Shown here: one piece after another, positions 1-64,000 of the stretch | Numbering within the stretch: position 1 is the first letter of the stretch | How the letters are laid out: the number at the start of each line of letters is the position of its first letter | From: Dyadobacter sp. CECT 9275 | GTDB taxonomy: Bacteria > Bacteroidota > Bacteroidia > Cytophagales > Spirosomataceae | Reading direction: 5' to 3' | Assembly (NCBI RefSeq): GCF_907164905.1 | Contig: NZ_CAJRAF010000001.1 | Location: 124,001 to 188,000, forward strand | Length of the DNA: 64,000 bases | Made by a program: the position numbers and the translations under genes | Notes under the pieces: generated by a model | What the model saw: the letters and a program-made list of their open reading frames with translations, nothing else | Told to the model about the DNA's origin: nothing | Database searches by the model: none

Positions 1-2771
1 AGCTGAGCGTCAATAGGAGTACTAGAAAGCCTGTGAGATAAGCCTTCAGAATCATTAACTGGAGCACCATTTTGATTGCTTGAATATTGAGAAAAGTTGG
101 TGCTTCCTGTTGGCTTCCATAGAGCGGCCAGTCCATCACCCCAAAAATGAAATTTTGCTGCGTTTCCTCCGTAGACGCTTCCTGCATCCCAATTTAGTAC
201 TCCACCATTAATTATTGTTGCCCACAGGCAGTCGGTAAACATTTGATCCCAAGGTGCAGGTGGCTGAGAGTTGCTCTTACTAATCATTTCTCCGTTTGGA
301 AATGGGATTAATTCGCCGGTATCAGCAATTTCTATATTATTACGTCTAGCAATACCACTCGTGAAATCGGCTACAAAGCTTTCAGTTAGAGGACTTGTAA
401 ATAGGACAATATTCCGTTCTCTATCTTGTCCTTGATATGACTTTGTACCAAGCTTAATCCTCTCATTAAGATAAATCAGATTGTAGGGTGTTTGATAAAT
501 TTTATTGTAATAGTAAAGCTTATGGTTTAGATTACGGTAATTTATGGCACCCGAAGCATAGTAATTTGCCGTGCCAAACCAAGTATCACTTGCTGGATGG
601 TAATGATCGTAGAGGTGGTTTGTTAAGGATTCGACAAATCTATTATAAGGCTTGTCTAATCCACTCCCAAAAACGTTATAATCCCCATAGTCATCGCCAC
701 CATAACCACCGAATGCACCCATTTTTTGTGCATCAGTTTCTCCAGTTGCCTGACGGATTTGATCATAAAAGCCTTTATTCTGATTAACTGATCTGAAATT
801 AATATCTCCACCATGGCCTTGCGTGTTTTCTTCATACTCCTCACTATAGATAGCATTAATATTATTTCCATGAAGGATAGCAGCGCTTTGCCCCAGTGAG
901 TATAATTCCGAATCAGTAGGTGGAGTCGCATAAGGATTTCCGTTGTCAACCGCATTTGGTGCTAATCGATCTGTTCGCCAACTATTTGGTTCGATTGTGG
1001 TACCACTGAAATAGGTGTTAACACCGCCAGTGTGATAGACTCCTTTATTTGCATTTCTGTTTGCTCCACCAATCGCGTGAAACTTTTTGTAATCACGCCA
1101 ATTTTTTGTCGTTGCATTTTTTGGCCAAGTTAATTGCCGGGTGACTACAAGCCAGCTTGGTACAGTTGTATTACCTTGGGGAGAACTAGACTTTATGGAA
1201 AGAAATATTTTGCTGTAACGACAATTGTCTGCATTAACTCCCTGGCCATTCCAGCCCTCAAAATGAGTCTTAAAGGTATTAAAATCAGGGACTTTATTTG
1301 CTTGACAGACATATTGTGCAATTGTATATATACCATCTTGGAGATAAATATTTTGGAACATTTGTGGAGTGCCCGTGCTATTTTCTAGAGGATAATTACC
1401 AATGGCATAAAAAACATTACTTCCGTTTAATTTATGAATCGCACCGGATTGATCCAAGTTTGGTGTTATATCTGAGAGGTTAGATAGCCCAAATTGAATT
1501 TCAAATTCTGGTGTACGGTTATACGTATATGTTCTGTCTCCCACAGTTTGAGTATAAGTTCCCAGCAAGGTGCCCGGAGTTACACTGCAACCGCCGGTTT
1601 GTGATACTGTTAAGGCATTTGAAGCCTCACTGACACAAGCATTGGAGGATTCACATGTGGCAGTATATGTTCCGGGGTCACTGGTTACTAATGTAGGTCC
1701 TGTTCCTACTTGGGTTCCGGATCTGAACCACCTTACAGTCCCATTCGTACCTGATGCTGATAATGTAACCTGCTGGTTAGTGGCCGAACATACAGTTGTT
1801 CCATTCGATATGCTTATTGTTGGTGTAGCAGGGGGTACGCATATCAAATCCCCACATCCTGTAATGTTAAGTCCAATGATATTGGAAGAGCCAGCAGATG
1901 TTCCTTCCCATTTAGTTCCGCTTGCTCCGTCAAACGCTAGTATATAATTTCCTTGCCCAAAAGGTGTTCCGACAAGTCTTGTACTACCATTGTAAAATTC
2001 CAGCTCAGCAATTTCACCCCAGCCTGAATTACTGGCCACAAATCTTAGTGAAGTATAGGATGTAAAATTCGGGGATGTAAATTCCTGCAATGTTCCAGTA
2101 CCGTTCTTATCAAAGGTGTATAAATCTGACCAATCCGTACCATTATTAGAGCCTTGTATTTTAGCTCCTATTAATCTTTCCATACAGCACTCACCAGGCA
2201 AACGGAAAATTAGGCGTACTTTATTGGGAGTACAGCCGGTAAAGGATGATATGGCCAGCTTACTTTGAGATATTTTAATACCTTCCGTTTTACTAATTAA
2301 CCTAACTTTTATCTGCCCCTTGTATAAAAGATACCTTCCTGTTTCAATGGATTGCTTTGTGCCGCGGAGCAAGATAAATGTCGGATCCTGAATTGTGGTC
2401 GTAAATTTTCCTTTAATTTTAAAAACCACGTGTGACTTTCCGTGTTGAAAACCGTCAGATATATAATCGGAATAGTTACCGCCAGTCTGTATAAATCCTT
2501 CTGGAAAAGTAACTTTGATATAAAATTCAGATGTCAATGTACTATTCCCTAGTCTAAAATCCCAGTTTGGGCGACGTGTCGCGGTTATTTTAATCTCAAA
2601 CTCTTCATTCAATACAACCTGTAACTTACTCGCCTCAATTTTAAAAATAACAGGGTCTAAATCCAATTTCCCATCAAGCTTTCTAATTGCTGACGATTGA
2701 GAAATTGAACTCAAAAAAATGCCCAGAATCAGCAGAATAGATTTCTTATGGTAGATAATTCTTGTTGACAT
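1..2771 (-). CDS. Large secreted surface protein, C-terminus beyond window
   Basis: An open frame runs from the ATG at 2771 to the left edge with no stop that I can read: 923 codons, C-terminus missing. It begins with a signal peptide (basic MSTRIIYHKK, hydrophobic stretch, then SQSSA near residue 28). Residues 35-165 are a beta-rich stretch that I do not recognise. Residues 165-305 resemble an F5/8 type C (discoidin-like) domain: 'IQGSNNGTDWSDL' near 207 and 'LRFVASNSGWGEIAELEFY' near 245. Residues 308-393 form an Ig-like/PKD-like domain of the kind common in Bacteroidota surface proteins ('TVRWFRSGTQVG', 'PGTYTATCES'). The remainder, rich in Asn, Gly and Tyr, is not recognised. A role in adhesion or glycan binding is an inference from the domains. 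A type IX sorting domain may lie beyond the edge. Confidence 0.8.
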   Translation of the reverse strand, partial: MSTRIIYHKKSILLILGIFLSSISQSSAIRKLDGKLDLDPVIFKIEASKLQVVLNEEFEIKITATRRPNWDFRLGNSTLTSEFYIKVTFPEGFIQTGGNYSDYISDGFQHGKSHVVFKIKGKFTTTIQDPTFILLRGTKQSIETGRYLLYKGQIKVRLISKTEGIKISQSKLAISSFTGCTPNKVRLIFRLPGECCMERLIGAKIQGSNNGTDWSDLYTFDKNGTGTLQEFTSPNFTSYTSLRFVASNSGWGEIAELEFYNGSTRLVGTPFGQGNYILAFDGASGTKWEGTSAGSSNIIGLNITGCGDLICVPPATPTISISNGTTVCSATNQQVTLSASGTNGTVRWFRSGTQVGTGPTLVTSDPGTYTATCESSNACVSEASNALTVSQTGGCSVTPGTLLGTYTQTVGDRTYTYNRTPEFEIQFGLSNLSDITPNLDQSGAIHKLNGSNVFYAIGNYPLENSTGTPQMFQNIYLQDGIYTIAQYVCQANKVPDFNTFKTHFEGWNGQGVNADNCRYSKIFLSIKSSSPQGNTTVPSWLVVTRQLTWPKNATTKNWRDYKKFHAIGGANRNANKGVYHTGGVNTYFSGTTIEPNSWRTDRLAPNAVDNGNPYATPPTDSELYSLGQSAAILHGNNINAIYSEEYEENTQGHGGDINFRSVNQNKGFYDQIRQATGETDAQKMGAFGGYGGDDYGDYNVFGSGLDKPYNRFVESLTNHLYDHYHPASDTWFGTANYYASGAINYRNLNHKLYYYNKIYQTPYNLIYLNERIKLGTKSYQGQDRERNIVLFTSPLTESFVADFTSGIARRNNIEIADTGELIPFPNGEMISKSNSQPPAPWDQMFTDCLWATIINGGVLNWDAGSVYGGNAAKFHFWGDGLAALWKPTGSTNFSQYSSNQNGAPVNDSEGLSHRLSSTPIDAQ

Positions 2772-2799
2772 AAATGAAATATTAATAAATGAAATATTA
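2770..2799. repeat. 15-bp perfect tandem repeat at a start codon
   Basis: ATAAATGAAATATTA occurs twice in direct succession (2770-2784 and 2785-2799). The first copy overlaps the start codon of the large minus-strand secreted protein, so the second lies in its immediate 5' leader. It could be a recent duplication or a binding site near the translation start; function unknown. Confidence 0.75.
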
Positions 2800-2817
2800 T
2801 GCTAGCAAAATTAGCAT
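2799..2817. promoter_or_regulatory. Operator-like inverted repeat between divergent genes
   Basis: ATGCTA and TAGCAT form perfect 6-bp arms separated by 7 bases (gcaaaat). The site lies in the roughly 200-bp divergent spacer between the secreted protein (minus) and the LuxR-type regulator (plus). A regulator site is an inference from symmetry and place only. Confidence 0.35.
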
Positions 2818-2971
2818 TGAATTGACGATTGATGTGTAGATTTTTTACCTGTATTTTGAGGGTGTTTGTGCCTCAATTATTGAGGTATTTGTTTTACAAT
2901 ATGAGTATTGTAAATTTTTATAAATTGCAGAACATTCCCGCTATTTATAGTAACAGATACACACGGTCTAT

Positions 2972-3262
2972 ATGTCTGAAAATTCTTTACTTACATTTCT
3001 TGATAATAACAATTCATGGCAAGATTTAGCGCAGCTGCTGAGACTTACAAAACGTGAATGGGAAGTAGTTGTATTGCTATCCAGAGGATTAGGAACTTCT
3101 GATATTGCAACTATAATCTGTGTTGAACCAAAAAGCGTGGACAATTATAGGTGTAAGATAGCTGGTAAGCTGAAGTTAAAGGGAAGAAATAAGTTATTTT
3201 TTTATTGCTTATATAATAGAGATATGTTGGAACAAATATATAGACAACTGTTAAGTATTTAA
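2972..3262 (+). CDS. Small LuxR/GerE-type helix-turn-helix regulator
   Basis: 96 residues. Residues 25-85 match the LuxR/GerE DNA-binding fold: 'LTKREWEVVVLLSRGLGTSDIA' corresponds to the family signature (LTxREwEVl.lla.G.s..eIA), followed by the recognition-helix region 'VEPKSVDNYRCKIAGKL'. There is no receiver or ligand domain; the first 24 residues are too short for one. It is therefore a stand-alone HTH protein, a form often seen beside surface-protein genes in Bacteroidota. It is transcribed divergently from the secreted protein at 1-2771 and may regulate it (inference). Other in-frame starts upstream do not extend the domain, so the ATG at 2972 was chosen. Confidence 0.8.
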   Translation: MSENSLLTFLDNNNSWQDLAQLLRLTKREWEVVVLLSRGLGTSDIATIICVEPKSVDNYRCKIAGKLKLKGRNKLFFYCLYNRDMLEQIYRQLLSI

Positions 3263-3500
3263 ATATTAGTTTTTAATTCATATTTAAATACGATAAAATA
3301 TATTATCTTAAATAAATTCATATTATCAACCACTTTGGTGATATAATTACGGAATAGTTATAGTTGAAGATGAACTTATATATCGCTGCAAATAATTATA
3401 GTATATAATCTTTAGTTGATGATTTTTAAGGGTATAATTTTCATTAAACATATAATAGTTATCTTTTAGTCAAATATCAATCTTCTTTTATCATTAATAT
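3263..3500. other. AT-rich intergenic gap, no gene seen
   Basis: About 240 very AT-rich bases between the LuxR-type regulator and the membrane glycosyltransferase. No convincing ORF, terminator hairpin or promoter consensus was found on either strand. Confidence 0.6.
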
Positions 3501-5672
3501 ATGTTCTTTTTTATTTTACCAATATCTATATTACTTATTGCCATTATTGTTCAATATGAACAAAGTATCTACAAGAAAATGGGAGTCATAGGTTTTTTAA
3601 GAAGATCATTTTTAATCTCTCTTTTAGCTCATTCATTAATTATATTTTTGTTTAATGAGATACTGTCTTTGTTTGACGGTTTAACCATAATTAATACCAG
3701 ATTGTTTTGGAGTATTTTGGTTATATTAGAAATTGTGGTATTATATGAATTTTATCAAACGTATCCTTTGCGTAAAGGTCAGGCAGTACGGTTAATTATG
3801 CAATTCTGGAAAAATATTAGATATGCGGATAAGTGGCTCATATATACGGCAATACTACTTTATATTATTCCGTTGATGATCCTGTCAGTAATTGTTCCTC
3901 CTAATAACTTCGATGCCCATAGCTATCATCTCAATAGAATAATTGAGTGGCTGGGAAACCACAACATAAATCACTATCCCACACGGCACAATCAGCAACT
4001 TTATCACAATGTATTCGCGGAATATATTGTGATGCACACATTTCTACTTTCGGAGTCCGATGTCTTTGCCGGTACGGTTCAATTTCTTGCAAGTATTGGA
4101 AGTATTGTGGCGTGTAGCTTGGTTACTAAAAGGCTGGGTGGTACAAGCAGTGTGCAAATTCTTTCATCGGTGATGCTGGTGACGCTGCCGATAGCAATTC
4201 TGGAAAGTACCTCCGTTCAGGTAGATTATGTTGCATCTTTCTTTTTTATCACATTTCTCTACTTTGGCTATGAAGCTCTGGACTATCCAGAAGGAGATAC
4301 GATCATTTTCATGGCACTTTCTTTGGCGTTTGGCTCATTCTCCAAGTACACAATTTTTATGTATTCGCTGCCATTTTGCGTATATTTTGGGTTGCGGTTT
4401 TTACAACTACGAGGCTTTATTGGCTCGGTAAAAATCTTTGGGATATTTGCAGCGATGCTGTTCTTCGTTTTTATGCCATTTATGTTTAGGAATTATGATT
4501 TTTTTGGAGACGTTCTTAGCCCGGTGAAAGAAACCGGACTGGAAGCTGAAAATTTGACGGTGAAGGAATTTTCATTTAAGAATACAATTTCAGGAATGGT
4601 TAAGAATGTGGGGCTTCATATTGGGTTGCCATCCAATTCTTATAATCTGTTTATGGAGAGCTTGGTAGAGAAATTGCACAAAATGCTGGGTGTAAATCTT
4701 AATCCTGATGGGGCAGATACATTTTTAGTAAGATTTGTTTTGCATGAGGACATGGTTCCAAATACCATCCATCAGACGATACTTTTTTTTTCATTGGTGG
4801 GTTTGTTTTTTATTAAGGGAAAAACCCGCCTTAATTACTTCGCATTATGTGCCTGCGCAGGTTTTGCAATATTTAGTTCACTGATGATATTTCAACTCTG
4901 GAGTTCACGGACTCAGATGCCTTTCTTTCTGATGGGATGTATTATCTCTGCTGTTGTATTAGATCGTTTTCTGGGTAAGTGGACGGTTTACCTTTCTTTT
5001 GCACTTATATTGTTTTCGACAGTGTTTGTTTTGGCAAATCCGAGTAAACCACTTGTACCATTGCGTTATTATTCCAAGAAATTTTTAAGCTATACTCCAA
5101 TAGCTGTTTGTCCTCAAAATAAAAGGCAGGAGCTTACGGTAGTGCGTAAATTGACGAAGTTTTATTCTGCTACTTTGAATAAAAACAAATGCTTCCAGTT
5201 GCAAAATATCATCCCGAGGAAAGATCAGGACGTGGTGTTTGAAATACTTGATAAAGTGGGTTATTTTGACGAGGAAAAATATGAAACTGTATTTACATCT
5301 GATAAAACGAAGCTCTATTTTTTTAATCATCCGAACGACTATGAAAAGTGCAGGGATTTAATACCACGAATGAAAAGTGTGCAAGAAAATATCGGGATAT
5401 TGTTTAAGGCCGGCAATGGATATTATCACTATTGGGCGATGATCCAAGGGGACAAGTATCAATTTGGCCAAATGAAATATATTGGGTATCGGCCAAAGTA
5501 TTCTGAGCTTTCAAATGCGAACCAGAAATTTGAATATCGGTATATTTTTGGAGATGATCCTGGTCTTCTGAAACACTATTATAAAAAGAACCTGATTGAT
5601 ACAGTTTATTCCTCCAAAGGTTTTTACTTTGCAAAACTTAAATGGAAGGTGGCGGATATCATTTCTCTTTGA
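3501..5672 (+). CDS. GT-C-like integral membrane glycosyltransferase
   Basis: 723 residues. The first 530 or so are a multi-pass membrane region (about eleven hydrophobic segments); the last 190 are soluble. An acidic/polar motif in the first large loop, 'NNFDAHSYHLNRIIEW' near residue 135, is what GT-C enzymes (ArnT, PMT and related DUF2029-like proteins) use to bind the lipid-phosphate sugar donor. It probably transfers a sugar from a polyprenyl carrier to a glycan or protein outside the inner membrane; donor and acceptor are unknown. Its base composition is AT-rich, like the genes to its left and unlike those to its right. It has no operon partner: 240 bp separate it from the LuxR gene, and the next gene is convergent. 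The GT-C assignment rests on topology and the motif, not on strong sequence identity. Confidence 0.65.
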   Translation: MFFFILPISILLIAIIVQYEQSIYKKMGVIGFLRRSFLISLLAHSLIIFLFNEILSLFDGLTIINTRLFWSILVILEIVVLYEFYQTYPLRKGQAVRLIMQFWKNIRYADKWLIYTAILLYIIPLMILSVIVPPNNFDAHSYHLNRIIEWLGNHNINHYPTRHNQQLYHNVFAEYIVMHTFLLSESDVFAGTVQFLASIGSIVACSLVTKRLGGTSSVQILSSVMLVTLPIAILESTSVQVDYVASFFFITFLYFGYEALDYPEGDTIIFMALSLAFGSFSKYTIFMYSLPFCVYFGLRFLQLRGFIGSVKIFGIFAAMLFFVFMPFMFRNYDFFGDVLSPVKETGLEAENLTVKEFSFKNTISGMVKNVGLHIGLPSNSYNLFMESLVEKLHKMLGVNLNPDGADTFLVRFVLHEDMVPNTIHQTILFFSLVGLFFIKGKTRLNYFALCACAGFAIFSSLMIFQLWSSRTQMPFFLMGCIISAVVLDRFLGKWTVYLSFALILFSTVFVLANPSKPLVPLRYYSKKFLSYTPIAVCPQNKRQELTVVRKLTKFYSATLNKNKCFQLQNIIPRKDQDVVFEILDKVGYFDEEKYETVFTSDKTKLYFFNHPNDYEKCRDLIPRMKSVQENIGILFKAGNGYYHYWAMIQGDKYQFGQMKYIGYRPKYSELSNANQKFEYRYIFGDDPGLLKHYYKKNLIDTVYSSKGFYFAKLKWKVADIISL

Positions 5673-5723
5673 AAAGCAGTCAGTCCTCAAAGCAGTTGAA
5701 GGGCTAAACTCTTTGAATATTGG

Positions 5724-6677
5724 TCAGGATACCACATTCACCGGTTTTCCATGCTGAAAAGCGCTGAGGTTGTCGGCCACCATCTGGAGCAATCTTTGAC
5801 GTGCTTCAAAAGACGCCCACGCAATATGTGGTGTGATGATGCAGTTGGGAGCAGTTAACAAAGGATTGTCGGGCTTGGGCGGCTCTACGGACAATACATC
5901 CAGACCCGCACCAGCGATTACTCCATTTTGGAGGGCGTCAGCCAGATCCTGTTCATTAATGAGTGGACCCCTCCCGGTATTGAGCAGATATGCTGTGGGT
6001 TTCATCCAGGAGAGGCGTTCCGTATTGATGAGTTCACGTGTTTCTTCGGTCAGCGGGCAATGCAGGCTGATCACATCACTTTGCCGGAAGAGCTCTTCCA
6101 AGCCTACCATTTCGATCGTATTCCCAACCGTTTTTTCGGGGTTTCTGCGATAGGCAATCACTTTCATGCCCATGGCTCTGGCAATGTCAGCTACTTTGGT
6201 CCCGATATCTCCCAGCCCCACCAGCCCGAAAGTTTTACCGGCAAGTTCCACCAAGGGCGTTTTCCAGTAACAAAAATCTTCCGAGGCAACCCAGTCGCCT
6301 TGGTGTACACTTTGGCTGTGCAGCTCAAGATGATTGGCCAAGCCAAGCAATAAGCCAAAGGTGTGCTGCGCTACCGAAGCGGGGCCATAGGCTTTCACAT
6401 TGGTAACTATGATACCTTTTGCGGCCGTTGCTTTGGTATCTATATTGTTATAACCGGTTGCCATTACACCAATGTATTTCAGGTGCGGTAGCTGGCTCAG
6501 CGTGTTTTCATTCAGTACGACCTTGTTAACCAGTAAAATCTCCGCGTCCTTCGCTCTTTCAACAATTTCATTTTGAGCGGAGCGGTCATATACAGTCAGA
6601 TTTCCCAGACTCCGCAGGGGCGCCCAGTCCTGGTCGCCAGGGTTGAGGGTATAACCGTCCAGTATTACGATATTCAT
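5724..6677 (-). CDS. D-2-hydroxyacid dehydrogenase (NAD-dependent)
   Basis: 317 residues, the usual length for glyoxylate/hydroxypyruvate/glycerate reductases. The nucleotide-binding loop is 'GLVGLGDIGTKVADIARAMG' near residue 150. The catalytic residues are visible: Arg in 'LNTGRGPLI' near 232, Glu in 'GLDVLSVEPP' near 263 and His in 'PHIAWAS' near 284. The enzyme interconverts a 2-keto acid and the D-2-hydroxy acid in the cytoplasm; hydroxypyruvate or glyoxylate is the most likely substrate. Its stop is about 50 bases from the stop of the convergent membrane glycosyltransferase, and 13 bases separate its start from the end of the upstream ATPase gene, so the two may share a transcript. Confidence 0.9.
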   Translation of the reverse strand: MNIVILDGYTLNPGDQDWAPLRSLGNLTVYDRSAQNEIVERAKDAEILLVNKVVLNENTLSQLPHLKYIGVMATGYNNIDTKATAAKGIIVTNVKAYGPASVAQHTFGLLLGLANHLELHSQSVHQGDWVASEDFCYWKTPLVELAGKTFGLVGLGDIGTKVADIARAMGMKVIAYRRNPEKTVGNTIEMVGLEELFRQSDVISLHCPLTEETRELINTERLSWMKPTAYLLNTGRGPLINEQDLADALQNGVIAGAGLDVLSVEPPKPDNPLLTAPNCIITPHIAWASFEARQRLLQMVADNLSAFQHGKPVNVVS

Positions 6678-6690
6678 GATGATTATTCGG

Positions 6691-7860
6691 TTATGAATTT
6701 ATATTTGACCAGCCTAATACGGTATAATTTGTGCGCTCCTGATTGTCTTTTCCACCGTAAATGAGCGTTTTGTTGCTGATTTGTGATTTTGCGATACTTT
6801 CAAAGAAATCCATTCCTTTAAACTGGGCAGGCGTGATTGTTTGCGTTGATTTTATTTCAAAAATATCAAATGAATTTCCATTGTGAGTCATCAGATCAAT
6901 CTCATGTCCGTTGGAATCTCTCCAGAACCAATAGTCTCGGTGAAGGTACAGATGCTCGTTCTTTTTATAGTATTCCGCGACAACCAAATTTTCGAAAATA
7001 TTTCCCCGTAAGGGGCTATCGTCGAAAGAGCTCGTATATCTTATACCCAGAATGTAGCACAACAGACCAGTGTCATAAAAATAAAGTTTAGGGCTTTTAA
7101 CTACTCTTTTGTTGAAATTTTGGTAAAATGGCTGGAGTTGGAAAATGATGTAACTGGTTTCCAAAATAGATAGCCAGGCCTTAGCAGTTGGCTGAGAAAT
7201 GCCGCATTCATTTGCCAACGCGTTCAGATTCAATAGTTGTCCTACTCTGGCAGCGCATAGTGACAGAAATGACCGGAACTGCCTGGTGTCGCGGATATTG
7301 ATCAGCTCAGTAACATCTCTTTGGACATAAGTCTGCAGATAATTAAAATAAAATATTCGGGGTTCTATGTTTCGATCAAAAATAGCTGGGTAGAATCCGT
7401 TGATACATGCCTGGGCAAAATTATCCGGTAGTAAGTTCCCGGATTTCATTTCTTCAAAATCAAATGGCAGCAGTTTAAACAGCGCTACCCGACCGGCGAG
7501 GCTTTGTGTAATATTATTTAAGAGTTGGAAATTCTGGGATCCTGATAGGATAAATTGTCCCATTTTTTTGCTTTCATCGACGATCGTCTGGATGTATGAG
7601 AAGAGCAGCGGAGCTTGTTGTGCTTCGTCAAGAATGATCTTGTCATCATATCTTTTTAAAAAACCTACGGGATCGTCCTGCGCAAAGGATTTGTTATTAG
7701 GATTTTCCAGTGAGATATAAGTGTAATCCTTAAAAATGTTCTTCAGAAGGGTGGTCTTTCCTGACTGACGAGGTCCCGTTACGGCGATTACCGGGAACTT
7801 GTCTTTCTGCTCGTTAATTGCCAGTGCCAGTTGTCTTTGTAGAAAGCTCATCATTAACAT
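6691..7860 (-). CDS. AAA ATPase with DUF4143 domain
   Basis: 389 residues. The N-terminal AAA_14-type ATPase has Walker A 'GPRQSGKTTLLK' near residue 30 and Walker B 'KIILDEAQQAP' near residue 75. The C-terminal half is a DUF4143 domain with a nuclease-like 'GHEIDLMTHNGNSFDIFEIKST' (D...ExK pattern) near residue 320. These proteins occur in many mobile and patchy copies in bacteria and archaea; their biological role is not settled. The start could be any of three Met codons in the first four residues. Three 22-bp direct repeats lie immediately upstream, suggesting dedicated control of its promoter. Confidence 0.85.
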   Translation of the reverse strand: MLMMSFLQRQLALAINEQKDKFPVIAVTGPRQSGKTTLLKNIFKDYTYISLENPNNKSFAQDDPVGFLKRYDDKIILDEAQQAPLLFSYIQTIVDESKKMGQFILSGSQNFQLLNNITQSLAGRVALFKLLPFDFEEMKSGNLLPDNFAQACINGFYPAIFDRNIEPRIFYFNYLQTYVQRDVTELINIRDTRQFRSFLSLCAARVGQLLNLNALANECGISQPTAKAWLSILETSYIIFQLQPFYQNFNKRVVKSPKLYFYDTGLLCYILGIRYTSSFDDSPLRGNIFENLVVAEYYKKNEHLYLHRDYWFWRDSNGHEIDLMTHNGNSFDIFEIKSTQTITPAQFKGMDFFESIAKSQISNKTLIYGGKDNQERTNYTVLGWSNINS

Positions 7861-7878
7861 CTTTATGTAAAGATATAT

Positions 7879-7940
7879 AATTTTGAAATTGCATAGCTTT
7901 AATTTTGAAATTGCATAGATTTAATTTTGAAAATGTATAA
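7879..7940 (-). repeat. Three 22-bp direct repeats upstream of the DUF4143 gene
   Basis: Copies at 7879-7900, 7901-7922 and 7923-7940 (the third shortened and diverged); the first two differ at one base. Each begins AATTTTGAAATT or a variant, itself a dyad with AATTT/AAATT arms. They fill the space just upstream of the ATPase start, where its promoter should be. Repeated dyads at a fixed 22-bp pitch, two helical turns, suit cooperative binding of a repressor. Binding is an inference. Confidence 0.6.
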
Positions 7941-7972
7941 AAAAAGGAACCTCGCAATGGCAAGATTCCTTT
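7938..7972 (-). terminator. Rho-independent terminator of the M1 peptidase gene
   Basis: On the minus strand, AAAGGAA and TTCCTTT (7966-7972 with 7943-7949) form a stem with further imperfect pairing inside, followed by a run of seven T. It lies about 50 bases past the peptidase stop and separates it from the repeats of the next gene. Confidence 0.75.
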
Positions 7973-8024
7973 AAATAATTGGTATTTAATTTGGGTTAGG
8001 CATCCTTGTCCTCCTCCTTTCTTT

Positions 8025-10400
8025 CTAATTCTTAGGTGCAGTGCCCACCTTTCCTGCTCCTTCCATCTGCATAGGATTAGGAGCTTTCCGTAATTCCTGC
8101 TGCCTGAATATCTGGAAGCGTGTTGGTTTCGGAATCCTTGGAAAAGAGTTGTTTTCAGTATCAATATCCGCTATCTGCTGATAAGGGTCAAGCGTCCATT
8201 GTACGACTTTCTTGTTGGTAGAGATCACTTTGGAAACACCGGCATCGTTGAACCGCCAGATCTCGGCGGGGAAGGTTGCCACGGAGTCGGTACCGTCCTC
8301 GAATTCCATTTTAATGATGACAGGCATGACCAGCCCACCCTTGTTTTTTACAGAAAGGGTATAGAAATTGGTATTCTTCTTCACGAGCTCTTTTTCATTT
8401 TCACTCAGGGTAGAGAGGTATTGCTCGTAAGCCTGGCGATCAGCCGCGGTAACTTTGTAGGGGTCGTAGCGGTTATAAAAATCAGCCATGGTGGAATCCC
8501 TGGCCACCACTGTTTCTCCTTTGCTTGGAAGATCGTTCATTTTGCTGATGGTATTCTTTTTTCTTGCAGCCTCTTTTCTTGCAAGCTCCTTTTCAATTTC
8601 CGGGTTTTTGGTGTCAATACTGAACCAGTCTACGCTCACCAGGTCCTGGTCTGCGGGTTCGGTGCCGTAAAACCACCCTTTCCAGAACCAGTCAAGATCC
8701 ACACCGGATGCGTCTTCCATGGTCCGGAAAAAATCTGCCGGAGTGGGGCTTTTAAAGCGCCAGCGCGTGGAATATTCTTTGAAGGCATGGTCAAAAAGTG
8801 CTCTGCCCATGACCGTTTCCCGTAAAATATTCAGTGCCGTAGCAGGTTTGGCGTATGCATTGGGGCCCAGCCCTATGACGTTCTCAGCGGAGGTCATAAT
8901 GGGAGAAAGCATGGATTTGTCGGATGACATATATTCTGTAATCTGGTTGGGTTCACCGCGGCGCGAGGGAAAGTTGTAATCCCATTCTTTCTCTGCCAGA
9001 TATTGGCAAAAGGTATTAAGTCCTTCGTCCATCCAGGCCCACTGGCGCTCGTCGGAATTGACGATCATCGGGAAGAAGTTGTGCCCGACTTCATGGATAA
9101 TCACACCGATCATGCCGTATTTAACCCCCTCGCTATAGGTACCATCTTCTTCGGGACGGCCACCGTTGAAGCTGATCATGGGGTATTCCATACCGCCCCC
9201 CGCAACCGCGTGGCAGGATATTGCCACGGGATAGGGGTATTCAAACGTACGGTTGCCATACGATTTCAGTGTATGTTCCACGGCTCTGGTGGAGTATTGC
9301 TCCCAAAGCGGGTTGCCTTCTTTCGGGTAGATGGACATACACCAGATTTTCCGACCGTTTTTATAAACATCGCTTTGCATAGCATCCCAGATGAATTTCC
9401 GGCTGCTGGCAAATGCAAAATCACGTACATTGTCAGCCTTGTAAATCCAGGTTTTTGTTCCAGGCTTTTTGTTCTCTCTTTTTTCAGCTTTTATAGCTTC
9501 TTCCTGGGTGACGATCAGTACAGGGGTTTTTGTGGTTTCGGCTTGTTTGAGACGTTGCTTTTGAACGGATGTTAATACCTGAGCGTAATTCTGGCATTCT
9601 CCGCTGGCTGCCACCACATGGTCGGCGGGGACAGTGATAGCCACTTTGTAATTCCCGAAAATCAAAGCAAACTCTCCCTGGCCCAGGAACTGTTTGTGGT
9701 TCCAGCCGTTGACGTCGTCATAGGGCGCCAGGCGTGGGAACCAGTGTGCAATGAAATAGGCTGCGTTACCATCCTTGGGGAAATATTCATACCCGCTGCG
9801 GCCATAGTACTCGGTAATATTGTAAGCCCAGTCAACCGAAAATGCATAGTTGGTGTTAGGTTTCATGACCAGCGGCAGGTCAATCCGCATCATGGTACCG
9901 TTGATGGTATAGGGCAAGGCTTTGCCGGTTTTGTCTTTTACCGACTTTATTTCGTAACCGTATTGTATGCCAGGGTCCAGCGTGGCCCCACGGGCATTGC
10001 TGAGTTCCTCGATCTGCTCAGGGCTCATGCCTCTGCCATTAACGGTTCCGGTGCGGGATCTTGCTCCTATACCGTCTTTTTTGAAAAGGTTCTGATCCAG
10101 TTGCAGCCAGATGTACTTCAGGTCATCGGGCGAATTGTTGTAATAGGTAATCGTTTCAGAGCCGGTGATCCGTCGGTTGTCGTCGTCGAGCTCTGCTTTA
10201 ATATCGTAGTCGGCACGTTGCTGCCAGTATTCCCGCCCCGGTGCTCCAGACGCTGTCCGGTAAGTATTGGGCGTGGGCAAAACCGTTCCCAATTGCTCAA
10301 ACCGGTCATTTGCTTTGTAGTTAGGAGAAACGGGGAGCTGTTGGGCCTGCGCCCCAACTGTTAAGAGTGTGGCAAGTAAAAAAGTAATTACTTGTTTCAT
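8025..10400 (-). CDS. M1 family zinc metallopeptidase (aminopeptidase N-like)
   Basis: 791 residues with a signal peptide (MKQVITFLLATLLTVGAQA). The gluzincin active site is 'HEVGHNF' near residue 437, followed 18 residues after the second His by the third zinc ligand Glu in 'WMDEGLNTF'; 'GGMEYPMISF' corresponds to the family's GxMEN exopeptidase motif. The N-terminal 350 residues are the usual beta-saddle domain, and the C-terminal 250 are mixed. It should remove N-terminal residues from peptides in the periplasm or at the surface. It has its own terminator and lies about 90 bases downstream of the HupE-like gene. Confidence 0.92.
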   Translation of the reverse strand: MKQVITFLLATLLTVGAQAQQLPVSPNYKANDRFEQLGTVLPTPNTYRTASGAPGREYWQQRADYDIKAELDDDNRRITGSETITYYNNSPDDLKYIWLQLDQNLFKKDGIGARSRTGTVNGRGMSPEQIEELSNARGATLDPGIQYGYEIKSVKDKTGKALPYTINGTMMRIDLPLVMKPNTNYAFSVDWAYNITEYYGRSGYEYFPKDGNAAYFIAHWFPRLAPYDDVNGWNHKQFLGQGEFALIFGNYKVAITVPADHVVAASGECQNYAQVLTSVQKQRLKQAETTKTPVLIVTQEEAIKAEKRENKKPGTKTWIYKADNVRDFAFASSRKFIWDAMQSDVYKNGRKIWCMSIYPKEGNPLWEQYSTRAVEHTLKSYGNRTFEYPYPVAISCHAVAGGGMEYPMISFNGGRPEEDGTYSEGVKYGMIGVIIHEVGHNFFPMIVNSDERQWAWMDEGLNTFCQYLAEKEWDYNFPSRRGEPNQITEYMSSDKSMLSPIMTSAENVIGLGPNAYAKPATALNILRETVMGRALFDHAFKEYSTRWRFKSPTPADFFRTMEDASGVDLDWFWKGWFYGTEPADQDLVSVDWFSIDTKNPEIEKELARKEAARKKNTISKMNDLPSKGETVVARDSTMADFYNRYDPYKVTAADRQAYEQYLSTLSENEKELVKKNTNFYTLSVKNKGGLVMPVIIKMEFEDGTDSVATFPAEIWRFNDAGVSKVISTNKKVVQWTLDPYQQIADIDTENNSFPRIPKPTRFQIFRQQELRKAPNPMQMEGAGKVGTAPKN

Positions 10401-10492
10401 AATGTTCAGAGGTTAATGGATGTATTGGTGGTAATATTTGGTTTCCGACTGCTTTACTGATCGTCCTTCAGGACGAAACGCTGCGTACAAAT

Positions 10493-11116
10493 TTAATTCG
10501 CTGGCATGCCTACCAGGTTACGGAAGAAATCATTATTTAAAATAAGTGAAAGAGCCATTCCTGCCACTATCCCCGAAACGATATGATTCCAGGAAAGCTT
10601 TTGTACTTTCAGTAAATCAACCATAACGAAGGCTATTACCAGAATAATGAAAACAATGACCAGCTGGCCTAATTCCAAACCTATGTTAAATCCCAGGAGG
10701 GGGCCGAAAATACTGGCCTCCTTGCCCAGCAAGGCCTGCAGATAGTTGGAAAATCCCAACCCATGTATCAGGCCGAAAAGCAATGCGACGGGATACCTGA
10801 ATGAAAACGTTTTGTCTTTTGCTGAAAGAGAGTTTTTGGCAGGCTTGTAGAAAAAATTAAAGAAGGCGGTTATTAATATCGTTACCGGAATCAGGAATTC
10901 GATCAGGGCGGGATCAACCTTTACCATACCGGACGTTGCCAGCGCTAGTGTAACGGAATGTCCCACGGTGAAGGCTGTAACGAGGATAATCACACGTTTT
11001 CCATCCACTAATGTATAAATTGTGCAAAGCGCAATGATAAAGAGAATATGGTCATAACCGTTGGAATCGGTGATGTGATCAAAGCCTAAGAGGAGATATG
11101 CTTGAAATTCTGACAT
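10493..11116 (-). CDS. HupE/UreJ-like membrane protein
   Basis: 207 residues, mostly hydrophobic, six or seven membrane segments. The conserved HupE/UreJ elements are seen: 'GFDHI...GYDHILFIIAL' at 11-31, 'FTVGHSVTLALA' near 49 and 'FGLIHGLGFSNYL' near 114, which supply His and Asp residues in membrane segments. Characterised relatives are nickel/cobalt permeases, but this shorter subfamily is widespread in Bacteroidota without nickel enzymes nearby and its substrate is unknown. The M1 peptidase gene follows on the same strand after about 90 bases that contain a GC hairpin (CGTCC-ttca-GGACG, about 10461-10474) without a T-run. Confidence 0.8.
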   Translation of the reverse strand: MSEFQAYLLLGFDHITDSNGYDHILFIIALCTIYTLVDGKRVIILVTAFTVGHSVTLALATSGMVKVDPALIEFLIPVTILITAFFNFFYKPAKNSLSAKDKTFSFRYPVALLFGLIHGLGFSNYLQALLGKEASIFGPLLGFNIGLELGQLVIVFIILVIAFVMVDLLKVQKLSWNHIVSGIVAGMALSLILNNDFFRNLVGMPAN

Positions 11117-11239
11117 TAAAATTATTATAAGTGGGTTGCAGGATGAAAATTAGTTGTCAAAGCAAAAAATCGAACTCCTAATATATTTCATTCAGGGCAG
11201 TAAAGCAATTCGTATGTTGAACCAGGGTACCTCGATACC

Positions 11240-11273
11240 AAAAAAAGACCGGAAGCAGTTGCCCCCGGCCTTT
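11240..11273 (-). terminator. Terminator after the beta-helix lipoprotein gene
   Basis: On the minus strand AAAGGCCGG pairs with CCGGTCTTT (11265-11273 with 11244-11252, one G-T pair), followed by T7. It lies about 40 bases past the stop of the lipoprotein gene and closes the TonB receptor-lipoprotein unit. Confidence 0.8.
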
Positions 11274-11315
11274 CGAAATTCTGACACCAATTATATTTAA
11301 GACTAGTAGTCGTTA

Positions 11316-12992
11316 TTATTTGTAAACCGTGTTTTGAGGATCGAAGTTGGTCCATCCTTTGGTCCAGTCTGTTGTTCCAAAAGCACCACGGAATGTCTCT
11401 TTTGTAAAGAATGCATCAGCTGCTTTACCTTCCCATACCGCACCGGTCAGCAGTGGTGACGTAGCTTGTGGAAGGAAGCCAGGAGCAGCAAGGTTGAAGT
11501 TGGCACTGTTCAGCAGTAATGAAGCCAGGTCTTTGGTTTCGTTTTTACGAGCGGCATCATTGAAATATGCAATAGCCTGATCTTTGGTAATTGCACCTGC
11601 TCCCAGAATGGGGTCAGTCATGTTGGACAATACAATACCTTTCAGATCAAGTGCTCCGCTGGTTGCATTTGCATAGGTTCCGGTTACAGTACCATCCAGG
11701 CGCAGGCCCTGTGGATAACCAACAAGAAGCGAGTTGAAGATGCTGATAGATGTATTACGGCGCAGGTGCATGGCTGCCTGGTATGCTCCCGAAGCAGGGC
11801 TTACAAAGTCGGTAGAAGGTGCCGTATTGAAAACGAAGTTACTCACGTTGGCAAAAACAGGAGCGGTCAGGGGAAGTCCTGCGTTTGCACCTGTTGCAGG
11901 CTCGCCCGGATCGTAGTTATCAGATTCAAAACCATTTGATTTAGACTGATCGGAAATTTTAGGATCGCGGAGAGATAGTGCATATTGTACTTTCCCTGTG
12001 AAGCCCCAGTCAGTATCCCAGTCGTCATCAAAGCCACGGAAAGCAACCAGATTTTTCGCGTTTACAGTGCCGCCAAACCATTCGAAGGAATCGTCACCGC
12101 TGTAAGAAACCTGAACGTGATCGATGGTTGTGCCGGATCCCACCGCGTAGAGGGTCAAGCCGTTGATTTCACTGTTGGCGGCATTACTCAGGGCAATTCC
12201 ACCAAATTCGATACGTACATATTGTAAAGTACCTGAGTTGTCGTTTGCAATAGCATCTGTACCTAGTCCGCCTGGAACACTGATACCGCCTTCTGGTCCT
12301 TTGCTCCCAACCTGGTTATGAGGTGCTTTTCCGATCAGGACCACACCACCCCAATCGCCATAATTACGTTTGCCTGGTTCTTTTGAAGAAGTGAAAACGA
12401 TCGGCTGTTCAGCAGTACCAATGGCCATAATTTTAGCTCCCTGGCTGATAATCAGCGTTCCGCCTTGTTGCTGCCCGCTCGGATCATCTTCTTTAGCACC
12501 GCCTTTGATCAGCGTACCTTTTTCGATGGTAAGTGTTGCGCCAGACTGAACGTATACAAAACCTTTGATGGTGTAAACTTTATCGGCAGTCCAGTTTGTG
12601 TTGGTTGTGATGTTTCCTTTTACTTCCACAGCGGCCCTTTCAGTGATCGTGAATGGAGAGGCGCTTTTTACCGTGTTTCCGCCAACCGTTACCGAAATAA
12701 CGCCTGTGGTTGCACCGGCAGGTACGGTTACTTCAAGAGAGGTGGTTGTTGCTGCGGTGACAGTTGCAGGTGTTGTATTGAAAAGTACGGTATTGTTTGC
12801 AGGAGTTGCATCGAATTTAGTACCTGTAATCACCACTTTGGTGCCTGCCAGGCCTGAACTTGGCGTGAAAGTACTTACTGCAAGCACCGGATCGGGAGTC
12901 ACGGGCGTATCATCGTTCTTACACGCACTGACGGCCAGGAACAGGCTGAAAGACAGTAGCAAAAGGTATTGTTTGCTTTTTAAAATGTTCAT
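11316..12992 (-). CDS. IPT/TIG-domain lipoprotein with beta-helix-like region
   Basis: 558 residues. A lipoprotein signal ends at 'LAVSACKND' (lipid-bearing Cys near residue 24). Residues 38-115 form an IPT/TIG Ig-like fold ('STFTPSSGLAGTKVVITGTKF'). Residues 125-400 contain repeats typical of a right-handed beta-helix ('GGTLIISQGAKIMAIGTAEQPIVFTSS', 'LQYVRIEFGG', 'DHVQVSYSGDDSFEWFGG'). It is probably anchored on the outer membrane. It is the second gene of a pair, 66 bases after the TonB-dependent receptor, and is likely co-expressed as its surface partner, as SusD is with SusC, although it is not a SusD homologue. Ligand unknown. Automatic annotation sometimes calls this family a 'multidrug transporter', which the sequence does not support. 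Confidence 0.8.
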   Translation of the reverse strand: MNILKSKQYLLLLSFSLFLAVSACKNDDTPVTPDPVLAVSTFTPSSGLAGTKVVITGTKFDATPANNTVLFNTTPATVTAATTTSLEVTVPAGATTGVISVTVGGNTVKSASPFTITERAAVEVKGNITTNTNWTADKVYTIKGFVYVQSGATLTIEKGTLIKGGAKEDDPSGQQQGGTLIISQGAKIMAIGTAEQPIVFTSSKEPGKRNYGDWGGVVLIGKAPHNQVGSKGPEGGISVPGGLGTDAIANDNSGTLQYVRIEFGGIALSNAANSEINGLTLYAVGSGTTIDHVQVSYSGDDSFEWFGGTVNAKNLVAFRGFDDDWDTDWGFTGKVQYALSLRDPKISDQSKSNGFESDNYDPGEPATGANAGLPLTAPVFANVSNFVFNTAPSTDFVSPASGAYQAAMHLRRNTSISIFNSLLVGYPQGLRLDGTVTGTYANATSGALDLKGIVLSNMTDPILGAGAITKDQAIAYFNDAARKNETKDLASLLLNSANFNLAAPGFLPQATSPLLTGAVWEGKAADAFFTKETFRGAFGTTDWTKGWTNFDPQNTVYK

Positions 12993-13058
12993 AGTGGATC
13001 GAATTGGTTTGTCCGCGAATTATTAAAAGTTAAAATGATGTGCTTATGATTCTGATAA

Positions 13059-15947
13059 TTAAGGTATTACAGTTCTCTTTCCAAAAGTGTATACACCAGT
13101 GAGCGTAAAGTAGCTGCCTCTTTTGAACTTGCGGATATCCTGGTCGGCGTTTGCAGTTTGAGAGGTGACATCCTTGCCAATTTTTCCGTCTCTATTGAAA
13201 TCCTGGGAGAACCTGACAGGCTGATTTAAAATATCCTGTATGCCCAGACGGATTTCGATTTGGTTGCGGAATTTCTTGCTGATGTTAAGATCCACTACGT
13301 TGCGGGGCATTTCATAGACCGTCGGGTTTTCCATATTTCCAACAGTAAAGATCCGCTGTCCGAAAACGTTGTAGAGTACATTCCACTGCCAGTTTGAATG
13401 GGGATCGGCGTAATAAACACCAGCATTCACCAGGTATGGCGACTGATTGGCCATCGGACGTTTTTTGTCAGTAATACCTGCCAGGTTATAGTTCTGGATC
13501 AACCCGCCCAGGTCTGGCCCGGTTACCACGTCACCCAGGTTCACGGTACTTTTGATCAGGGAAGCATTTCCCACGAGGGTAATATTCTGCAAAAAGCTGC
13601 TTGACGCCTCCTGGAATCCTTTGCGTACTTCCAGTTCCACTCCGTAATTTTGTGCAGATCCGGCATTGATAAAAGTATAGGCAAGTCCATTACCAGTAGG
13701 GAGCAGGAACGACTCGATCGGGTCTTTGAAGTGCTTATAAAAAGCCGTAACCGAAATCAGCTCGTTGGTGGAAGGATAAAACTCCCATTTAGCATCAAGA
13801 TTCTGAATTTTGGCTGTTTTAAGAGAAGTATTTCCCCGGATATCTGCAAGCAGGTTGAAGTCAAAATACGAGAAAGGGGCAAGCTCACGGAACTCAGCAC
13901 GGTTGAGTGTGGAGGAATAAGCCAGCCTCAGATTTTGCCTATCGGTAATTTTGTAGGTAAAATTAAGGGAAGGAAGCGGGATGAAGAGCTTGTTATTCAC
14001 CAGCTCTTTCTTTTCATTTACCACCACTGAATGTAGTTGCTGATTGTTAAACTCTCCCCGGAAACCGATCGTCAAACTGGCTTTGGTACCGAAGTATACG
14101 TCACCGCTTAGATAAGCCGCATAGTAATTATTGATACCCTGATAGGAATCCAGATCCTTGGTTCCGTCTTTGATGGTTAATCCTCCGTTCTGACCGGTTA
14201 CATTTTCTGGCGCGAAAATAGACCCCAGGTTACCCGCAAATATGGCCAAGCTTCCTACACTGTTGTATCCGTAAAAACGGGCAGAATAATCACGGTCCTT
14301 ACGCTCTCCATACACTCCGAAACGTATTTTGTTGGGTTCACGGTCGGTTGGGTTGCCAAAGGCATGCTCGCCGTTAACAGCCAGCGTAAGTACCCGCTCG
14401 TGAAGTTTTGAGAAAAAACGGCCAAGGTCAATCGGGTTAGGGTCTGTGGGTACAACGGCTCTGAAAGGAGCAGGGCTTCCATCTGATCCCGTGGCACCGG
14501 TTTCACGCTGAAAACGCATCCTTTTCCAGTCGGGCTCCCAGCGGCCGGTATATCCGTAGCCGGCAATCCAGTTGAGTTTTGTCAGATCATTGAGTTTGTG
14601 GTCACCGGAAACCTGGGTGGTAACGATGCTGCGGTTTTCAAAACGCTCGGAATAACTAAGCTCGTCTGTGGCATCCACCACTTTTTGTCCGTTACGAATA
14701 ACCGTTTCGGTGCTGCCCATCTGGTTGAAAAGGGTTTTCCATTCCAGGTTAAAGACAGGAGAAAAGCGGAAAGTCCAGTTGTGAAGTACACCCACGCGCG
14801 ACTGGCGTGCATAGTTGGAGTCAGTATATTTTTCAAATACATCATTTGCCGTCAGACCATTCTGGTATAGATTGAGGCCAATTTCTGCACGTTGGTTGGT
14901 TAACGAATAATTGATGTTGGTAAGGTTGCTTACCGCTACATTTCCAATATCGAAACGGCGGCCCATGTTCAGTGCGAAGCGCATGTCGGGGGCTACGTTT
15001 ACATTTTTAAGTGCCCAGGAATTGGGAAGCAACCGCCCGTAACCAGCTCTTTCAATGTTTTCCAGTTTGTTGAAGTCAGCCGATCTCTTTGGGAAGGCAC
15101 TGGAAAGCATCTGATCTTTTCCCCATAGTCCCAGCCAGTTTGCACCACTCCGCGTGTGTGTCTGTACCGTCTGGAAAGTGGTATTATTCCGGTAACCGAT
15201 GGTTGCCGCACCTTCCGTGAAATTCTGATCGGGGCGGCGTTTGGTGTAAATCTTGATGATACCCCCTGCGAAATCACCTGGGGATTCTGCCGATCCGGAT
15301 TTGTATACGATCATCCGGTCAATGATATTACTGGGAACAAGATCAAAAGAAAATGAGCGGGTATCGACCTCTGACGAAGGAGTGATGACGTCATTGATCA
15401 ATACCGCGTTATAACGGGAACCGAGTCCGCGGATCATCACAAAACGATTGTCCACGACACTTACCCCAGGTACCCGGCGGATAGCTGCTGCGGCATCCCT
15501 GTCTTGTGATTTCTGTATCTGCTGCGCTGATATACCTACTGCAATCGGCTTAAGCTGTTTGATTTCGCTGATTACCGCTACCTCTGTATTGGTGGCCCGG
15601 GCGGCTCTTACCACTACTTCCTGAAGTGCTTTGCCCTCTTCATCGAGCTCAGTATCAATGACAGTGGTATTGCCGGATTCTACGCGGACATTCGGGATTT
15701 CTTTGGTTTGGTAGGAAACGAAGGAAATGATGATTTTGTGGTTTCCAACGGGTACGTTTGTGAGTGTAAAGCTGCCGTCGACATCCGCTGCTGCGCCAAT
15801 TTGTGTTCCTTCGATCAGGACCGAAGCCCCGATGAGTGCTTCTTTGGTTTTGGCGTCTTTAATGGTTCCTCGGATGGTTCCGGGGTCGGCAAGTGCGAGG
15901 GTTGCCGTGGTTAGCAATAAAAAAAGAGATAGTAATTTGGTTTTCAT
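13059..15947 (-). CDS. TonB-dependent outer-membrane receptor
   Basis: 962 residues. Signal peptide at 1-20, then a carboxypeptidase-like regulatory domain at 22-105 ('GTIRGTIKDAKTKEALIGASV'). The plug domain at 120-235 includes 'DAAAAIRRVPGVSVVDNRFVMIRGLGSRY', and a beta-barrel runs to the C-terminus. The substrate is unknown. The next gene encodes a beta-helix lipoprotein, and the two form a probable uptake operon ended by the terminator at 11240-11273. A −7-like TACTTTTG (minus strand, 15972-15979) and an 8-bp inverted repeat (15985-16016) just upstream suggest regulated transcription. No SusD-type gene or carbohydrate-active enzyme is next to it, so a glycan substrate is not implied. Confidence 0.93.
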   Translation of the reverse strand: MKTKLLSLFLLLTTATLALADPGTIRGTIKDAKTKEALIGASVLIEGTQIGAAADVDGSFTLTNVPVGNHKIIISFVSYQTKEIPNVRVESGNTTVIDTELDEEGKALQEVVVRAARATNTEVAVISEIKQLKPIAVGISAQQIQKSQDRDAAAAIRRVPGVSVVDNRFVMIRGLGSRYNAVLINDVITPSSEVDTRSFSFDLVPSNIIDRMIVYKSGSAESPGDFAGGIIKIYTKRRPDQNFTEGAATIGYRNNTTFQTVQTHTRSGANWLGLWGKDQMLSSAFPKRSADFNKLENIERAGYGRLLPNSWALKNVNVAPDMRFALNMGRRFDIGNVAVSNLTNINYSLTNQRAEIGLNLYQNGLTANDVFEKYTDSNYARQSRVGVLHNWTFRFSPVFNLEWKTLFNQMGSTETVIRNGQKVVDATDELSYSERFENRSIVTTQVSGDHKLNDLTKLNWIAGYGYTGRWEPDWKRMRFQRETGATGSDGSPAPFRAVVPTDPNPIDLGRFFSKLHERVLTLAVNGEHAFGNPTDREPNKIRFGVYGERKDRDYSARFYGYNSVGSLAIFAGNLGSIFAPENVTGQNGGLTIKDGTKDLDSYQGINNYYAAYLSGDVYFGTKASLTIGFRGEFNNQQLHSVVVNEKKELVNNKLFIPLPSLNFTYKITDRQNLRLAYSSTLNRAEFRELAPFSYFDFNLLADIRGNTSLKTAKIQNLDAKWEFYPSTNELISVTAFYKHFKDPIESFLLPTGNGLAYTFINAGSAQNYGVELEVRKGFQEASSSFLQNITLVGNASLIKSTVNLGDVVTGPDLGGLIQNYNLAGITDKKRPMANQSPYLVNAGVYYADPHSNWQWNVLYNVFGQRIFTVGNMENPTVYEMPRNVVDLNISKKFRNQIEIRLGIQDILNQPVRFSQDFNRDGKIGKDVTSQTANADQDIRKFKRGSYFTLTGVYTFGKRTVIP

Positions 15948-15971
15948 ACTTAGGTGTCAAATTTTACGACA

Positions 15972-16016
15972 CAAAAGTAGACCGGTAATATTATCCCAGT
16001 GTTAAGCCAATATTAC
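15972..16016 (-). promoter_or_regulatory. Promoter with upstream inverted repeat for the TonB receptor
   Basis: On the minus strand TACTTTTG (15979-15972) matches the Bacteroidota −7 element TAnnTTTG, 25 bases before the start codon. Immediately upstream GTAATATT/AATATTAC form perfect 8-bp arms (15985-15992, 16009-16016) around 16 bases. The place, about −13 to −45, fits an operator or activator site. No TTG was found at the ideal −33 spacing, so an activator may be needed (inference). Confidence 0.4.
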
Positions 16017-16109
16017 GGCTCGGTTATTTAAAAATTCGGGTTTTTATTGAAAATCAAATGATTATAGATGGGTGAGATTGGGGCTGGAAACCGGATAAGC
16101 CCGGACTGT

Positions 16110-17600
16110 TCATTCCACAATCCCGTTTCCTGACTTGCTGATTTCCTTATCCAGATCGTACACAAATCCATTCACAACGGCATATTTTACTACAGTTCCT
16201 TTTTTAAGGATAAACGTAGCGGTGTTACCTAATCCGGGTGTGCCCGACGGCCCCCCCTGGCTGCTTCTTAGAATGTGTAGCGGGGAAGAGGTAAAGTATA
16301 ATCCGGCGGCGCGGGTGTTGCTGTCGGGCGTGAGGCGCACATAGGTGTAGCCTTCTTTCAACAGGTTCAGCGCATTCAGTTTGCTTATTTCTCCCAGGTT
16401 GCGGAAGCTGGTGGGATATACCTTTCCCTTTTCAACAGTCAGCCCGGTTGCGTCCAATTCCTCGCTGCCGTATTGCGGGTGCAGATCCCCGAAATCCTCA
16501 ATCTTGCTGTAATAAAAGAACTTCGTGGCATTGGAGTAATTTACCTCATTGCGGTTGATTCCATAGTCTGCAGTAAAACTTTTTCCGGATTGCCTCACCG
16601 TTGCGTTGCGCACCACCAGGTCATATACCCAGCGCCCGTTTTCGGGGATATCATAATATTTTTCACGATTTTCCTTGGTCAGGGAATTATCTGCGATGTT
16701 GCCTAGTGCGGAAAGTATGGTCATAAAATTCAGCTGACGGATGTACTGTTTTTCCGGGTCGCCCACATATCCTCCCGACTCGATCAGTACCAGTGTGGTG
16801 CCCCATTTCTGTACGTTATCTCCAAATCCGCGTGGCTCATGATCATCCGCATAACGTGCCACCTGTCCGGGGATATACTTCTGCAGAATTTTATTCATCC
16901 CCACGATCAGCTGCATGGATCTTTCCCGAACCGGATTGATGGAGAGTTCATAATCATAGGAGGTAGCCAGAAAAGAAATGGTGGCTACCTTGGGACTTCG
17001 GCCTGCTGAATAACGCGGACTTTGGTCATGCAGGTTAAACCCGAAATCCGGCTTCAGTCTGTCAACCAAGCCTTTTAATAGGACGGCTTCCGGTGTTTGC
17101 CGGGCTGCGGCGTCCCGGTTCATGTCAATTCCCTGTGCTGTGCGGCGCTGATATCTTTCTGCTCCGTCGGGGTTTAGCATGGGTACAAAATAAAGTGTTG
17201 TGTTGTCCAGAATATTTTTGCGGAACGCATCAAAGCCATCATTTTTACCCTCCAGAAAGTTGAATATATCAAAACTAGCCATTGTGGCGGTGGGCTCATC
17301 TCCATGCATCTGCGTCCAGAGCAATACCTTTTTTGATCCTTTTCCGACTCGGATCAGCTGAATAGGCCGGCCTTCAAAGGAACTGCCTGCCTGTTCAATC
17401 TGATAAAGCGGATTTTCACTACGTTTTGCGATGAGCGGAAGGATATCCTTTTGTTTGAAACGGCGTTGGGTCAGACTCGTTTCCTTAAATTTTTTGTGTG
17501 CTTCAAATAGACGGTCCGGCATTGTATTGTTTTGAGCAAAGGCAACTGAAGAAATCATCAGAATGAAAATGTAAAGATATGGCGAGGCTGTTTTTTTCAT
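16110..17600 (-). CDS. M14 family zinc carboxypeptidase, secreted
   Basis: The frame is open from 17720, but the ATG at 17600 is preferred because it begins a clear signal peptide (MKKTASPYLYIFILMISSVAFA) and has an AGGA-like site just upstream; this gives 496 residues. The M14 signature is 'WTQMHGDEPTATMASFD' (zinc ligands His and Glu), with 'MLNPDGAERYQRRTAQGIDMNRD' for substrate binding, the third zinc ligand in 'FNLHDQSPRY' and the catalytic Glu in 'LIESGGYVGD'. The C-terminal 170 residues are an extra domain. It should cleave C-terminal residues from peptides, or act on cell-wall peptides, in the periplasm. Single gene, no obvious operon partner. Confidence 0.88.
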   Translation of the reverse strand: MKKTASPYLYIFILMISSVAFAQNNTMPDRLFEAHKKFKETSLTQRRFKQKDILPLIAKRSENPLYQIEQAGSSFEGRPIQLIRVGKGSKKVLLWTQMHGDEPTATMASFDIFNFLEGKNDGFDAFRKNILDNTTLYFVPMLNPDGAERYQRRTAQGIDMNRDAAARQTPEAVLLKGLVDRLKPDFGFNLHDQSPRYSAGRSPKVATISFLATSYDYELSINPVRERSMQLIVGMNKILQKYIPGQVARYADDHEPRGFGDNVQKWGTTLVLIESGGYVGDPEKQYIRQLNFMTILSALGNIADNSLTKENREKYYDIPENGRWVYDLVVRNATVRQSGKSFTADYGINRNEVNYSNATKFFYYSKIEDFGDLHPQYGSEELDATGLTVEKGKVYPTSFRNLGEISKLNALNLLKEGYTYVRLTPDSNTRAAGLYFTSSPLHILRSSQGGPSGTPGLGNTATFILKKGTVVKYAVVNGFVYDLDKEISKSGNGIVE

Positions 17601-17803
17601 AATGTCCTGCATGGCTTGGCTTTCGGTATCCGCTAATATTTGAACAGTTATGCAGGGAGGGATACCGCCCCAGGATTGCACATCGCAAGGTACGAAGAGA
17701 TTTTTTTCTTCCGGCGGCATTTTTATTTTGTGGAAAGTACCAGTGCAGCCCAGCCGTTGCCGCAGTATGGAATGCCCTGGATTCTCTAAGGAAATTCTAA
17801 TAT

Positions 17804-17819
17804 TTATTTCGAGAAATAA
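17804..17819. promoter_or_regulatory. Palindrome in the hisH/M14 divergent spacer
   Basis: TTATTTC and GAAATAA form perfect 7-bp arms around GA. It lies in the 490-bp spacer between the M14 gene (minus) and hisH (plus), upstream of the candidate small RNA. It could be an operator; there is no further support. Confidence 0.3.
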
Positions 17820-17868
17820 TTGCCATTTTTTGCAAATTCTGACTACCTTTACTGCATGTTAAGATCTG

Positions 17869-18003
17869 AAACATATCATCAATTTCATCAGGGTCATATG
17901 GCTTCCGGGCGTCTTGGATGATATGTTTTTGCAAGTAGTGTTGTAATAAGGTTGAATACATAGTATCCCAGAAGCCCGGTTCTCCAAGAATCGGGCTTTT
18001 TTT
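17869..18003 (+). ncRNA. Candidate small RNA with its own terminator
   Basis: A plus-strand terminator (17973-18003) ends no visible plus-strand gene. Upstream of it, AAACATATCATC at 17869-17880 pairs perfectly with GATGATATGTTT at 17917-17928, a 12-bp stem closing a 36-base GC-richer loop. A stem-linker-terminator layout of about 135 bases suggests a small RNA. The start is not defined: TACCTTTA at 17844-17851 resembles a −7 box, but the nearest TTTG is only 11 bases upstream. The opposite strand has a 75-codon frame (18024-17797) that crosses the hairpin; it has no recognisable domain and is not called. Confidence 0.35.
17973..18003 (+). terminator. Strong rho-independent terminator with no upstream ORF
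   Basis: AGCCCG-g-TTCT pairs with AGAA-t-CGGGCT (arms about 17973-17983 and 17987-17997), followed by T7. Strong and correctly oriented for the plus strand, but the nearest upstream coding gene is on the minus strand. It either ends a small RNA or insulates the histidine genes. Confidence 0.75.
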
Positions 18004-18090
18004 ATTTCGGTACCTGCTACTCACATTTGAAAAAATAGAAACAGGGCTGAGTGTTGTTAGAAAAGTGAATGTTTTCCAACTATCTGAAAA

Positions 18091-18678
18091 ATGAAAACCG
18101 TAATAATTAAGTATAATGCGGGAAATGTGCAGTCGGTTATGTATGCTTTAGACCGGCTGGGCGCAGATTATCTGTACACCGACGATGAATCGGAGATCCG
18201 GTCTGCGGATAAGGTTATTTTCCCCGGTGTGGGTGAGGCGAGCACTACTATGGCTTACCTGCGGGAGAAAAAGCTTGATTTGCTGATACCTTCCCTGAAA
18301 CAGCCCGTTTTCGGTACCTGTGTGGGGATGCAGCTGATGTGCAGGTATTCAGAGGAAAATGATACCACCTGTATGGGGATTTTCGATGTGGATGTGAAGC
18401 GCTTTCCTGTTATTCCGGGTGTAAAAGTGCCGCACATGGGTTGGAATAATATTACCGGATATCAAACGGAACTCACGGAAAGTCTGCCTGATAATGCTTA
18501 CGTTTACTTTGTTCACAGTTATGCTGCGCCTGTCTGTGCTGAGACCGTTGCCGTCTGTGATTATATCCATCCTTTCAGCGCTATGCTGAAAAAGGATAAT
18601 TTTTATGCAGCGCAGTTTCACTGCGAGATCAGCGGAGCAGCGGGACAAAAGATCATTGAGAATTTTTTGAATATATAA
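18091..18678 (+). CDS. hisH: Imidazole glycerol phosphate synthase, glutaminase subunit
   Basis: 195 residues. Class I glutamine amidotransferase that releases ammonia from glutamine and passes it to HisF, which makes IGP and AICAR in histidine synthesis. The nucleophile is Cys in 'FGTCVGMQLMC' near residue 76; His and Glu are in 'QFHCEISG' near 176-178. The family normally has Pro between that His and Glu (QFHPEKSG); here it is Cys. The N-terminal 'YNAGNVQSVMYALDRLG' is typical. It is the first gene of hisH-hisA-hisF-hisIE, 30 bases before hisA. The earlier pathway genes (hisG, D, C, B) are not in this window. Confidence 0.95.
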   Translation: MKTVIIKYNAGNVQSVMYALDRLGADYLYTDDESEIRSADKVIFPGVGEASTTMAYLREKKLDLLIPSLKQPVFGTCVGMQLMCRYSEENDTTCMGIFDVDVKRFPVIPGVKVPHMGWNNITGYQTELTESLPDNAYVYFVHSYAAPVCAETVAVCDYIHPFSAMLKKDNFYAAQFHCEISGAAGQKIIENFLNI

Positions 18679-18708
18679 TCAGCCTGGCTGATCGTAAAAC
18701 CATTAATT

Positions 18709-19434
18709 ATGATTGAAATTATTCCAGCAATAGACATGATCGACGGGAAGTGCGTGCGGCTGACCCAGGGCGATTATGGAAAAAAAACTATATATAACGA
18801 AAATCCGCTGGAAGTGGCCCTGGAATTTGAGGACGCAGGTTTGAAGCGTCTGCATCTGGTGGACCTGGACGGAGCCAAAGCCAAGAAAGTCGTTAACTGG
18901 AAAGTACTGGACAAGATAGCTTCCCGCACCTCCCTGATGATTGATTTTGGCGGCGGGGTGCAGTCGGACGACGACATCCGGATCGTATTTGAAAGCGGGG
19001 CAAAACAGGTCACCGGCGGAAGTATTGCCGTTAAGAATCCCGCCCTGTTTGAGCGCTGGCTGGCCGAGTACGGAGGTGATAAGATTATCCTGGGAGCGGA
19101 TGCAAAAAATGAAAAAGTGGCAGTGAGCGGATGGGAGGAAGGTACGCAGCTTTGGGTCTACGATTTTATTGAAAAATATGTGGAGAAGGGAATCCGGTAT
19201 ACCATCAGTACCGACGTAGCCAAAGATGGACTGCTGCAGGGGCCATCTTTTGATCTTTATAAGAATATCCAGGATAAATGTCCTGATCTCAAAATCATTG
19301 CCAGCGGCGGGGTGAGCAGAATGGAAGATGTTGAACTGCTGGCCGAAATGAACATCTACGGAGTTATCATCGGGAAGGCCATTTACGAAAACCGGATAAA
19401 ACTTGCCGATTTACAGCGTTTCATCGTTTCTTAA
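18709..19434 (+). CDS. hisA: ProFAR isomerase
   Basis: 241 residues, a (beta/alpha)8 barrel of normal family length. '[20 protein letters not shown]' at the N-terminus carries the catalytic Asp (…AID…). The phosphate-binding loops are '[13 protein letters not shown]' near 80 and '[12 protein letters not shown]' near 200, with '[14 protein letters not shown]' providing the second Asp. It converts ProFAR to PRFAR (an Amadori rearrangement), the substrate of HisF/HisH. hisF begins two bases after its stop, so the two are tightly coupled. Confidence 0.96.
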
Positions 19435-19436
19435 TT

Positions 19437-20213
19437 ATGCTCACAAAAAGAATTATCCCTTGCCTGGACGTTAAGGATGGCCGCACCGTAAAAGGTATCA
19501 ACTTCGTCAATCTGCGTGATGCCGGCGATGCAGTAGAACTCGGTGCGTTATATGCCGAGCAAGGTGCCGACGAACTGGTTTATCTGGACATAACGGCAAC
19601 GGTGGAGGGGCGATCTACTTTCATTGAACTGGTAAAAAAGGTAGCGCAAACCATCAATATCCCTTTTACGGTAGGAGGGGGGATATCTTCTGTTGAGGAT
19701 GTTTCGGCTTTGCTGCATGCCGGAGCTGATAAGGTTTCCATTAACTCGTCTGCCGTCAGAAATCCTGATCTGATCAATGAGCTGTCACTCGAATTTGGCA
19801 GCCAATGTATTGTGGTTGCCATTGATACCAGGTATATTGAGACCGACGGCGGTGTCTGGGATCATATTGTTCATACGCACGGAGGCCGGAAGCCCACTGC
19901 ATTACGGTCTGTTCCGTGGGCAAAAGAAGTGGAAGAGCGTGGAGCAGGTGAAATATTACTGACATCCATGGATACGGACGGTACTAAAAATGGCTTTGCA
20001 CTCGAACTTACAGCGACCATTTCAGGAAACGCAGGTATTCCGGTGATTGCTTCGGGAGGAGCAGGGAGTATGGCACATTTTTATGATGTTTTTACCGAAG
20101 GAAAAGCGGATGCGGGCCTGGCGGCAAGTATTTTCCATTTCCGGGAAATTGATATACCTGATTTAAAACAATACCTGGCTGATAAAAACCTGCCCATGAG
20201 GATGACCAGGTAG
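19437..20213 (+). CDS. hisF: Imidazole glycerol phosphate synthase, cyclase subunit
   Basis: 258 residues, normal length. Catalytic Asp residues lie in '[19 protein letters not shown]' (Asp near 11) and '[13 protein letters not shown]' (near 180). The phosphate-binding loops '[12 protein letters not shown]' near 80 and '[15 protein letters not shown]' near 205 are intact. It forms a heterodimer with HisH, whose ammonia it adds to PRFAR to give IGP and AICAR. Its start follows the hisA stop directly. Confidence 0.96.
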
Positions 20214-20227
20214 ACGGAAGTGCCGGA

Positions 20228-20262
20228 AAAAGTGTCCGGAAGGATGTTGAACACTTTTGACC
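20228..20262 (+). terminator. Possible weak terminator or attenuator between hisF and hisIE
   Basis: AAAAGTGT (20228-20235) and ACACTTTT (20251-20258) form a perfect 8-bp stem with a 15-base loop. The following sequence is T-rich but broken (gaccttttatttt), so termination may be partial. It lies in the 128-base gap before hisIE, the only sizeable gap in the cluster. Confidence 0.35.
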
Positions 20263-20341
20263 TTTTATTTTACATCAAACAGTTTCTGGTCCGATTCTAA
20301 ACCAGATTTTATATATTTCACTGAAATATTTTACAGAATTA

Positions 20342-20971
20342 ATGAGCAAAACACTTTCAACTATTGATTTTTCGAAATCCGCGGATGGTCTGGTACCGGT
20401 TGTTATCCAGGATTCCGTGTCTGAAAAAGTCCTGATGTTAGGTTATATGAACCAGGAGGCCCTGGAAAAAACCGAAAAGGAGGGGACGGTTACGTTTTTC
20501 AGCAGAAGCAAGCAGCGCCTTTGGACAAAGGGGGAAACTTCCGGCAACTTTTTGTTCGTGAAAGAGATCCTGGTGGATTGCGATGGAGATACTGTTTTGA
20601 TAAAAGCGGTTCCGGCGGGGCCTACCTGCCACACCGGGGATGATACCTGTTTTGGGGAAAAAATTGGTCAGGATGATTTGAGAGGACAAGCGGCGTTTCT
20701 GAATTATCTTCAGAAAGATGTGATCCGGAACAGAAAATTAAACCCTTCCTCAGAATCCTACACCAGCAGCCTTTTCAACAAAGGGATTAATAAAATTGCT
20801 CAGAAGGTGGGGGAGGAAGCAGTGGAAGTGGTGATTGAAGCAAAAGACGATAATGACGACCTCTTCAAAAATGAAGTTTCTGATTTGCTTTTCCATCTTC
20901 TGGTGCTGCTGGAACAAAAAAACATTGACTTAGATGACGTAATTAGCGTACTTCGTAGCAGACACTCATAA
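20342..20971 (+). CDS. hisIE: Bifunctional PR-AMP cyclohydrolase / PR-ATP pyrophosphatase
   Basis: 209 residues, a HisI-HisE fusion. Residues 1-115 are HisI: 'VLMLGYMNQEAL', 'FFSRSKQRLWTKGETSGN' and the metal site 'VDCDGDTVL...GPTCHTGDDTCF' with its Cys residues. Residues 120-209 are HisE, an all-alpha NTP pyrophosphohydrolase: 'GINKIAQKVGEEAVEVVIEAK' and 'NEVSDLLFHLLVLL' supply the acidic Mg-binding residues. It carries out the second and third steps of histidine synthesis. Last gene of the local his cluster. Confidence 0.95.
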   Translation: MSKTLSTIDFSKSADGLVPVVIQDSVSEKVLMLGYMNQEALEKTEKEGTVTFFSRSKQRLWTKGETSGNFLFVKEILVDCDGDTVLIKAVPAGPTCHTGDDTCFGEKIGQDDLRGQAAFLNYLQKDVIRNRKLNPSSESYTSSLFNKGINKIAQKVGEEAVEVVIEAKDDNDDLFKNEVSDLLFHLLVLLEQKNIDLDDVISVLRSRHS

Positions 20972-20983
20972 AATCAATCACTT

Positions 20984-21320
20984 ATGAAACTAATCATACG
21001 GCTTCTGATCAGTACACTTGCAATTCTGGGTGGCCGCTCACATCATACCCGGCGTATTTGTAAAAGATATTACAACGGCTATTGTGGTGGCCATTGTGCT
21101 TGGTATCCTCAATACTTTTTTGAAGCCGGTGCTTCAGATTCTTGCATTGCCCATCACAATCCTCACACTGGGCCTGTTTTATTTTGTAGTCAATGTGCTG
21201 ATCATTTACCTGGCCAGTTACCTCGTGTCCGGATTTGCAGTCGATGATTTTATTGCAGCGTTGTTTTTTGGGCTGGTTGTATCGGTTGTGTCGGCCGTCT
21301 TGGGTATGTTTTTGGATTAG
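20984..21320 (+). pseudogene. Phage_holin_4_2-type small membrane protein, one-base frameshift
   Basis: The ATG at 20984 starts 'MKLIIRLLISTLAIL', the usual N-terminus of this family, but after the GGG at 21028-21030 the frame changes. The rest of the protein ('VAAHIIPGVFVKDITTAIVV...' to the stop at 21320) continues in the next frame. Removing one G from the GGG would join the two parts into an intact protein of about 111 residues with four membrane helices. So it is a real sequence error, a fresh frameshift mutation, or, less likely, recoding. No canonical slippery site is visible. A separate start at the TTG codon at 21018 would lose the first helix. The family is usually annotated as phage holin, but its chromosomal members are probably envelope proteins. 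Confidence 0.75.
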
Positions 21321-21380
21321 TAAAATTGGCCTTGTTTCGTAACAAGGTAATGCCAATGCTCATCAACTAAAAATTCACCT

Positions 21381-21728
21381 ATGCTGAATCAACTGGAGGA
21401 GATTAAGGACACGCTTTTCAAGTATTTTGAAACCCGGATCGATTTATTCAAAATTGAAACCAGGAGCAAGATTGAGCAGGCAGTCGTTTCTGCTGTTTAT
21501 GCAGCATTGGTACTGAGTATTGTGCTTGTTATAGTGATACTGCTTGTAATATTACTTGGGACTTTTTTAAATAAATGGCTACAAAGTGATTATCTTGGCT
21601 ACGTTATCCTGTTGGGCGTATTTATCGTCAAATTGGTGCTCTGGCTGGTACTGAAGGACAAATGGATGCAGATGCTGCGGAATCTTATTGTCAGGTTTTC
21701 ACAAATAAAGGAAGACAAACAGGCCTAA
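21381..21728 (+). CDS. Holin-X/DUF1469-like small membrane protein
   Basis: 115 residues: an amphipathic N-terminal helix (about 1-35, 'LFKYFETRIDLFKIETRSKIEQ'), two membrane helices (about 37-62 and 72-92) and a basic tail. This matches the phage holin superfamily III / DUF1469 layout. Such proteins are common in chromosomal operons of Bacteroidota with other small membrane proteins, and no lysis genes are near. It is probably an inner-membrane envelope protein of unknown function, 60 bases after the frameshifted holin-like gene and 90 before the next small membrane protein. Confidence 0.7.
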   Translation: MLNQLEEIKDTLFKYFETRIDLFKIETRSKIEQAVVSAVYAALVLSIVLVIVILLVILLGTFLNKWLQSDYLGYVILLGVFIVKLVLWLVLKDKWMQMLRNLIVRFSQIKEDKQA

Positions 21729-21819
21729 AAAATATAGCAAACCGGTAATTTTGAGCTCGAATTGCTATTTTTGAGTTCCATTCGGTTAATCTAAATATTC
21801 ACTTCAACACGGTATTGAA

Positions 21820-22233
21820 ATGAGTTCATCAGCAGATTTTACTTCAAAGATATCAGTCAGGCCGTTTTCTTCTGATACTGATGAGGAAAAGGAAGATCTT
21901 AAAAAGGAGGCAGAGTTATATCGCGACAGGCTGGAACTTCAATGGGACGGCCTCAAGGCGAATGCAACCGAATATGGAAAACAAGCCCTGATCATTGGCG
22001 GTGTCATTGCAACTACTTACGTGGTGATGAACGCGATACTTCCGGGAAGTAAAAAGGACAAGAAGAAAAAAGAAGAAGAACCATCAGTGCCACGGAATCA
22101 TAAACAAAGCGCTTTCCAGATCGGGCCGGCTGTGCAGAGTTTAGCGTGGACATTGGCCGTTAGCTGGGCACGCCAAAAGCTAAAGAATTATATTGCGGAT
22201 GACCGAGAACCGGATGAAAACAGAGAATCATAA
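21820..22233 (+). CDS. Small single-pass membrane protein, unknown
   Basis: 137 residues. A charged N-terminal region with coiled-coil character at 22-55 ('EEKEDLKKEAELYRDRLELQW') is followed by one membrane helix at 58-76, a Lys/Glu-rich linker ('KKDKKKKEEE') and a second weakly hydrophobic stretch near 108-125. I do not recognise a family. It follows two holin-like genes on the same strand and its 3' end overlaps the GGGPS gene by about 20 bases, so it is probably translated from the same message as its neighbours. Confidence 0.65.
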   Translation: MSSSADFTSKISVRPFSSDTDEEKEDLKKEAELYRDRLELQWDGLKANATEYGKQALIIGGVIATTYVVMNAILPGSKKDKKKKEEEPSVPRNHKQSAFQIGPAVQSLAWTLAVSWARQKLKNYIADDREPDENRES

Positions 22234-23005
22234 AATAGCCGACCTCCTGCGGACCAGGAGGAATGAAAAAAGGAAATCTTTTGCGGTTCTTTTGGATCCA
22301 GACAAGGTAGATTTTGTAACTTTTCCTGTTTTTTTGGAGTTCGCTGAGAAGCAAGGGGTCGACTTCTTTTTGGTAGGAGGAAGCCTGATCACAAATTATG
22401 CAATTGACCAGCTCATTTCTGCTATTCACCAATATACCAGCATTCCGGCCATCCTGTTTCCGGGAAACGGGCTTCATATTCATCCTTCGGCAGACGCCAT
22501 TTTGTTTCTTTCGCTCATTTCAGGCCGAAACCCCGAATTGCTGATCGGGCAGCATGTGATAGCAGCTCCTTTGTTGCGTAAAAGCGGAATGGAAGTGTTG
22601 CCAACCGGATACATGATTATCGAAAGCGGCAGGCTCACCACCGTCTCCTACATCAGCAATACCACACCAATGCCAAGGGACAAGCCTATGATTGCTGCAT
22701 GTACAGCCATGGCGGGAGAGCTGCTGGGGCTGAGAAATATTTTTCTGGATGCAGGTAGCGGTGCATTGTATCCGGTACCGGCCGATATCATCAGCGCAGT
22801 CAGCAAGGCAGTGGAAGTACCGATAATAGTGGGAGGAGGGATTAATTCCTATGAAAAAGCATATTCAGCCCTGGAAGCGGGCGCCGATGTGGTGGTGGTA
22901 GGTAACGGCATTGAAGAAAATCCGGAAATTCTGCCAGAGATATCCGCTTGTGTAAAAGCATTTAATGATCATCCTGAAAAGGTTTATTGGAAAAATGACC
23001 AATAA
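22214..23005 (+). CDS. Geranylgeranylglyceryl/heptaprenylglyceryl phosphate synthase
   Basis: The open frame extends to a TTG at 22193, but the ATG at 22214 (M-K-T-E-N-H) is preferred; about 263 residues. It is a PcrB/GGGPS TIM barrel: 'FAVLLDPDKVDF' near 25 binds glycerol-1-phosphate; 'VGGSLIT', 'PTGYMIIESG' near 135 and 'VGGGINSYEKA...VVVGNGIEENPE' at the C-terminal end bind phosphate. The enzyme joins glycerol-1-phosphate to a long prenyl diphosphate by an ether bond. It is best known from archaea, but a bacterial clade is present in Bacteroidota. No glycerol-1-phosphate dehydrogenase gene is nearby. Lipid product unknown. Confidence 0.85.
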   Translation: MKTENHKIADLLRTRRNEKRKSFAVLLDPDKVDFVTFPVFLEFAEKQGVDFFLVGGSLITNYAIDQLISAIHQYTSIPAILFPGNGLHIHPSADAILFLSLISGRNPELLIGQHVIAAPLLRKSGMEVLPTGYMIIESGRLTTVSYISNTTPMPRDKPMIAACTAMAGELLGLRNIFLDAGSGALYPVPADIISAVSKAVEVPIIVGGGINSYEKAYSALEAGADVVVVGNGIEENPEILPEISACVKAFNDHPEKVYWKNDQ

Positions 23006-23079
23006 AATTGGATTTAACCCAGTGTGTTAATTACTTTCTAAGGAAATTTTAAGTTCTTAGAAAAATACAATCCAAAAAG

Positions 23080-23112
23080 TTGGGAATATTCAAACTAATC
23101 ATATTACCTTTG
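23080..23112 (+). promoter_or_regulatory. Bacteroidota-type promoter of the small lipoprotein gene
   Basis: TTG at 23080-23082 and TACCTTTG at 23105-23112, 22 bases apart, match the TTG-N(17-23)-TAnnTTTG consensus. Transcription should begin near 23119, which excludes the ATG at 23115 and supports the start at 23139. Confidence 0.7.
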
Positions 23113-23138
23113 CAATGAACCTTAATTACACCCAAGAA

Positions 23139-23318
23139 ATGAAAAAAATATTTGCACTTGCGTTTGTTGCCGGGATGGTAGCTTTCGCTTCTTGTACTAG
23201 CAAACCTGCTGAAGAATCTGCTGATTCAACTGCTGTAACTGTTGAAACTCCTGCTGTTGATTCAGTAGCTGTTGACACTGTTGCTGCTGATACAGCTGCT
23301 GCTGACACAGTGAAATAA
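23139..23318 (+). CDS. Very small lipoprotein with Val/Asp/Thr/Ala repeats
   Basis: 59 residues. A lipoprotein signal (MKKIFALAFVAGMVAFASC) has the lipid-bearing Cys at 19. The mature part is about 40 residues of near-repeats rich in Val, Asp, Thr and Ala ('VDSVAVDTVAADTAAADTVK'), acidic and probably disordered. The upstream ATG at 23115 is in frame but lies at the expected transcription start, so 23139 was chosen. It has a good promoter and a strong terminator of its own, so it is a monocistronic and possibly abundant envelope peptide. Function unknown; similar small acidic lipoproteins are frequent in Cytophagales. Confidence 0.7.
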   Translation: MKKIFALAFVAGMVAFASCTSKPAEESADSTAVTVETPAVDSVAVDTVAADTAAADTVK

Positions 23319-23344
23319 TCACTGACTCAGGTCAAAATGCTTGG

Positions 23345-23376
23345 AAAGCCCTATTTTTATAGGGCTTTCTTTTTTT
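23345..23376 (+). terminator. Terminator of the small lipoprotein gene
   Basis: AAAGCCCTA and TAGGGCTTT form a perfect 9-bp stem (23345-23353, 23360-23368), followed by c and T7. It shows that the following gene cannot start upstream of about 23377. Confidence 0.9.
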
Positions 23377-23384
23377 ATTCGGAT

Positions 23385-24002
23385 ATGAAAAAAACGATTG
23401 ACTTACAGGAGTATGTTCCTGAACTTGCCGCAGACTATTGCAAACGGTTGTATACATCTGCCCAATTTGATTTTTTTCTGTCAAGGCCACGGCGTACCCG
23501 TCTGGGTGATTTCACCGTAAGGCCTGGCTTTACACCAAGAATTACCGTTAACGCCAATCTCAACCCCTATAATTTCCTGATTACCTATCTGCACGAAGTT
23601 GCCCATTATATGGTTTACCGTAAGTACAATGGAAGGGTAAGAAGGAAAATTGCACCACACGGAGCCGAATGGAAAGAGGAGTTCAGAACATTACTGTTGC
23701 CTGTTCTGACCACGGAAATTTTCCCCGAGGATATATTATTACCGCTCCGGAAATATGCACAAAACCCCAAGGCTTCTACCGGCGGGGATATACCACTTTA
23801 CAGCGCAGTCAAAAGATACGATGATACGTCGGGGCAGACTAAAAAAACTGAACTTATTCATCTCACAGAAGGCGCGGACTTCGTTTTTCAAAATAGAATA
23901 TTTGTCAGAGGCTCTGTCCGCAGAACCCGGGTGCTTTGTGTAGACAAAGCATCGCAACGTCGATATACCATCCCTGCCCATGCACTGGTTGAAGCATGCT
24001 GA
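23385..24002 (+). CDS. SprT-like zinc metalloprotease-fold protein
   Basis: About 205 residues from the ATG at 23385; the frame is open to 23337, but that would lie inside the lipoprotein terminator. 'YLHEVAHYMVYRKY' near residue 69 is an HExxH zinc site, followed by 'APHGAEWKEEF', where the second His of SprT-like proteins binds metal. The C-terminal region holds a beta-strand domain without the Cys4 zinc ribbon of SPRTN/SprT. Relatives include the DNA-protein crosslink protease Spartan; bacterial SprT proteins are poorly characterised. It overlaps the start of porU by about 23 bases, so the two are translationally linked although their roles seem unrelated. Confidence 0.8.
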   Translation: MKKTIDLQEYVPELAADYCKRLYTSAQFDFFLSRPRRTRLGDFTVRPGFTPRITVNANLNPYNFLITYLHEVAHYMVYRKYNGRVRRKIAPHGAEWKEEFRTLLLPVLTTEIFPEDILLPLRKYAQNPKASTGGDIPLYSAVKRYDDTSGQTKKTELIHLTEGADFVFQNRIFVRGSVRRTRVLCVDKASQRRYTIPAHALVEAC

Positions 24003-27000
24003 TTTTAAGAATTATTTTGCCCTTTGCCTGATACTGTGCTGCGGCCTGCTGCAGGTACAAAAGGTATATGCACAGGAAAGCGCTGTTCTGGCAAAAGACA
24101 AATGGGTGAAAATAGGTATAACAGAAACCGGCGTGTATAAGCTGGATATTTCCCTGCTCCGCAGGATGGGTATCTCCGGAGGAAAAATAGCGGCTTCGGG
24201 CATCCGTATCTTTGGAAATGGCGGAGCAATGCTCCCTCAAAGCAACAGTACTCCCCGAACTGCCGGACTTACCGAAAATGCTGTCTGGATCGAAGGTGGA
24301 GACGACGGTACTTTTGATGAAACCGATGCTGTTTATTTTTATGGTGAAGGCCCGCATGTTATTGTGCCAGATACGGTCAACGTCGAATTGCATCACCAGA
24401 TCAATTGTTATTCGGATACCAGTTACTATTTCTTGACTTACGGAGATACGCCCGGGTTGCGGATTGGAGCAGCGGAAACGGTTTCATCAACCGGGCAGGT
24501 TGTCGACAGCTTTGACGACTATTGGTACCATGAGGAGGAAACTTATAATTTACTTCGCTCCGGGCGGGTCTGGTTTGGAGAATACCTGGGTACTTCGGCG
24601 CTGAACTTTCCTGTGAATATCAGCGGAGTTTTACCATCATCAACCGTTAAATTTTTTGCTTCGGGTATCGGAGCTGCGCAGGTTGCGACCCGGTTCTCGT
24701 GGCTATTCAACGGGCAGCAGATAGGGGAAGGGGCTGTGGGTACCGTAACTTCTCAGCTTGCAGACCAGTATGCTTTGCGGGCACAACGTACCACCGGCTC
24801 CTTTTCGGCAGTGCTTCCGGCTTCATTACCTGCGGCTTTTACAGCTGGAGTGTCCTATATCCGAAACGGGCAGAGCTCCGCCCAGGCGTACCTGGACTAT
24901 TTGGCTTTACAAATCAAAAGAGAACTAAGGCCGTATGACAATCAGCAGATATACAGGTTTTTGTCGGCAGAAGCTTCGCTTGCAACCTTTCGGATTAAAA
25001 ATATCAGCGCTTCCTGGAAACTGTGGGACATCAGTAATTCTGCAAGGCCGGCACAACTGGTAAATAACGAAAACGGGACCAAAGACATTACCTTAGCCAG
25101 CAAACGCAGGTTTAGGCAGTGGATAGGTTTTACGTTCTCCCAAGCACTGACTCCAGCTTCGTGGACTTTAACGGGCAACCAGGGTATTCACCAAGATACG
25201 GAGGAAATTGACCTGCTAATGGTTACCGCACCTGCCTTTATTACCGAGGCGGAGAGGCTTGCCGCGTTTCGGAGAGATCATGACGGGCTCAAGGTGAAGG
25301 TTGTTACCACTTATCAGGTTTATAACGAGTATGCTTCAGGAAAACCGGATCTGACGGCGATCAGGGATTTTGCCAGACATATTTATAAGATGGGCAGAGG
25401 AAAGCTCAGGTATCTGCTGCTGTTTGGTGACGCTACCTATGATTACCGTAACAAATTACAGAATCAGACAGCCGACCAGAGAAAATCCTGGGTACCAGTT
25501 TACGAAAGCCGTGAATCACTCAACCCCGTTTATACGTATTCGTCCGATGACTATTACGGTTTTCTGGATGATGCCGAGGGGGAATGGATAGAGTCGGCTG
25601 CGGGAGATCATCAGCTTGATATAGGTATCGGGCGTTTGCCTGTGAAAAATTTGACAGAGGCCAGAACAGTGGTGAACAAATTGATACATTACGCATCAGC
25701 TGAAGCCCGGAAGAGCTGGAAAAATACGGTTCGATTTGTAGCAGATGATGGTGACGGCAATGTACATCAGCAGCATGCCGACCAGTTGGCACAGTTGATT
25801 GGGGACAGGTTTCTTGCCAAAAGGATATTTCTGGATGAATTTCCGCAGGTGACTACCAGTCAGGGACAGAAGTCGGCAGAGGTAAATGCTCAGATAAAAA
25901 AAACGATTAATAACGGGAGCCTGATACTCAACTATACGGGCCATGGAGGAGTGAACGGCTGGGCAGAAGAACAGATATTGACGCTGGCCGACATGCTATC
26001 GGTACATGGGTATGACAATATGCCGCTGCTGGTGACGGCCACCTGTGATTTTGGCCGTTATGATGACATGGGGCAGGTATCCGGTGCAGAACTGATGGTA
26101 TTAAGTCCCAAAGGTGCTGCGATTGGTGCATTGAGCACCACCAGACCGGTTTATTCCAGTACCAATTACACATTAAACAAAGCCTTGTATGAATCGCTGA
26201 GGATAAAAATGCAGGGCCAGCGAATGGGGAATGTGGTAAAATCTACCAAAAACAATGCTTTGGTAGGGAGCCTGAACCGGAATTTTACCTTTTTGGGAGA
26301 CCCCTCTATGTTACTTACAGAAAATGAAAGATATATTAACTGGAGTATGGAGCCGGATACCTTGCTCGCGCTCCGAAAGGTAAAGCTGAAAGGAGGGATA
26401 TTTTATACCAAAGACAGCCTGCCCGACAGCGATTTTAATGGTACAGCCAACATAGCCATTTACGACAAGCCCGTAAGTTTTCAGACACTTGGAAACGAAG
26501 GATCCAGGCAAAGTTACTCGGAATTCAGGAACAAACTGTTTGAAGGTGTGGTGACAGTTGTCAACGGTAGCTTTGTCTGCGAGTTTGTCGTTCCGAAAGA
26601 TATTAATTATCAGTTTGGTGTGGGTCGTGCCAGTATCTATGCTTCCAACATAAAAGGGACGGCGGATGTTTCCGATCAGTTGGATCTTATCATTGGTGGA
26701 AGTGATCAGATGGCGGTGGATGAAAAGCCGCCGGTGATATCGGCTTACCTGAATGACCCCTCTTTTCGTGACGGAGATCAGGTACCGGCTTCTTCCGACC
26801 TGATGATAAAATTGAGCGATGAAAACGGTATCAATGTTTCGGCTTCAGGTGTCGGGCACAATATTACGGCAGTAATAAACGATACACTGGAAATTAATCT
26901 GAATGATTATTATTCATCTGAACTGGATGATTTTACCAAGGGAACCATCTATTATCCTTTCGAAAATCTGAAACCTGGGAAATATACCGTTCGCATAAAA

Positions 27001-27375
27001 GTATGGGATACTTATACTAACTATTCAGAAATTACGTTCGGTTTTCTAGTAGGTGCAGCAAGCGGAATTGTTATTGAAGAATTGAAAATTTATCCCAACC
27101 CTTTTCAAAGTGATTTGTCCTTTCAATTGGAACATAATCGCGAAAATGAAGATATTGAGGTCGATTTTAAGGTTTTGTCCATCTCTGGACAAACGTTGGG
27201 ATCTGAGCGCTGGACTTATTATAACAGCGAAAAAGAAATTGCTGAAAAGGTTACCTCCGGAGCCCTTACCACCAATCTTTATTATTTGAATGCATACTTA
27301 TACGTTATAGAAATCAGATCATTGAAGGACAATTCGGTAGACAGAAAGTCTGGCAGATTGCTTCGTTCACCATAA
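23980..27375 (+). CDS. porU: Type IX secretion system sortase PorU (C25 peptidase)
   Basis: 1131 residues. A signal peptide is present (hydrophobic 14-27, then VYAQ). The N-terminal beta domain spans about 35-370; the C25 (gingipain-type) peptidase domain spans about 410-770. The catalytic His is in 'ILNYTGHGGVNGWAEE' near 655 and the catalytic Cys in 'LLVTATCDFGRYDD' near 688. The C-terminus has an Ig-like region and a sorting-type module beginning 'IVIEELKIYPNPFQSDLSF' near 1030. PorU cleaves the C-terminal signal of type IX cargo and attaches the cargo to lipid at the surface. porV follows after about 105 bases, a frequent pairing. Confidence 0.92.
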   Translation: MHWLKHADFKNYFALCLILCCGLLQVQKVYAQESAVLAKDKWVKIGITETGVYKLDISLLRRMGISGGKIAASGIRIFGNGGAMLPQSNSTPRTAGLTENAVWIEGGDDGTFDETDAVYFYGEGPHVIVPDTVNVELHHQINCYSDTSYYFLTYGDTPGLRIGAAETVSSTGQVVDSFDDYWYHEEETYNLLRSGRVWFGEYLGTSALNFPVNISGVLPSSTVKFFASGIGAAQVATRFSWLFNGQQIGEGAVGTVTSQLADQYALRAQRTTGSFSAVLPASLPAAFTAGVSYIRNGQSSAQAYLDYLALQIKRELRPYDNQQIYRFLSAEASLATFRIKNISASWKLWDISNSARPAQLVNNENGTKDITLASKRRFRQWIGFTFSQALTPASWTLTGNQGIHQDTEEIDLLMVTAPAFITEAERLAAFRRDHDGLKVKVVTTYQVYNEYASGKPDLTAIRDFARHIYKMGRGKLRYLLLFGDATYDYRNKLQNQTADQRKSWVPVYESRESLNPVYTYSSDDYYGFLDDAEGEWIESAAGDHQLDIGIGRLPVKNLTEARTVVNKLIHYASAEARKSWKNTVRFVADDGDGNVHQQHADQLAQLIGDRFLAKRIFLDEFPQVTTSQGQKSAEVNAQIKKTINNGSLILNYTGHGGVNGWAEEQILTLADMLSVHGYDNMPLLVTATCDFGRYDDMGQVSGAELMVLSPKGAAIGALSTTRPVYSSTNYTLNKALYESLRIKMQGQRMGNVVKSTKNNALVGSLNRNFTFLGDPSMLLTENERYINWSMEPDTLLALRKVKLKGGIFYTKDSLPDSDFNGTANIAIYDKPVSFQTLGNEGSRQSYSEFRNKLFEGVVTVVNGSFVCEFVVPKDINYQFGVGRASIYASNIKGTADVSDQLDLIIGGSDQMAVDEKPPVISAYLNDPSFRDGDQVPASSDLMIKLSDENGINVSASGVGHNITAVINDTLEINLNDYYSSELDDFTKGTIYYPFENLKPGKYTVRIKVWDTYTNYSEITFGFLVGAASGIVIEELKIYPNPFQSDLSFQLEHNRENEDIEVDFKVLSISGQTLGSERWTYYNSEKEIAEKVTSGALTTNLYYLNAYLYVIEIRSLKDNSVDRKSGRLLRSP

Positions 27376-27481
27376 CCTGTAATAAAACGTATAAAATTTT
27401 TATTATTAACTATCTTTCATCGTATTTTTGACCCTTTAAAGAAGCTGATTAAACGCACTTCCTATCGCAAATCCAATTTCT

Positions 27482-28639
27482 ATGAAACTTTTTTTTGTCA
27501 GATTATCCTCACTGTTAATTTTATCGACGGGTAGCATAATAGTTAAGGCCCAGCAGGACACACTACGAATTCCTCATTCACCACTATCATTTTTAAGATT
27601 TGCTCCGGATGCCCGTGGCGCTGCAATGGGCGAGGCGGGAGTAGCATCCAGTGCAGACGCTAATTCCACTTTCTGGAATGCTGCCAAACTTCCCTATAAT
27701 GAGAAAGATTTTGGAGTATCGGCTTCTTACACTCCGTGGCTCAGAAACCTGATAGACGATATGTGGCTCGGCTATTTATCGGCCTACAAGAAAATTGATA
27801 AAACTTCGGCTGTTGCGTTATCGGTAAACTATTTCAGCAACGGTGAGCTGGATCTGAGGGATGCCGTTGGTACCCAGATGGGGTACTTTACTTCCAAGGA
27901 GTTTGCGATCAGCGGAACGTATTCCCGCCAGTTAGGCAAGAATTTTTCAATGGGTCTAACGTTAAAATGGATCAACTCGGATCTTACGGGAAATGCCCTG
28001 GTCAATAATGTTTCTTTAAAACCTGCCCGAACATTTGCGGGGGATATCAGTGCTTATTACAGGAAAGAACTTAAAAATCCTGAAACCGGCGGTGAATTTA
28101 CGTGGTCGCTCGGAGGGGTTATCTCCAACCTGGGAGGTAAAGTAAGTTATGGCGGCGGTGCGGATTATGAGAACTTCCTTCCCACCAATCTGCGTTTGGG
28201 CGGTGGCCTTTCATTCAGTGCTGACGGTCGCAACAAGTTTAATTTTGTTCTGGATGCAGTAAAACTGATGGTACCCACTCCGGACGGAACCCAGATAAGT
28301 ACAAAAGGAGCATTGGCCGGAGCATTCGGTTCATTTAGTGATGCTCCCGACGGCTTCAGCGAGGAACTCAAGGAAGTGGCACTGGCCGTTGGTGCAGAAT
28401 ATTGGTATAACAATATATTTGCATTGCGTGGAGGATATTACGGAGAAAATAAAGTAAAAGGAAATAACAAGTTTTTCACCGCGGGAGCGGGACTTCGCTT
28501 CAAGGATCGTTATGCTATCGATTTCGCATATCTTTTCCCCGTAACGCAAAACAGCCCGTTGGCTCAGACGCTTCGGATCACTTTGGGCCTCTATCTTAAC
28601 AAAGCAGAGAAACTTGATGTAGGTGATAGTGAAAACTAA
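27482..28639 (+). CDS. porV: Type IX secretion system outer-membrane protein PorV
   Basis: 385 residues. Signal peptide (hydrophobic 4-22, ending VKAQ), then a FadL-like 14-strand barrel. The early motif 'PHSPLSFLRFAPDARGAAMGEAGVASSADANSTFWNAAKL' is diagnostic for PorV/LptO. It shuttles folded cargo from the SprA translocon to PorU and is part of the attachment complex. No strong terminator is visible after it; the M16 gene starts 76 bases downstream on the same strand. Confidence 0.94.
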   Translation: MKLFFVRLSSLLILSTGSIIVKAQQDTLRIPHSPLSFLRFAPDARGAAMGEAGVASSADANSTFWNAAKLPYNEKDFGVSASYTPWLRNLIDDMWLGYLSAYKKIDKTSAVALSVNYFSNGELDLRDAVGTQMGYFTSKEFAISGTYSRQLGKNFSMGLTLKWINSDLTGNALVNNVSLKPARTFAGDISAYYRKELKNPETGGEFTWSLGGVISNLGGKVSYGGGADYENFLPTNLRLGGGLSFSADGRNKFNFVLDAVKLMVPTPDGTQISTKGALAGAFGSFSDAPDGFSEELKEVALAVGAEYWYNNIFALRGGYYGENKVKGNNKFFTAGAGLRFKDRYAIDFAYLFPVTQNSPLAQTLRITLGLYLNKAEKLDVGDSEN

Positions 28640-28715
28640 ACCTGTCTGAAAATCCATATCATATTGGCGAATGGCGTTTGTAAGAACGTCATTCGCTTTT
28701 TTACATCAACATCCT

Positions 28716-29996
28716 ATGTTATTAGACCGCACCGTAGCACCGGATTATCAGATTATAAAAACAATTGAATTGCCGGAAGCCGATTCCTATACGCTCGAAA
28801 ATGGGGGATTACTTCATGTCATCAACATTGGAGACCAGCCTGTGGTAAGGCTAGAGGTGATATTTGATGCAGGAAACTGGTACGAGAAATATCCCTCGTC
28901 TTCGTTCTTCGCGATCAAAATGCTTACCGAGGGAACGGCTACAAGGACTTCTGCAGAAACCAGCGAAGCTTTTGAAAGAATAGGGGCATTTACGGACATG
29001 ACTCACTCTTCCGACAGAGCGGGAATGGTGGTATATTGTCTTACCCGTTTTTTACCCGAGGTGCTCGGAATTGTGACGGATCTGGTTCAGCATGCCGCTT
29101 TCCCGGAAAAGGAACTTGCCGATCTTAAAAATATAACCTTGCAAAATCTGAGGGTTAACCTGGAAAAGACAGCCTACGTAGCTACTTCTGAATTCAGGGC
29201 TGCGATATTCGGTCAGGATCATCCCTATGGTCAGAGTCAGAATGAAGCAGATATTCTCTCCCTGGAACGTTATCAGGTGCTGGAGCATTACAACAGTTTT
29301 ATCAACAAGAATAAATACACCGTTATCCTGGCGGGGCAGGTATCTGCAAATGATGTGGAACTTGTACGGCAGTCATTGGGCCAGGCTAGTTTAACTGCTG
29401 ACGTTTCAGTGGTAACCAGAGCCGTATCCGCTGCTTACGAAGGCAAAGAGGTTCTTGTTGAGAAACAAGATAGCGTTCAGTCGTCTATCAGAATAGGGCG
29501 GCGGATGTTCACCCGTGATCATGCCGATTATTTCAAAATGCTGGTAACCAACGAAATCTTTGGAGGGTATTTCGGGTCTCGTCTTATGAAGAATATACGG
29601 GAAGAAAAAGGTTTGACCTACGGAATCTCGTCTCACATGGTAACGCTTTCCAGAGAAGGGTATATCATGATAGGAACGGATGTGAAAAAAGAATTTACCC
29701 AGCAAACGATCGACGAGATCAAAAAAGAAATGTTCAGGCTGCAGACCGAACTCGTAAGCGAGGAGGAGTTACAGACAGTCAAAAATTTTATGTCCGGAGA
29801 GCTTGCCGGTTCTCTGAATACCGCCTTTGAAGTGGCAGACCGACAGAAAGTGTTACTGCTCGAAGGTCTGCCTTCGGATTTTTTCAGCCGGTATGTAGAA
29901 CAGATCCACGCTACCACCAGCCAGGATGTGATAGCAATGGCTAATAAGTACTTACGTCCTGAAACAATGGTGGAGGTAGTGGTGGGTGGAAAGTGA
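28716..29996 (+). CDS. M16 family protein lacking the zinc site
   Basis: The frame is open from 28671, but the ATG at 28716 gives the usual N-terminus; 426 residues. Two M16 domains: N-terminal about 1-200 and C-terminal about 210-426, with the characteristic 'GGYFGSRLMKNIREEKGLTYGISS' near 290. Where active members have HxxEH, this protein reads 'FFAIKMLTEGT' near residue 70, so all metal ligands are missing. It should be a non-catalytic partner, like the alpha subunit of mitochondrial processing peptidase, and would need an active partner encoded elsewhere; none is in this window. No signal peptide is seen. Its stop abuts the stop of the photolyase gene on the other strand. Confidence 0.85.
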   Translation: MLLDRTVAPDYQIIKTIELPEADSYTLENGGLLHVINIGDQPVVRLEVIFDAGNWYEKYPSSSFFAIKMLTEGTATRTSAETSEAFERIGAFTDMTHSSDRAGMVVYCLTRFLPEVLGIVTDLVQHAAFPEKELADLKNITLQNLRVNLEKTAYVATSEFRAAIFGQDHPYGQSQNEADILSLERYQVLEHYNSFINKNKYTVILAGQVSANDVELVRQSLGQASLTADVSVVTRAVSAAYEGKEVLVEKQDSVQSSIRIGRRMFTRDHADYFKMLVTNEIFGGYFGSRLMKNIREEKGLTYGISSHMVTLSREGYIMIGTDVKKEFTQQTIDEIKKEMFRLQTELVSEEELQTVKNFMSGELAGSLNTAFEVADRQKVLLLEGLPSDFFSRYVEQIHATTSQDVIAMANKYLRPETMVEVVVGGK

Positions 29997-31319
29997 TCAT
30001 TCCTTATTAAGAGCCTCTTTATAAGCTTTCAGGCATCTCTCCCTGGCCATTTTATGGTCAACAATGGGTTCCGGATAATTCATACTGTTGAGTTCCGGTA
30101 CCCACTGTTTGATATACTCACCTCTTGGGTCAAATTTGGAAGCCTGTGCAGCCGGGTTGAATATCCGGAAATAGGGCGCGGCGTCGGTTCCGGAGCCTGC
30201 GGCCCATTGCCAGCCTCCGTTATTTGCGGCAAGGTCGTAGTCAAGTAATTTTTCAGCAAAATAGGCTTCTCCCCAGCGCCAGTCTATCAGCAGATGTTTG
30301 GACAGGAAGCTTGCCGTCACCATCCTTACCCGATTGTGCATGAACCCGGTTTCGTTTAATTCATGCATTCCTGCATCCACAAGCGGGTATCCTGTTTTGC
30401 CTTCGCACCAGCATTTAAATTCATGCTCATTGTTTCGCCATCTGATCCGGTCGTAGTCCGCGCGAAACGCCTTTCCATTTCCGACATGAGGAAAATTCCA
30501 TAATATCTGGTGATAAAAGTCCCGCCATATCAGTTCGTTCAGCCAGGTATTGCTGTTTTCAAAAGCTCTTCTGGCCAGCTCACGTATGCTGACCGTTCCA
30601 AACCTGAGATGTATGCCCAGCCTGGATGTTCCCTTAAGAGCGGGATAATTCCGCTGCTCTTCATACTTTTTCAGCAACTGATCGGGTACATTTTCAGAAG
30701 GGAAAGTACTTCCTGAATGCTCAAAACCCATTGATTTCAGACTGGGGAAGGGGAGCTCATCTGTCTTAGCCAGCTTTCCGAGGTATTGCACGGTCGGGTA
30801 GGAAGAAAGGAAAAAAGTATTGCATTTCTCTCTCCAGGCCCGGCTGTAAGGAGTGAAAACTGTGTAAGGTGCATTCTGGCCATTAAGAATCTCGGTTTTT
30901 TCGAAAACCACCTGATCCTTGTAGGTCTTAAAGGGTATCTGGTTGTTGTGCAGTAATGTTTTTATGGTAGTATCCCTCTCTGTGGCATACGGTTCATAGT
31001 CGTGATTGGCATATACTTCGGTAACGTTGTAGGCAGACAGGACTTCCTCCCACATTTTTTCAGGTGCGCCATATTTTACCAGGACATCAGCGCCATGCTT
31101 TTTTAACTCCTCTTTTAAGGACTCCATCGTGGTATGTATGAAGGTTACCCGCTTGTCGCTTTTATTACCAAGCTTGTTGAGGATATGGGTGTCAAAAATA
31201 AACAGCGGTAACACTGGCAGGCCTGAACGCAAGGCATGATATAATCCTGCGTTGTCATGCAGCCGCAGGTCGCGGCGGTACCAGAATATGGCTATTTTCT
31301 CTTTTTGGTCTAGAATCAT
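29997..31319 (-). CDS. phrB: Deoxyribodipyrimidine photolyase (CPD photolyase)
   Basis: 440 residues. Alpha/beta antenna-binding domain at 1-130 ('IAIFWYRRDLRLHDNAGL') and helical FAD domain at 200-440, with 'RMVTASFLSKHLLIDWRWGE' near 335 and 'WQWAAGSGTDAAPYFRIFNP' near 375, the class I photolyase signatures. It repairs UV-induced pyrimidine dimers using blue light. The minus-strand stop (29997-29999) directly abuts the stop of the M16 gene (29994-29996), forming TGATCA with no space for a terminator. A cryptochrome is possible but less likely, given the intact repair-type signatures. Confidence 0.93.
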   Translation of the reverse strand: MILDQKEKIAIFWYRRDLRLHDNAGLYHALRSGLPVLPLFIFDTHILNKLGNKSDKRVTFIHTTMESLKEELKKHGADVLVKYGAPEKMWEEVLSAYNVTEVYANHDYEPYATERDTTIKTLLHNNQIPFKTYKDQVVFEKTEILNGQNAPYTVFTPYSRAWREKCNTFFLSSYPTVQYLGKLAKTDELPFPSLKSMGFEHSGSTFPSENVPDQLLKKYEEQRNYPALKGTSRLGIHLRFGTVSIRELARRAFENSNTWLNELIWRDFYHQILWNFPHVGNGKAFRADYDRIRWRNNEHEFKCWCEGKTGYPLVDAGMHELNETGFMHNRVRMVTASFLSKHLLIDWRWGEAYFAEKLLDYDLAANNGGWQWAAGSGTDAAPYFRIFNPAAQASKFDPRGEYIKQWVPELNSMNYPEPIVDHKMARERCLKAYKEALNKE

Positions 31320-31527
31320 ATCCGGATAAAATATCGGTATTATCTTTTGCTCCGGAAACTTAGATAAAGGGCGGATAAAATAAAAATGTCCCGGGTACTT
31401 CTCTTGTCATTTATTTTATGGTCCAAATCATACCAGTAATTATAGGTGCCGGAAAAAGTACTGACTTTGGGTGCGATATGTTAATATTGTAACCAGGAAA
31501 CCTTTGCCATCATTTAATCCGGAATTT

Positions 31528-32385
31528 ATGAAAGTAATATTAGCTGTCTTGTTAAGTTTGGTATCCTTAACAGGATTTTCTCAAAAGAATGCCGATAAAC
31601 AGGAATGGAAGCAGTTGTTTAATGGAAAAAATCTGGATGGCTGGGATATAAAAATCCGGGGATATGGCCTCAACGAGAATTATGGAAATACTTTCAGGGT
31701 AGAGGATGGAAAAATGATTGTCAGGTATGATCAATACGATGATTTCAAACAAAAATATGGCCATATCTTCTACAAAGGCGATTTCTCCTATTACAGAATT
31801 TCAGTAGAGTACCGGTTTGTGGGTGAACAGGCACCAAAAGGAGAGGGATGGGCGTGGCGGAACAGCGGTATCATGGTACACGGACAACCCGCTGCCACAA
31901 TGGGAAAGGATCAGGATTTTCCGGCTTCCATTGAGGTGCAGCTTCTGGGGGGCAATGGCAAAAAAAGATCTACCTGCAACCTCTGTACACCAGGTACCAA
32001 TGTGGTGATGGACGGCAAGCTCATCACGCAGCACTGTGTAAATTCTACGTCCAGGACTTACGACGGAGATCAGTGGGTGAAGGCCGAAGTACTGGTACTG
32101 GGAGATTCACTAATCCAGCATTTTGCTAATGGGGAAATGGTACTACAGTATCAGAAACCTCAGCTTGGAGGGGGCAACGTAAGTGGTAATGATCCTTCGC
32201 TTATGATTGACGGAAAGTTGCTGGACCATGGTTCCATATCTCTTCAGAGCGAGAGCCATCCGGTGGAGTTCCGCAAAGTGGAGATACTGGACCTGAAGGG
32301 CTGCATGGACCCGAAGGCTTCCAATTTCAAATCCTATTTTGTAAAGGCAGATAACAGCCTGTGCAAGTATGGAAAAAAGAAATAG
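31528..32385 (+). CDS. DUF1080 (3-keto-disaccharide hydrolase) family secreted protein
   Basis: The frame is open from 31471; the ATG at 31528 starts a signal peptide (MKVILAVLLSLVSLTGFSQ) and gives 285 residues. 'WKQLFNGKNLDGWDIKIRGYG' is the start of the DUF1080 concanavalin-like fold; 'GEGWAWRNSGIMVHGQ' and 'FPASIEVQLLGGNGKKRSTCNLCTPG' are conserved in it. Characterised members hydrolyse 3-keto-glycosides. The last 25 residues ('GCMDPKASNFKSYFVKADNSLCKYG') have the Cys-Met-Asp-Pro pattern of a small Ca-binding-like tail seen in Bacteroidota secreted proteins. Single gene with a very strong bidirectional terminator. Confidence 0.85.
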   Translation: MKVILAVLLSLVSLTGFSQKNADKQEWKQLFNGKNLDGWDIKIRGYGLNENYGNTFRVEDGKMIVRYDQYDDFKQKYGHIFYKGDFSYYRISVEYRFVGEQAPKGEGWAWRNSGIMVHGQPAATMGKDQDFPASIEVQLLGGNGKKRSTCNLCTPGTNVVMDGKLITQHCVNSTSRTYDGDQWVKAEVLVLGDSLIQHFANGEMVLQYQKPQLGGGNVSGNDPSLMIDGKLLDHGSISLQSESHPVEFRKVEILDLKGCMDPKASNFKSYFVKADNSLCKYGKKK

Positions 32386-32437
32386 TTTTTTTGGGTAAAT
32401 CGGGAGCAGTGCAGTTTTTTCAGGCATTTTTTTGAAA

Positions 32438-32482
32438 TATATATGAAAAGAGGAGCCGATTAAGCTCCTCTTTTCATATATA
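32438..32482. terminator. Bidirectional terminator, 19-bp perfect stem
   Basis: The arms at 32438-32456 and 32464-32482 pair perfectly over 19 bp around the loop cgattaa. Each arm contains AAAAGAGGAGC or its complement, giving T-rich tails in both directions. It ends the DUF1080 gene (plus) and murA (minus), which converge here. Confidence 0.9.
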
Positions 32483-32494
32483 ATCTCCTGAATA

Positions 32495-33802
32495 TTATAA
32501 CCTGACAATCTCGGCCCCGATTGCGTTCAGACGGCCATCAATATTTTGGTAACCGCGGTCAATCTGTTCAATATTATCAATAATACTAACTCCTTTCGCG
32601 GACATGGCGGCGATAAGCAGCGCTACCCCGGCACGTATATCCGGAGAGGTCATACGGATGCCACGCAGCTGGGTTTCGCGGTTATGGCCTATTACCGTTG
32701 CACGGTGCGGGTCGCAGAGGATAATCTGGGCGCCCATTTCAATCAGCTTATCTACGAAAAAAAGCCTGCTTTCAAACATTTTCTGATGGATTAGCACTGT
32801 TCCCTGCGCCTGTGTAGCTGTTACCAGTACGATACTCAGCAGGTCAGGAGTGAAACCAGGCCAGGGAGCATCCGCCACAGAGAGGGTTGAACCGTCCAGA
32901 TAGTTTTCCATCCGGTAATGATCCTGGGCGGGAATGAATATGTCGTCCCCACGGAATTCCATCGCAATTCCCAGTCTTTTAAAAACATCAGGGATAATGC
33001 CTAGTTGTGCAATCTGGCAGTTTTTGATGGTAATTTCAGATTTTGTCATGGCAGCAAGTCCGATGAAGCTACCAATCTCGATCATGTCGGGCAGCATCGT
33101 GTGCTCCGTGCCCATGAGCTCGCTGACCCCTTCCACAACCAGCAAATTGGAGGCAATACCAGAAATCCTGGCGCCCATCCGGTTCAGCATTTTGCATAAC
33201 TGCTGAAGATAAGGCTCACAGGCGGCGTTGTAGATGGTAGTGGTACCTTCTGCCATAACAGCGGCCATCAGCACATTGGCGGTTCCTGTTACGGAGGCTT
33301 CGTCCAGAAGCATATAGGTACCTTTCAGATTGGCGGCATCCACGCGGTAAAAGCCGCCGTCTTCTTCGTCATAACTGAATTCGGCGCCTAGTTTTTCGAA
33401 ACCCAGAAAATGGGTATCCAGCCTCCTGCGGCCTATTTTGTCGCCACCCGGTCTTGGGATTCTGCCCTTGCGAAAACGGGCAAGCATCGGGCCCAGCAGC
33501 ATCACCGAACCTCTCAGAGCCGAAGCTTTTTGCCTGAATGAATCTGATTCCAGGTAATCAAGGTTGATATTGTCTGCTTCAAAACGTATGGATGATTCGC
33601 TGAGCCGGGTTTTCCTTACGCCCAGATCACCCAATAAATTGATGAGCTGGTTCACATCACGGATATCCGGAATGTTATGGATTGTCACAGGTTCCTTGGT
33701 AAGAAGTACTGCACAGATGATCTGGAGAGCTTCGTTTTTTGCACCCTGGGGTATAATTTCTCCTTTAAGACGGCGGTCTCCGGTAATTTTAAATGAAGCC
33801 AT
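32495..33802 (-). CDS. murA: UDP-GlcNAc 1-carboxyvinyltransferase, Asp-type active site
   Basis: The frame is open to 33919, but the ATG at 33802 (M-A-S-F-K-I-T-G-D) matches the family N-terminus; 435 residues. The inside-out alpha/beta fold is evident; Lys-Asn of 'QGAKNEAL' near residue 22 binds substrate. The mobile loop reads 'RPGGDKIGRRRLD' near residue 120: the catalytic Cys of most MurA (Cys115 in E. coli) is Asp. The natural Asp form is active and insensitive to fosfomycin, as known for Mycobacterium, Chlamydia and Borrelia. It makes the first committed precursor of peptidoglycan in the cytoplasm. The DUF4290 gene lies directly upstream on the same strand. Confidence 0.95.
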   Translation of the reverse strand: MASFKITGDRRLKGEIIPQGAKNEALQIICAVLLTKEPVTIHNIPDIRDVNQLINLLGDLGVRKTRLSESSIRFEADNINLDYLESDSFRQKASALRGSVMLLGPMLARFRKGRIPRPGGDKIGRRRLDTHFLGFEKLGAEFSYDEEDGGFYRVDAANLKGTYMLLDEASVTGTANVLMAAVMAEGTTTIYNAACEPYLQQLCKMLNRMGARISGIASNLLVVEGVSELMGTEHTMLPDMIEIGSFIGLAAMTKSEITIKNCQIAQLGIIPDVFKRLGIAMEFRGDDIFIPAQDHYRMENYLDGSTLSVADAPWPGFTPDLLSIVLVTATQAQGTVLIHQKMFESRLFFVDKLIEMGAQIILCDPHRATVIGHNRETQLRGIRMTSPDIRAGVALLIAAMSAKGVSIIDNIEQIDRGYQNIDGRLNAIGAEIVRL

Positions 33803-33925
33803 ATCGGATGTTTGGCGATGTAATAAATTTGCCTGCGTTGGAAAATATAAGCGGTACAATGAGCTAAAGTAAGCCGTTTCAGAGCCGGTTTTGCCGGTCA
33901 TTGGCTTCTTTACTTTCATTCAGGA

Positions 33926-34657
33926 TTAAATGCCTGGCTTTTTTCTGTTACGATTATTGTTGTTGTTGTTATTATTATTTCGCCCTCCGAACTTGTTATT
34001 GGGACGGTTTCTGTTTTGGTTGCCTGTATGGTTGGGCCCGCCTGTGCGGTCCTGATTATGGTTTTGCTGTGCCCTGAAACCTCCGCCTTGCTGGTTACCT
34101 CTTGCACGATCCTGGTTGTTATTGTTCCGGTCTTTGGGGGCTGCATCCACAGGACCATTCACTCGGATATATTCGATTTCTTCCTTCAGCCTGCCTTTAG
34201 ACAATTGCTGCATCTGGCCGATGAGCACGCTGTCTTCAGGATTATCCTTGTTCCAGGTATTGAAGAATGAACGCATCAGCCTGAAAATGTAGGAGACAAA
34301 CGCCAGACGGTCGTCCGGGTTTTCTGTTTGAGAGGCCTTTTCAAGTAACAGATCGATATTCCGTCCATAATGCCTGAAAGTAAGATTCTGCTGGTTATAA
34401 CCTACCTTAAGCGGTTTTTTGCCAAGTAGCTCTTTGGATGGAGGCGGGTAAGGGCTATCCACGTCCAGCTCGAAGCCTGACATGATATAGAGGTCGTCCC
34501 AGAGTTTGTTTGTATAGTCCTGATTATCCCGCATGTTGGGATGTATCTGACGCATCAGCTCAACCAAAATGTGCGCATAAAGCGTGCGTTTGGTCCGATC
34601 TTCCATTCGGACAATCTGATCGGCGAGTTTTTGTACGTTGCTACCGTATTCTTTCAA
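33926..34657 (-). CDS. DUF4290 protein with Asn/Gly/Arg-rich tail
   Basis: 243 residues. Residues 1-170 are a helical DUF4290 domain, restricted to Bacteroidota, beginning 'MKEYGSNVQKLADQIVRMEDRTKRT'. Residues 172-243 are low complexity, rich in Asn, Gln, Gly and Arg with RG/GG repeats and a run of nine Asn, ending KKPGI. Such tails resemble RGG/IDR regions of RNA-binding proteins, but that function is not shown. It is the gene before murA on the same strand, a neighbourhood found often in this phylum; its role in the cell wall or elsewhere is unknown. No signal peptide. Confidence 0.8.
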   Translation of the reverse strand: MKEYGSNVQKLADQIVRMEDRTKRTLYAHILVELMRQIHPNMRDNQDYTNKLWDDLYIMSGFELDVDSPYPPPSKELLGKKPLKVGYNQQNLTFRHYGRNIDLLLEKASQTENPDDRLAFVSYIFRLMRSFFNTWNKDNPEDSVLIGQMQQLSKGRLKEEIEYIRVNGPVDAAPKDRNNNNQDRARGNQQGGGFRAQQNHNQDRTGGPNHTGNQNRNRPNNKFGGRNNNNNNNNNRNRKKPGI

Positions 34658-34746
34658 TTGCTTGATTTATTTAGAGAATTGACAAAAATAAGAAGTTTTT
34701 GGCGAAACAAGCCAAGGCCTGTAATAAAGTACCTGAAGCAAAGGTC

Positions 34747-35943
34747 TTATATTAAATTCAACAGCGATTGAAATTTACTTTTAAGGTCTTTGTCTGGTAC
34801 CAGCTGGAACCATGAGGCCAGTACCAAAACGGCAAAAAGTAATTTGGAATATCTGCTTATGGCATATTCCGAAAGATAAAGTAAAAGAGCCCAGACCGCC
34901 AGGAAAGTAAAGGGGGCCAGCAGGCGATAACCCGGAGGGTCAAAAGGACTTATGTTCCGAAGGACAAACAGAAATAACAAATAGGCGATGGCCGTTCCGG
35001 CAGCATACCGAACCCAGCTTTCGGTTGTGCCTGCTATCTGATGATCGGTCTTTCGTAAGTTCAGACTGAGCCGGGCAGTAAGGAATATCTGTAGGAACGT
35101 CGCGACCAGGAAAAGTACATCGGACTTTCCGGGGACAAAATCCCGTATAATCAATAATTCGTTGAGCAGGCCTTTTGCGAAAAGAAGGGTAACGGGTAAG
35201 AATCTGAAGGTATCGTCCAGTCGTTCACCGCCATAATAAGAGCCGGTATGCCAATAATTGAGCCACAGGTACCCTCCAAAACAGATAAGCCATAAAAGAG
35301 ACAGCATTAGAAAAAAAAATGCGCGGAGACTAGTGTGCTTTAAAGCGGAATAGATACCCGCAAGAACGGTAAGCATAATGATAAAGATACCGGCGTAACG
35401 GATCAGCATCAGCAGCGTACCCAGCAGAAAAAGAATTAGGAAATCACGGAAAGCCGGTTGTCCCGGCTTTGTCATATTCCGTACAAAATGGTAAAACCAG
35501 CTAAACAGGACCATCAGAAACAAGGGTTCAGACCAGGTGTGCGCCCAAAGCTTGAGGAAGGACCCGAGCAGTAACAGGGTACCCATAAACAACGCTTTGC
35601 TTTCACCAAACCATTTTCTGAGGCTTAGCAGCCAGATGGCGGAGGCAATAAGGTTTAGCACCTTTGAAGCCCAGAGCACATTTAAACTAGTCATGAAAGA
35701 CACCATGGCGATGAGGCTGGAATAGCCCATCGGGTAAATTCCGTTCCATATCAGCACATTGTTCTGTCGGATACGGTAACCTTCTCCACCCAGCAACCGC
35801 GAGGCCGACTCCAGGTAAAGGTGGGAGTCAATGGTTGTATAATGATTGGGATTAATGGCAGCAAGAAACAATACCAGTCCGCATTGTAAAGTCCATAAAA
35901 GGAACAGTAAAAAAGAAGGAGGAAATCTGGTTCCTGGTATCAT
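34747..35943 (-). CDS. GT-C-type membrane glycosyltransferase, unknown
   Basis: 398 residues, about ten or eleven membrane helices. The first periplasmic loop holds 'NHYTTIDSHLYLESASRLLGG' near residue 33; Asp in this place is the usual donor-binding residue of GT-C enzymes. 'NGIYPMGYSSLIAM' near 68 is typical of the PMT/DUF2029-like relatives. It probably transfers a sugar from a polyprenyl-phosphate carrier. Its end is about 90 bases from the DUF4290 start and its start about 80 bases from the end of the PorU-like gene, all on the minus strand, so it may be co-transcribed with the surface protein upstream. Glycosylation of that protein would be speculation. Confidence 0.65.
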   Translation of the reverse strand: MIPGTRFPPSFLLFLLWTLQCGLVLFLAAINPNHYTTIDSHLYLESASRLLGGEGYRIRQNNVLIWNGIYPMGYSSLIAMVSFMTSLNVLWASKVLNLIASAIWLLSLRKWFGESKALFMGTLLLLGSFLKLWAHTWSEPLFLMVLFSWFYHFVRNMTKPGQPAFRDFLILFLLGTLLMLIRYAGIFIIMLTVLAGIYSALKHTSLRAFFFLMLSLLWLICFGGYLWLNYWHTGSYYGGERLDDTFRFLPVTLLFAKGLLNELLIIRDFVPGKSDVLFLVATFLQIFLTARLSLNLRKTDHQIAGTTESWVRYAAGTAIAYLLFLFVLRNISPFDPPGYRLLAPFTFLAVWALLLYLSEYAISRYSKLLFAVLVLASWFQLVPDKDLKSKFQSLLNLI

Positions 35944-36025
35944 ATACGTGCAGACGGCTGAAATAAATCCCCGGTTCTTAACTGTTCAGTAAATCTGCTG
36001 AATGAATAAACAGTACCATGGGAAA

Positions 36026-39000
36026 TCAGGGCATCCATATTAATTTCCCTTTTGTTGCATAACCGGGATAGTCGGCGTCTTTGCTCTTTAAAGTCATTTT
36101 GTAAAAATATATACCTGAACTGAGTTTGATAGGTTGCCAGTGCCACTCATTTTTTCCCAGATGAGGCATAATGTCCTGATTTTTGATCAGCTGTCCCAGT
36201 TTGTTCCAGATGCTTATCGTCCATATTTCAGGAGGAATTTCTCCGGTAATATCCATTGTAAAACGGAACCAGTGCGCGGAAGGGTTAGGATAAACAGTAC
36301 CCGCAAAAGAGGCAGAGGTAATCACACGGAAAAAAATCTCATAAACCGGTGCCTGGTTTTTGCTCAGGTCGCTGGTATATACCTGTAATTTATAGCGTCC
36401 GGCGGTCAGCGGTGCGGGTAAAGTAAGGCCAATCAGCAGACCATTTTCAGGGTCAACCTGCAGGCTTGCATTCGTTAATGAAATTTTTCTGGCAGCACAG
36501 CCAGTGCAGTCCTCAGTCAGCCATATCTCGGTGCCTGTTGTATCTGAACGCTGCATAAAGGGATTTTCATCAACGATCTGAACGCGTATCTGCGGCTGGG
36601 GAGAAACAACTTCGTTATTTAAAATACTGCGTCCGTCAACCATTACCGTCACTACGGGCGGAAGGCGGTCGGGGATCACTTCGAAGCCGAAGGAAAGCGT
36701 ATTGTTTGCATACACCGTTTCGGGCAACCGCATATTGTTGAATACTAACGTGATCTGCTGGGGGCCTTCTTTGTCGAGCGTTTCAAATTCTAGCTGGATA
36801 TTCCTGGTTTCCTGTGCTTCTACAGGTGCTATCCGCAAGGTTTGCTCAACCGATACAAGTTTGTTTTTTGTGGTTATCAATACGGATACCGAATCGGAGA
36901 AGCCAAAATCGGTGATGTTACGAAACGATAGGGTGGCCCGGTAAATGTTACCCTGTGCAATTGCTGCCGGGAGCGTAGTGGGTAAAATGATTACCTCCGG
37001 CGTTTTTACAACGGGCAGATCGGTGCCGGGAATGTAGGTAATGGATCTTGTTTCGGAAGGTCTTAGCTGGTCTCCCTGCATATAAACCCTCCAGTAATAT
37101 TTCCCTGCTTCGGCTCCGGGCTGATCAATTTTATGCACCGCTATGAATTCCTTTGCACTGACAGTACTTCTGCGGACCTCGTTTTCGGGGAATGCGCTGT
37201 TTTTACTCCATTCAAAGATGACGGTACCATTGGGCTTATCTTCCGTTGTTTGGGCGACCAAGTCAATTTGCAAGGTATTGGTTTGATAATCTTTTACCGG
37301 TAACAAAGGGATGGCTCCGCCTTCCTTAATGGCTAGCGTTGAGGTCAATACATTGTTACTTTTGTTTTCCTCGTCCAATAAGGCTGAGGGATCAATTGAA
37401 AAGATCCAGGTTTCATCTCCCCCCGTGGTGCTTTTATTGGGAATAGTAAAGGATAACGTGTCGGCGTGGGGCATTGCATCCATTTCCCATTGATCTTCAA
37501 AAAGGGTTACTGTTTCCTTGGTCCGCCTGACCGACACCCGGATCTTTTCCTTTCGGAATCTTCCATTATTGGCAACTGCAATACGGACTCTGACGGAATC
37601 ACTCCAGGCGGTCAGCGCTCGTCCCGATGGGTCGGAGAAAACCAATGTAGAAGAGTCCCATACATAATCAGGTTTGGAAGCCGGGAAAATCCTGATGGCG
37701 GGGTCGCCCTGCAGGTTCATCTGCTGGCTGGTGATACCGTCCGTCACGCCGGGGTACCTGGCAATATTTCTCCTGATTGCTTCTTTCTGGATCAGACCGA
37801 AAGGCTGCGAAGTAAAAGATCGGTCGGCCAATACGTCGTAAAAGGAATCGGAATACCGTTTTAAAGCAGAAACCAGTCCATTGTGGGTGTGAGCGAGGAA
37901 TAGTACGGCTCCGTTTGATGGCGACAGGATCCAGTCGTTGCTGATGGTGGCAGCACTATAATAGATGTTGCCCAATGCACAGCCATTTACCAGCACGGCC
38001 GGGTAGAACGGGTTGTTTTTGTAATTTCTTTTTGTATCCGAGGCGAAGCCGATATCAATATCCGAAACGTTCAGGCTGGAATGCCCGAACAACGTGAGCA
38101 GTGCCACCCCATTATTCACCTCTTCGTAAATGGGGAATTCCTCAACGGGTTCGTCCGTCTTTTTGGAAATGGTCCTGAATTTTGCAGCCAGCGATGTGCC
38201 CTGTACTCTTCTCTCAAACGAATTGACATACTCTTTAAAAACAGGTAATTCCGCCGCCGAGCGTCCGCCGCTCAGGTGCAGGATGTTCTTGCGCCATGCT
38301 GCAGAGGCAGGCTGAGCCTCCAGGTTTCTGACCTTCTCAAGGTATCTCCTCACATCTTCAGCGCTGGCTGCATTGAGACGCCCCACAGGTACCAGTGGTA
38401 CATAGGTTCCGCTACCGTTCAGGTTCATGGAAAGTGCTACGTCGGAGCCTGGCCAGCCTGCGTTGGGTACCATATCGGCTTGTCGGGCATTCGCCTGTTT
38501 ACGGGCTGTTTGGGGATCAATGGAGCGGCCTATCAGGAAAACAAATTGAAGGGATGCGTTTTTGTGCAGCCAGGCAATCATGTTACGGATCCCCCCGGGG
38601 CCTGGTTCGCCGTAGTTGAAGCGGTCGTAAACTTCTTCGCTGTTTACAATATACGGCAGGTAACTCCCGCCTTGTTCGGAAGAGCGGTAGGTTGCATACG
38701 CCAGGACAGGATCGGTACCATTAATTTTTTGACGTACCGCCGGGTGGGTGATAATGAGATAGTTGATTTTAGTGTCACGCAGATCGCCAAATCGGACGAC
38801 CCTCGGAGCCGGGATTTTCAAAGCCTGCCTGACCGCCACAATCCTTGCCGTATGCTGTAAGGATATACCTGCCACCGGTTTGATCTCCTTTGCTGTGTAC
38901 AGATCCGAAATATCATAAAACTGCCAGGCGGTTTCGGCTGCCAGGTTCCATTTTGCCTGGTTCGGCAAATTGAAATAAAATTCTTTCTGCGGGCCTGTCC

Positions 39001-39940
39001 CGGATAGAACCGATTTTTGAGGGTACCTCAACCGGGCATAAGACAGTGAAACCGTACCGGTATTCTGAAGAGGAACAATTGAAATTTTTATGGTGCCGTC
39101 CGGGTTCACATCTTCGGCCGCCAATGTGGTCCTGAAAGTTCCGGAAGCATAGTTGAGGAGCTTAAAGGAACCGAGTTTTCGTCCTTTCGCGGTAGTGGTA
39201 CCCGTCCATACTTCAATTTCGTGATTCCCGGCCGACCTGCCTACTATGACAAGTTCAGCCACCGCCCGGTCCATTTTTTCAGCCACCGCATTTTCAGTAG
39301 TAAGTATCGCCGTCGACCAGCTTCCATTACTCACTTCGGGGCCTGTCCAGCCTTCGCCTACATCATAAGTTGTGAGGACGGATCCGTTATCATAAGTACT
39401 GGTTGCCGGATAAAAGTTTCCGGCCGGATAGGATGAAGTGAAAAGCTGACTGGTTTCCGCGTCATTTTCATTGATCGTCTCCTCTGAGCCTGTGTTTGTA
39501 CTTTCTATAATCCGTTTGCCTGCAAGCGTGCCATGCCAGGTGAGGAAATAGGCGGAGGTGTCCGAATAAAGGCTGTAATGCGTGTGTGGCATGTCATCCG
39601 GCTTCACATATAGGGCGGTGTCGAGCGCTCCGTCGTTGCGTTCGCCGTAAAAGCCTATGTAATCCAGGCCGCCGGAATCTTTTTGTTTTACCTCAATAGC
39701 CAGTTCCTTCCCCCTGCGAAACATCTGAAAGCTGGCTGACCGTACCGATTGCAGCGGAATACCTGCCTGTTCAAGTTCCTCCCCGGTGATTCTGTAAAAT
39801 CCAGACTGGACGATTGGAATGCGCAGGTAGGTTTGCTCATGGTTGATCCATTCGTTGCCATAGATCTTTTGAGCATTTGCATGTGAGCAGGCCAGAAAGC
39901 AGCCGCATAAGAATATTTGAAATAATACCTTCCGGACCAT
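36026..39940 (-). CDS. PorU-like C25 cysteine peptidase with T9SS sorting domain
   Basis: 1304 residues with a signal peptide (hydrophobic 6-18, then SHANAQ). Its N-terminal half parallels PorU: beta domain, then a C25 peptidase region with His in 'TLFGHSSLNVSDIDIGF' near 618 and Cys in 'VLVNGCALGNIYY' near 652. Beyond 780 it has several Ig/CARDB-like domains and ends in a type A sorting module ('GTVYPNPSAHWFRFTMDI', final 'KGKLIWMP'). It fits what is sometimes annotated as PorU2, a second putative type IX sortase; whether it is a protease, a sortase or cargo is unknown. It is much longer than PorU at 23980-27375 and only distantly similar. Confidence 0.75.
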   Translation of the reverse strand: MVRKVLFQIFLCGCFLACSHANAQKIYGNEWINHEQTYLRIPIVQSGFYRITGEELEQAGIPLQSVRSASFQMFRRGKELAIEVKQKDSGGLDYIGFYGERNDGALDTALYVKPDDMPHTHYSLYSDTSAYFLTWHGTLAGKRIIESTNTGSEETINENDAETSQLFTSSYPAGNFYPATSTYDNGSVLTTYDVGEGWTGPEVSNGSWSTAILTTENAVAEKMDRAVAELVIVGRSAGNHEIEVWTGTTTAKGRKLGSFKLLNYASGTFRTTLAAEDVNPDGTIKISIVPLQNTGTVSLSYARLRYPQKSVLSGTGPQKEFYFNLPNQAKWNLAAETAWQFYDISDLYTAKEIKPVAGISLQHTARIVAVRQALKIPAPRVVRFGDLRDTKINYLIITHPAVRQKINGTDPVLAYATYRSSEQGGSYLPYIVNSEEVYDRFNYGEPGPGGIRNMIAWLHKNASLQFVFLIGRSIDPQTARKQANARQADMVPNAGWPGSDVALSMNLNGSGTYVPLVPVGRLNAASAEDVRRYLEKVRNLEAQPASAAWRKNILHLSGGRSAAELPVFKEYVNSFERRVQGTSLAAKFRTISKKTDEPVEEFPIYEEVNNGVALLTLFGHSSLNVSDIDIGFASDTKRNYKNNPFYPAVLVNGCALGNIYYSAATISNDWILSPSNGAVLFLAHTHNGLVSALKRYSDSFYDVLADRSFTSQPFGLIQKEAIRRNIARYPGVTDGITSQQMNLQGDPAIRIFPASKPDYVWDSSTLVFSDPSGRALTAWSDSVRVRIAVANNGRFRKEKIRVSVRRTKETVTLFEDQWEMDAMPHADTLSFTIPNKSTTGGDETWIFSIDPSALLDEENKSNNVLTSTLAIKEGGAIPLLPVKDYQTNTLQIDLVAQTTEDKPNGTVIFEWSKNSAFPENEVRRSTVSAKEFIAVHKIDQPGAEAGKYYWRVYMQGDQLRPSETRSITYIPGTDLPVVKTPEVIILPTTLPAAIAQGNIYRATLSFRNITDFGFSDSVSVLITTKNKLVSVEQTLRIAPVEAQETRNIQLEFETLDKEGPQQITLVFNNMRLPETVYANNTLSFGFEVIPDRLPPVVTVMVDGRSILNNEVVSPQPQIRVQIVDENPFMQRSDTTGTEIWLTEDCTGCAARKISLTNASLQVDPENGLLIGLTLPAPLTAGRYKLQVYTSDLSKNQAPVYEIFFRVITSASFAGTVYPNPSAHWFRFTMDITGEIPPEIWTISIWNKLGQLIKNQDIMPHLGKNEWHWQPIKLSSGIYFYKMTLKSKDADYPGYATKGKLIWMP

Positions 39941-39962
39941 GAGTGTTATTTAAACTTGCAAA

Positions 39963-40475
39963 TCAGGACTGCCGACCCGGTATTTTTCGATCATAAATAT
40001 TCATTGAAAAGGAATAAACATGCCTTTCGTCGGTACCATGATATTCAGACGAAGTAAGTTCCCATTCATCACTATTCACCTGGGGAAAAAAAGCATCGCC
40101 TTCCAGATGCGCATGTACAACGGTCAGGTACAGCCGTTCGGCAAGATGTATGGCTTCTTTGAAAACAGTTGCGCCGCCCAGGATGAATGCCTCCGGCTCC
40201 TCCTCCAAAAGCGCAAGTGCCTCATCTAGGCTTGCAGCATATTCAACACCGGCTGTTTCTTTTTTCTCGGAACTAAGGACTATATTGCGGTATGGAGAGT
40301 GCAGTGCATCGGGCGCTTCATAACTTTTTCGGCCCATGATAAAAGGCTTGCCATTGGTTACTTTACGGAAGTGCTCCCACTCGTCCGGAAGGTGCCAGGG
40401 CAAACTGTTGTTGATCCCGATTACCCGGTTTTCGCTCATTGCCGCAATCAGATACACGCGTGTTTTTTTATCCAA
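39963..40475 (-). CDS. folA: Dihydrofolate reductase
   Basis: 170 residues, normal length. 'LIAAMSENRVIGINNSLPWHLPDEWEHF' at the N-terminus carries the folate-binding Trp and the acidic residue (Asp near 31); 'GKPFIMGRKSYEA' and 'FILGGATVFKEAI' are the NADPH-binding segments. It reduces dihydrofolate to tetrahydrofolate. Located 22 bases upstream of the PorU-like gene on the same strand. Confidence 0.95.
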   Translation of the reverse strand: MDKKTRVYLIAAMSENRVIGINNSLPWHLPDEWEHFRKVTNGKPFIMGRKSYEAPDALHSPYRNIVLSSEKKETAGVEYAASLDEALALLEEEPEAFILGGATVFKEAIHLAERLYLTVVHAHLEGDAFFPQVNSDEWELTSSEYHGTDERHVYSFSMNIYDRKIPGRQS

Positions 40476-40604
40476 AACAGTAAGAAGTTAGCCGAAAATT
40501 TTCCAAAATATACTTCAAATCATTTAGGTTTAAAATAGATGCCTTTTTTTTGCCGGTCACCCCGCTATGTTGCCATTCATACTTTCTTTATAATTTTTTA
40601 ACAT

Positions 40605-40641
40605 GGTACCTTGCATCGCAAAGTACCTGTGTATACCTTTG
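40605..40641 (+). promoter_or_regulatory. Promoter with near-perfect palindrome, likely PadR operator
   Basis: GGTACCTTGC-atc-GCAAAGTACC (40605-40627) has 10-bp arms with one mismatch. Its centre contains the −33 element TTG (40611-40613); TACCTTTG (40634-40641) is the −7 element 20 bases later. A dyad covering the −33 box fits repression by the PadR protein encoded just downstream. Binding is an inference. Confidence 0.6.
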
Positions 40642-40712
40642 TATGGTAGTAAGGAAGATAAGCTTGCTATTAGCCATGAACTTATTTTATTTAATTAACA
40701 GATGAAACCAAT

Positions 40713-41078
40713 ATGAATATTGAAAATGCCCAGGTGCAGATGCGCAAAGGAATCCTGGAATTCTGCATACTGCATATCATATCCCGGGGGGAAGTATATG
40801 CCTCGGATATGTTGGATGAGCTCACTTCGGCAAGGATCATGGTGGTGGAAGGCACCCTGTACCCGTTGCTGACAAGGTTAAAAAATTCGGGTTGGCTGGA
40901 TTATAAATGGGTAGAGTCCTCGTCGGGGCCCCCGCGCAAATATTATGTTTTGACAGAAGAGGGGAAGATTTTTCTCGAGGCTATGCAGGCCACCTGGTTT
41001 GAGCTGGCCGATTCGGTATCAATCGTAATTAAACGGACGGAAGATCTTAGTAAAAACGCAGCATCCAATCCATCCTGA
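40713..41078 (+). CDS. PadR family transcriptional regulator
   Basis: 121 residues. Winged helix at 10-85: 'QMRKGILEFCILHIISRGEVYASDMLDEL', 'VVEGTLYPLLTRLKNSGWLDYKWVESSSGPPRKYYVLTEEGK', which is the PadR signature. The short C-terminal helix is for dimerisation. It is first in an operon with the PspC/GIN protein, 40 bases upstream of it, and a palindrome overlies the common promoter. It probably represses its own operon in response to envelope or membrane stress, as PadR-PspC pairs do elsewhere. Confidence 0.9.
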   Translation: MNIENAQVQMRKGILEFCILHIISRGEVYASDMLDELTSARIMVVEGTLYPLLTRLKNSGWLDYKWVESSSGPPRKYYVLTEEGKIFLEAMQATWFELADSVSIVIKRTEDLSKNAASNPS

Positions 41079-41118
41079 CCCTAACTGATCCACAAAAAGA
41101 TATTTGATTCTTTCAATC

Positions 41119-43641
41119 ATGAAAAAGACTATCAGCATTAATATAGGTGGCGTAATCTTTCATATAGAGGAGGATGGCTACGAAAAACTAAAGAACTACC
41201 TGACCTCTATCCAGCGGTATTTTGCTTCTTTCGCCGACAGCAAGGAAATTGTTTCGGATATTGAAGCGCGGGTGGCCGAGCGGTTCTGGAACAAACAGAA
41301 GTCGGATGGCAAGCAGGTGATCTCCCTGGAAGATGTTGAGGAGCTCATCACGGCCATGGGTACTGTGGCAGACTTTGAAGCCATAGAGCAGGCCGAAGAT
41401 ATCCTGGCTGACCCGCTGGAGACGGCACGGGAAGAAACGTTTACGGCACAGGAAGAACCCAAGGCTTATTCCGAACCTAAAGCGGAAGCGAAAAAACAGC
41501 CTGCAGCAAGCTCCCGGAAATTATTCCGTGACCTGCGCCGGAAACTGATCGGTGGTGTGGCGGCTGGTCTGGCCAATTATTTTACAATTGATCCGATCTG
41601 GGTCCGGCTGGCATTTTTATTTGCAGTGGTAGGCCTTCCTGCCGGATCGGGTATGCTGGATTTTGGTAATGCCGGTGATCTGGCGGGAGTATCAGGATTT
41701 GCCGTGCTGATTTACATTGCCATGTGGATCGCATTTCCGGGGTCCTTAACACTGGAAGAGGATGCAACGGTCAAGAAGTTCTACCGAGATCCGGACCGCA
41801 AGGTGGTAAGTGGTGTGGCGGCAGGGGTTGCATCTTATTTTGGGATAGACTTGGGCGTGGTGCGTTTTCTGTGGGTACTCTCGATACTATTGTTCGGGAC
41901 CGGCGTGATTATTTATATCGTTCTTGGGGTGATAGCGCCTTCGGCCAACACCTTGACTGAAAAAATGGAAATGCAGGGTGAGCCCATCACGCTTTCCAAT
42001 ATTGAATCCAATATTAAACAGAGCCTTGATCCAGATGCAAAGGCTGGTGAGGAACACATTGTTAGCAAAATATTACTGTTGCCTTTTCGTGCCATCGCGC
42101 TGATCATCGGAGCCTTGGGGAAGTTATTAAAGGGGCTTGGCCCGGTGGTGAGGATACTGATAGGCGTAATACTGGTGGGGTTTTCATCCATTTCACTGCT
42201 GACGCTTGTTGTGGGCAGCGCCATTGCCCTGGGACTGATGAATTCGGTACAGTTTGATAACCTGCCGGTACCTTTTATGATATTCCAGGAATTACCGGGA
42301 AGCCTGATTTTATCGGGAATCCTGGTGGCTGCCATTCCTCTGGTTTTCCTTCTCCTGCTCGGGCTGACACTTCTTTCCAATAAAAAGATCGTATCCGGTA
42401 CGGTATGGCTGACACTGGCCGGGCTCTGGATTGTAGGGATCATTGGCGCCACGATTGGCGGTGTGGCTTATCAACGCAATTTCGCAAAACGCGGAGAGGT
42501 GGTTCAGACAACTTTTTACGCCTTACCGACAGGTACCTTAACATTAGATCACAATGGGATTTACGAGGAAGATAATGTGGATTTAGATATTTTTCTTGAA
42601 GGGTATGGTTCATCAGACAGTATTAAACTGGAAAAGACTTTGTTCTCGAGAGGAAGGTCCAGAGAGGAGGCAGAAAAAATGGCACAAAGCATAGAATATG
42701 ATATTACTGTAAACGATTCCCTGTTCCTATTTAAAGAAGGCCCGCAGCGGAGTGCCGGCAGATTCCGGGAGCAGAATGTAGATGCCAAGCTTTTTGTCCC
42801 CTATAACATGCCGTTTGTAATGACCCGGAATTTTTATGAGTCGATGAGCCGCTGGGGAGATAATTATCAGAATATAGGCAAATACGATCTGGAGAATGGG
42901 GAGCTGAACTGGAGAAATCTGAGGTGGGTCATGCGTCGGGATTCAGGGCTAATTTGTACCAATTTTCCCGCAAAATTCCTGAAGCACGATGAAGAACAGG
43001 AGGACGAAAATTATTCATACGACGGAGATGATAACGGAGAAATCGATCTGGGGGAGAGAGGGACTTTTATGAAACAGTTTCCTGTAGGGGATTTCACAAA
43101 GGTTGACCTGGGAGGTGCTTATTCCATCACTCTTAAGCACGGAACAGAATACAGTGTAACAGCAGACGGTGATGAAAAAGACGTGGACGACCTGAAAGTA
43201 AAAGTGGATGGTGGTGTACTGAAAGTAAGTCGCTTCAGTAATTTTTCGCTGCTCGAAGGAAGTAACAAACGCATTGGTTTTGTTATTACTACTCCTCAAC
43301 TGGAAGCGGTAAGTATCTCCGGTGCGAACAAGGCCAGGATATTCGGTTTCAAAGGATTATCAAAACTGGATGTGGATATTTCCGGTGCTTCCCAGTCGGA
43401 GATAAACGTAGAAACCGACCAGCTGCGTGCGGAGATTTCCGGTGCTTCAAAGGTCATATTCAAGGGGTCGGCACGCTCAGCAACGATGGATCTGTCGGGT
43501 GCCTGTAAAGTGGAGGCCACTGAAATGAACATTCAGAATGCAGATGTTTCCGCTTCCGGAGCTTCCAAGGTAAGCCTGGGCCGGGTAAACAATATCAAAA
43601 AGAGCGAAAACGGAGCCAGTAAAATAGAGGTTATAGAGTAA
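41119..43641 (+). CDS. Double PspC-domain membrane protein with C-terminal GIN domain
   Basis: About 840 residues from the ATG at 41119. Residues 1-90 are a cytoplasmic alpha/beta domain ('TISINIGGVIFHIEEDGYEKLKNYL'). PspC domains lie at about 130-205 ('RKLIGGVAAGLANYFTIDPIWVR') and 220-280 ('RKVVSGVAAGVASYFGIDLGVVR'), followed by membrane helices to about 460. Residues 470-640 are extracytoplasmic. Residues 650-840 form a GIN/DUF2807 beta-solenoid with repeated 'SGAS' turns. It links PspC-type envelope-stress sensing with an extracytoplasmic solenoid. It follows the PadR gene, and a second, secreted GIN protein follows it. Confidence 0.85.
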   Translation: MKKTISINIGGVIFHIEEDGYEKLKNYLTSIQRYFASFADSKEIVSDIEARVAERFWNKQKSDGKQVISLEDVEELITAMGTVADFEAIEQAEDILADPLETAREETFTAQEEPKAYSEPKAEAKKQPAASSRKLFRDLRRKLIGGVAAGLANYFTIDPIWVRLAFLFAVVGLPAGSGMLDFGNAGDLAGVSGFAVLIYIAMWIAFPGSLTLEEDATVKKFYRDPDRKVVSGVAAGVASYFGIDLGVVRFLWVLSILLFGTGVIIYIVLGVIAPSANTLTEKMEMQGEPITLSNIESNIKQSLDPDAKAGEEHIVSKILLLPFRAIALIIGALGKLLKGLGPVVRILIGVILVGFSSISLLTLVVGSAIALGLMNSVQFDNLPVPFMIFQELPGSLILSGILVAAIPLVFLLLLGLTLLSNKKIVSGTVWLTLAGLWIVGIIGATIGGVAYQRNFAKRGEVVQTTFYALPTGTLTLDHNGIYEEDNVDLDIFLEGYGSSDSIKLEKTLFSRGRSREEAEKMAQSIEYDITVNDSLFLFKEGPQRSAGRFREQNVDAKLFVPYNMPFVMTRNFYESMSRWGDNYQNIGKYDLENGELNWRNLRWVMRRDSGLICTNFPAKFLKHDEEQEDENYSYDGDDNGEIDLGERGTFMKQFPVGDFTKVDLGGAYSITLKHGTEYSVTADGDEKDVDDLKVKVDGGVLKVSRFSNFSLLEGSNKRIGFVITTPQLEAVSISGANKARIFGFKGLSKLDVDISGASQSEINVETDQLRAEISGASKVIFKGSARSATMDLSGACKVEATEMNIQNADVSASGASKVSLGRVNNIKKSENGASKIEVIE

Positions 43642-43752
43642 AGCTCTGGCACCGGCTAAAGTATGATCGGCGGAAGTTTCAGTAATTTTTAATTTTCGTG
43701 CAACATTTTACAGCATATACACATCTAATAGTCGGATAAAAATAAACCTACC

Positions 43753-44439
43753 ATGAAAAAAACAATTGCTACCTTCATGATGCTCGTCGCTGTTACAGCT
43801 GTAACAATGGCGCAGGATACCCGAAAATTTTCAGTATCCGACTTTGATAAACTTTCGATGGGAAGTGCATTCAGGATAGAAGTTAAACAGGGAAAGGAAT
43901 ACAGCGTCGTCACCAGCGGGAGAAGAGAAGATCTGGATGATCTGAGTGCTTTAGTAAAAGGAGGTGTGCTTAAATTAGGGTATAAATCCGGAGGCTGGAA
44001 TAACAATCATAAATCCGTCACCGTAAATATCACCATGCCGACATTGGAAGGAGTAGATTTTTCCGGCGCAAGCAGGGCCAATGTTTCTGCCTTCACGGGT
44101 GCCAAGCAGATGGTTATTGAGGTATCCGGTGCTTCCCAGGTAACGATGGACTTCTCGGCACCAAAGGTAACTTTCGACCTTTCGGGAGCTTCGTCACTCA
44201 TTCTTACAGGCTCGTGTAACGTGCTGAACGGCGAGGTTTCAGGCGCATCTTCTTTTAAAGGGAGAGATTTCAGTAGCAAAGAGGTAAATATTGATGCATC
44301 GGGTGCCAGCAGTGCTTATGTAATGGCCAGTAATGTGATTCACGCCGAAGCCAGTGGCGCCAGCAGAGTAAGGTATTCAGGTGCAGCAAAAGATATCCAT
44401 TCCAGTAGTTCGGGTGCCAGTTCGGTTAAGAGGGACTAG
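43753..44439 (+). CDS. Secreted GIN-domain (DUF2807) protein
   Basis: 228 residues with a signal peptide (MKKTIATFMMLVAVTAVTMAQ). The mature part is one GIN/DUF2807 domain, a right-handed solenoid with a regular 'SGAS' turn about every 20 residues (FSGASRAN, VSGASQVT, LSGASSLI, VSGASSFK, ASGASSAY, ASGASRVR). It closely resembles the C-terminal domain of the upstream PspC protein, so domain duplication is likely. Probably periplasmic or outer-membrane associated; function unknown. Last gene of the PadR operon. Confidence 0.85.
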   Translation: MKKTIATFMMLVAVTAVTMAQDTRKFSVSDFDKLSMGSAFRIEVKQGKEYSVVTSGRREDLDDLSALVKGGVLKLGYKSGGWNNNHKSVTVNITMPTLEGVDFSGASRANVSAFTGAKQMVIEVSGASQVTMDFSAPKVTFDLSGASSLILTGSCNVLNGEVSGASSFKGRDFSSKEVNIDASGASSAYVMASNVIHAEASGASRVRYSGAAKDIHSSSSGASSVKRD

Positions 44440-44464
44440 CTGCAATAGTGATTATGAATAAAGG

Positions 44465-44490
44465 AGCCGGTTTTTACCGACTTTTTTTTC
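44465..44490 (+). terminator. Terminator of the PadR-PspC-GIN operon
   Basis: AG-c-CGGT pairs with ACCG-a-CT around TTTT (44465-44482), followed by an uninterrupted T-run. It lies 25 bases after the GIN gene and just outside the insertion sequence. Confidence 0.6.
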
Positions 44491-44514
44491 TGAAAGTCTC
44501 TTCTGAACCCGAAT

Positions 44515-44685
44515 ACCCACAGCAATCCCAAGATCGCAGATCGATCTAAGCGATTTTCCTCTTAGAGAAAAATTTTTTCTACGTGCTCTATGGCAACAGC
44601 TGTGGGTGCTTAGCGTCTGTTATCAGTTTTGTTAACGGGGTATAGTCCACCAAAAAAAGCCTCGACCTTTCTATTGGGACGCTAA
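44515..44685 (-). ncRNA. Candidate bridge RNA (seekRNA) of the IS110 element
   Basis: On the minus strand, starting in the last codons of the transposase gene, TTAGCGTC pairs with GACGCTAA (44685-44678 with 44617-44610), enclosing 60 bases. Two bases later, ACCCACAGC pairs with GCTGTGGGT (44607-44599 with 44523-44515), enclosing 75 bases that contain smaller hairpins. The two adjacent closed loops span 171 bases. Bridge RNAs of IS110-family recombinases have one target-binding and one donor-binding loop and are about this size; in the IS1111 group they are encoded after the transposase. Guide sequences were not assigned with confidence. Confidence 0.5.
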
Positions 44686-45894
44686 TATTTTCAACTTTCT
44701 CACCCGGTTTTCCAACCGTTGGATTTCAGCTTTCCTTCTTTCGATCAGGATTTCAGCTTTCAGGGTTGGTTCCTTGTAAGGTAGTTTATCCCGAAGGATA
44801 TGGTATGCAGCTGTTAGTATCTGATGGGCGATAGCCATTGCCGCCTTTTTCTTTCCTCGCCTCTGCGCCAGTTTGTGGTACTTGAATGACAAGAAAGTGT
44901 TCAGGGTATGGCTGGCAGCCCAGGAAGCTTCGATCAATGTGGTTTTCAAATAGGTATTTCCGTGGGTTATCCTTGCTGACCTTACTTTACCCGCACTCTC
45001 GTTATTTCTCGGGCAGACCCCGGCCCAGGAAGCCAGGTGTTTGTCAGAGAGAAACTGGGACATATCCAGACCGATTTCTGATACGATACCAATAGCTGAT
45101 TGCCTTGACACACCCGGGATGGTTTGTAGCAATGCGAGCTCGGCCTGCTTATCGGCCAGGCAAAGTTCTATCTGCTGGTCAAGCTGGCTGATGAGCTCGT
45201 CTAAGGCATGCATCGTCTGGATAATCAAGCTCAACATAAAACGGTGGCGTTCACAGAAGCGGCCGTAAAGTGCTTGCTGCAAAGCTTGCTTTTTGTTCAC
45301 CAGCGAACCTTTGGCCTGGTTTGATAACACAACAGGATCGGTAACACCGGCCAATAACAAATCTATAATCCCCTGCCCGGTTTTGGAAAACACATCGCTG
45401 ACCACGCTGCCGAGCTTAATGTTGGCATCCTCTAAGATATTTTGTAAGCGATTCTTTTCCCTGCTGCGCTCATTGACCAGCTTTTTACGGTGTCGCAGCA
45501 ATGTTCTTAGCTCTCGCACCCAGCTTTCGGGGACAAAACTATGCCGGAGAAGACCACTCAAAAGTAGTTTAGCGATCCATTCAGAATCCTTTTTATCGGT
45601 TTTATGGCCGGGAACATTCTTGATATGACGGGCATTAACCAAAATAATCTCAAAGCTGCCTTCCAAAACATAATATACAGGCCGCCAGTAAACGCCGGTA
45701 CTCTCCATAGCAATATGGGTAATCTGGTGGTCCTCAAGCCATTGCAACAACTCTTCCAGATCTTTGGTGAACGTGGCGAAGGTCCGGGTTTCTTCCTTGA
45801 TTCCAGTTCCTTTGATCGAAGCAACTACTGTATCTTTGTGTACGTCCAGGCCACAACCTCGGGCTATGAGCTGGGGGAATTCTACTACTGCCAT
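44671..45894 (-). CDS. IS110 family transposase (DEDD recombinase)
   Basis: 407 residues, full length. The N-terminal RuvC-like DEDD domain shows Asp in 'GCGLDVHKDTVVASI' near 17, Glu in 'HIAMESTGVYWRPVYYVL' near 64, and Asp pair in 'HKTDKKDSEWIAKLLL' near 100. A helical middle region follows, and the C-terminal Tnp domain has 'LLQTIPGVSRQSAIGIVSEIG' near 260 and 'WAGVCPRNNESAGKVRSARITHGN' near 297, with the catalytic Ser region. Related enzymes use a bridge RNA to pair target and donor DNA. Intact and probably functional. A hairpin covers the bases just before the ATG. Confidence 0.95.
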   Translation of the reverse strand: MAVVEFPQLIARGCGLDVHKDTVVASIKGTGIKEETRTFATFTKDLEELLQWLEDHQITHIAMESTGVYWRPVYYVLEGSFEIILVNARHIKNVPGHKTDKKDSEWIAKLLLSGLLRHSFVPESWVRELRTLLRHRKKLVNERSREKNRLQNILEDANIKLGSVVSDVFSKTGQGIIDLLLAGVTDPVVLSNQAKGSLVNKKQALQQALYGRFCERHRFMLSLIIQTMHALDELISQLDQQIELCLADKQAELALLQTIPGVSRQSAIGIVSEIGLDMSQFLSDKHLASWAGVCPRNNESAGKVRSARITHGNTYLKTTLIEASWAASHTLNTFLSFKYHKLAQRRGKKKAAMAIAHQILTAAYHILRDKLPYKEPTLKAEILIERRKAEIQRLENRVRKLKILASQ

Positions 45895-45927
45895 GTCGTT
45901 TGATAGGTTGGTCTCTATTTAAACGAC
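45895..45927 (-). promoter_or_regulatory. Hairpin abutting the transposase start codon
   Basis: GTCGTTT (45895-45901) pairs with AAACGAC (45921-45927), extended by ATAG/CTAT, around a short loop. It ends exactly at the base before the ATG on the minus strand and would hide the translation start in the RNA. A role in limiting transposase synthesis is an inference. Confidence 0.45.
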
Positions 45928-46147
45928 TTTCATGCGCGTGGGTGAATTCCCCAATTCATAATTGTTTTGTTTTGTTATATACCGAAGTTCAGACTTATTA
46001 AGTTAAGAGTAATATATTTACGAACTTTTACCTTCTTCTGTCATTTCATCGTTTATGGTTAAAGTATGCTTTAAACAGTTTTTGGTATAATTTTAAATGG
46101 TGGAATCTTGTATCACTTTTTAATTGCAGGGAAGAAAAAGATCGCAA

Positions 46148-46990
46148 ATGAAGAACCGTTTATTCATACTGATACTTCTGCTGATTTTTGTCAGGCAGAT
46201 AACATTGGCCCAGGGGCGTAACAAATTCGGAAACAGATATGTACCCCCTTTTGGGGTACTCAGTCTGACGGGCGGCATTGGGGTTGCCTATTATATGGGT
46301 GACCTGCGCGATGATATCGACATGGCGCACCTGGGGCTGGGGCCTTCCATTTCTTTGGGGGCACTTTACCGGCTGACCGAGAATGTGAGCGCACGTGGAG
46401 AACTCCGTTTTTATCAGGTTTCTGCCAATCAGAAATATTCCCGTAATGCGCAAAATAACCTGTCATTTCGTACCCGCAATCCGGACCTGACCCTAGGTTT
46501 ACAGGCAGACCTTTTTTCATTTAACCGTAAAGCTCCGGTCAATCCTTACCTTTTTGCAGGAGTGGGGGTTACTTATTTGAACCCTAAAGCAAAGCTCGAC
46601 GGAGAATGGTACAGTCTGGCGCCTTTGACGACCGAAGCGGTTAAGTACAGCCGGTTACCCTTGGTTTTTACGGGAGGTCTGGGGGTTTCCATACAGGCTG
46701 CGGAACGGCTTAGTGTGGGCCTGGAATTGTGTAATAATTTTCTAAGGTCCGATTACCTGGACGATGTAAGTACCTTTTATCCCAATCCTGACCAACTGCC
46801 GAGTGATCTTTCACGCCGTCTCTCGGACCGCTCGCCCGAGCTGGGATTACCCGCCAGGCAGGTAGGTGGGCAGCGTGGAGGTCCCGAAGTAAAGGATAGT
46901 TATCTGTTTTTCCAGCTTAGGGCCAATTATCTTATAGGTAACAGAATGCAGGCCATTGCCCGGAAAAAGGTACGCTGCCCGAAATTTTAA
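46148..46990 (+). CDS. PorG-like outer-membrane beta-barrel protein (DUF6089-like)
   Basis: About 280 residues from the ATG at 46148 (MKNRLFILILLLIFVRQITLAQ is the signal peptide). An eight-strand-like barrel follows: 'LTGGIGVAYYMGDLRDDIDMAHLGLGPSISLGALYRL', 'ARGELRFYQVSANQKY' and 'NNLSFRTRNPDLTLGLQADLF' correspond to the DUF6089 family, which includes PorG of the type IX system. The loop near 220-250 is rich in Pro, Ser and Arg. A type IX role is possible but not shown. No partner gene: the IS lies upstream and the thioesterase gene begins 48 bases downstream. Confidence 0.7.
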   Translation: MKNRLFILILLLIFVRQITLAQGRNKFGNRYVPPFGVLSLTGGIGVAYYMGDLRDDIDMAHLGLGPSISLGALYRLTENVSARGELRFYQVSANQKYSRNAQNNLSFRTRNPDLTLGLQADLFSFNRKAPVNPYLFAGVGVTYLNPKAKLDGEWYSLAPLTTEAVKYSRLPLVFTGGLGVSIQAAERLSVGLELCNNFLRSDYLDDVSTFYPNPDQLPSDLSRRLSDRSPELGLPARQVGGQRGGPEVKDSYLFFQLRANYLIGNRMQAIARKKVRCPKF

Positions 46991-47038
46991 AATGCCCTAG
47001 GTTTAAACGTTTTCTGATCCTGCCGGATTAATATTTTT

Positions 47039-47554
47039 ATGCTAAAGCCGAAAAAACCCATTCAGTCGGAAGTGACGATGACTGAAATGGTATTACCGAA
47101 CGATACCAATACGCTTAACAATCTGATGGGCGGGCGCTTGCTTCACTGGATGGATATTTGTGCCGCCATTGCTGCCCAGAAACATTCCAACCGGATTGTA
47201 GTGACAGCCTCGGTTGACAACGTGTCGTTTGCGGAGCCCATCAGGCTCGGGAATATCGTAACCATGCATGCCAAGGTTACCCGCGCATTTAACTCTTCCA
47301 TGGAGGTGCATCTTAAGGTTTGGGCAGAGGATATTCCCGCCGGGCAGCGGGTGAGTACTAACAGTGCTTTTTACACCTTTGTTGCCGTAGATCAGAACGG
47401 AAGGCCGATAGAAGTACCGGTACTGGAGCCTGAAACAGAGGAAGAACATGAACTTTTTGAAAGTGCCATGCGGCGCAGGCAGCTCAGGCTGGTACTTGCC
47501 GGGCGAATGAAACCTTCCGAGGCCGTTGAATTGAAAGCCCTGTTTCAGGCATAA
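47039..47554 (+). CDS. Acyl-CoA thioesterase, hotdog fold
   Basis: 171 residues. 'TLNNLMGGRLLHWMDICAAIAAQKHS' near residue 22 is the hotdog helix with the catalytic Asp; 'VVTASVDNVSFAEPIRLGNIVTMHAKVTRAFNSSMEVHLKVWAED' follows, as in the YciA/ACOT family. It hydrolyses acyl-CoA in the cytoplasm; substrate range unknown. Its C-terminus has a 30-residue charged extension. Confidence 0.9.
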   Translation: MLKPKKPIQSEVTMTEMVLPNDTNTLNNLMGGRLLHWMDICAAIAAQKHSNRIVVTASVDNVSFAEPIRLGNIVTMHAKVTRAFNSSMEVHLKVWAEDIPAGQRVSTNSAFYTFVAVDQNGRPIEVPVLEPETEEEHELFESAMRRRQLRLVLAGRMKPSEAVELKALFQA

Positions 47555-47584
47555 TTAAATCGCAGGCATGCCATAATTTTTTGG

Positions 47585-47592
47585 TAATTTTG
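47585..47592 (+). promoter_or_regulatory. −7 promoter element before ridA
   Basis: TAATTTTG matches TAnnTTTG 82 bases before the ridA start. No clear TTG lies at the −33 position. Confidence 0.35.
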
Positions 47593-47673
47593 CAGCCATA
47601 AATTACTGACGGAGCTGGAATGCCGGTTTTTAAAAAGCAGTTCGGCCCTGCCTCCCGTATTAAATTCAATTTT

Positions 47674-48042
47674 ATGGCAAAAGAAATTATTTTTTCAGAT
47701 AAAGCGCCTGCGCCTATCGGTCCGTATAGCCAGGCGGTTAAAATCAAAGGCACACTTTATGTGTCAGGTCAGATAGCTGCCGAAATCGCCAAGTCTGGTG
47801 ATATCAAAACCGAAGCCGGTGTTGTGATGCAGAATATCGGGCACATCCTCGGCGCAGCAGGCCTATCCTTTTCTCATGTGGTGAAATCTTCCATCTTTCT
47901 TAAAAATATAGAGGACTTTGCAGCTGTAAACGAGATTTATGGAAGTTACTTCAAGAATGAACCGCCTGCCCGGGAAACGGTTCAGGTGGCGCGCCTTCCC
48001 AAGGATGTCAATGTAGAGATATCCGTCATTGCAGTAGAATAA
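47674..48042 (+). CDS. RidA family enamine/imine deaminase
   Basis: The frame is open from 47620; the ATG at 47674 (MAKEIIFSDKAPAPIGPYSQAV) is the usual family start, giving 122 residues. 'GPYSQAVKIKGTLYVSGQI' and the C-terminal 'ARETVQVARLPKDVNVEISVIAV' carry the conserved Arg and Glu. It removes reactive 2-aminoacrylate and similar imines formed by PLP enzymes. Trimeric cytosolic protein. Confidence 0.92.
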   Translation: MAKEIIFSDKAPAPIGPYSQAVKIKGTLYVSGQIAAEIAKSGDIKTEAGVVMQNIGHILGAAGLSFSHVVKSSIFLKNIEDFAAVNEIYGSYFKNEPPARETVQVARLPKDVNVEISVIAVE

Positions 48043-48164
48043 TCTTGATATAAATGCCGGGATGATGTGCGGAGCAATCTGTGTACATCGTTTTCCCGAT
48101 TTTTATAAAAACAAACCAGCTCCTGTGAGCGTGTGGTTTGAATCAATAAACAGAAGTTTAAGAA

Positions 48165-49715
48165 ATGAGTAATCAAGCAGTAAGGGTGCGTTTCGCACCA
48201 AGTCCTACCGGCCCGCTGCATGCGGGAGGTGTGCGGACAGCATTATATAATTATCTGTTTGCCAGGCAGACGGGCGGTCAGATGCTTCTCCGGATTGAAG
48301 ATACCGATCAGACCAGGTATGTTCCGGGAGCAGAGGCTTATATCCTTGAAGCATTGCAATGGCTGGGAATTGAAATTGATGAAGGGCCGGAAACCGGTGG
48401 CCCTCATGCGCCATACCGCCAGTCGGAAAGGAAAGAAATGTACCGTGCCTATGCTGAAAGGCTTGTACAGGAAGGAAAGGCGTATTATGCTTTTGATACC
48501 GCCGAGGAGCTTGATGCCATGCGTAAACGGCTGGAAGCAGCTAAAGTAGCAGCCGTGCAGTATAATGCCATTACACGGATGGAGATGACGAATTCCATCA
48601 CGCTTCCGGCAGAAGAAACACAGGCCCGCCTTGCCAGCGGGGAGCCTTATGTGATCAGGATGAAAATTATGCCCAAGGAGGACATACGGTTCAACGATCT
48701 CATCAGGGGTTGGGTGGTGGTACATTCCAGTCAGATTGACGATAAGGTATTGCTCAAATCCGACGGTATGCCAACCTACCACCTGGCTAATATCGTGGAT
48801 GACCATCTGATGGGAATCACCCATGTGATCCGTGGAGAGGAATGGCTTCCTTCTGCTCCGTTACATGTGTTGCTGTACCGGTATTTCGGGTGGGAAAGCA
48901 CAATGCCCCAGTTTGCCCATTTACCGCTTTTACTAAAACCGGACGGGAACGGTAAGCTATCCAAAAGGGATGCTGATTTGGGTGGTTTCCCCATTTTTCC
49001 GCTGGAATGGACCGATCCTGTAACAGGCGACAAGGCCAGAGGTTTTCGTGAAGAAGGATATATGCCCGAGGCAACCGCTAATTTCCTGGCCCTGCTCGGA
49101 TGGAACGCTGGTACGGAGCAGGAGGTTTTCAGTATGGACGAAATGATCAAAGCTTTCAGTTTTGACAGAGTACATAAAGCGGGCGCGCGTTTTGATATCA
49201 ACAAAGCCAACTGGTTCAACCAGCAGTATCTGAAACACCGCTCCGAAGAATCCATCAGGGAGGAAGTACTTCCGCTTTTGGCTTCTAACGGATTGCAGGT
49301 GACCAGCGGACAAGCCGGGCAGATTGTCCATCTGCTGAAAGACAGAGTTCATTTTGTAAAGGAAATTGTGGAGGAGTCACGCTTTTTGTTTGCAGCACCG
49401 GAGGAATATGATCAGGATGTGGTAGTCAAAAAATGGAACGAGGAGTCGGTAAGTGCGATCACTGGTTTCAAGGAAGCATTGGAAAAATATGAAGGAGATT
49501 TCGTTGCAGATCAGATCAAGACGATCCTTTCGGGAACAATGGAAGCGCTGGGTATTAAAATGGGGAAAGTAATGCAGGCATTACGCCTGGCCGTAACGGG
49601 TGCCGGAGCAGGACCAGACCTTATGATTATTATGGAAATACTTGGGAAAGCCGAAGTGGTCAACCGGCTTCAGATAGCCCTTGACCGTTTACCTGCTCAG
49701 ATTCGCCTGGCATAA
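48165..49715 (+). CDS. gltX: Glutamyl-tRNA synthetase
   Basis: 516 residues. Class I synthetase: HIGH-type motif in 'RFAPSPTGPLHAGGVRTALYNYLFA' near 10-34 and KMSKS-type motif 'GKLSKRD' near 266. The C-terminal anticodon-binding domain is helical. It charges tRNA-Glu. A 120-base gap with no clear promoter follows ridA. Confidence 0.97.
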   Translation: MSNQAVRVRFAPSPTGPLHAGGVRTALYNYLFARQTGGQMLLRIEDTDQTRYVPGAEAYILEALQWLGIEIDEGPETGGPHAPYRQSERKEMYRAYAERLVQEGKAYYAFDTAEELDAMRKRLEAAKVAAVQYNAITRMEMTNSITLPAEETQARLASGEPYVIRMKIMPKEDIRFNDLIRGWVVVHSSQIDDKVLLKSDGMPTYHLANIVDDHLMGITHVIRGEEWLPSAPLHVLLYRYFGWESTMPQFAHLPLLLKPDGNGKLSKRDADLGGFPIFPLEWTDPVTGDKARGFREEGYMPEATANFLALLGWNAGTEQEVFSMDEMIKAFSFDRVHKAGARFDINKANWFNQQYLKHRSEESIREEVLPLLASNGLQVTSGQAGQIVHLLKDRVHFVKEIVEESRFLFAAPEEYDQDVVVKKWNEESVSAITGFKEALEKYEGDFVADQIKTILSGTMEALGIKMGKVMQALRLAVTGAGAGPDLMIIMEILGKAEVVNRLQIALDRLPAQIRLA

Positions 49716-49833
49716 TTGTATTATAACCGTTGGATCATTTTGTGTTGAAAACAGATTCATGCTTTTATACTTTCGTAAACAATAATTTTTATTTGTTCAG
49801 CAAAAATCCGATCGCTGACAGCTTTTAAAACCT

Positions 49834-50085
49834 ATGGCTAAGAAGAAACAAACCGATACTTCGAAACCTGCTGCCGAAAAGCCGCGCGTTCATAAAGACC
49901 TGGATGGTTTTGACATCAAGATCAATTCTTTTGGCGAAATCACGACAAGCTTTGATATGGATCGTATCAATGAGTTCCTGAATAAAAATGTGGATGATAA
50001 AAAGCTGCGGGACAGGGAAGATATTCCGGGAAGAAAAACGCGGAAGTCCAAAAAGAAGACGATCAGTGAGGAGGAAGAGGAGTAG
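49834..50085 (+). CDS. Small conserved charged protein, unknown
   Basis: 83 residues with no signal peptide or membrane segment. Lys-rich ends flank a short folded-looking core ('FDIKINSFGEITTSFDMDRINEFLNKNVDDKKLRD') at 25-60; the C-terminus is a run of Lys and Glu. I recognise no named family. It follows gltX by 118 bases and precedes the AIM24-like gene by 96, all on the plus strand. Confidence 0.65.
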   Translation: MAKKKQTDTSKPAAEKPRVHKDLDGFDIKINSFGEITTSFDMDRINEFLNKNVDDKKLRDREDIPGRKTRKSKKKTISEEEEE

Positions 50086-50181
50086 GAAAGCCAGGTAGGG
50101 GCAATCCGCCGGAAGAACAGGGTGATAAATTGTTGGCAGGAAATGGAAAAACATATTCACGAACTTTAAGCTGTATAAAAC

Positions 50182-50961
50182 ATGAATTCGCACGAGATTG
50201 ATTACAAAATTATAGGAGACGATATCCAGGTGGCTGAAATTGAACTGGATCCCAATGAAACCGTCATTGCCGAAGCAGGAGCAATGCTGTTTATGGAAGA
50301 CGGCATTCAGTTTGAAACAAAAATGGGAGATGGTTCGGAGGCCAACCAAAGTATCATGGGTAAGATATTCCAGGCAGGTACCCGCATTCTTACCGGCGAG
50401 TCTTTGTTCATGACGCACTTCACCAACCGTGGTGTGGGGAAGAAAAAAGTGGCTTTTTCGGCGCCTTACCCTGGTACCATCATGCCGATAGACCTTTCCA
50501 AAATTTATGGTAATGAACTGATCGTGCAGAAAGATGGCTTCCTTTGCGCCGCTATGGGAACCAGTATGAAAATACATTTTAACCAGCGTTTCGGGTCGGG
50601 CTTATTCGGAGGAGAGGGTTTTATATTACAAAAGCTGAAGGGCGACGGGATGATTTTTGTACATGCCGGAGGAGTAGTAATGGAAAAGCATCTGAATAAT
50701 GAAACCCTCCGGATAGATACCGGCTGCGTGGTGGCTTTTGAGCAGTCGCTGAGTTTTGATATACAGCGTTCAGGAGGACTTAAATCGATGGTTTTTGGCG
50801 GGGAAGGTATGTTCCTGGCAACATTGCGTGGTACCGGGCGCTGCTGGATACAGTCCATGCCGATCTCCAAACTGATTCAACGGCTGGCCGTGGGCGGGCC
50901 CAATTCCGGCAAAGAGAGTGGTTCGGTAATCGGCGGACTGGGTCGTTTGTTTGAGGATTAA
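50182..50961 (+). CDS. TIGR00266/AIM24 family protein
   Basis: 259 residues, all-beta. '[30 protein letters not shown]' near residue 18 and '[29 protein letters not shown]' near 135 are the repeated motifs of the AIM24 fold, a pseudo-trimeric beta-prism. Bacterial members are of unknown function; the yeast member is mitochondrial. No signal peptide. A good bidirectional terminator follows. Confidence 0.9.
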
Positions 50962-50983
50962 GCCTTGATCATATCAAATATCT

Positions 50984-51015
50984 AAAAAGGTATGGGAGCA
51001 ATTCCGTACCTTTTT
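50984..51015. terminator. Bidirectional terminator between convergent genes
   Basis: AAAAAGGTA (50984-50992) and TACCTTTTT (51007-51015) form a 9-bp stem with GGA/TCC pairing inside. It serves the AIM24-like gene on the plus strand and the SASA esterase on the minus strand. Confidence 0.85.
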
Positions 51016-51022
51016 TGGTGAT

Positions 51023-53071
51023 TCACCTGATCACTATCAGCTGTGTATAAGATCCCTGTTCCGAAATTATTTTTAAAATATAGGTGCCCGCAGATAAGGC
51101 ATTAACCGGGCGGATGGAGGTAAGCCCGATCACATCATCTTTGGAAGTCCGGATAGGATACTGATGTCCAAGGTTATCATAGAGGGAAAAATGCATGTCG
51201 CCTTCAATATCTGATCTGACATAAAAGTGTTGCCCGCTTACAGGGTTCGGGAATGCCCTGAGAGGCTGAGGTTCACCGTTCAGAAACATGGCAATTACCG
51301 GCGAATAGCTTTTCAGTCCATCGGGACTACGATACTCAATACGATAGTATATGCCTTTGTCGCCCCTGATGGGATCTGTGATGGTATATAGGTTAGACTG
51401 GTTTACCGTTTTTACAAAACGCCCCCCGGGCAAATCCGAGAAAACCTGCCGGTCGGTACTTCTTTGAACCACCATGTCGGCAATATCATTGTTAACTGCC
51501 ATAAGCCAGGAAATCCTCACCTCTGAATCCTCCATGTCGGTCCGCAGGGAATGGATGAAGTTGGTTTGTTTTAAGGTATGATCAATCCGGAAAATATCGG
51601 TTACGCTGCCCGGAAGAATGGGGTGGCTTCCTGTAATCCTTATTTTATATTCACCGTTGGGCAGGTTGGCGGGGAGGGTGATATTGGCAAGCCCATTTTT
51701 CCCTGTGCCGACTGTGTCAATAAACTTTCCGCGCGCATCCAGTAATTCGGCATGCACGGCCAGGATATTCGGAATGGGTTCCGTCCTGTAGGGCAGGGTA
51801 AAAGACGCACCCGGGAATGTCCTGGAGGGTAACACGCCGGTATGGATAAAAACCGATGGAAGATAGGGCTTCACTGTTTTGAACAAAGAGTCGGACAGAT
51901 TCCTGTTCCAGGAACGGGCGGCCAGGGTCAGGCCCTGCACCCCGCCAGACACGTTCTCAAAATGTGCGTTGATCGTCCTGGGTATTTGCACAGTATCCAG
52001 GTTGGGGCCTTGGAAGGTATTGAAATCTTTGAGAGAAGCAAGCCTGCGCTGCGCATTTACAATGGCCGGTACAGGCCTCGGAATGGACAAGCCGGCTGAG
52101 TTTTCGGCGATGATCCAGGGGATTTTTACCCCGAAATCTGTCCGGCTTTTATCAATCAGATATTTAATACTTGAAAAGTAATCCTCTTCCTTCACTTCAA
52201 GCTGCGCGTCATTTTCTCCATGTGACCACAATACTGCCCTGATTCCCAGCGTAGCATGGAAGTATCTTAATGTATTTTTGATATTGCTGTAAGGCTGGCG
52301 GTTTGGCCAGGTTTTACCTACATAGATATTAAAACCATCTTTTCCGGAAGCTGCGTCCTTATAGTTGGCGGCATTTGCAGCTGCCCAGGCAGCATTCATA
52401 AAAAGAACCGGTACCCGAAACCTGTCAGCAAGCATGTCGCCAAGTTCTCCCCAGTACCAGGAGGTTTCGCCGGTAGGATACAGCAGGCTTTTGGCTTTGA
52501 TGGGTTCAAATTCCATGGAGCGCATCGGGAGGTCCTGTGCTACGGTTATGTTTTCGTTGTTGAGGTATTTGTTGGTATCGTTGAGAGAAACCACCCTGTC
52601 CGACGCGTCCCTGGCTCCCAGATTCTGCATGCCCATTGCATTGGAATTGCCAGCTACAAGAAAGACCTCGCCCACTCCGAACCTTGGAACAAGCGCTATA
52701 TCCGTCTCGTGATTTAACCTCGTACCTGTTACTTCCAGCCGGTAGCTTCCTGCCTTTAATCGGGTGGTGAATGAGAAAAAGCCTTGGGTAATGTGAGCCG
52801 CCGGTATGGCGTAATGTATATCCGTACCGCCGGTTTCCGGAGTAATGGTAGCGGTCAGAGTACTGTAGGGATAAAAGCAATATCCGGTAACGGCAATACT
52901 GGCCGAGTCTTGAAGATCCCGCTGCATGACTTGATTGTTAACGGGGTTGGTAATCAGTAACTGTGCCGAACAGCAGCCGGTGATCAGACAGAAAAGTAGT
53001 GTAATCCTGCCGGAAGTGTTAAGAAAAGTGCGTGAGAAAAACTGGACAAACTGAAGTTGTGATGATAGCAT
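51023..53071 (-). CDS. SASA-type esterase with T9SS sorting domain
   Basis: 682 residues. Hydrophobic signal at about 20-36 ending CCSA. The SGNH-type esterase (sialate O-acetylesterase-like) domain spans about 130-390: 'FLVAGNSNAMGMQNLG' near 143 corresponds to the family's GQSNM nucleophile block, and 'LWSHGENDAQLEV' near 283 to the GExD block. Residues 400-600 hold Ig/fibronectin-like domains. The C-terminus from about 605 ('LRAFPNPVSGQHFYVRSDI') is a type A sorting domain, so it should be secreted by the type IX system seen at 23-28 kb. It probably removes O-acetyl groups from glycans. Substrate unknown. Confidence 0.85.
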   Translation of the reverse strand: MLSSQLQFVQFFSRTFLNTSGRITLLFCLITGCCSAQLLITNPVNNQVMQRDLQDSASIAVTGYCFYPYSTLTATITPETGGTDIHYAIPAAHITQGFFSFTTRLKAGSYRLEVTGTRLNHETDIALVPRFGVGEVFLVAGNSNAMGMQNLGARDASDRVVSLNDTNKYLNNENITVAQDLPMRSMEFEPIKAKSLLYPTGETSWYWGELGDMLADRFRVPVLFMNAAWAAANAANYKDAASGKDGFNIYVGKTWPNRQPYSNIKNTLRYFHATLGIRAVLWSHGENDAQLEVKEEDYFSSIKYLIDKSRTDFGVKIPWIIAENSAGLSIPRPVPAIVNAQRRLASLKDFNTFQGPNLDTVQIPRTINAHFENVSGGVQGLTLAARSWNRNLSDSLFKTVKPYLPSVFIHTGVLPSRTFPGASFTLPYRTEPIPNILAVHAELLDARGKFIDTVGTGKNGLANITLPANLPNGEYKIRITGSHPILPGSVTDIFRIDHTLKQTNFIHSLRTDMEDSEVRISWLMAVNNDIADMVVQRSTDRQVFSDLPGGRFVKTVNQSNLYTITDPIRGDKGIYYRIEYRSPDGLKSYSPVIAMFLNGEPQPLRAFPNPVSGQHFYVRSDIEGDMHFSLYDNLGHQYPIRTSKDDVIGLTSIRPVNALSAGTYILKIISEQGSYTQLIVIR

Positions 53072-53157
53072 CCGGCCATATTTAGTATAGAACGGAAGTG
53101 AAAGTTAAGATAATATAATCCCAATTCCTATTTTGGAAGTTGTCGGATTCCTAAAAT

Positions 53158-53200
53158 AAAAAACCCTGCGAAATCAGGCGAAGATTCCACAGGTTTTTTT
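53158..53200 (-). terminator. Terminator of the Gfo/Idh/MocA gene
   Basis: On the minus strand AAACC-TG pairs with CAGG-GTTT (one base unpaired), with inner pairing GGAATC/GATTTC, followed by T6. It lies 16 bases after the stop and separates the oxidoreductase from the SASA gene. Confidence 0.7.
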
Positions 53201-53215
53201 TATTTCGGAATAGTT

Positions 53216-54307
53216 CTAAACCAAATCAACGGTACGTCCCGTGCGTACAGATTCATCGCAGGCAAATGCAATTTGCAAGCTGGTCACTGCATCCTGCAGG
53301 TGATCGGTAAGATCTGTGTTTTCCAGGATTGCTTTCAGGAAAAAGCGTTGTTCCCTGTTACACAATTCCTGATGGTCGGGCTCGTCTTCCAGGTTGATCC
53401 AGGTATCTTCCTGCACAAATTCATCCTGGTCGTTCAGGTCGGCATGGTGGACGCGGATGGATTCTGTTTTTGTATGAGCTTCTACTGACGATGATTTTCC
53501 GGCTCCGCCTGCGTCCTTTGCCACAATGGAAACCGAGCCTTTGGGGCCTATCACATCCTTCACAAAAAAAGCAGTTTCGCTGATCATTGGTCCCCAGCCC
53601 GCTTCGTACCAGCCCACGGATCCATCTTCAAACCAGATCTGAAGCTGGCCATAGTTGTAGTTTCCGGCAGGGATATCTTCCGTAAGGCGCGCGCCGATCG
53701 CATTCACACGAAGAGGTTTGGAGCGAGTCATCTGGCACATCACATCTATATAATGAACGCCACAGTCCACAATTGGGCTCAGGCTTTTCATCAGGTTGCG
53801 GTGTACGCCCCACATGTAGCCATGGCTTTGCTGGTTCAGGTTCATGCGCATGACCAAGGGTTTGCCGAGGTTCTGAGCCTCTGCCACGAAACGTTCCCAG
53901 GATGGATGATGGCGTAAAATATAACCAACCACTACCTGTTTCCCTGCCTTTTTGGCGGCCGCCACTACATTTTTAGCTCCCTCAACGGTTGCAGCCAATG
54001 GCTTTTCTATGAAAACGTGTGCACCGCTTTCCAATGCCTGAATGGCAAAAGTTTCGTGCGTATCAGGATAGGTGGAAATACAGACTGCATCGGGCCTGGT
54101 TACTTTCAGGGCTTCTTCGTAATCACTGTAAAGGTCGTACCCGCCTCCCAGGTTTTCATTCAGGATTTCTTTGCTTTTTCCGGTTGATACAATTCCGCAA
54201 ATCTCGAAACCGTCCAGTAACTGGTATGCAAAGGCGTGCGATGCACCCATATTACCACAGCCTACCACCAGAACTCTTAGTGGATTTCCATTTTTTAAAG
54301 AAGACAT
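53216..54307 (-). CDS. Gfo/Idh/MocA family oxidoreductase
   Basis: 363 residues. N-terminal NAD(P)-binding fold 'LRVLVVGCGNMGASHAFAYQ' at 10-30, with the conserved 'FIEKPLAATVEGAK' near 95. The C-terminal domain at about 130-340 has 'VDCGVHYIDVMCQM' near 178 with the catalytic His. It should oxidise or reduce a sugar or cyclitol; substrate unknown. Single gene with a terminator after it and a divergent DUF3857 gene upstream. Confidence 0.9.
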   Translation of the reverse strand: MSSLKNGNPLRVLVVGCGNMGASHAFAYQLLDGFEICGIVSTGKSKEILNENLGGGYDLYSDYEEALKVTRPDAVCISTYPDTHETFAIQALESGAHVFIEKPLAATVEGAKNVVAAAKKAGKQVVVGYILRHHPSWERFVAEAQNLGKPLVMRMNLNQQSHGYMWGVHRNLMKSLSPIVDCGVHYIDVMCQMTRSKPLRVNAIGARLTEDIPAGNYNYGQLQIWFEDGSVGWYEAGWGPMISETAFFVKDVIGPKGSVSIVAKDAGGAGKSSSVEAHTKTESIRVHHADLNDQDEFVQEDTWINLEDEPDHQELCNREQRFFLKAILENTDLTDHLQDAVTSLQIAFACDESVRTGRTVDLV

Positions 54308-54564
54308 AGTAACTCAATTAACATTTAGATTGTAAGGATTGCCGGGAGCTCCGGCCACTTTCAGCAGGCAAGTAAAAAACATCAAAAATAAGGAATAAAT
54401 CCGGTATAGAGAAAACTCATAAACGGCATTTATGCTGATAAGCATCATCCTTTTTTTGATTTGTAACCAGTAATAATAAAATATACAATATTAGGGGCAA
54501 AAGAGTTTGAAATTCAAATTAAAGGTTGCAACTATGTGAAAAAACTCACCCTCTATTTAGTACA

Positions 54565-56580
54565 GTGAAACATTCCAGAAATTTACCTTCCGCAAGAGGA
54601 CTGCTGCTCTTTGCATGCCTGATGTTTTCTTTCCAGGCTTTTTCACAAAATGATTACAAACCAAAGTTAGGCCAGATAGACCGGCAGTCTCTGGAAATGA
54701 CGGCCTATGAAAAGGACAGCACGGCTGATGCGGTAGTCCTCTACGACTATGGTGAGGTCCGGTTTATTTACGACTCCAACCTAGGCATTGTGCTGGAGAT
54801 GGAATGTTGGGCACGGATCAAAATCCTGAAAGAATCGGCACTGGACAGAGCTTCTGTTTCGCTGCCCTTCCGGGATGGCGGGGAGTTTAAGCTTGATGAG
54901 CGGATAGACGGCCTAGTAGCGTATACCCACAATCTTGAGAACGGGCAGATCGTCACCACTAAAATGGATCGGAAATCTGTAAAGACCGAAAAGCTGTCCG
55001 ATAAATATAAGGCTTATAAATTCAATCTCCCGAATGTTAAAAAGGGTTCGGTTATTGAATATTCCTATACCAGAAGTACTCCGTTTAATCTGCGTGACAA
55101 GCCGGACGGCTGGTCTTTCCAGGGCTCTGTGCCTTTCAAATGGAGTGAATACAGAATTAAAATCCCTTATTTCCTTGACTACAAAATGGCAATGAAGGGG
55201 TATCTTTCTCTGGATGTGAACGAGCGCCAGCAGGAGAATCTGACGCTCGGGCACAGCACGTATAACGGTGTAGGAACTTCCTACAGGTTCGTAGTGAAGG
55301 ATGCGCCCGCGTTCAGGAATGAGCCGTTGATTACCACTCCGTCGGATTATATATCCCATATCGATTTTGAACTTTCAGGCATATCTGTTAAAGGTGAAAT
55401 AGAGAAAAAGTATTCACAAACCTGGGAAAATGTGGATGAGACACTCAACAGTGTGCCCTGGTTTGGAGGCGAACTGAGAAAGAGCGGGTACCTGAAAGAT
55501 GTGCGGGACAATATAAAAACCACAGCCACTGACCCCGAAAAGCGTATGCTGCTGGCGTATGATTTTGTGAAGGACTATATGAAATGGAATGGAGATTATG
55601 CACTGGGGTCCAGCGGGGGTGTGAAAAAATCGTTTGATGCAAAGAAGGGAACTGCCGGGGAAGTGAACATCATGCTCACCACCTTGCTGCGTGAACTGGG
55701 GCTGGACGCCAACCCGGTTGTATTAAGTACCAGGAGCAACGGGCGGATATCAACCGAATTCGCTCTCATGGATCGGTTTAACTATGTGATCTGCCATGTT
55801 AAAATGGGTGAAAAGGAATATCTGCTGGATGCAACCAATCCCTACGCCAAGCCCGGAATGCTGCCGGAGCATGCCCTGAATGAAATCGGAAGGCTGGTTC
55901 CGTCCAAAGGAACGGGGCGGTTTCTGGAGATAGTACCCAAGGACAGCAGAAGCAGGCTTGATATGATTGAGGCCGTCGTTGACCCGGCAGAAGGCACCCT
56001 CAAAGGAACCTATAATATATCCATGTCGGGTTACGAGGCTTTGAGCTGGCGGGGAAAATACGCAGGGGAGACCGATGACGTATACAAAAAGGAGCTCAGG
56101 AAAAGCTTATCGGACTGGAAAATTGATACCATTACGATCGCCAATAAATCAGAGGACCTGCTGGGCACTGTCAAAATAAAATGTGGTTTTACGATTGAAC
56201 CGGAGAATGCCTCCGAAGATGTGATTTACCTGAACCCGATTATGGTGAACAAATGGACCGAAAACCCGTTGAAGAGCCCCGAGCGTATTTATCCGCTCAA
56301 TATGGCAAGCGGGATTTCGCAGACAGTCATCGCCAACATTAAAATACCGGCAGGATATAAACTGGAAGAGATACCCAAGAGTGAGATCATTTCATTACCA
56401 GAGAAAGCCGGAAAGTTCACTTACCAGGTAAGGCAGGCCGACAATATGATACAGGTGAGTAGTGTGATTGTAGTGAACAAGCTGCAGTTTGCGGCAGAAG
56501 AATATGGAGACCTGAAAGAGCTTTTTGAACGTGTTGTACAAAAACATGCGCAGACACTCGTAATCAAGAAAGTAAACTGA
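54565..56580 (+). CDS. DUF3857/transglutaminase-like protein without the active Cys
   Basis: The frame is open to a TTG at 54526, but the GTG at 54565 starts a typical signal peptide (residues 1-28, ending FQAFSQ); 671 residues. DUF3857 beta domain at about 60-240, transglutaminase-like domain at about 330-430, and a C-terminal beta domain. In the transglutaminase-like part the region reads 'KKGTAGEVNIMLTTLLRELG', with no Cys where the active site should be; the downstream 'RFNYVICHV' and 'YLLDATNPY' follow the fold but lack the His. So it is probably non-enzymatic. Periplasmic. An active-type paralogue follows after 16 bases. Confidence 0.8.
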   Translation: MKHSRNLPSARGLLLFACLMFSFQAFSQNDYKPKLGQIDRQSLEMTAYEKDSTADAVVLYDYGEVRFIYDSNLGIVLEMECWARIKILKESALDRASVSLPFRDGGEFKLDERIDGLVAYTHNLENGQIVTTKMDRKSVKTEKLSDKYKAYKFNLPNVKKGSVIEYSYTRSTPFNLRDKPDGWSFQGSVPFKWSEYRIKIPYFLDYKMAMKGYLSLDVNERQQENLTLGHSTYNGVGTSYRFVVKDAPAFRNEPLITTPSDYISHIDFELSGISVKGEIEKKYSQTWENVDETLNSVPWFGGELRKSGYLKDVRDNIKTTATDPEKRMLLAYDFVKDYMKWNGDYALGSSGGVKKSFDAKKGTAGEVNIMLTTLLRELGLDANPVVLSTRSNGRISTEFALMDRFNYVICHVKMGEKEYLLDATNPYAKPGMLPEHALNEIGRLVPSKGTGRFLEIVPKDSRSRLDMIEAVVDPAEGTLKGTYNISMSGYEALSWRGKYAGETDDVYKKELRKSLSDWKIDTITIANKSEDLLGTVKIKCGFTIEPENASEDVIYLNPIMVNKWTENPLKSPERIYPLNMASGISQTVIANIKIPAGYKLEEIPKSEIISLPEKAGKFTYQVRQADNMIQVSSVIVVNKLQFAAEEYGDLKELFERVVQKHAQTLVIKKVN

Positions 56581-56596
56581 TATCCTGCTGCCGGTT

Positions 56597-58516
56597 ATGA
56601 AAAAATTACATTTAATGATTGTAATGATCAGCTGTGCGTTGGGTACACCTTGTTGTTACGGGCAGGAGGAATTCATTTTCGGGAAAGTTACCCCGGCGCT
56701 CATCAAAGATGCAGATGCGATTATAAGGCTGGAGGAAGATATTTTTGAGGTCCAGTCAAAATCGGAGGCCAGAAGCCGTAAACGGAGAGTCATCACAATT
56801 CTGAATGAAAACGGAGAGTCGAGGTATAGCCAGACCGTGATCGGTTATAACAAGCTTACCAAAATCACGGATGTATCGGGAGCGATATACGGAGCAGATG
56901 GCAAACTCCTCAGAAGGCTAAAAGCTTCGGATATTGAGGACTACAGTGCATCCGGCAATGAGTTGACCGATTCCAGGATAAAGCTTGTTGAATTTGGTAA
57001 AAAAAGCTATCCATATCCCTATACGCTGGAATTGAGCTATGAAACAAAGGATAAAAACATGATGTTTTACCCTGCCTGGGATCCGCTTGGCGGGCCGAAA
57101 ACGTCGGTTGAAAAATCGATTTTCAGAATTACCGTTCCGGCTGGTTTTGAGTTTCGTTACAAGGAGTACAACGGTGTACCGTCGGCGGAGAAATCAAAAG
57201 ACAAAAACGGCAATGACAACTACCAGTGGGTGATGAATAACATTCCGGTTGTAGAGGCAGAATCTTTTCAATTGCCTGACATTGACCTGAATCCCATGGT
57301 ACTGACGGCGCCCAGCGAGTTTGAAATTCAGGATTATGCGGGAAACTTTACCAACTGGCAGGATATGAGTAAGTTTTACTATGACCTTAATGCCGGGAGG
57401 GACGTGCTGCCCGCCGCGACGGTGGAGGAAATCAAAAATCTTGTCAAAGACTGTAAAACTGAAAAAGAAAAGGTGTATCGGATATATAAATGGGTACAGG
57501 GCCGCACCCGTTATTATAGTATCCAACTGGGGATTGGCGGATGGCAAACCATTGATGCCACCACAGTGGCTACGAAAGGATATGGCGATTGCAAGGCACT
57601 GACTAATTTTGTACTGGCATCTTTAAAACAGGCCGGTATAGAGTCGTATGCCGCGCTCATTAAGGCAGGAGATGACGAAAAAATCAATACTGAATTTCCT
57701 TCCAGCCAGTTCAATCATGTGATAGCCTGCACCATTGCTGATAAGGATACCATCTGGCTGGAATGTACCAGTCAGACATCTCAACCCAATTATTTGGGAA
57801 GTTTCACGGGCAACCGGCATGCATTGCTGGTGATGCCGAAAAACGGAAAACTGGTAGCGACACCTGGTTATGATTCCGGGTCGAATTTCAGGCGCAGAAA
57901 TGCCAGTATTAAACTGGATGAAAACGGTGCGGGACAGCTTTCAACCAAAACGGTGTACGGAGGCCTTCAGCACGAATCCAGAAAGAGACTGCTGGATAAC
58001 AGTTCGCATGACGACCAGAGAAAATGGCTGTTGAATAACCTCAATCTGCCGAGTGTAGAATTGAAAAGATTTGAATTTCTGGCAGGGACATCTCTGCAGC
58101 CGGTTGTTACAGAAACACTGGAAATGGATGTCAGGAATTTTGCAGGAAAAACAGGTTCCAGGTTGTTTTTGAAACCAAACCTGATGACCAGGACTGTAGA
58201 ACTACCCATCCAGGCGGAAAGGAAAACGGATTTTTACTTGCCGCCGGGTACTTATAATTTTACGGATGCGGATAGCCTGCGTTTTGAGTTACCTGCCGGT
58301 TTTGTACCCGAATCGGCTTTGCCAGCTTTTAAAATACAATCGGCTTTCGGTGTTTATGAGGCGTCTGCCACGCTTTCGGATAACAAACTCATCTATTTCA
58401 GAAAGCTGACCATGAAGGGAGGAAGATACAAGAAGGCGGAGTATACGGCCTGGCTTGATTTTCTGAAAGCTGTTAAAAAGGCTGACCGCGCGCAGGTGGT
58501 TCTCGTGAAAAAGTAA
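56597..58516 (+). CDS. DUF3857/transglutaminase-like protein with intact Cys-His
   Basis: 639 residues. Signal peptide at 1-22 (MKKLHLMIVMISCALGTPCCYG). DUF3857 domain at about 50-230; transglutaminase-like domain at about 285-400 with Cys in 'TKGYGDCKALTNFVLASL' near 330, His in 'QFNHVIACTI' near 372 and an acidic residue in 'IWLECTSQ' near 387. This is a full thiol-protease/transglutaminase triad, unlike in the gene 16 bases upstream. The two are probably co-transcribed and may work as a pair at the envelope. Substrate unknown. Confidence 0.85.
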   Translation: MKKLHLMIVMISCALGTPCCYGQEEFIFGKVTPALIKDADAIIRLEEDIFEVQSKSEARSRKRRVITILNENGESRYSQTVIGYNKLTKITDVSGAIYGADGKLLRRLKASDIEDYSASGNELTDSRIKLVEFGKKSYPYPYTLELSYETKDKNMMFYPAWDPLGGPKTSVEKSIFRITVPAGFEFRYKEYNGVPSAEKSKDKNGNDNYQWVMNNIPVVEAESFQLPDIDLNPMVLTAPSEFEIQDYAGNFTNWQDMSKFYYDLNAGRDVLPAATVEEIKNLVKDCKTEKEKVYRIYKWVQGRTRYYSIQLGIGGWQTIDATTVATKGYGDCKALTNFVLASLKQAGIESYAALIKAGDDEKINTEFPSSQFNHVIACTIADKDTIWLECTSQTSQPNYLGSFTGNRHALLVMPKNGKLVATPGYDSGSNFRRRNASIKLDENGAGQLSTKTVYGGLQHESRKRLLDNSSHDDQRKWLLNNLNLPSVELKRFEFLAGTSLQPVVTETLEMDVRNFAGKTGSRLFLKPNLMTRTVELPIQAERKTDFYLPPGTYNFTDADSLRFELPAGFVPESALPAFKIQSAFGVYEASATLSDNKLIYFRKLTMKGGRYKKAEYTAWLDFLKAVKKADRAQVVLVKK

Positions 58517-58883
58517 TCGTCGGGCGGGTGGGGTTGTTTTGCAGTATCCTGTCTTGCAATGGGTGGGTATTGGCAGCATTCATGGTAAGATCTGCGAATA
58601 ATTGATTAATTACTGAAAGATATCTCAAACCATAGTCCGTTATCTTTGGAGAAATTTCTGTATACCGGTCACAGCCCGTGTTAATATTTAATCTGGCAAA
58701 AGCTGGCCTATATAGCCAACAGATGCGTATTAATCGTTGGTATGGGCAGTTTACCGAACCTGGAGACGCTACCTACTGTTATGCATGGCAGGCACGGACA
58801 GTTCGGAGAGGCCCGGAATTGTTACCAAGTGATTAACACTCAATCTATATTACCCGCGTACCAAATTTTAAAGTTTAAAAATC
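58517..58883. other. Long leader region before the aldehyde dehydrogenase gene
   Basis: No convincing gene in 367 bases. TATCTTTG at 58641-58648 resembles a −7 element, without a TTG at the right spacing; if used, it would give a leader of about 225 bases. In it, CCGAAC (58754-58759) and GTTCGG (58801-58806) form a perfect 6-bp stem around 41 bases. I recognise no riboswitch class. A 37-codon frame at 58723 has no support. Confidence 0.4.
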
Positions 58884-60368
58884 ATGACAGAGGATATTTC
58901 AACAACTGAATTAGAGAATATACTGGAAAAGGCGCAGCAGGCTTTTTTGATTACAAAACAATATCCTCTTTCCAGAAGGATATCTTTCATGCGTGCCGTT
59001 GCGGATGAAATTGAAGCACTCGGTCCGGAACTTATTGAGGCAGCCATGGCAGAAAGTAATTTGCCCGAGGCCCGGCTGACCGGCGAAAAAGGCAGAACGA
59101 TTTTCCAGTGGAGGAGTTATGCAGATGCAGTTGAACGCGGAGATTCCCTGGCCGCCAGTATTGACACTGCTAATGCAGAACGGACACCTCCCAAGCCCGA
59201 CATCAGAAAAACCAATATACCATTAGGTCCTGTGGCAGTATTTGGCGCAAGCAATTTCCCCTTCGCATTCTCGACTGCAGGCGGGGATACCGCAAGTGCT
59301 ATTGCGGCAGGTTGCCCGGTGGTGGTAAAAGCGCACCCGGGCCATCCCAGAACTTCTCAGCTCATGGCAGACGCCATCAGCCGTGCAGCGGTTAAAAGTG
59401 AGATGCCGGAAGGTATATTTTCGCATGTAGTAAGTTCCACTTATACCACCGGACAGTTGCTGGTAAGCCATCCAGTGATCAAAGCAGTGGGTTTTACAGG
59501 GTCGTACAGAGGCGGAATGGCTTTGGTGGAACTTGGAAATAAAAGGAAAGACCCGATACCGGTGTTCTCGGAAATGGGAAGTATTAACCCCGTGTTTCTG
59601 TTGCCGGAAAAACTGAAAACCTCAGCCTCTGATCTTGCCAAACAATATGCAGGCTCGCTTACGCTGGGAGTTGGACAATTCTGTACCAATCCAGGCCTGG
59701 TAATTGGTACAGAAGGTGAGGATCTGGATACCTTTATCCATTCATTAAAAGAAGTCATAGCTCAGGCATCTCCGGCCAAAATGCTGAACACCGGGATAGC
59801 ACAGGGATATTATATCAATAAGGACATCGTAACGAGCCAGGCAGGTGTGGAAATCGTGGCTGTGGCCGAAGCGGAAATACTGGAAGGACATGGTATTCCT
59901 ACGGTTGCAACGGTATCTTCGGAGGAATTTCTGACCAATGAACACTTGCAGGAAGAGGTGTTCGGACCATTTGCTCTGATCGTGAAATGTAAGGATGTGG
60001 CTGAAATGAAGGCAGTTGCAGATACGATACACGGGCAGCTGACGGCTACTTTACTCGGTACCGGAGAGGACCTCGCAGCCAATCAGGAGCTGATTTCCCT
60101 GATCCAGATCAAATGTGGCAGGATCATGTTTAATAATTTTCCGACGGGCGTGGAGGTATGCAAATCCATGCACCATGGCGGTCCGTTCCCTTCTGCGAGC
60201 GACAGCCGGTTTACCTCCGTTGGTCCGGATGCTATCAAACGTTTCGTTCGCCCGTTCAGTTATCAGAACTGGCCCGATGAATTATTGCCTGATGAACTGA
60301 AAAATGCCAATCCGCTTGGAATATGGCGAACCGTAAATAACGAACTGACAAAGGAAGCCCTGGGGTGA
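58884..60368 (+). CDS. Aldehyde dehydrogenase, alpha-ketoglutaric semialdehyde type
   Basis: 494 residues. ALDH fold with 'GPVAVFGASNFPFAFSTAGGDTASAIAAGCPVVVKAHPGHP' near 112-152, Glu in 'VFSEMGSINPVF' near 231 and catalytic Cys in 'GVGQFCTNPGLV' near 268. The FP-F and MGSINP forms are typical of NADP-dependent 2,5-dioxovalerate (alpha-ketoglutarate semialdehyde) dehydrogenases, which end the oxidative pentose/hexuronate or hydroxyproline pathways. No other pathway gene is adjacent, so the physiological route is not clear. Confidence 0.88.
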   Translation: MTEDISTTELENILEKAQQAFLITKQYPLSRRISFMRAVADEIEALGPELIEAAMAESNLPEARLTGEKGRTIFQWRSYADAVERGDSLAASIDTANAERTPPKPDIRKTNIPLGPVAVFGASNFPFAFSTAGGDTASAIAAGCPVVVKAHPGHPRTSQLMADAISRAAVKSEMPEGIFSHVVSSTYTTGQLLVSHPVIKAVGFTGSYRGGMALVELGNKRKDPIPVFSEMGSINPVFLLPEKLKTSASDLAKQYAGSLTLGVGQFCTNPGLVIGTEGEDLDTFIHSLKEVIAQASPAKMLNTGIAQGYYINKDIVTSQAGVEIVAVAEAEILEGHGIPTVATVSSEEFLTNEHLQEEVFGPFALIVKCKDVAEMKAVADTIHGQLTATLLGTGEDLAANQELISLIQIKCGRIMFNNFPTGVEVCKSMHHGGPFPSASDSRFTSVGPDAIKRFVRPFSYQNWPDELLPDELKNANPLGIWRTVNNELTKEALG

Positions 60369-60426
60369 TCTGATATTTTTACAAGTATTCAATTCAGAGG
60401 CTTTACCAATAAAATAGTAGGTCAAT

Positions 60427-60459
60427 AAAATGGCAATTCCGCAGGGGTTGCCATTTTTT
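60427..60459 (+). terminator. Terminator of the aldehyde dehydrogenase gene
   Basis: AAAATGGCAA (60427-60436) pairs with TTGCCATTTT (60448-60457), 10 bp perfect, 11-base loop, followed by more T. It lies 60 bases after the gene. Confidence 0.9.
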
Positions 60460-60500
60460 AGTGATATACTTACAACTCTATTTCACGACCAAGCCTTATA

Positions 60501-61913
60501 ATGAACGAAAAAACTTCATTCAAGCCGTCTTTGAGCCTTACTGATGCCACCATGCTGGTAGCTGGAAGTATGATCGGTTCGGGTATTTTCATTGTCAGTG
60601 CCGACATAACGCGCCATACCGGAAGCGTAGGCTGGCTTATGTTTGTTTGGCTTATTACAGGATTTATGACCCTGACGGCTGCATTAAGTTATGGTGAACT
60701 GAGCGCGATGTTTCCAAAAGCAGGCGGACAATATGTTTATCTGAAGGAAGCCTACAACCCGCTCATCAGCTTTTTGTATGGCTGGAGTTTTTTTACAGTG
60801 ATCCAAACTGCCACCATTGCTGCTGTGGGGGTTGCCTTTGCCAAATTTACCGCCTACCTCATTCCCCAGCTCAGTGAAGACCTGGTGGCCCTGGACCTGG
60901 GTTTTCTGAAGATATCACCGGCACAGTTGCTTTCAATAGTCATTATTGTATTCCTTACGTTTATTAATACACGTGGAATCAACAGCGGAAAAATCATACA
61001 GACTACCTTTACACTTGCCAAGTTGCTGAGCTTGTTGGGCCTCATCGTTTTCGGGCTGCTTTTTATGAAACCGGAGGTATGGAGTGCCAACTGGGATGCA
61101 GCTGTGATGTGGGATCTTCATAAGCTCAATCTGGATGGAAGTATCGAAACATATACGACCATTGCAGCTTTCGGTGCTATTGCTGCTTCCATGACAGGCT
61201 CAATTTTCAGCAGCGATGCATGGAATAACGTGACGTTCATAGCCGGAGAGATCAAAAATCCGCAGCGGAATATCGGCCTTGCCCTTGGCCTGGGGACGCT
61301 GATCGTTACGCTTATTTACGTATCGACCAACATCATGTATACCGGCGTTTTATCACTTCAGGAAATAGCTGCTTCGGACAAAGACCGAGTGGCAGTATCT
61401 GCCTCACAAATGATATTTGGGAATTGGGGTACCATCATCATTGCGGTAATGATCATGATCTCGACCTTTGGCTGTAATAACGGGCTGATCATGTCAGGCG
61501 CAAGGGTATACTATTCCATGGCCAAAGATGGTTTGTTTTTCAAAAAAGTGGGGGTTCTGAACAAAAACGCCGTTCCCGGATTTGGCCTTTGGATACAGTG
61601 TATCATTGCCTGCCTGTGGAGCCTGAGTGGTAAATATGGTAATCTGCTAGATATGATCTCCTTTGTAGTGGTTGTTTTTTATATGCTCACGATTATAGGT
61701 ATTTTCATTCTCCGGAAAAAAATGCCTGATGCCCCCAGGCCCTACAAAGCTTTCGGGTACCCTTTTCTGCCCATTATTTACGTGATCATGGGCGTGTCTT
61801 TTTGTGTTTTGCTGATCTTCTTCAAGCCGGAGTATACCTGGCCGGGGCTTGTCATTGTGTTGCTGGGTATCCCGGTTTATTACCTCATCGCACGCAAGGA
61901 CATTAAAGCTTAG
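60501..61913 (+). CDS. APC family amino acid permease
   Basis: 470 residues, twelve membrane helices. 'DATMLVAGSMIGSGIFIVSADI' near 15-36 is the unwound first helix (GxxIGSGIF) of the APC fold that binds the substrate backbone. It imports or exchanges an amino acid at the inner membrane; substrate unknown. The upstream aldehyde dehydrogenase is separated by a terminator, so they are independent. Confidence 0.92.
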   Translation: MNEKTSFKPSLSLTDATMLVAGSMIGSGIFIVSADITRHTGSVGWLMFVWLITGFMTLTAALSYGELSAMFPKAGGQYVYLKEAYNPLISFLYGWSFFTVIQTATIAAVGVAFAKFTAYLIPQLSEDLVALDLGFLKISPAQLLSIVIIVFLTFINTRGINSGKIIQTTFTLAKLLSLLGLIVFGLLFMKPEVWSANWDAAVMWDLHKLNLDGSIETYTTIAAFGAIAASMTGSIFSSDAWNNVTFIAGEIKNPQRNIGLALGLGTLIVTLIYVSTNIMYTGVLSLQEIAASDKDRVAVSASQMIFGNWGTIIIAVMIMISTFGCNNGLIMSGARVYYSMAKDGLFFKKVGVLNKNAVPGFGLWIQCIIACLWSLSGKYGNLLDMISFVVVVFYMLTIIGIFILRKKMPDAPRPYKAFGYPFLPIIYVIMGVSFCVLLIFFKPEYTWPGLVIVLLGIPVYYLIARKDIKA

Positions 61914-62083
61914 GCCCGAGAGGGGGAATAAAAGTGTATAAATAGTTGGTCTCCGTTCTCCCTTTCCTGTCTTCATTTTTGCGCGGACAAGCATGTATGT
62001 AGCGTTATTAGGAAACTATCCAAGGGAAACGAGAGCCAGATATGTAGCTATTCGGACTCGAAGCCGGCAATCCACATAAAACG

Positions 62084-62578
62084 TCATAATCGGGCTAACC
62101 TATTTATTTTTCGTTGCCTTCTGAACTGCAAAACGGAACCCAGAATAAACAGTAGGAACAATATGAGAAGCGTCTTGCCAATCAATGGATCTGTCGGCCC
62201 GCTTGCCAAAGGATGTCCCACCGGCACACGGGTGAATGTTTCGTTTACAGTTGGAAGAAGCGACAGAAAGAAGCTGAATGAAAGAAAAAAGTTTTCGAAA
62301 AAACGTGATCGGTTGTTTCCCGGTTTCTTCGCATACAGATAGTAAGCCGTTAAGATCAGGATGATAATTAAAAGTGCAAGAATATGTCCTGGATTGACCC
62401 CTTTGACACTGGAAAGACCCAGAGCTGTCAGTGAGGCAAACAGGGTGAAATAGAAATATATTTTTCCGGATAACTTTCCCAAATCTATCCTGGCGCTTTT
62501 GAATAGAGATACAAATGCTGCGATGATGGCTATAATACCAATAACGGTGTGAAAAATGCCTAAATACGAGAGTCCCAT
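62084..62578 (-). CDS. Four-helix membrane protein, unknown
   Basis: 164 residues, about four membrane helices (residues 5-25, 40-58, 65-85, 130-150), with a 'NETFTRVPVGHPLASGPTDPLIG' loop near 110-135. I recognise no named family. An overlapping minus-strand frame of similar length (62603-62100) was judged a shadow because it lacks a membrane pattern and is rich in His/Tyr/Ser. The gene lies beside the AraC regulator, which it follows on the same strand after about 130 bases. Confidence 0.6.
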   Translation of the reverse strand: MGLSYLGIFHTVIGIIAIIAAFVSLFKSARIDLGKLSGKIYFYFTLFASLTALGLSSVKGVNPGHILALLIIILILTAYYLYAKKPGNNRSRFFENFFLSFSFFLSLLPTVNETFTRVPVGHPLASGPTDPLIGKTLLILFLLFILGSVLQFRRQRKINRLARL

Positions 62579-62707
62579 AATTTTTGTGTTTTATTAATGG
62601 CACAAAGTTGGGCTAATAAAAATAAAATAATTTTATGGATTGGTTCAGATATTTGGTGAATCGGATCTCTGAAACACCGTGTCCTGTTAAAGTCAGGCTA
62701 CATTTGG

Positions 62708-63556
62708 TTATTCTTTTTGTTTGGACCGGTAATGAGATGGAGAGGTGCCAAACTTGTCATGAAAACTTTTAGTAAAATTTGCCAGATCATTGAAACCACA
62801 ATCATAAGCTATATCCGTAATACGCCCATTAGAAGCAAGCAGGCGCTCTGCCGCCTTCTCCAGACGCTTGGTTTTGATATAATTGGCGGGGGAATCATTA
62901 TATAGCTTCCTGAATTCCCGTTTAAAGGAAGATGCACTCAGATTGCATTTCTCTGCCAGGCCTTCTATGCCGATTTGCGAAAACAGATTGCCTTCTACGA
63001 TCTGTTTGAATGTGAATTTTGTTGAAGAAAAAAGCTGGGATAGAATGACTTGTACAATCTCCGCATCCTGTGTCTGCGATAGGAGAAGAATAATCTCTTT
63101 TAGCTTTAAAACCAAAATCTCCTCATTAACCAAGGATGGATTCTCGAAATAAAAGAGGAGTCCGTCTATATACTTTTGAATCAGGAAATCATTACTAATT
63201 GCAGCTCTGGATTGATTCGTTACGCGGTCGTTTGATTTTAAAATCTGAGGGAGCTCCCGGTCGTAAATTTTTTTCAGAATATCTGCGTGAAACGTAACAA
63301 TTACAATTTCACCGTTGCGATCTATACGGCTGTTTTGGATTTGTTTTCCGGAATTCAGACAATTCAGCAATAAGGATTGATGGGTTTTTATTTCCAAATG
63401 ATCTCCTTCTGATCGATAATCCATTTCACCTTTCAACATATATAAGAAGCACGCTTGCTCCGCCACCGGAAAGGTAAATTCGAAAGGTGGCTTTAAATCC
63501 AGCTTTTGAATAAGTGTCTTACCAAACAGATCGAATTTTTTATAGTCGGTAACCAT
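62708..63556 (-). CDS. AraC family transcriptional regulator
   Basis: The ATG at 63556 (M-V-T-D-Y-K-K-F) is preferred to 63607; about 282 residues. An N-terminal cupin-like sensing domain spans residues 20-160. The C-terminal AraC HTH pair spans about 185-280: 'GIEGLAEKCNLSASSFKREFRKLYNDSPANYIKTKRLEKAAERLL' and 'RITDIAYDCGFNDLANFTKSFHDKFGTSPSHYR', the family signature. Ligand unknown; targets may be the neighbouring membrane protein or OsmC gene (inference). Confidence 0.9.
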   Translation of the reverse strand: MVTDYKKFDLFGKTLIQKLDLKPPFEFTFPVAEQACFLYMLKGEMDYRSEGDHLEIKTHQSLLLNCLNSGKQIQNSRIDRNGEIVIVTFHADILKKIYDRELPQILKSNDRVTNQSRAAISNDFLIQKYIDGLLFYFENPSLVNEEILVLKLKEIILLLSQTQDAEIVQVILSQLFSSTKFTFKQIVEGNLFSQIGIEGLAEKCNLSASSFKREFRKLYNDSPANYIKTKRLEKAAERLLASNGRITDIAYDCGFNDLANFTKSFHDKFGTSPSHYRSKQKE

Positions 63557-63687
63557 TAGTAAAATGATAGCTTTTAAATGTAAAATAACAACAAAGGTCT
63601 CATTCAAAACTAAGCCAATTTAAGTATGGACAAAGTTATGAATGAGACATTGCTGAAGATCTTCTATTCCGTTATTCAGTAGGGGTA

Positions 63688-64000
63688 TCAGGAAACAAGT
63701 ACCGCCTCCGATGTCACCGGTACTTTCAATATTTTCGAAATTAAGCAGTTTTTTTCTGCCTCCTTCGTGATTGCCTCAAATTCTTCTGAACTGGAGCCTG
63801 ACACATTACCTGTTATTGATAGATGCACGCCGGTAATTCCGGATCCATCCACGGTTACAACCGCTTCCGTGTCCAGCGAAACCGGAAAGATGCCCTTTTC
63901 TGTCAGCGCATAACTTACGGCCATCGTAAAACACCCTGCATGGGCAGCTGCTAACAATTCTTCAGGGTTGGTCCCTTTTTCATCTCCTACAAAACGGGTC
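63688..64000 (-). CDS. OsmC-family peroxiredoxin, N-terminus beyond window
   Basis: The frame continues through the right edge. The visible part reads 'RFVGDEKGTNPEELLAAAHAGCFTMAVSYAL', then the C-terminal beta region, ending at the stop at 63688. 'GTNPEELLAAAHAGCF' is the OsmC signature with the first catalytic Cys. In the second half, 'EKNCLISKILKVP' provides the other Cys. It should reduce organic hydroperoxides. The Met at 63957 inside the signature is not the start. Confidence 0.9.
   Translation of the reverse strand, partial: TRFVGDEKGTNPEELLAAAHAGCFTMAVSYALTEKGIFPVSLDTEAVVTVDGSGITGVHLSITGNVSGSSSEEFEAITKEAEKNCLISKILKVPVTSEAVLVS

What the first reader, a model, noticed from the sequence alone, without database searches (positions are those of the whole stretch)
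44515..44685. Two-loop structured RNA at the transposase 3' end: probable bridge RNA
Two perfect stems (8 and 9 bp) close loops of 60 and 75 bases in tandem across 171 bases, beginning inside the transposase 3' end. This is the layout and size of bridge/seekRNAs that direct IS110-family recombinases. The 9-mer GTTTTGTTA occurs both in the first loop (44626-44634) and beyond the other end of the element (45969-45977), a weak candidate guide match.
Basis: partly seen in the sequence, partly recalled or inferred. Interest (0 to 1): 0.7.

Follow-up and report, generated by a model that had tools for sequence, protein, structure and literature searches.

The report
Bridge RNA aiming at gene terminators
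A small mobile DNA element in a bacterium appears to carry its own guide RNA that steers it into the stop signals at the ends of genes, while relatives with the same kind of RNA appear to be steered to the starts of genes instead.

Summary
The 8-bp stem is conserved and covaries in its clade; the 9-bp stem exists but is broken in three of four other Dyadobacter-type RNAs. The 'weak' 9-mer is the left-target guide and its target: guide and left flank agree at 8.55 of 10 bases over 20 elements against 6.32 for mismatched pairs (0 of 20,000 permutations). Predicting left junctions from the guide alone gave five matches in a genome whose left ends I had not seen, all five real element ends. Orthologous empty sites show the flank is native target. 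The target is the A-tract plus stem base of intrinsic terminators: 20 of 27 sites have a stem there, against 17 of 127 other A-tracts. Sister elements are programmed to ATGAAA start codons. RNA position and guide order are IS1111-like; transposase length and ends are not. Bridge RNAs are known; terminator targeting was not found in ten capped, open-access paper searches. Transcription and activity are untested.

The parts
44481..45971 (-). insertion sequence: stretch shared by all three own-genome copies (exact ends ambiguous inside A-runs)
   Evidence: (matches end at query 88/90 and 1580)
44671..45894 (-). IS110-family DEDD transposase, 407 aa
   Evidence: empty sites
45944..45957 (-). LE inverted repeat GAATTGGGGAATTC
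   Evidence: similar small hairpins by eye in relatives
45935..45944 (-). LE box CACCCACGCG, related to the RNA box at 44600-44608
   Evidence: 17 elements, 0 of 20,000 permutations
45925..45933 (-). LE subterminal repeat ATGAAAGTC (8 bp complementary to RE)
   Evidence: (I13)
44678..44685 (-). outer stem, 5' arm (UUAGCGUC), inside tnp CDS
44663..44666 (-). inner stem, 5' arm (GUCG)
44652..44661 (-). right-target guide GGCUUUUUUU (complement of A-tract plus stem base)
   Evidence: 179 of 20,000 permutations reach it
44647..44652 (-). apical hairpin, 5' arm (UGGUGG)
44636..44640 (-). apical hairpin, 3' arm (CCCCG)
44626..44635 (-). left-target guide UUAACAAAAC
   Evidence: 0 of 20,000
44622..44625 (-). 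inner stem, 3' arm (UGAU)
44610..44617 (-). outer stem, 3' arm (GACGCUAA)
44600..44608 (-). RNA box CACCCACAG
44583..44597 (-). donor-domain hairpin GUUGCCAUAGAGCAC
   Evidence: one pair with compensatory change
44573..44582 (-). donor-guide-like segment GUAGAAAAAA (resembles RE end CAGAAAA)
   Evidence: (26 of 20,000), partly circular
44490..44498 (-). RE subterminal repeat GACTTTCAG
44482..44489 (-). A-tract (core/right target; T8 on the plus strand)
44466..44481 (.). hairpin of the host terminator (one mismatched pair: G.U on minus, C.A on plus), 26 bp after the stop of the plus-strand gene 43753-44439
   Evidence: not listed on the plus strand by the simple scan

Best explanation
An IS110-family insertion sequence, in a bacterium most likely of the genus Dyadobacter, encodes a bridge RNA in its 3' non-coding end on the tnp strand. 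[quoted passage not shown] The second domain probably recognises the element's own ends. By analogy with IS621 and IS1111 elements the recombinase uses this RNA to join the circle junction to the target inside a shared A-run. The target is the U-tract/stem foot of intrinsic terminators, so insertions fall just behind genes, and the A-run on the RE side leaves the hairpin beside a full tract. Shown by sequence: RNA conservation, guide/flank agreement, empty sites, hairpin enrichment. Inferred: transcription, binding, circle intermediate, crossover point, the benefit of using terminators.
For: Domain assignment. Structure conservation with compensatory changes. Left guide tracks left flank: 20 elements 8.55 against 6.32 of 10; 12 diverged lineages 8.67 against 5.61; 0 of 20,000 each. 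Right guide 7.13 against 6.55, 179 of 20,000, 15 elements. Forward prediction: 5 of 5 matches in G474 are element left ends with five different flanks. Empty sites: 9 of 9 read AAACAAAA at the foot of a GC hairpin; at a second locus 4 of 19 read AAACAAAAAG exactly. Terminator stems: 20 of 27 sites against 17 of 127 A6+ tracts; G474 6 of 6.
Against: No transcript evidence. The right-guide signal is modest because A-runs are shared. The donor-guide test is partly circular. Five of 10 sites outside Dyadobacter and G474 have no stem (L023, L024, L025, L035, L052), and 2 of 11 Dyadobacter sites fail the strict test, the window's own among them. Guide-like motifs are not enriched in the genome (97+93 against 117+71 for the reversed pattern). 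15 of 19 loci at the second empty site differ or do not align there.
Confidence: 0.9

Rival explanations
1. It is a bridge RNA, but the link to terminators is survival bias: the guide specifies only a short A-rich motif and only insertions in harmless places such as gene ends persist.
For: The motif is common (190 pattern matches in the genome, no more than the reversed control, 188) and 12 of 31 pattern sites read also have a stem of 4 bp or more. In the window 0 of 10 AACAAAA+G sites have a stem of 5 bp or more, so the motif alone does not select terminators.
Against: The right guide reads through the A-tract into the stem base (GGC in the window element), and occupied sites are richer in stems of 6 bp or more (15 of 27) than pattern sites in the genome (5 of 31).
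Confidence: 0.4
2. It is a full member of the IS1111 group with a seekRNA.
For: RNA downstream of tnp; [quoted passage not shown] an 8-bp subterminal repeat exists.
Against: Transposase 407 aa against 330-350 aa; subterminal repeat 8 bp and more than 30 bp from LE instead of 11-13 bp with 7/3-bp extensions. The same paper says some IS110-type elements have a downstream NCR.
Confidence: 0.12
3. The structure is only a folded 3' end of the tnp mRNA (stability element or attenuator) and the flank match is an internal repeat of the element.
For: The first arm overlaps the CDS; transcription as a separate RNA is unproven; the flank positions -8 to -1 are constant among Dyadobacter copies.
Against: The loop segment follows the flank across lineages, the flank is present in empty orthologous sites, and model R1 plus the guide predicted left ends elsewhere.
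Confidence: 0.04

Closest known systems
IS1111-family seekRNAs, e.g. ISEc11, ISPa11, ISKpn4 (PMC11187229: abstract, sections 6, 13, 14 and passages)
   Same: RNA in the NCR downstream of tnp; top-strand complement comes first, bottom-strand match second; some members sit at palindromic targets (REP, attC)
   Different: 407-aa transposase; weak, distant subterminal repeat; target is an intrinsic terminator
IS621 bridge RNA, IS110 group (PMC11208160: passages; section 12)
   Same: Same recombinase family (8wt6, E 1.1e-16); two RNA domains for target and donor; two-strand pairing that includes the core
   Different: IS621 RNA lies in LE and its 5' side pairs the bottom strand; here the RNA lies in RE and the order is reversed; IS621 targets REP elements
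IS900 of Mycobacterium avium subsp. paratuberculosis (PMC8141618: passages)
   Same: IS110 family, no terminal inverted repeats, motif starting CATG; its reference list cites a paper titled 'IS900 targets translation initiation signals' (title only seen), a precedent for the start-codon sisters
   Different: Not aimed at terminators; its RNA was not examined here
IS elements at REP sequences (PMC1525189: abstract and outline)
   Same: Specific insertion at extragenic palindromes
   Different: REPs share sequence; terminators share only the tract and a stem

Membership tests
IS110 family (broad) | DEDD N-terminal and PF02371 C-terminal domains | tested here: met
   NCBIfam NF033542 288.8 bits, cut-off 140
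IS110 family (broad) | Non-coding end with a structured RNA | tested here: met
   transcription not tested
Bridge RNA / seekRNA | Target loop complementary to both strands of the target | tested here: met
   left guide (0 of 20,000); right guide (179 of 20,000)
Bridge RNA / seekRNA | Donor loop complementary to the element ends | tested here: inconclusive
   (26 of 20,000 for one guide, RE of five elements placed partly by this similarity); the other donor guide was only judged by eye
Bridge RNA / seekRNA | RNA is made and binds the recombinase | not testable with these tools
   needs RNA sequencing and purification
IS1111 group | Longer NCR downstream of tnp | tested here: met
   about 190 nt downstream against about 80 nt upstream
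IS1111 group | Top-strand complement precedes bottom-strand match | tested here: met
   criterion from PMC11187229
IS1111 group | Subterminal repeats of 11-13 bp with 7-bp and 3-bp extensions | tested here: not met
   8 bp, 31 bp from the first LE base
IS1111 group | Transposase of 330-350 aa | tested here: not met
   407 aa; the subgroup with IS110 itself is 395-455 aa

The most novel reading that the evidence does not exclude
A Bacteroidota clade of IS110 elements has bridge RNAs programmed to gene punctuation rather than to a repeat or a fixed locus: one lineage reads intrinsic terminators (A-tract plus stem base), its sister reads start codons (ATGAAA). In both, the element's own end carries a copy of the split signal, so insertion leaves a complete terminator tract or start codon beside RE and spares the gene. 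One RNA fold has thus been re-aimed between gene ends and gene starts.
Probability: 0.6. Interest if true: 0.75.

Novelty: new variant of a known kind. Interest (0 to 1): 0.62.

Why it matters
Bridge RNAs are known, but in the passages I read their targets were repeats or short fixed sites. Here the guides match a functional signal found behind many genes (general knowledge), where insertion is likely tolerated, and a sister lineage matches start codons. That gives a natural series of guide changes with matched sites for a 3'-encoded bridge RNA on a roughly 400-aa enzyme, against which guide, core and donor rules can be checked, and makes the question of how such elements spare their host directly testable.

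Tried and rejected
Rfam: one below-threshold nematode snoRNA match at 45690-45766, E 0.67. Viral contigs: one stretch matched a pattern, none encoded a relative. Plasmids: 79 records, best place under 60% identity in each; not followed. Protein searches of class and phylum samples added one element, L054 (3 of 395 and 2 of 395 genomes).

A first donor-guide test used a wrong column window and showed nothing (194 of 20,000); the corrected window is. The consensus fold of the seven-element second clade is poor on a MAFFT alignment; its donor-closing stem was tested by permutation instead. I found no conserved donor-closing stem for the window's own clade.

Rows dropped: L005 had no recognisable LE and was left out of the guide tests; its right flank was mis-extracted and not used. 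L032 was left out and because its contig ends at RE. Six further copies of the same elements (L044, L045, L047-L050) were not rows. Of the 32 places, 15 were read, 11 were copies already known (G000 three, G151 six, G410 one, G353 one) and 6 were not analysed (two G424 places without loci, the second G353 place, G394, G466, G503). Of 47 genus genomes matching, 19 other than G151 were fetched. No structure prediction, fold search or large protein search was run, as the family was already clear.

Full report
What is there. The transposase is on the minus strand (45894-44671, 407 aa) and is an IS110-family RNA-guided recombinase (Pfam; NCBIfam NF033542; IS621 and ISCro4 are the solved relatives found). 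The genome holds three copies. Among 48 genus genomes searched, G151 holds six copies and G205 and G207 one each at about 90% protein identity. L021 and L022, named Dyadobacter records, have the same flanks as the G205 and G207 copies, so the host is most likely Dyadobacter; that is inference.

Checking the observation. As minus-strand RNA, 44515-44690 is more stable than its shuffles (z -3.29, 2 of 200 as good). The upstream non-coding end is about 80 nt and the downstream one about 190 nt, so the RNA lies downstream of tnp and its first arm is inside the CDS.

Conserved structure. 98.3% of cells pair, against 28-47% with partners slid by 1-3 columns. The percentage paired, the cells with changes on both sides and the covariation score were reached by 0 of 500 shuffles, but pairs changed on both sides by 35 of 500 and further pair types by 484 of 500 (the structure came from this alignment). 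In seven other relatives the segment that forms the outer stem here pairs instead with a downstream arm and closes the donor domain (for example AAGGCCAAG with CTTGGCC). With partners permuted over 17 elements: donor-closing stem 13.94 against 10.83, 0 of 20,000; outer target stem 13.0 against 11.25, 9 of 20,000.

Guides. The left-target guide was placed by a conserved TGA/TGG behind it, and the left flank by a fixed distance to the LE motif ATGA, so neither was fitted to the other. Over 20 elements they agree at 8.55 of 10 positions against 6.32 for mismatched pairs; over 12 diverged lineages 8.67 against 5.61; 0 of 20,000 permutations each. At positions -8, -6, -5 and -1, 11 or 12 of 12 lineages agree where 3.8-6.7 are expected. 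The right-target guide is the reverse complement of the A-tract and stem base on the RE side: 7.13 against 6.55, 179 of 20,000, 15 elements, weaker because A-runs are shared. A donor guide resembling the RE end is suggested (16 elements, 26 of 20,000; 9 lineages, 68 of 20,000), but the RE of five elements was placed partly by that likeness.

Forward test. Covariance model R1, run on 380 genomes of the order, matched in 12. In G474 six copies were seen only as RNA plus right end, because contigs break inside the element. From its guide GAGCATAAAAC I predicted left junctions CATAAAACNNNNATGA. G474 had five matches and no backwards-control match; of the other four genomes only G410 had a match, one, which is not an element end; backwards controls were 2 in G151 and 2 in G424. 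All five G474 matches run on into the LE hairpin, box and subterminal repeat, behind five different flanks. A pattern for the start-codon guide found three places in G424, seven in G460 and one in G474, against one backwards control, in G000; the loci read all continue into an LE-like end.

Empty sites. led to nine relatives that keep the window site empty: 9 of 9 read AAACAAAA and then the foot of a GC-rich hairpin. For the G151 site L045, 19 orthologous loci were read: 4 read AAACAAAAAG exactly before the hairpin, 2 read AAACAGAAAG, 13 differ further or do not align there. So the left flank is native target.

Targets are terminators. At 27 sites of the A-tract type I asked for a Watson-Crick stem of at least 4 bp starting within one base of the tract: 20 of 27, against 17 of 127 A6+ tracts of the window (Fisher 9e-10) and 399 of 3994 spaced positions. 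By group: Dyadobacter 9 of 11, G474 6 of 6, others 5 of 10. An energy version gave 19 of 27 against 27 of 127 and 70 of 400. The window's own site fails the strict test because one pair is mismatched (G.U on minus, C.A on plus); it folds at -6.8 to -8.0 kcal/mol, but the simple scan does not list it on the plus strand. It lies 26 bp after the stop of the plus-strand gene 43753-44439. The motif alone is not a terminator mark: 0 of 10 window matches of AACAAAA+G have a stem of 5 bp or more, and 190 genome matches of a guide-like pattern equal the reversed control of 188; of 31 such sites read, 12 have a stem of 4 bp or more and 5 of 6 bp or more. Either more than the motif is read, or selection removes other insertions; I cannot separate these.

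Start-codon sisters. In G424, G086, L034 and L054 the RE meets ATGAAA of open genes; names such as lipoprotein or PheT-like are judged by eye. Of 12 loci tested (13 ATGs), 8 open 100 aa or more, against 22 of 93 ATGAAA in the window; the misses are L127 (6 aa), L128 (3 and 4 aa; short repeats follow), L129 (43 aa) and L041 (16 aa). Their guides contain ATGAAA or AAGAAA (L041). IS900 is a precedent for translation starts (PMC8141618, passages), so start-codon targeting as such is not new.

Comparison. RNA position and guide order are those of IS1111 seekRNAs, but transposase length and ends are not (PMC11187229, sections 6, 13, 14 and passages), so I do not file it there. It works like a bridge RNA and is best filed as IS110 family with a 3' bridge RNA. 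Ten paper searches showed nothing on IS110/IS1111 elements aimed at intrinsic terminators; several lists were capped, the library is open-access only, and I read no paper whole. 'Terminator' does not occur in the main text of PMC11208160; in PMC11187229 it occurs three times, in the passages I saw as a construct part.

Inferred only: transcription, binding, circle formation, the crossover in the A-run, and any benefit of the restored tract (empty sites of the window locus have 4-7 A before the stem, occupied RE sides 7-9 in the Dyadobacter copies).

Noticed in passing
L138, L144, L147, L150 (G424); L131, L139 (G086); L034; L054: Sister elements with the same RNA fold sit at ATGAAA start codons; guide and RE end both contain ATGAAA, so the gene keeps a start codon.
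   Followed up: partly
window 45935-45944 and 44600-44608; 17 elements: A box in LE recurs in the RNA just before the donor hairpin in the same sense and varies with it across lineages (7.94 against 6.47 of 9, 0 of 20,000 permutations). Its role is unexplained.
   Followed up: partly
L159-L169 (G460, G424, G474); L128: Short repeats carrying the LE-like end ACATGAAATnnnnATGA...CACACAGGG, several without a transposase in view, look like small non-autonomous relatives of the start-codon elements.
   Followed up: no
L029, L052, L041, L053, L032, L034, L054 against L037 and its clade: The same RNA segment pairs upstream (closing the target loop) in one clade and downstream (closing the donor domain) in the other.
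   Followed up: partly
L112, L121, L122 (own genome): Unoccupied guide-matching terminators, e.g. AAACAAAAAGCCCCATC with an 8-bp stem, are candidate future targets.
   Followed up: no
window 41104-43641 and 43753-44439: Two neighbouring plus-strand genes share SGAS-type repeats in their C-terminal parts (by eye); the element sits behind the second.
   Followed up: no
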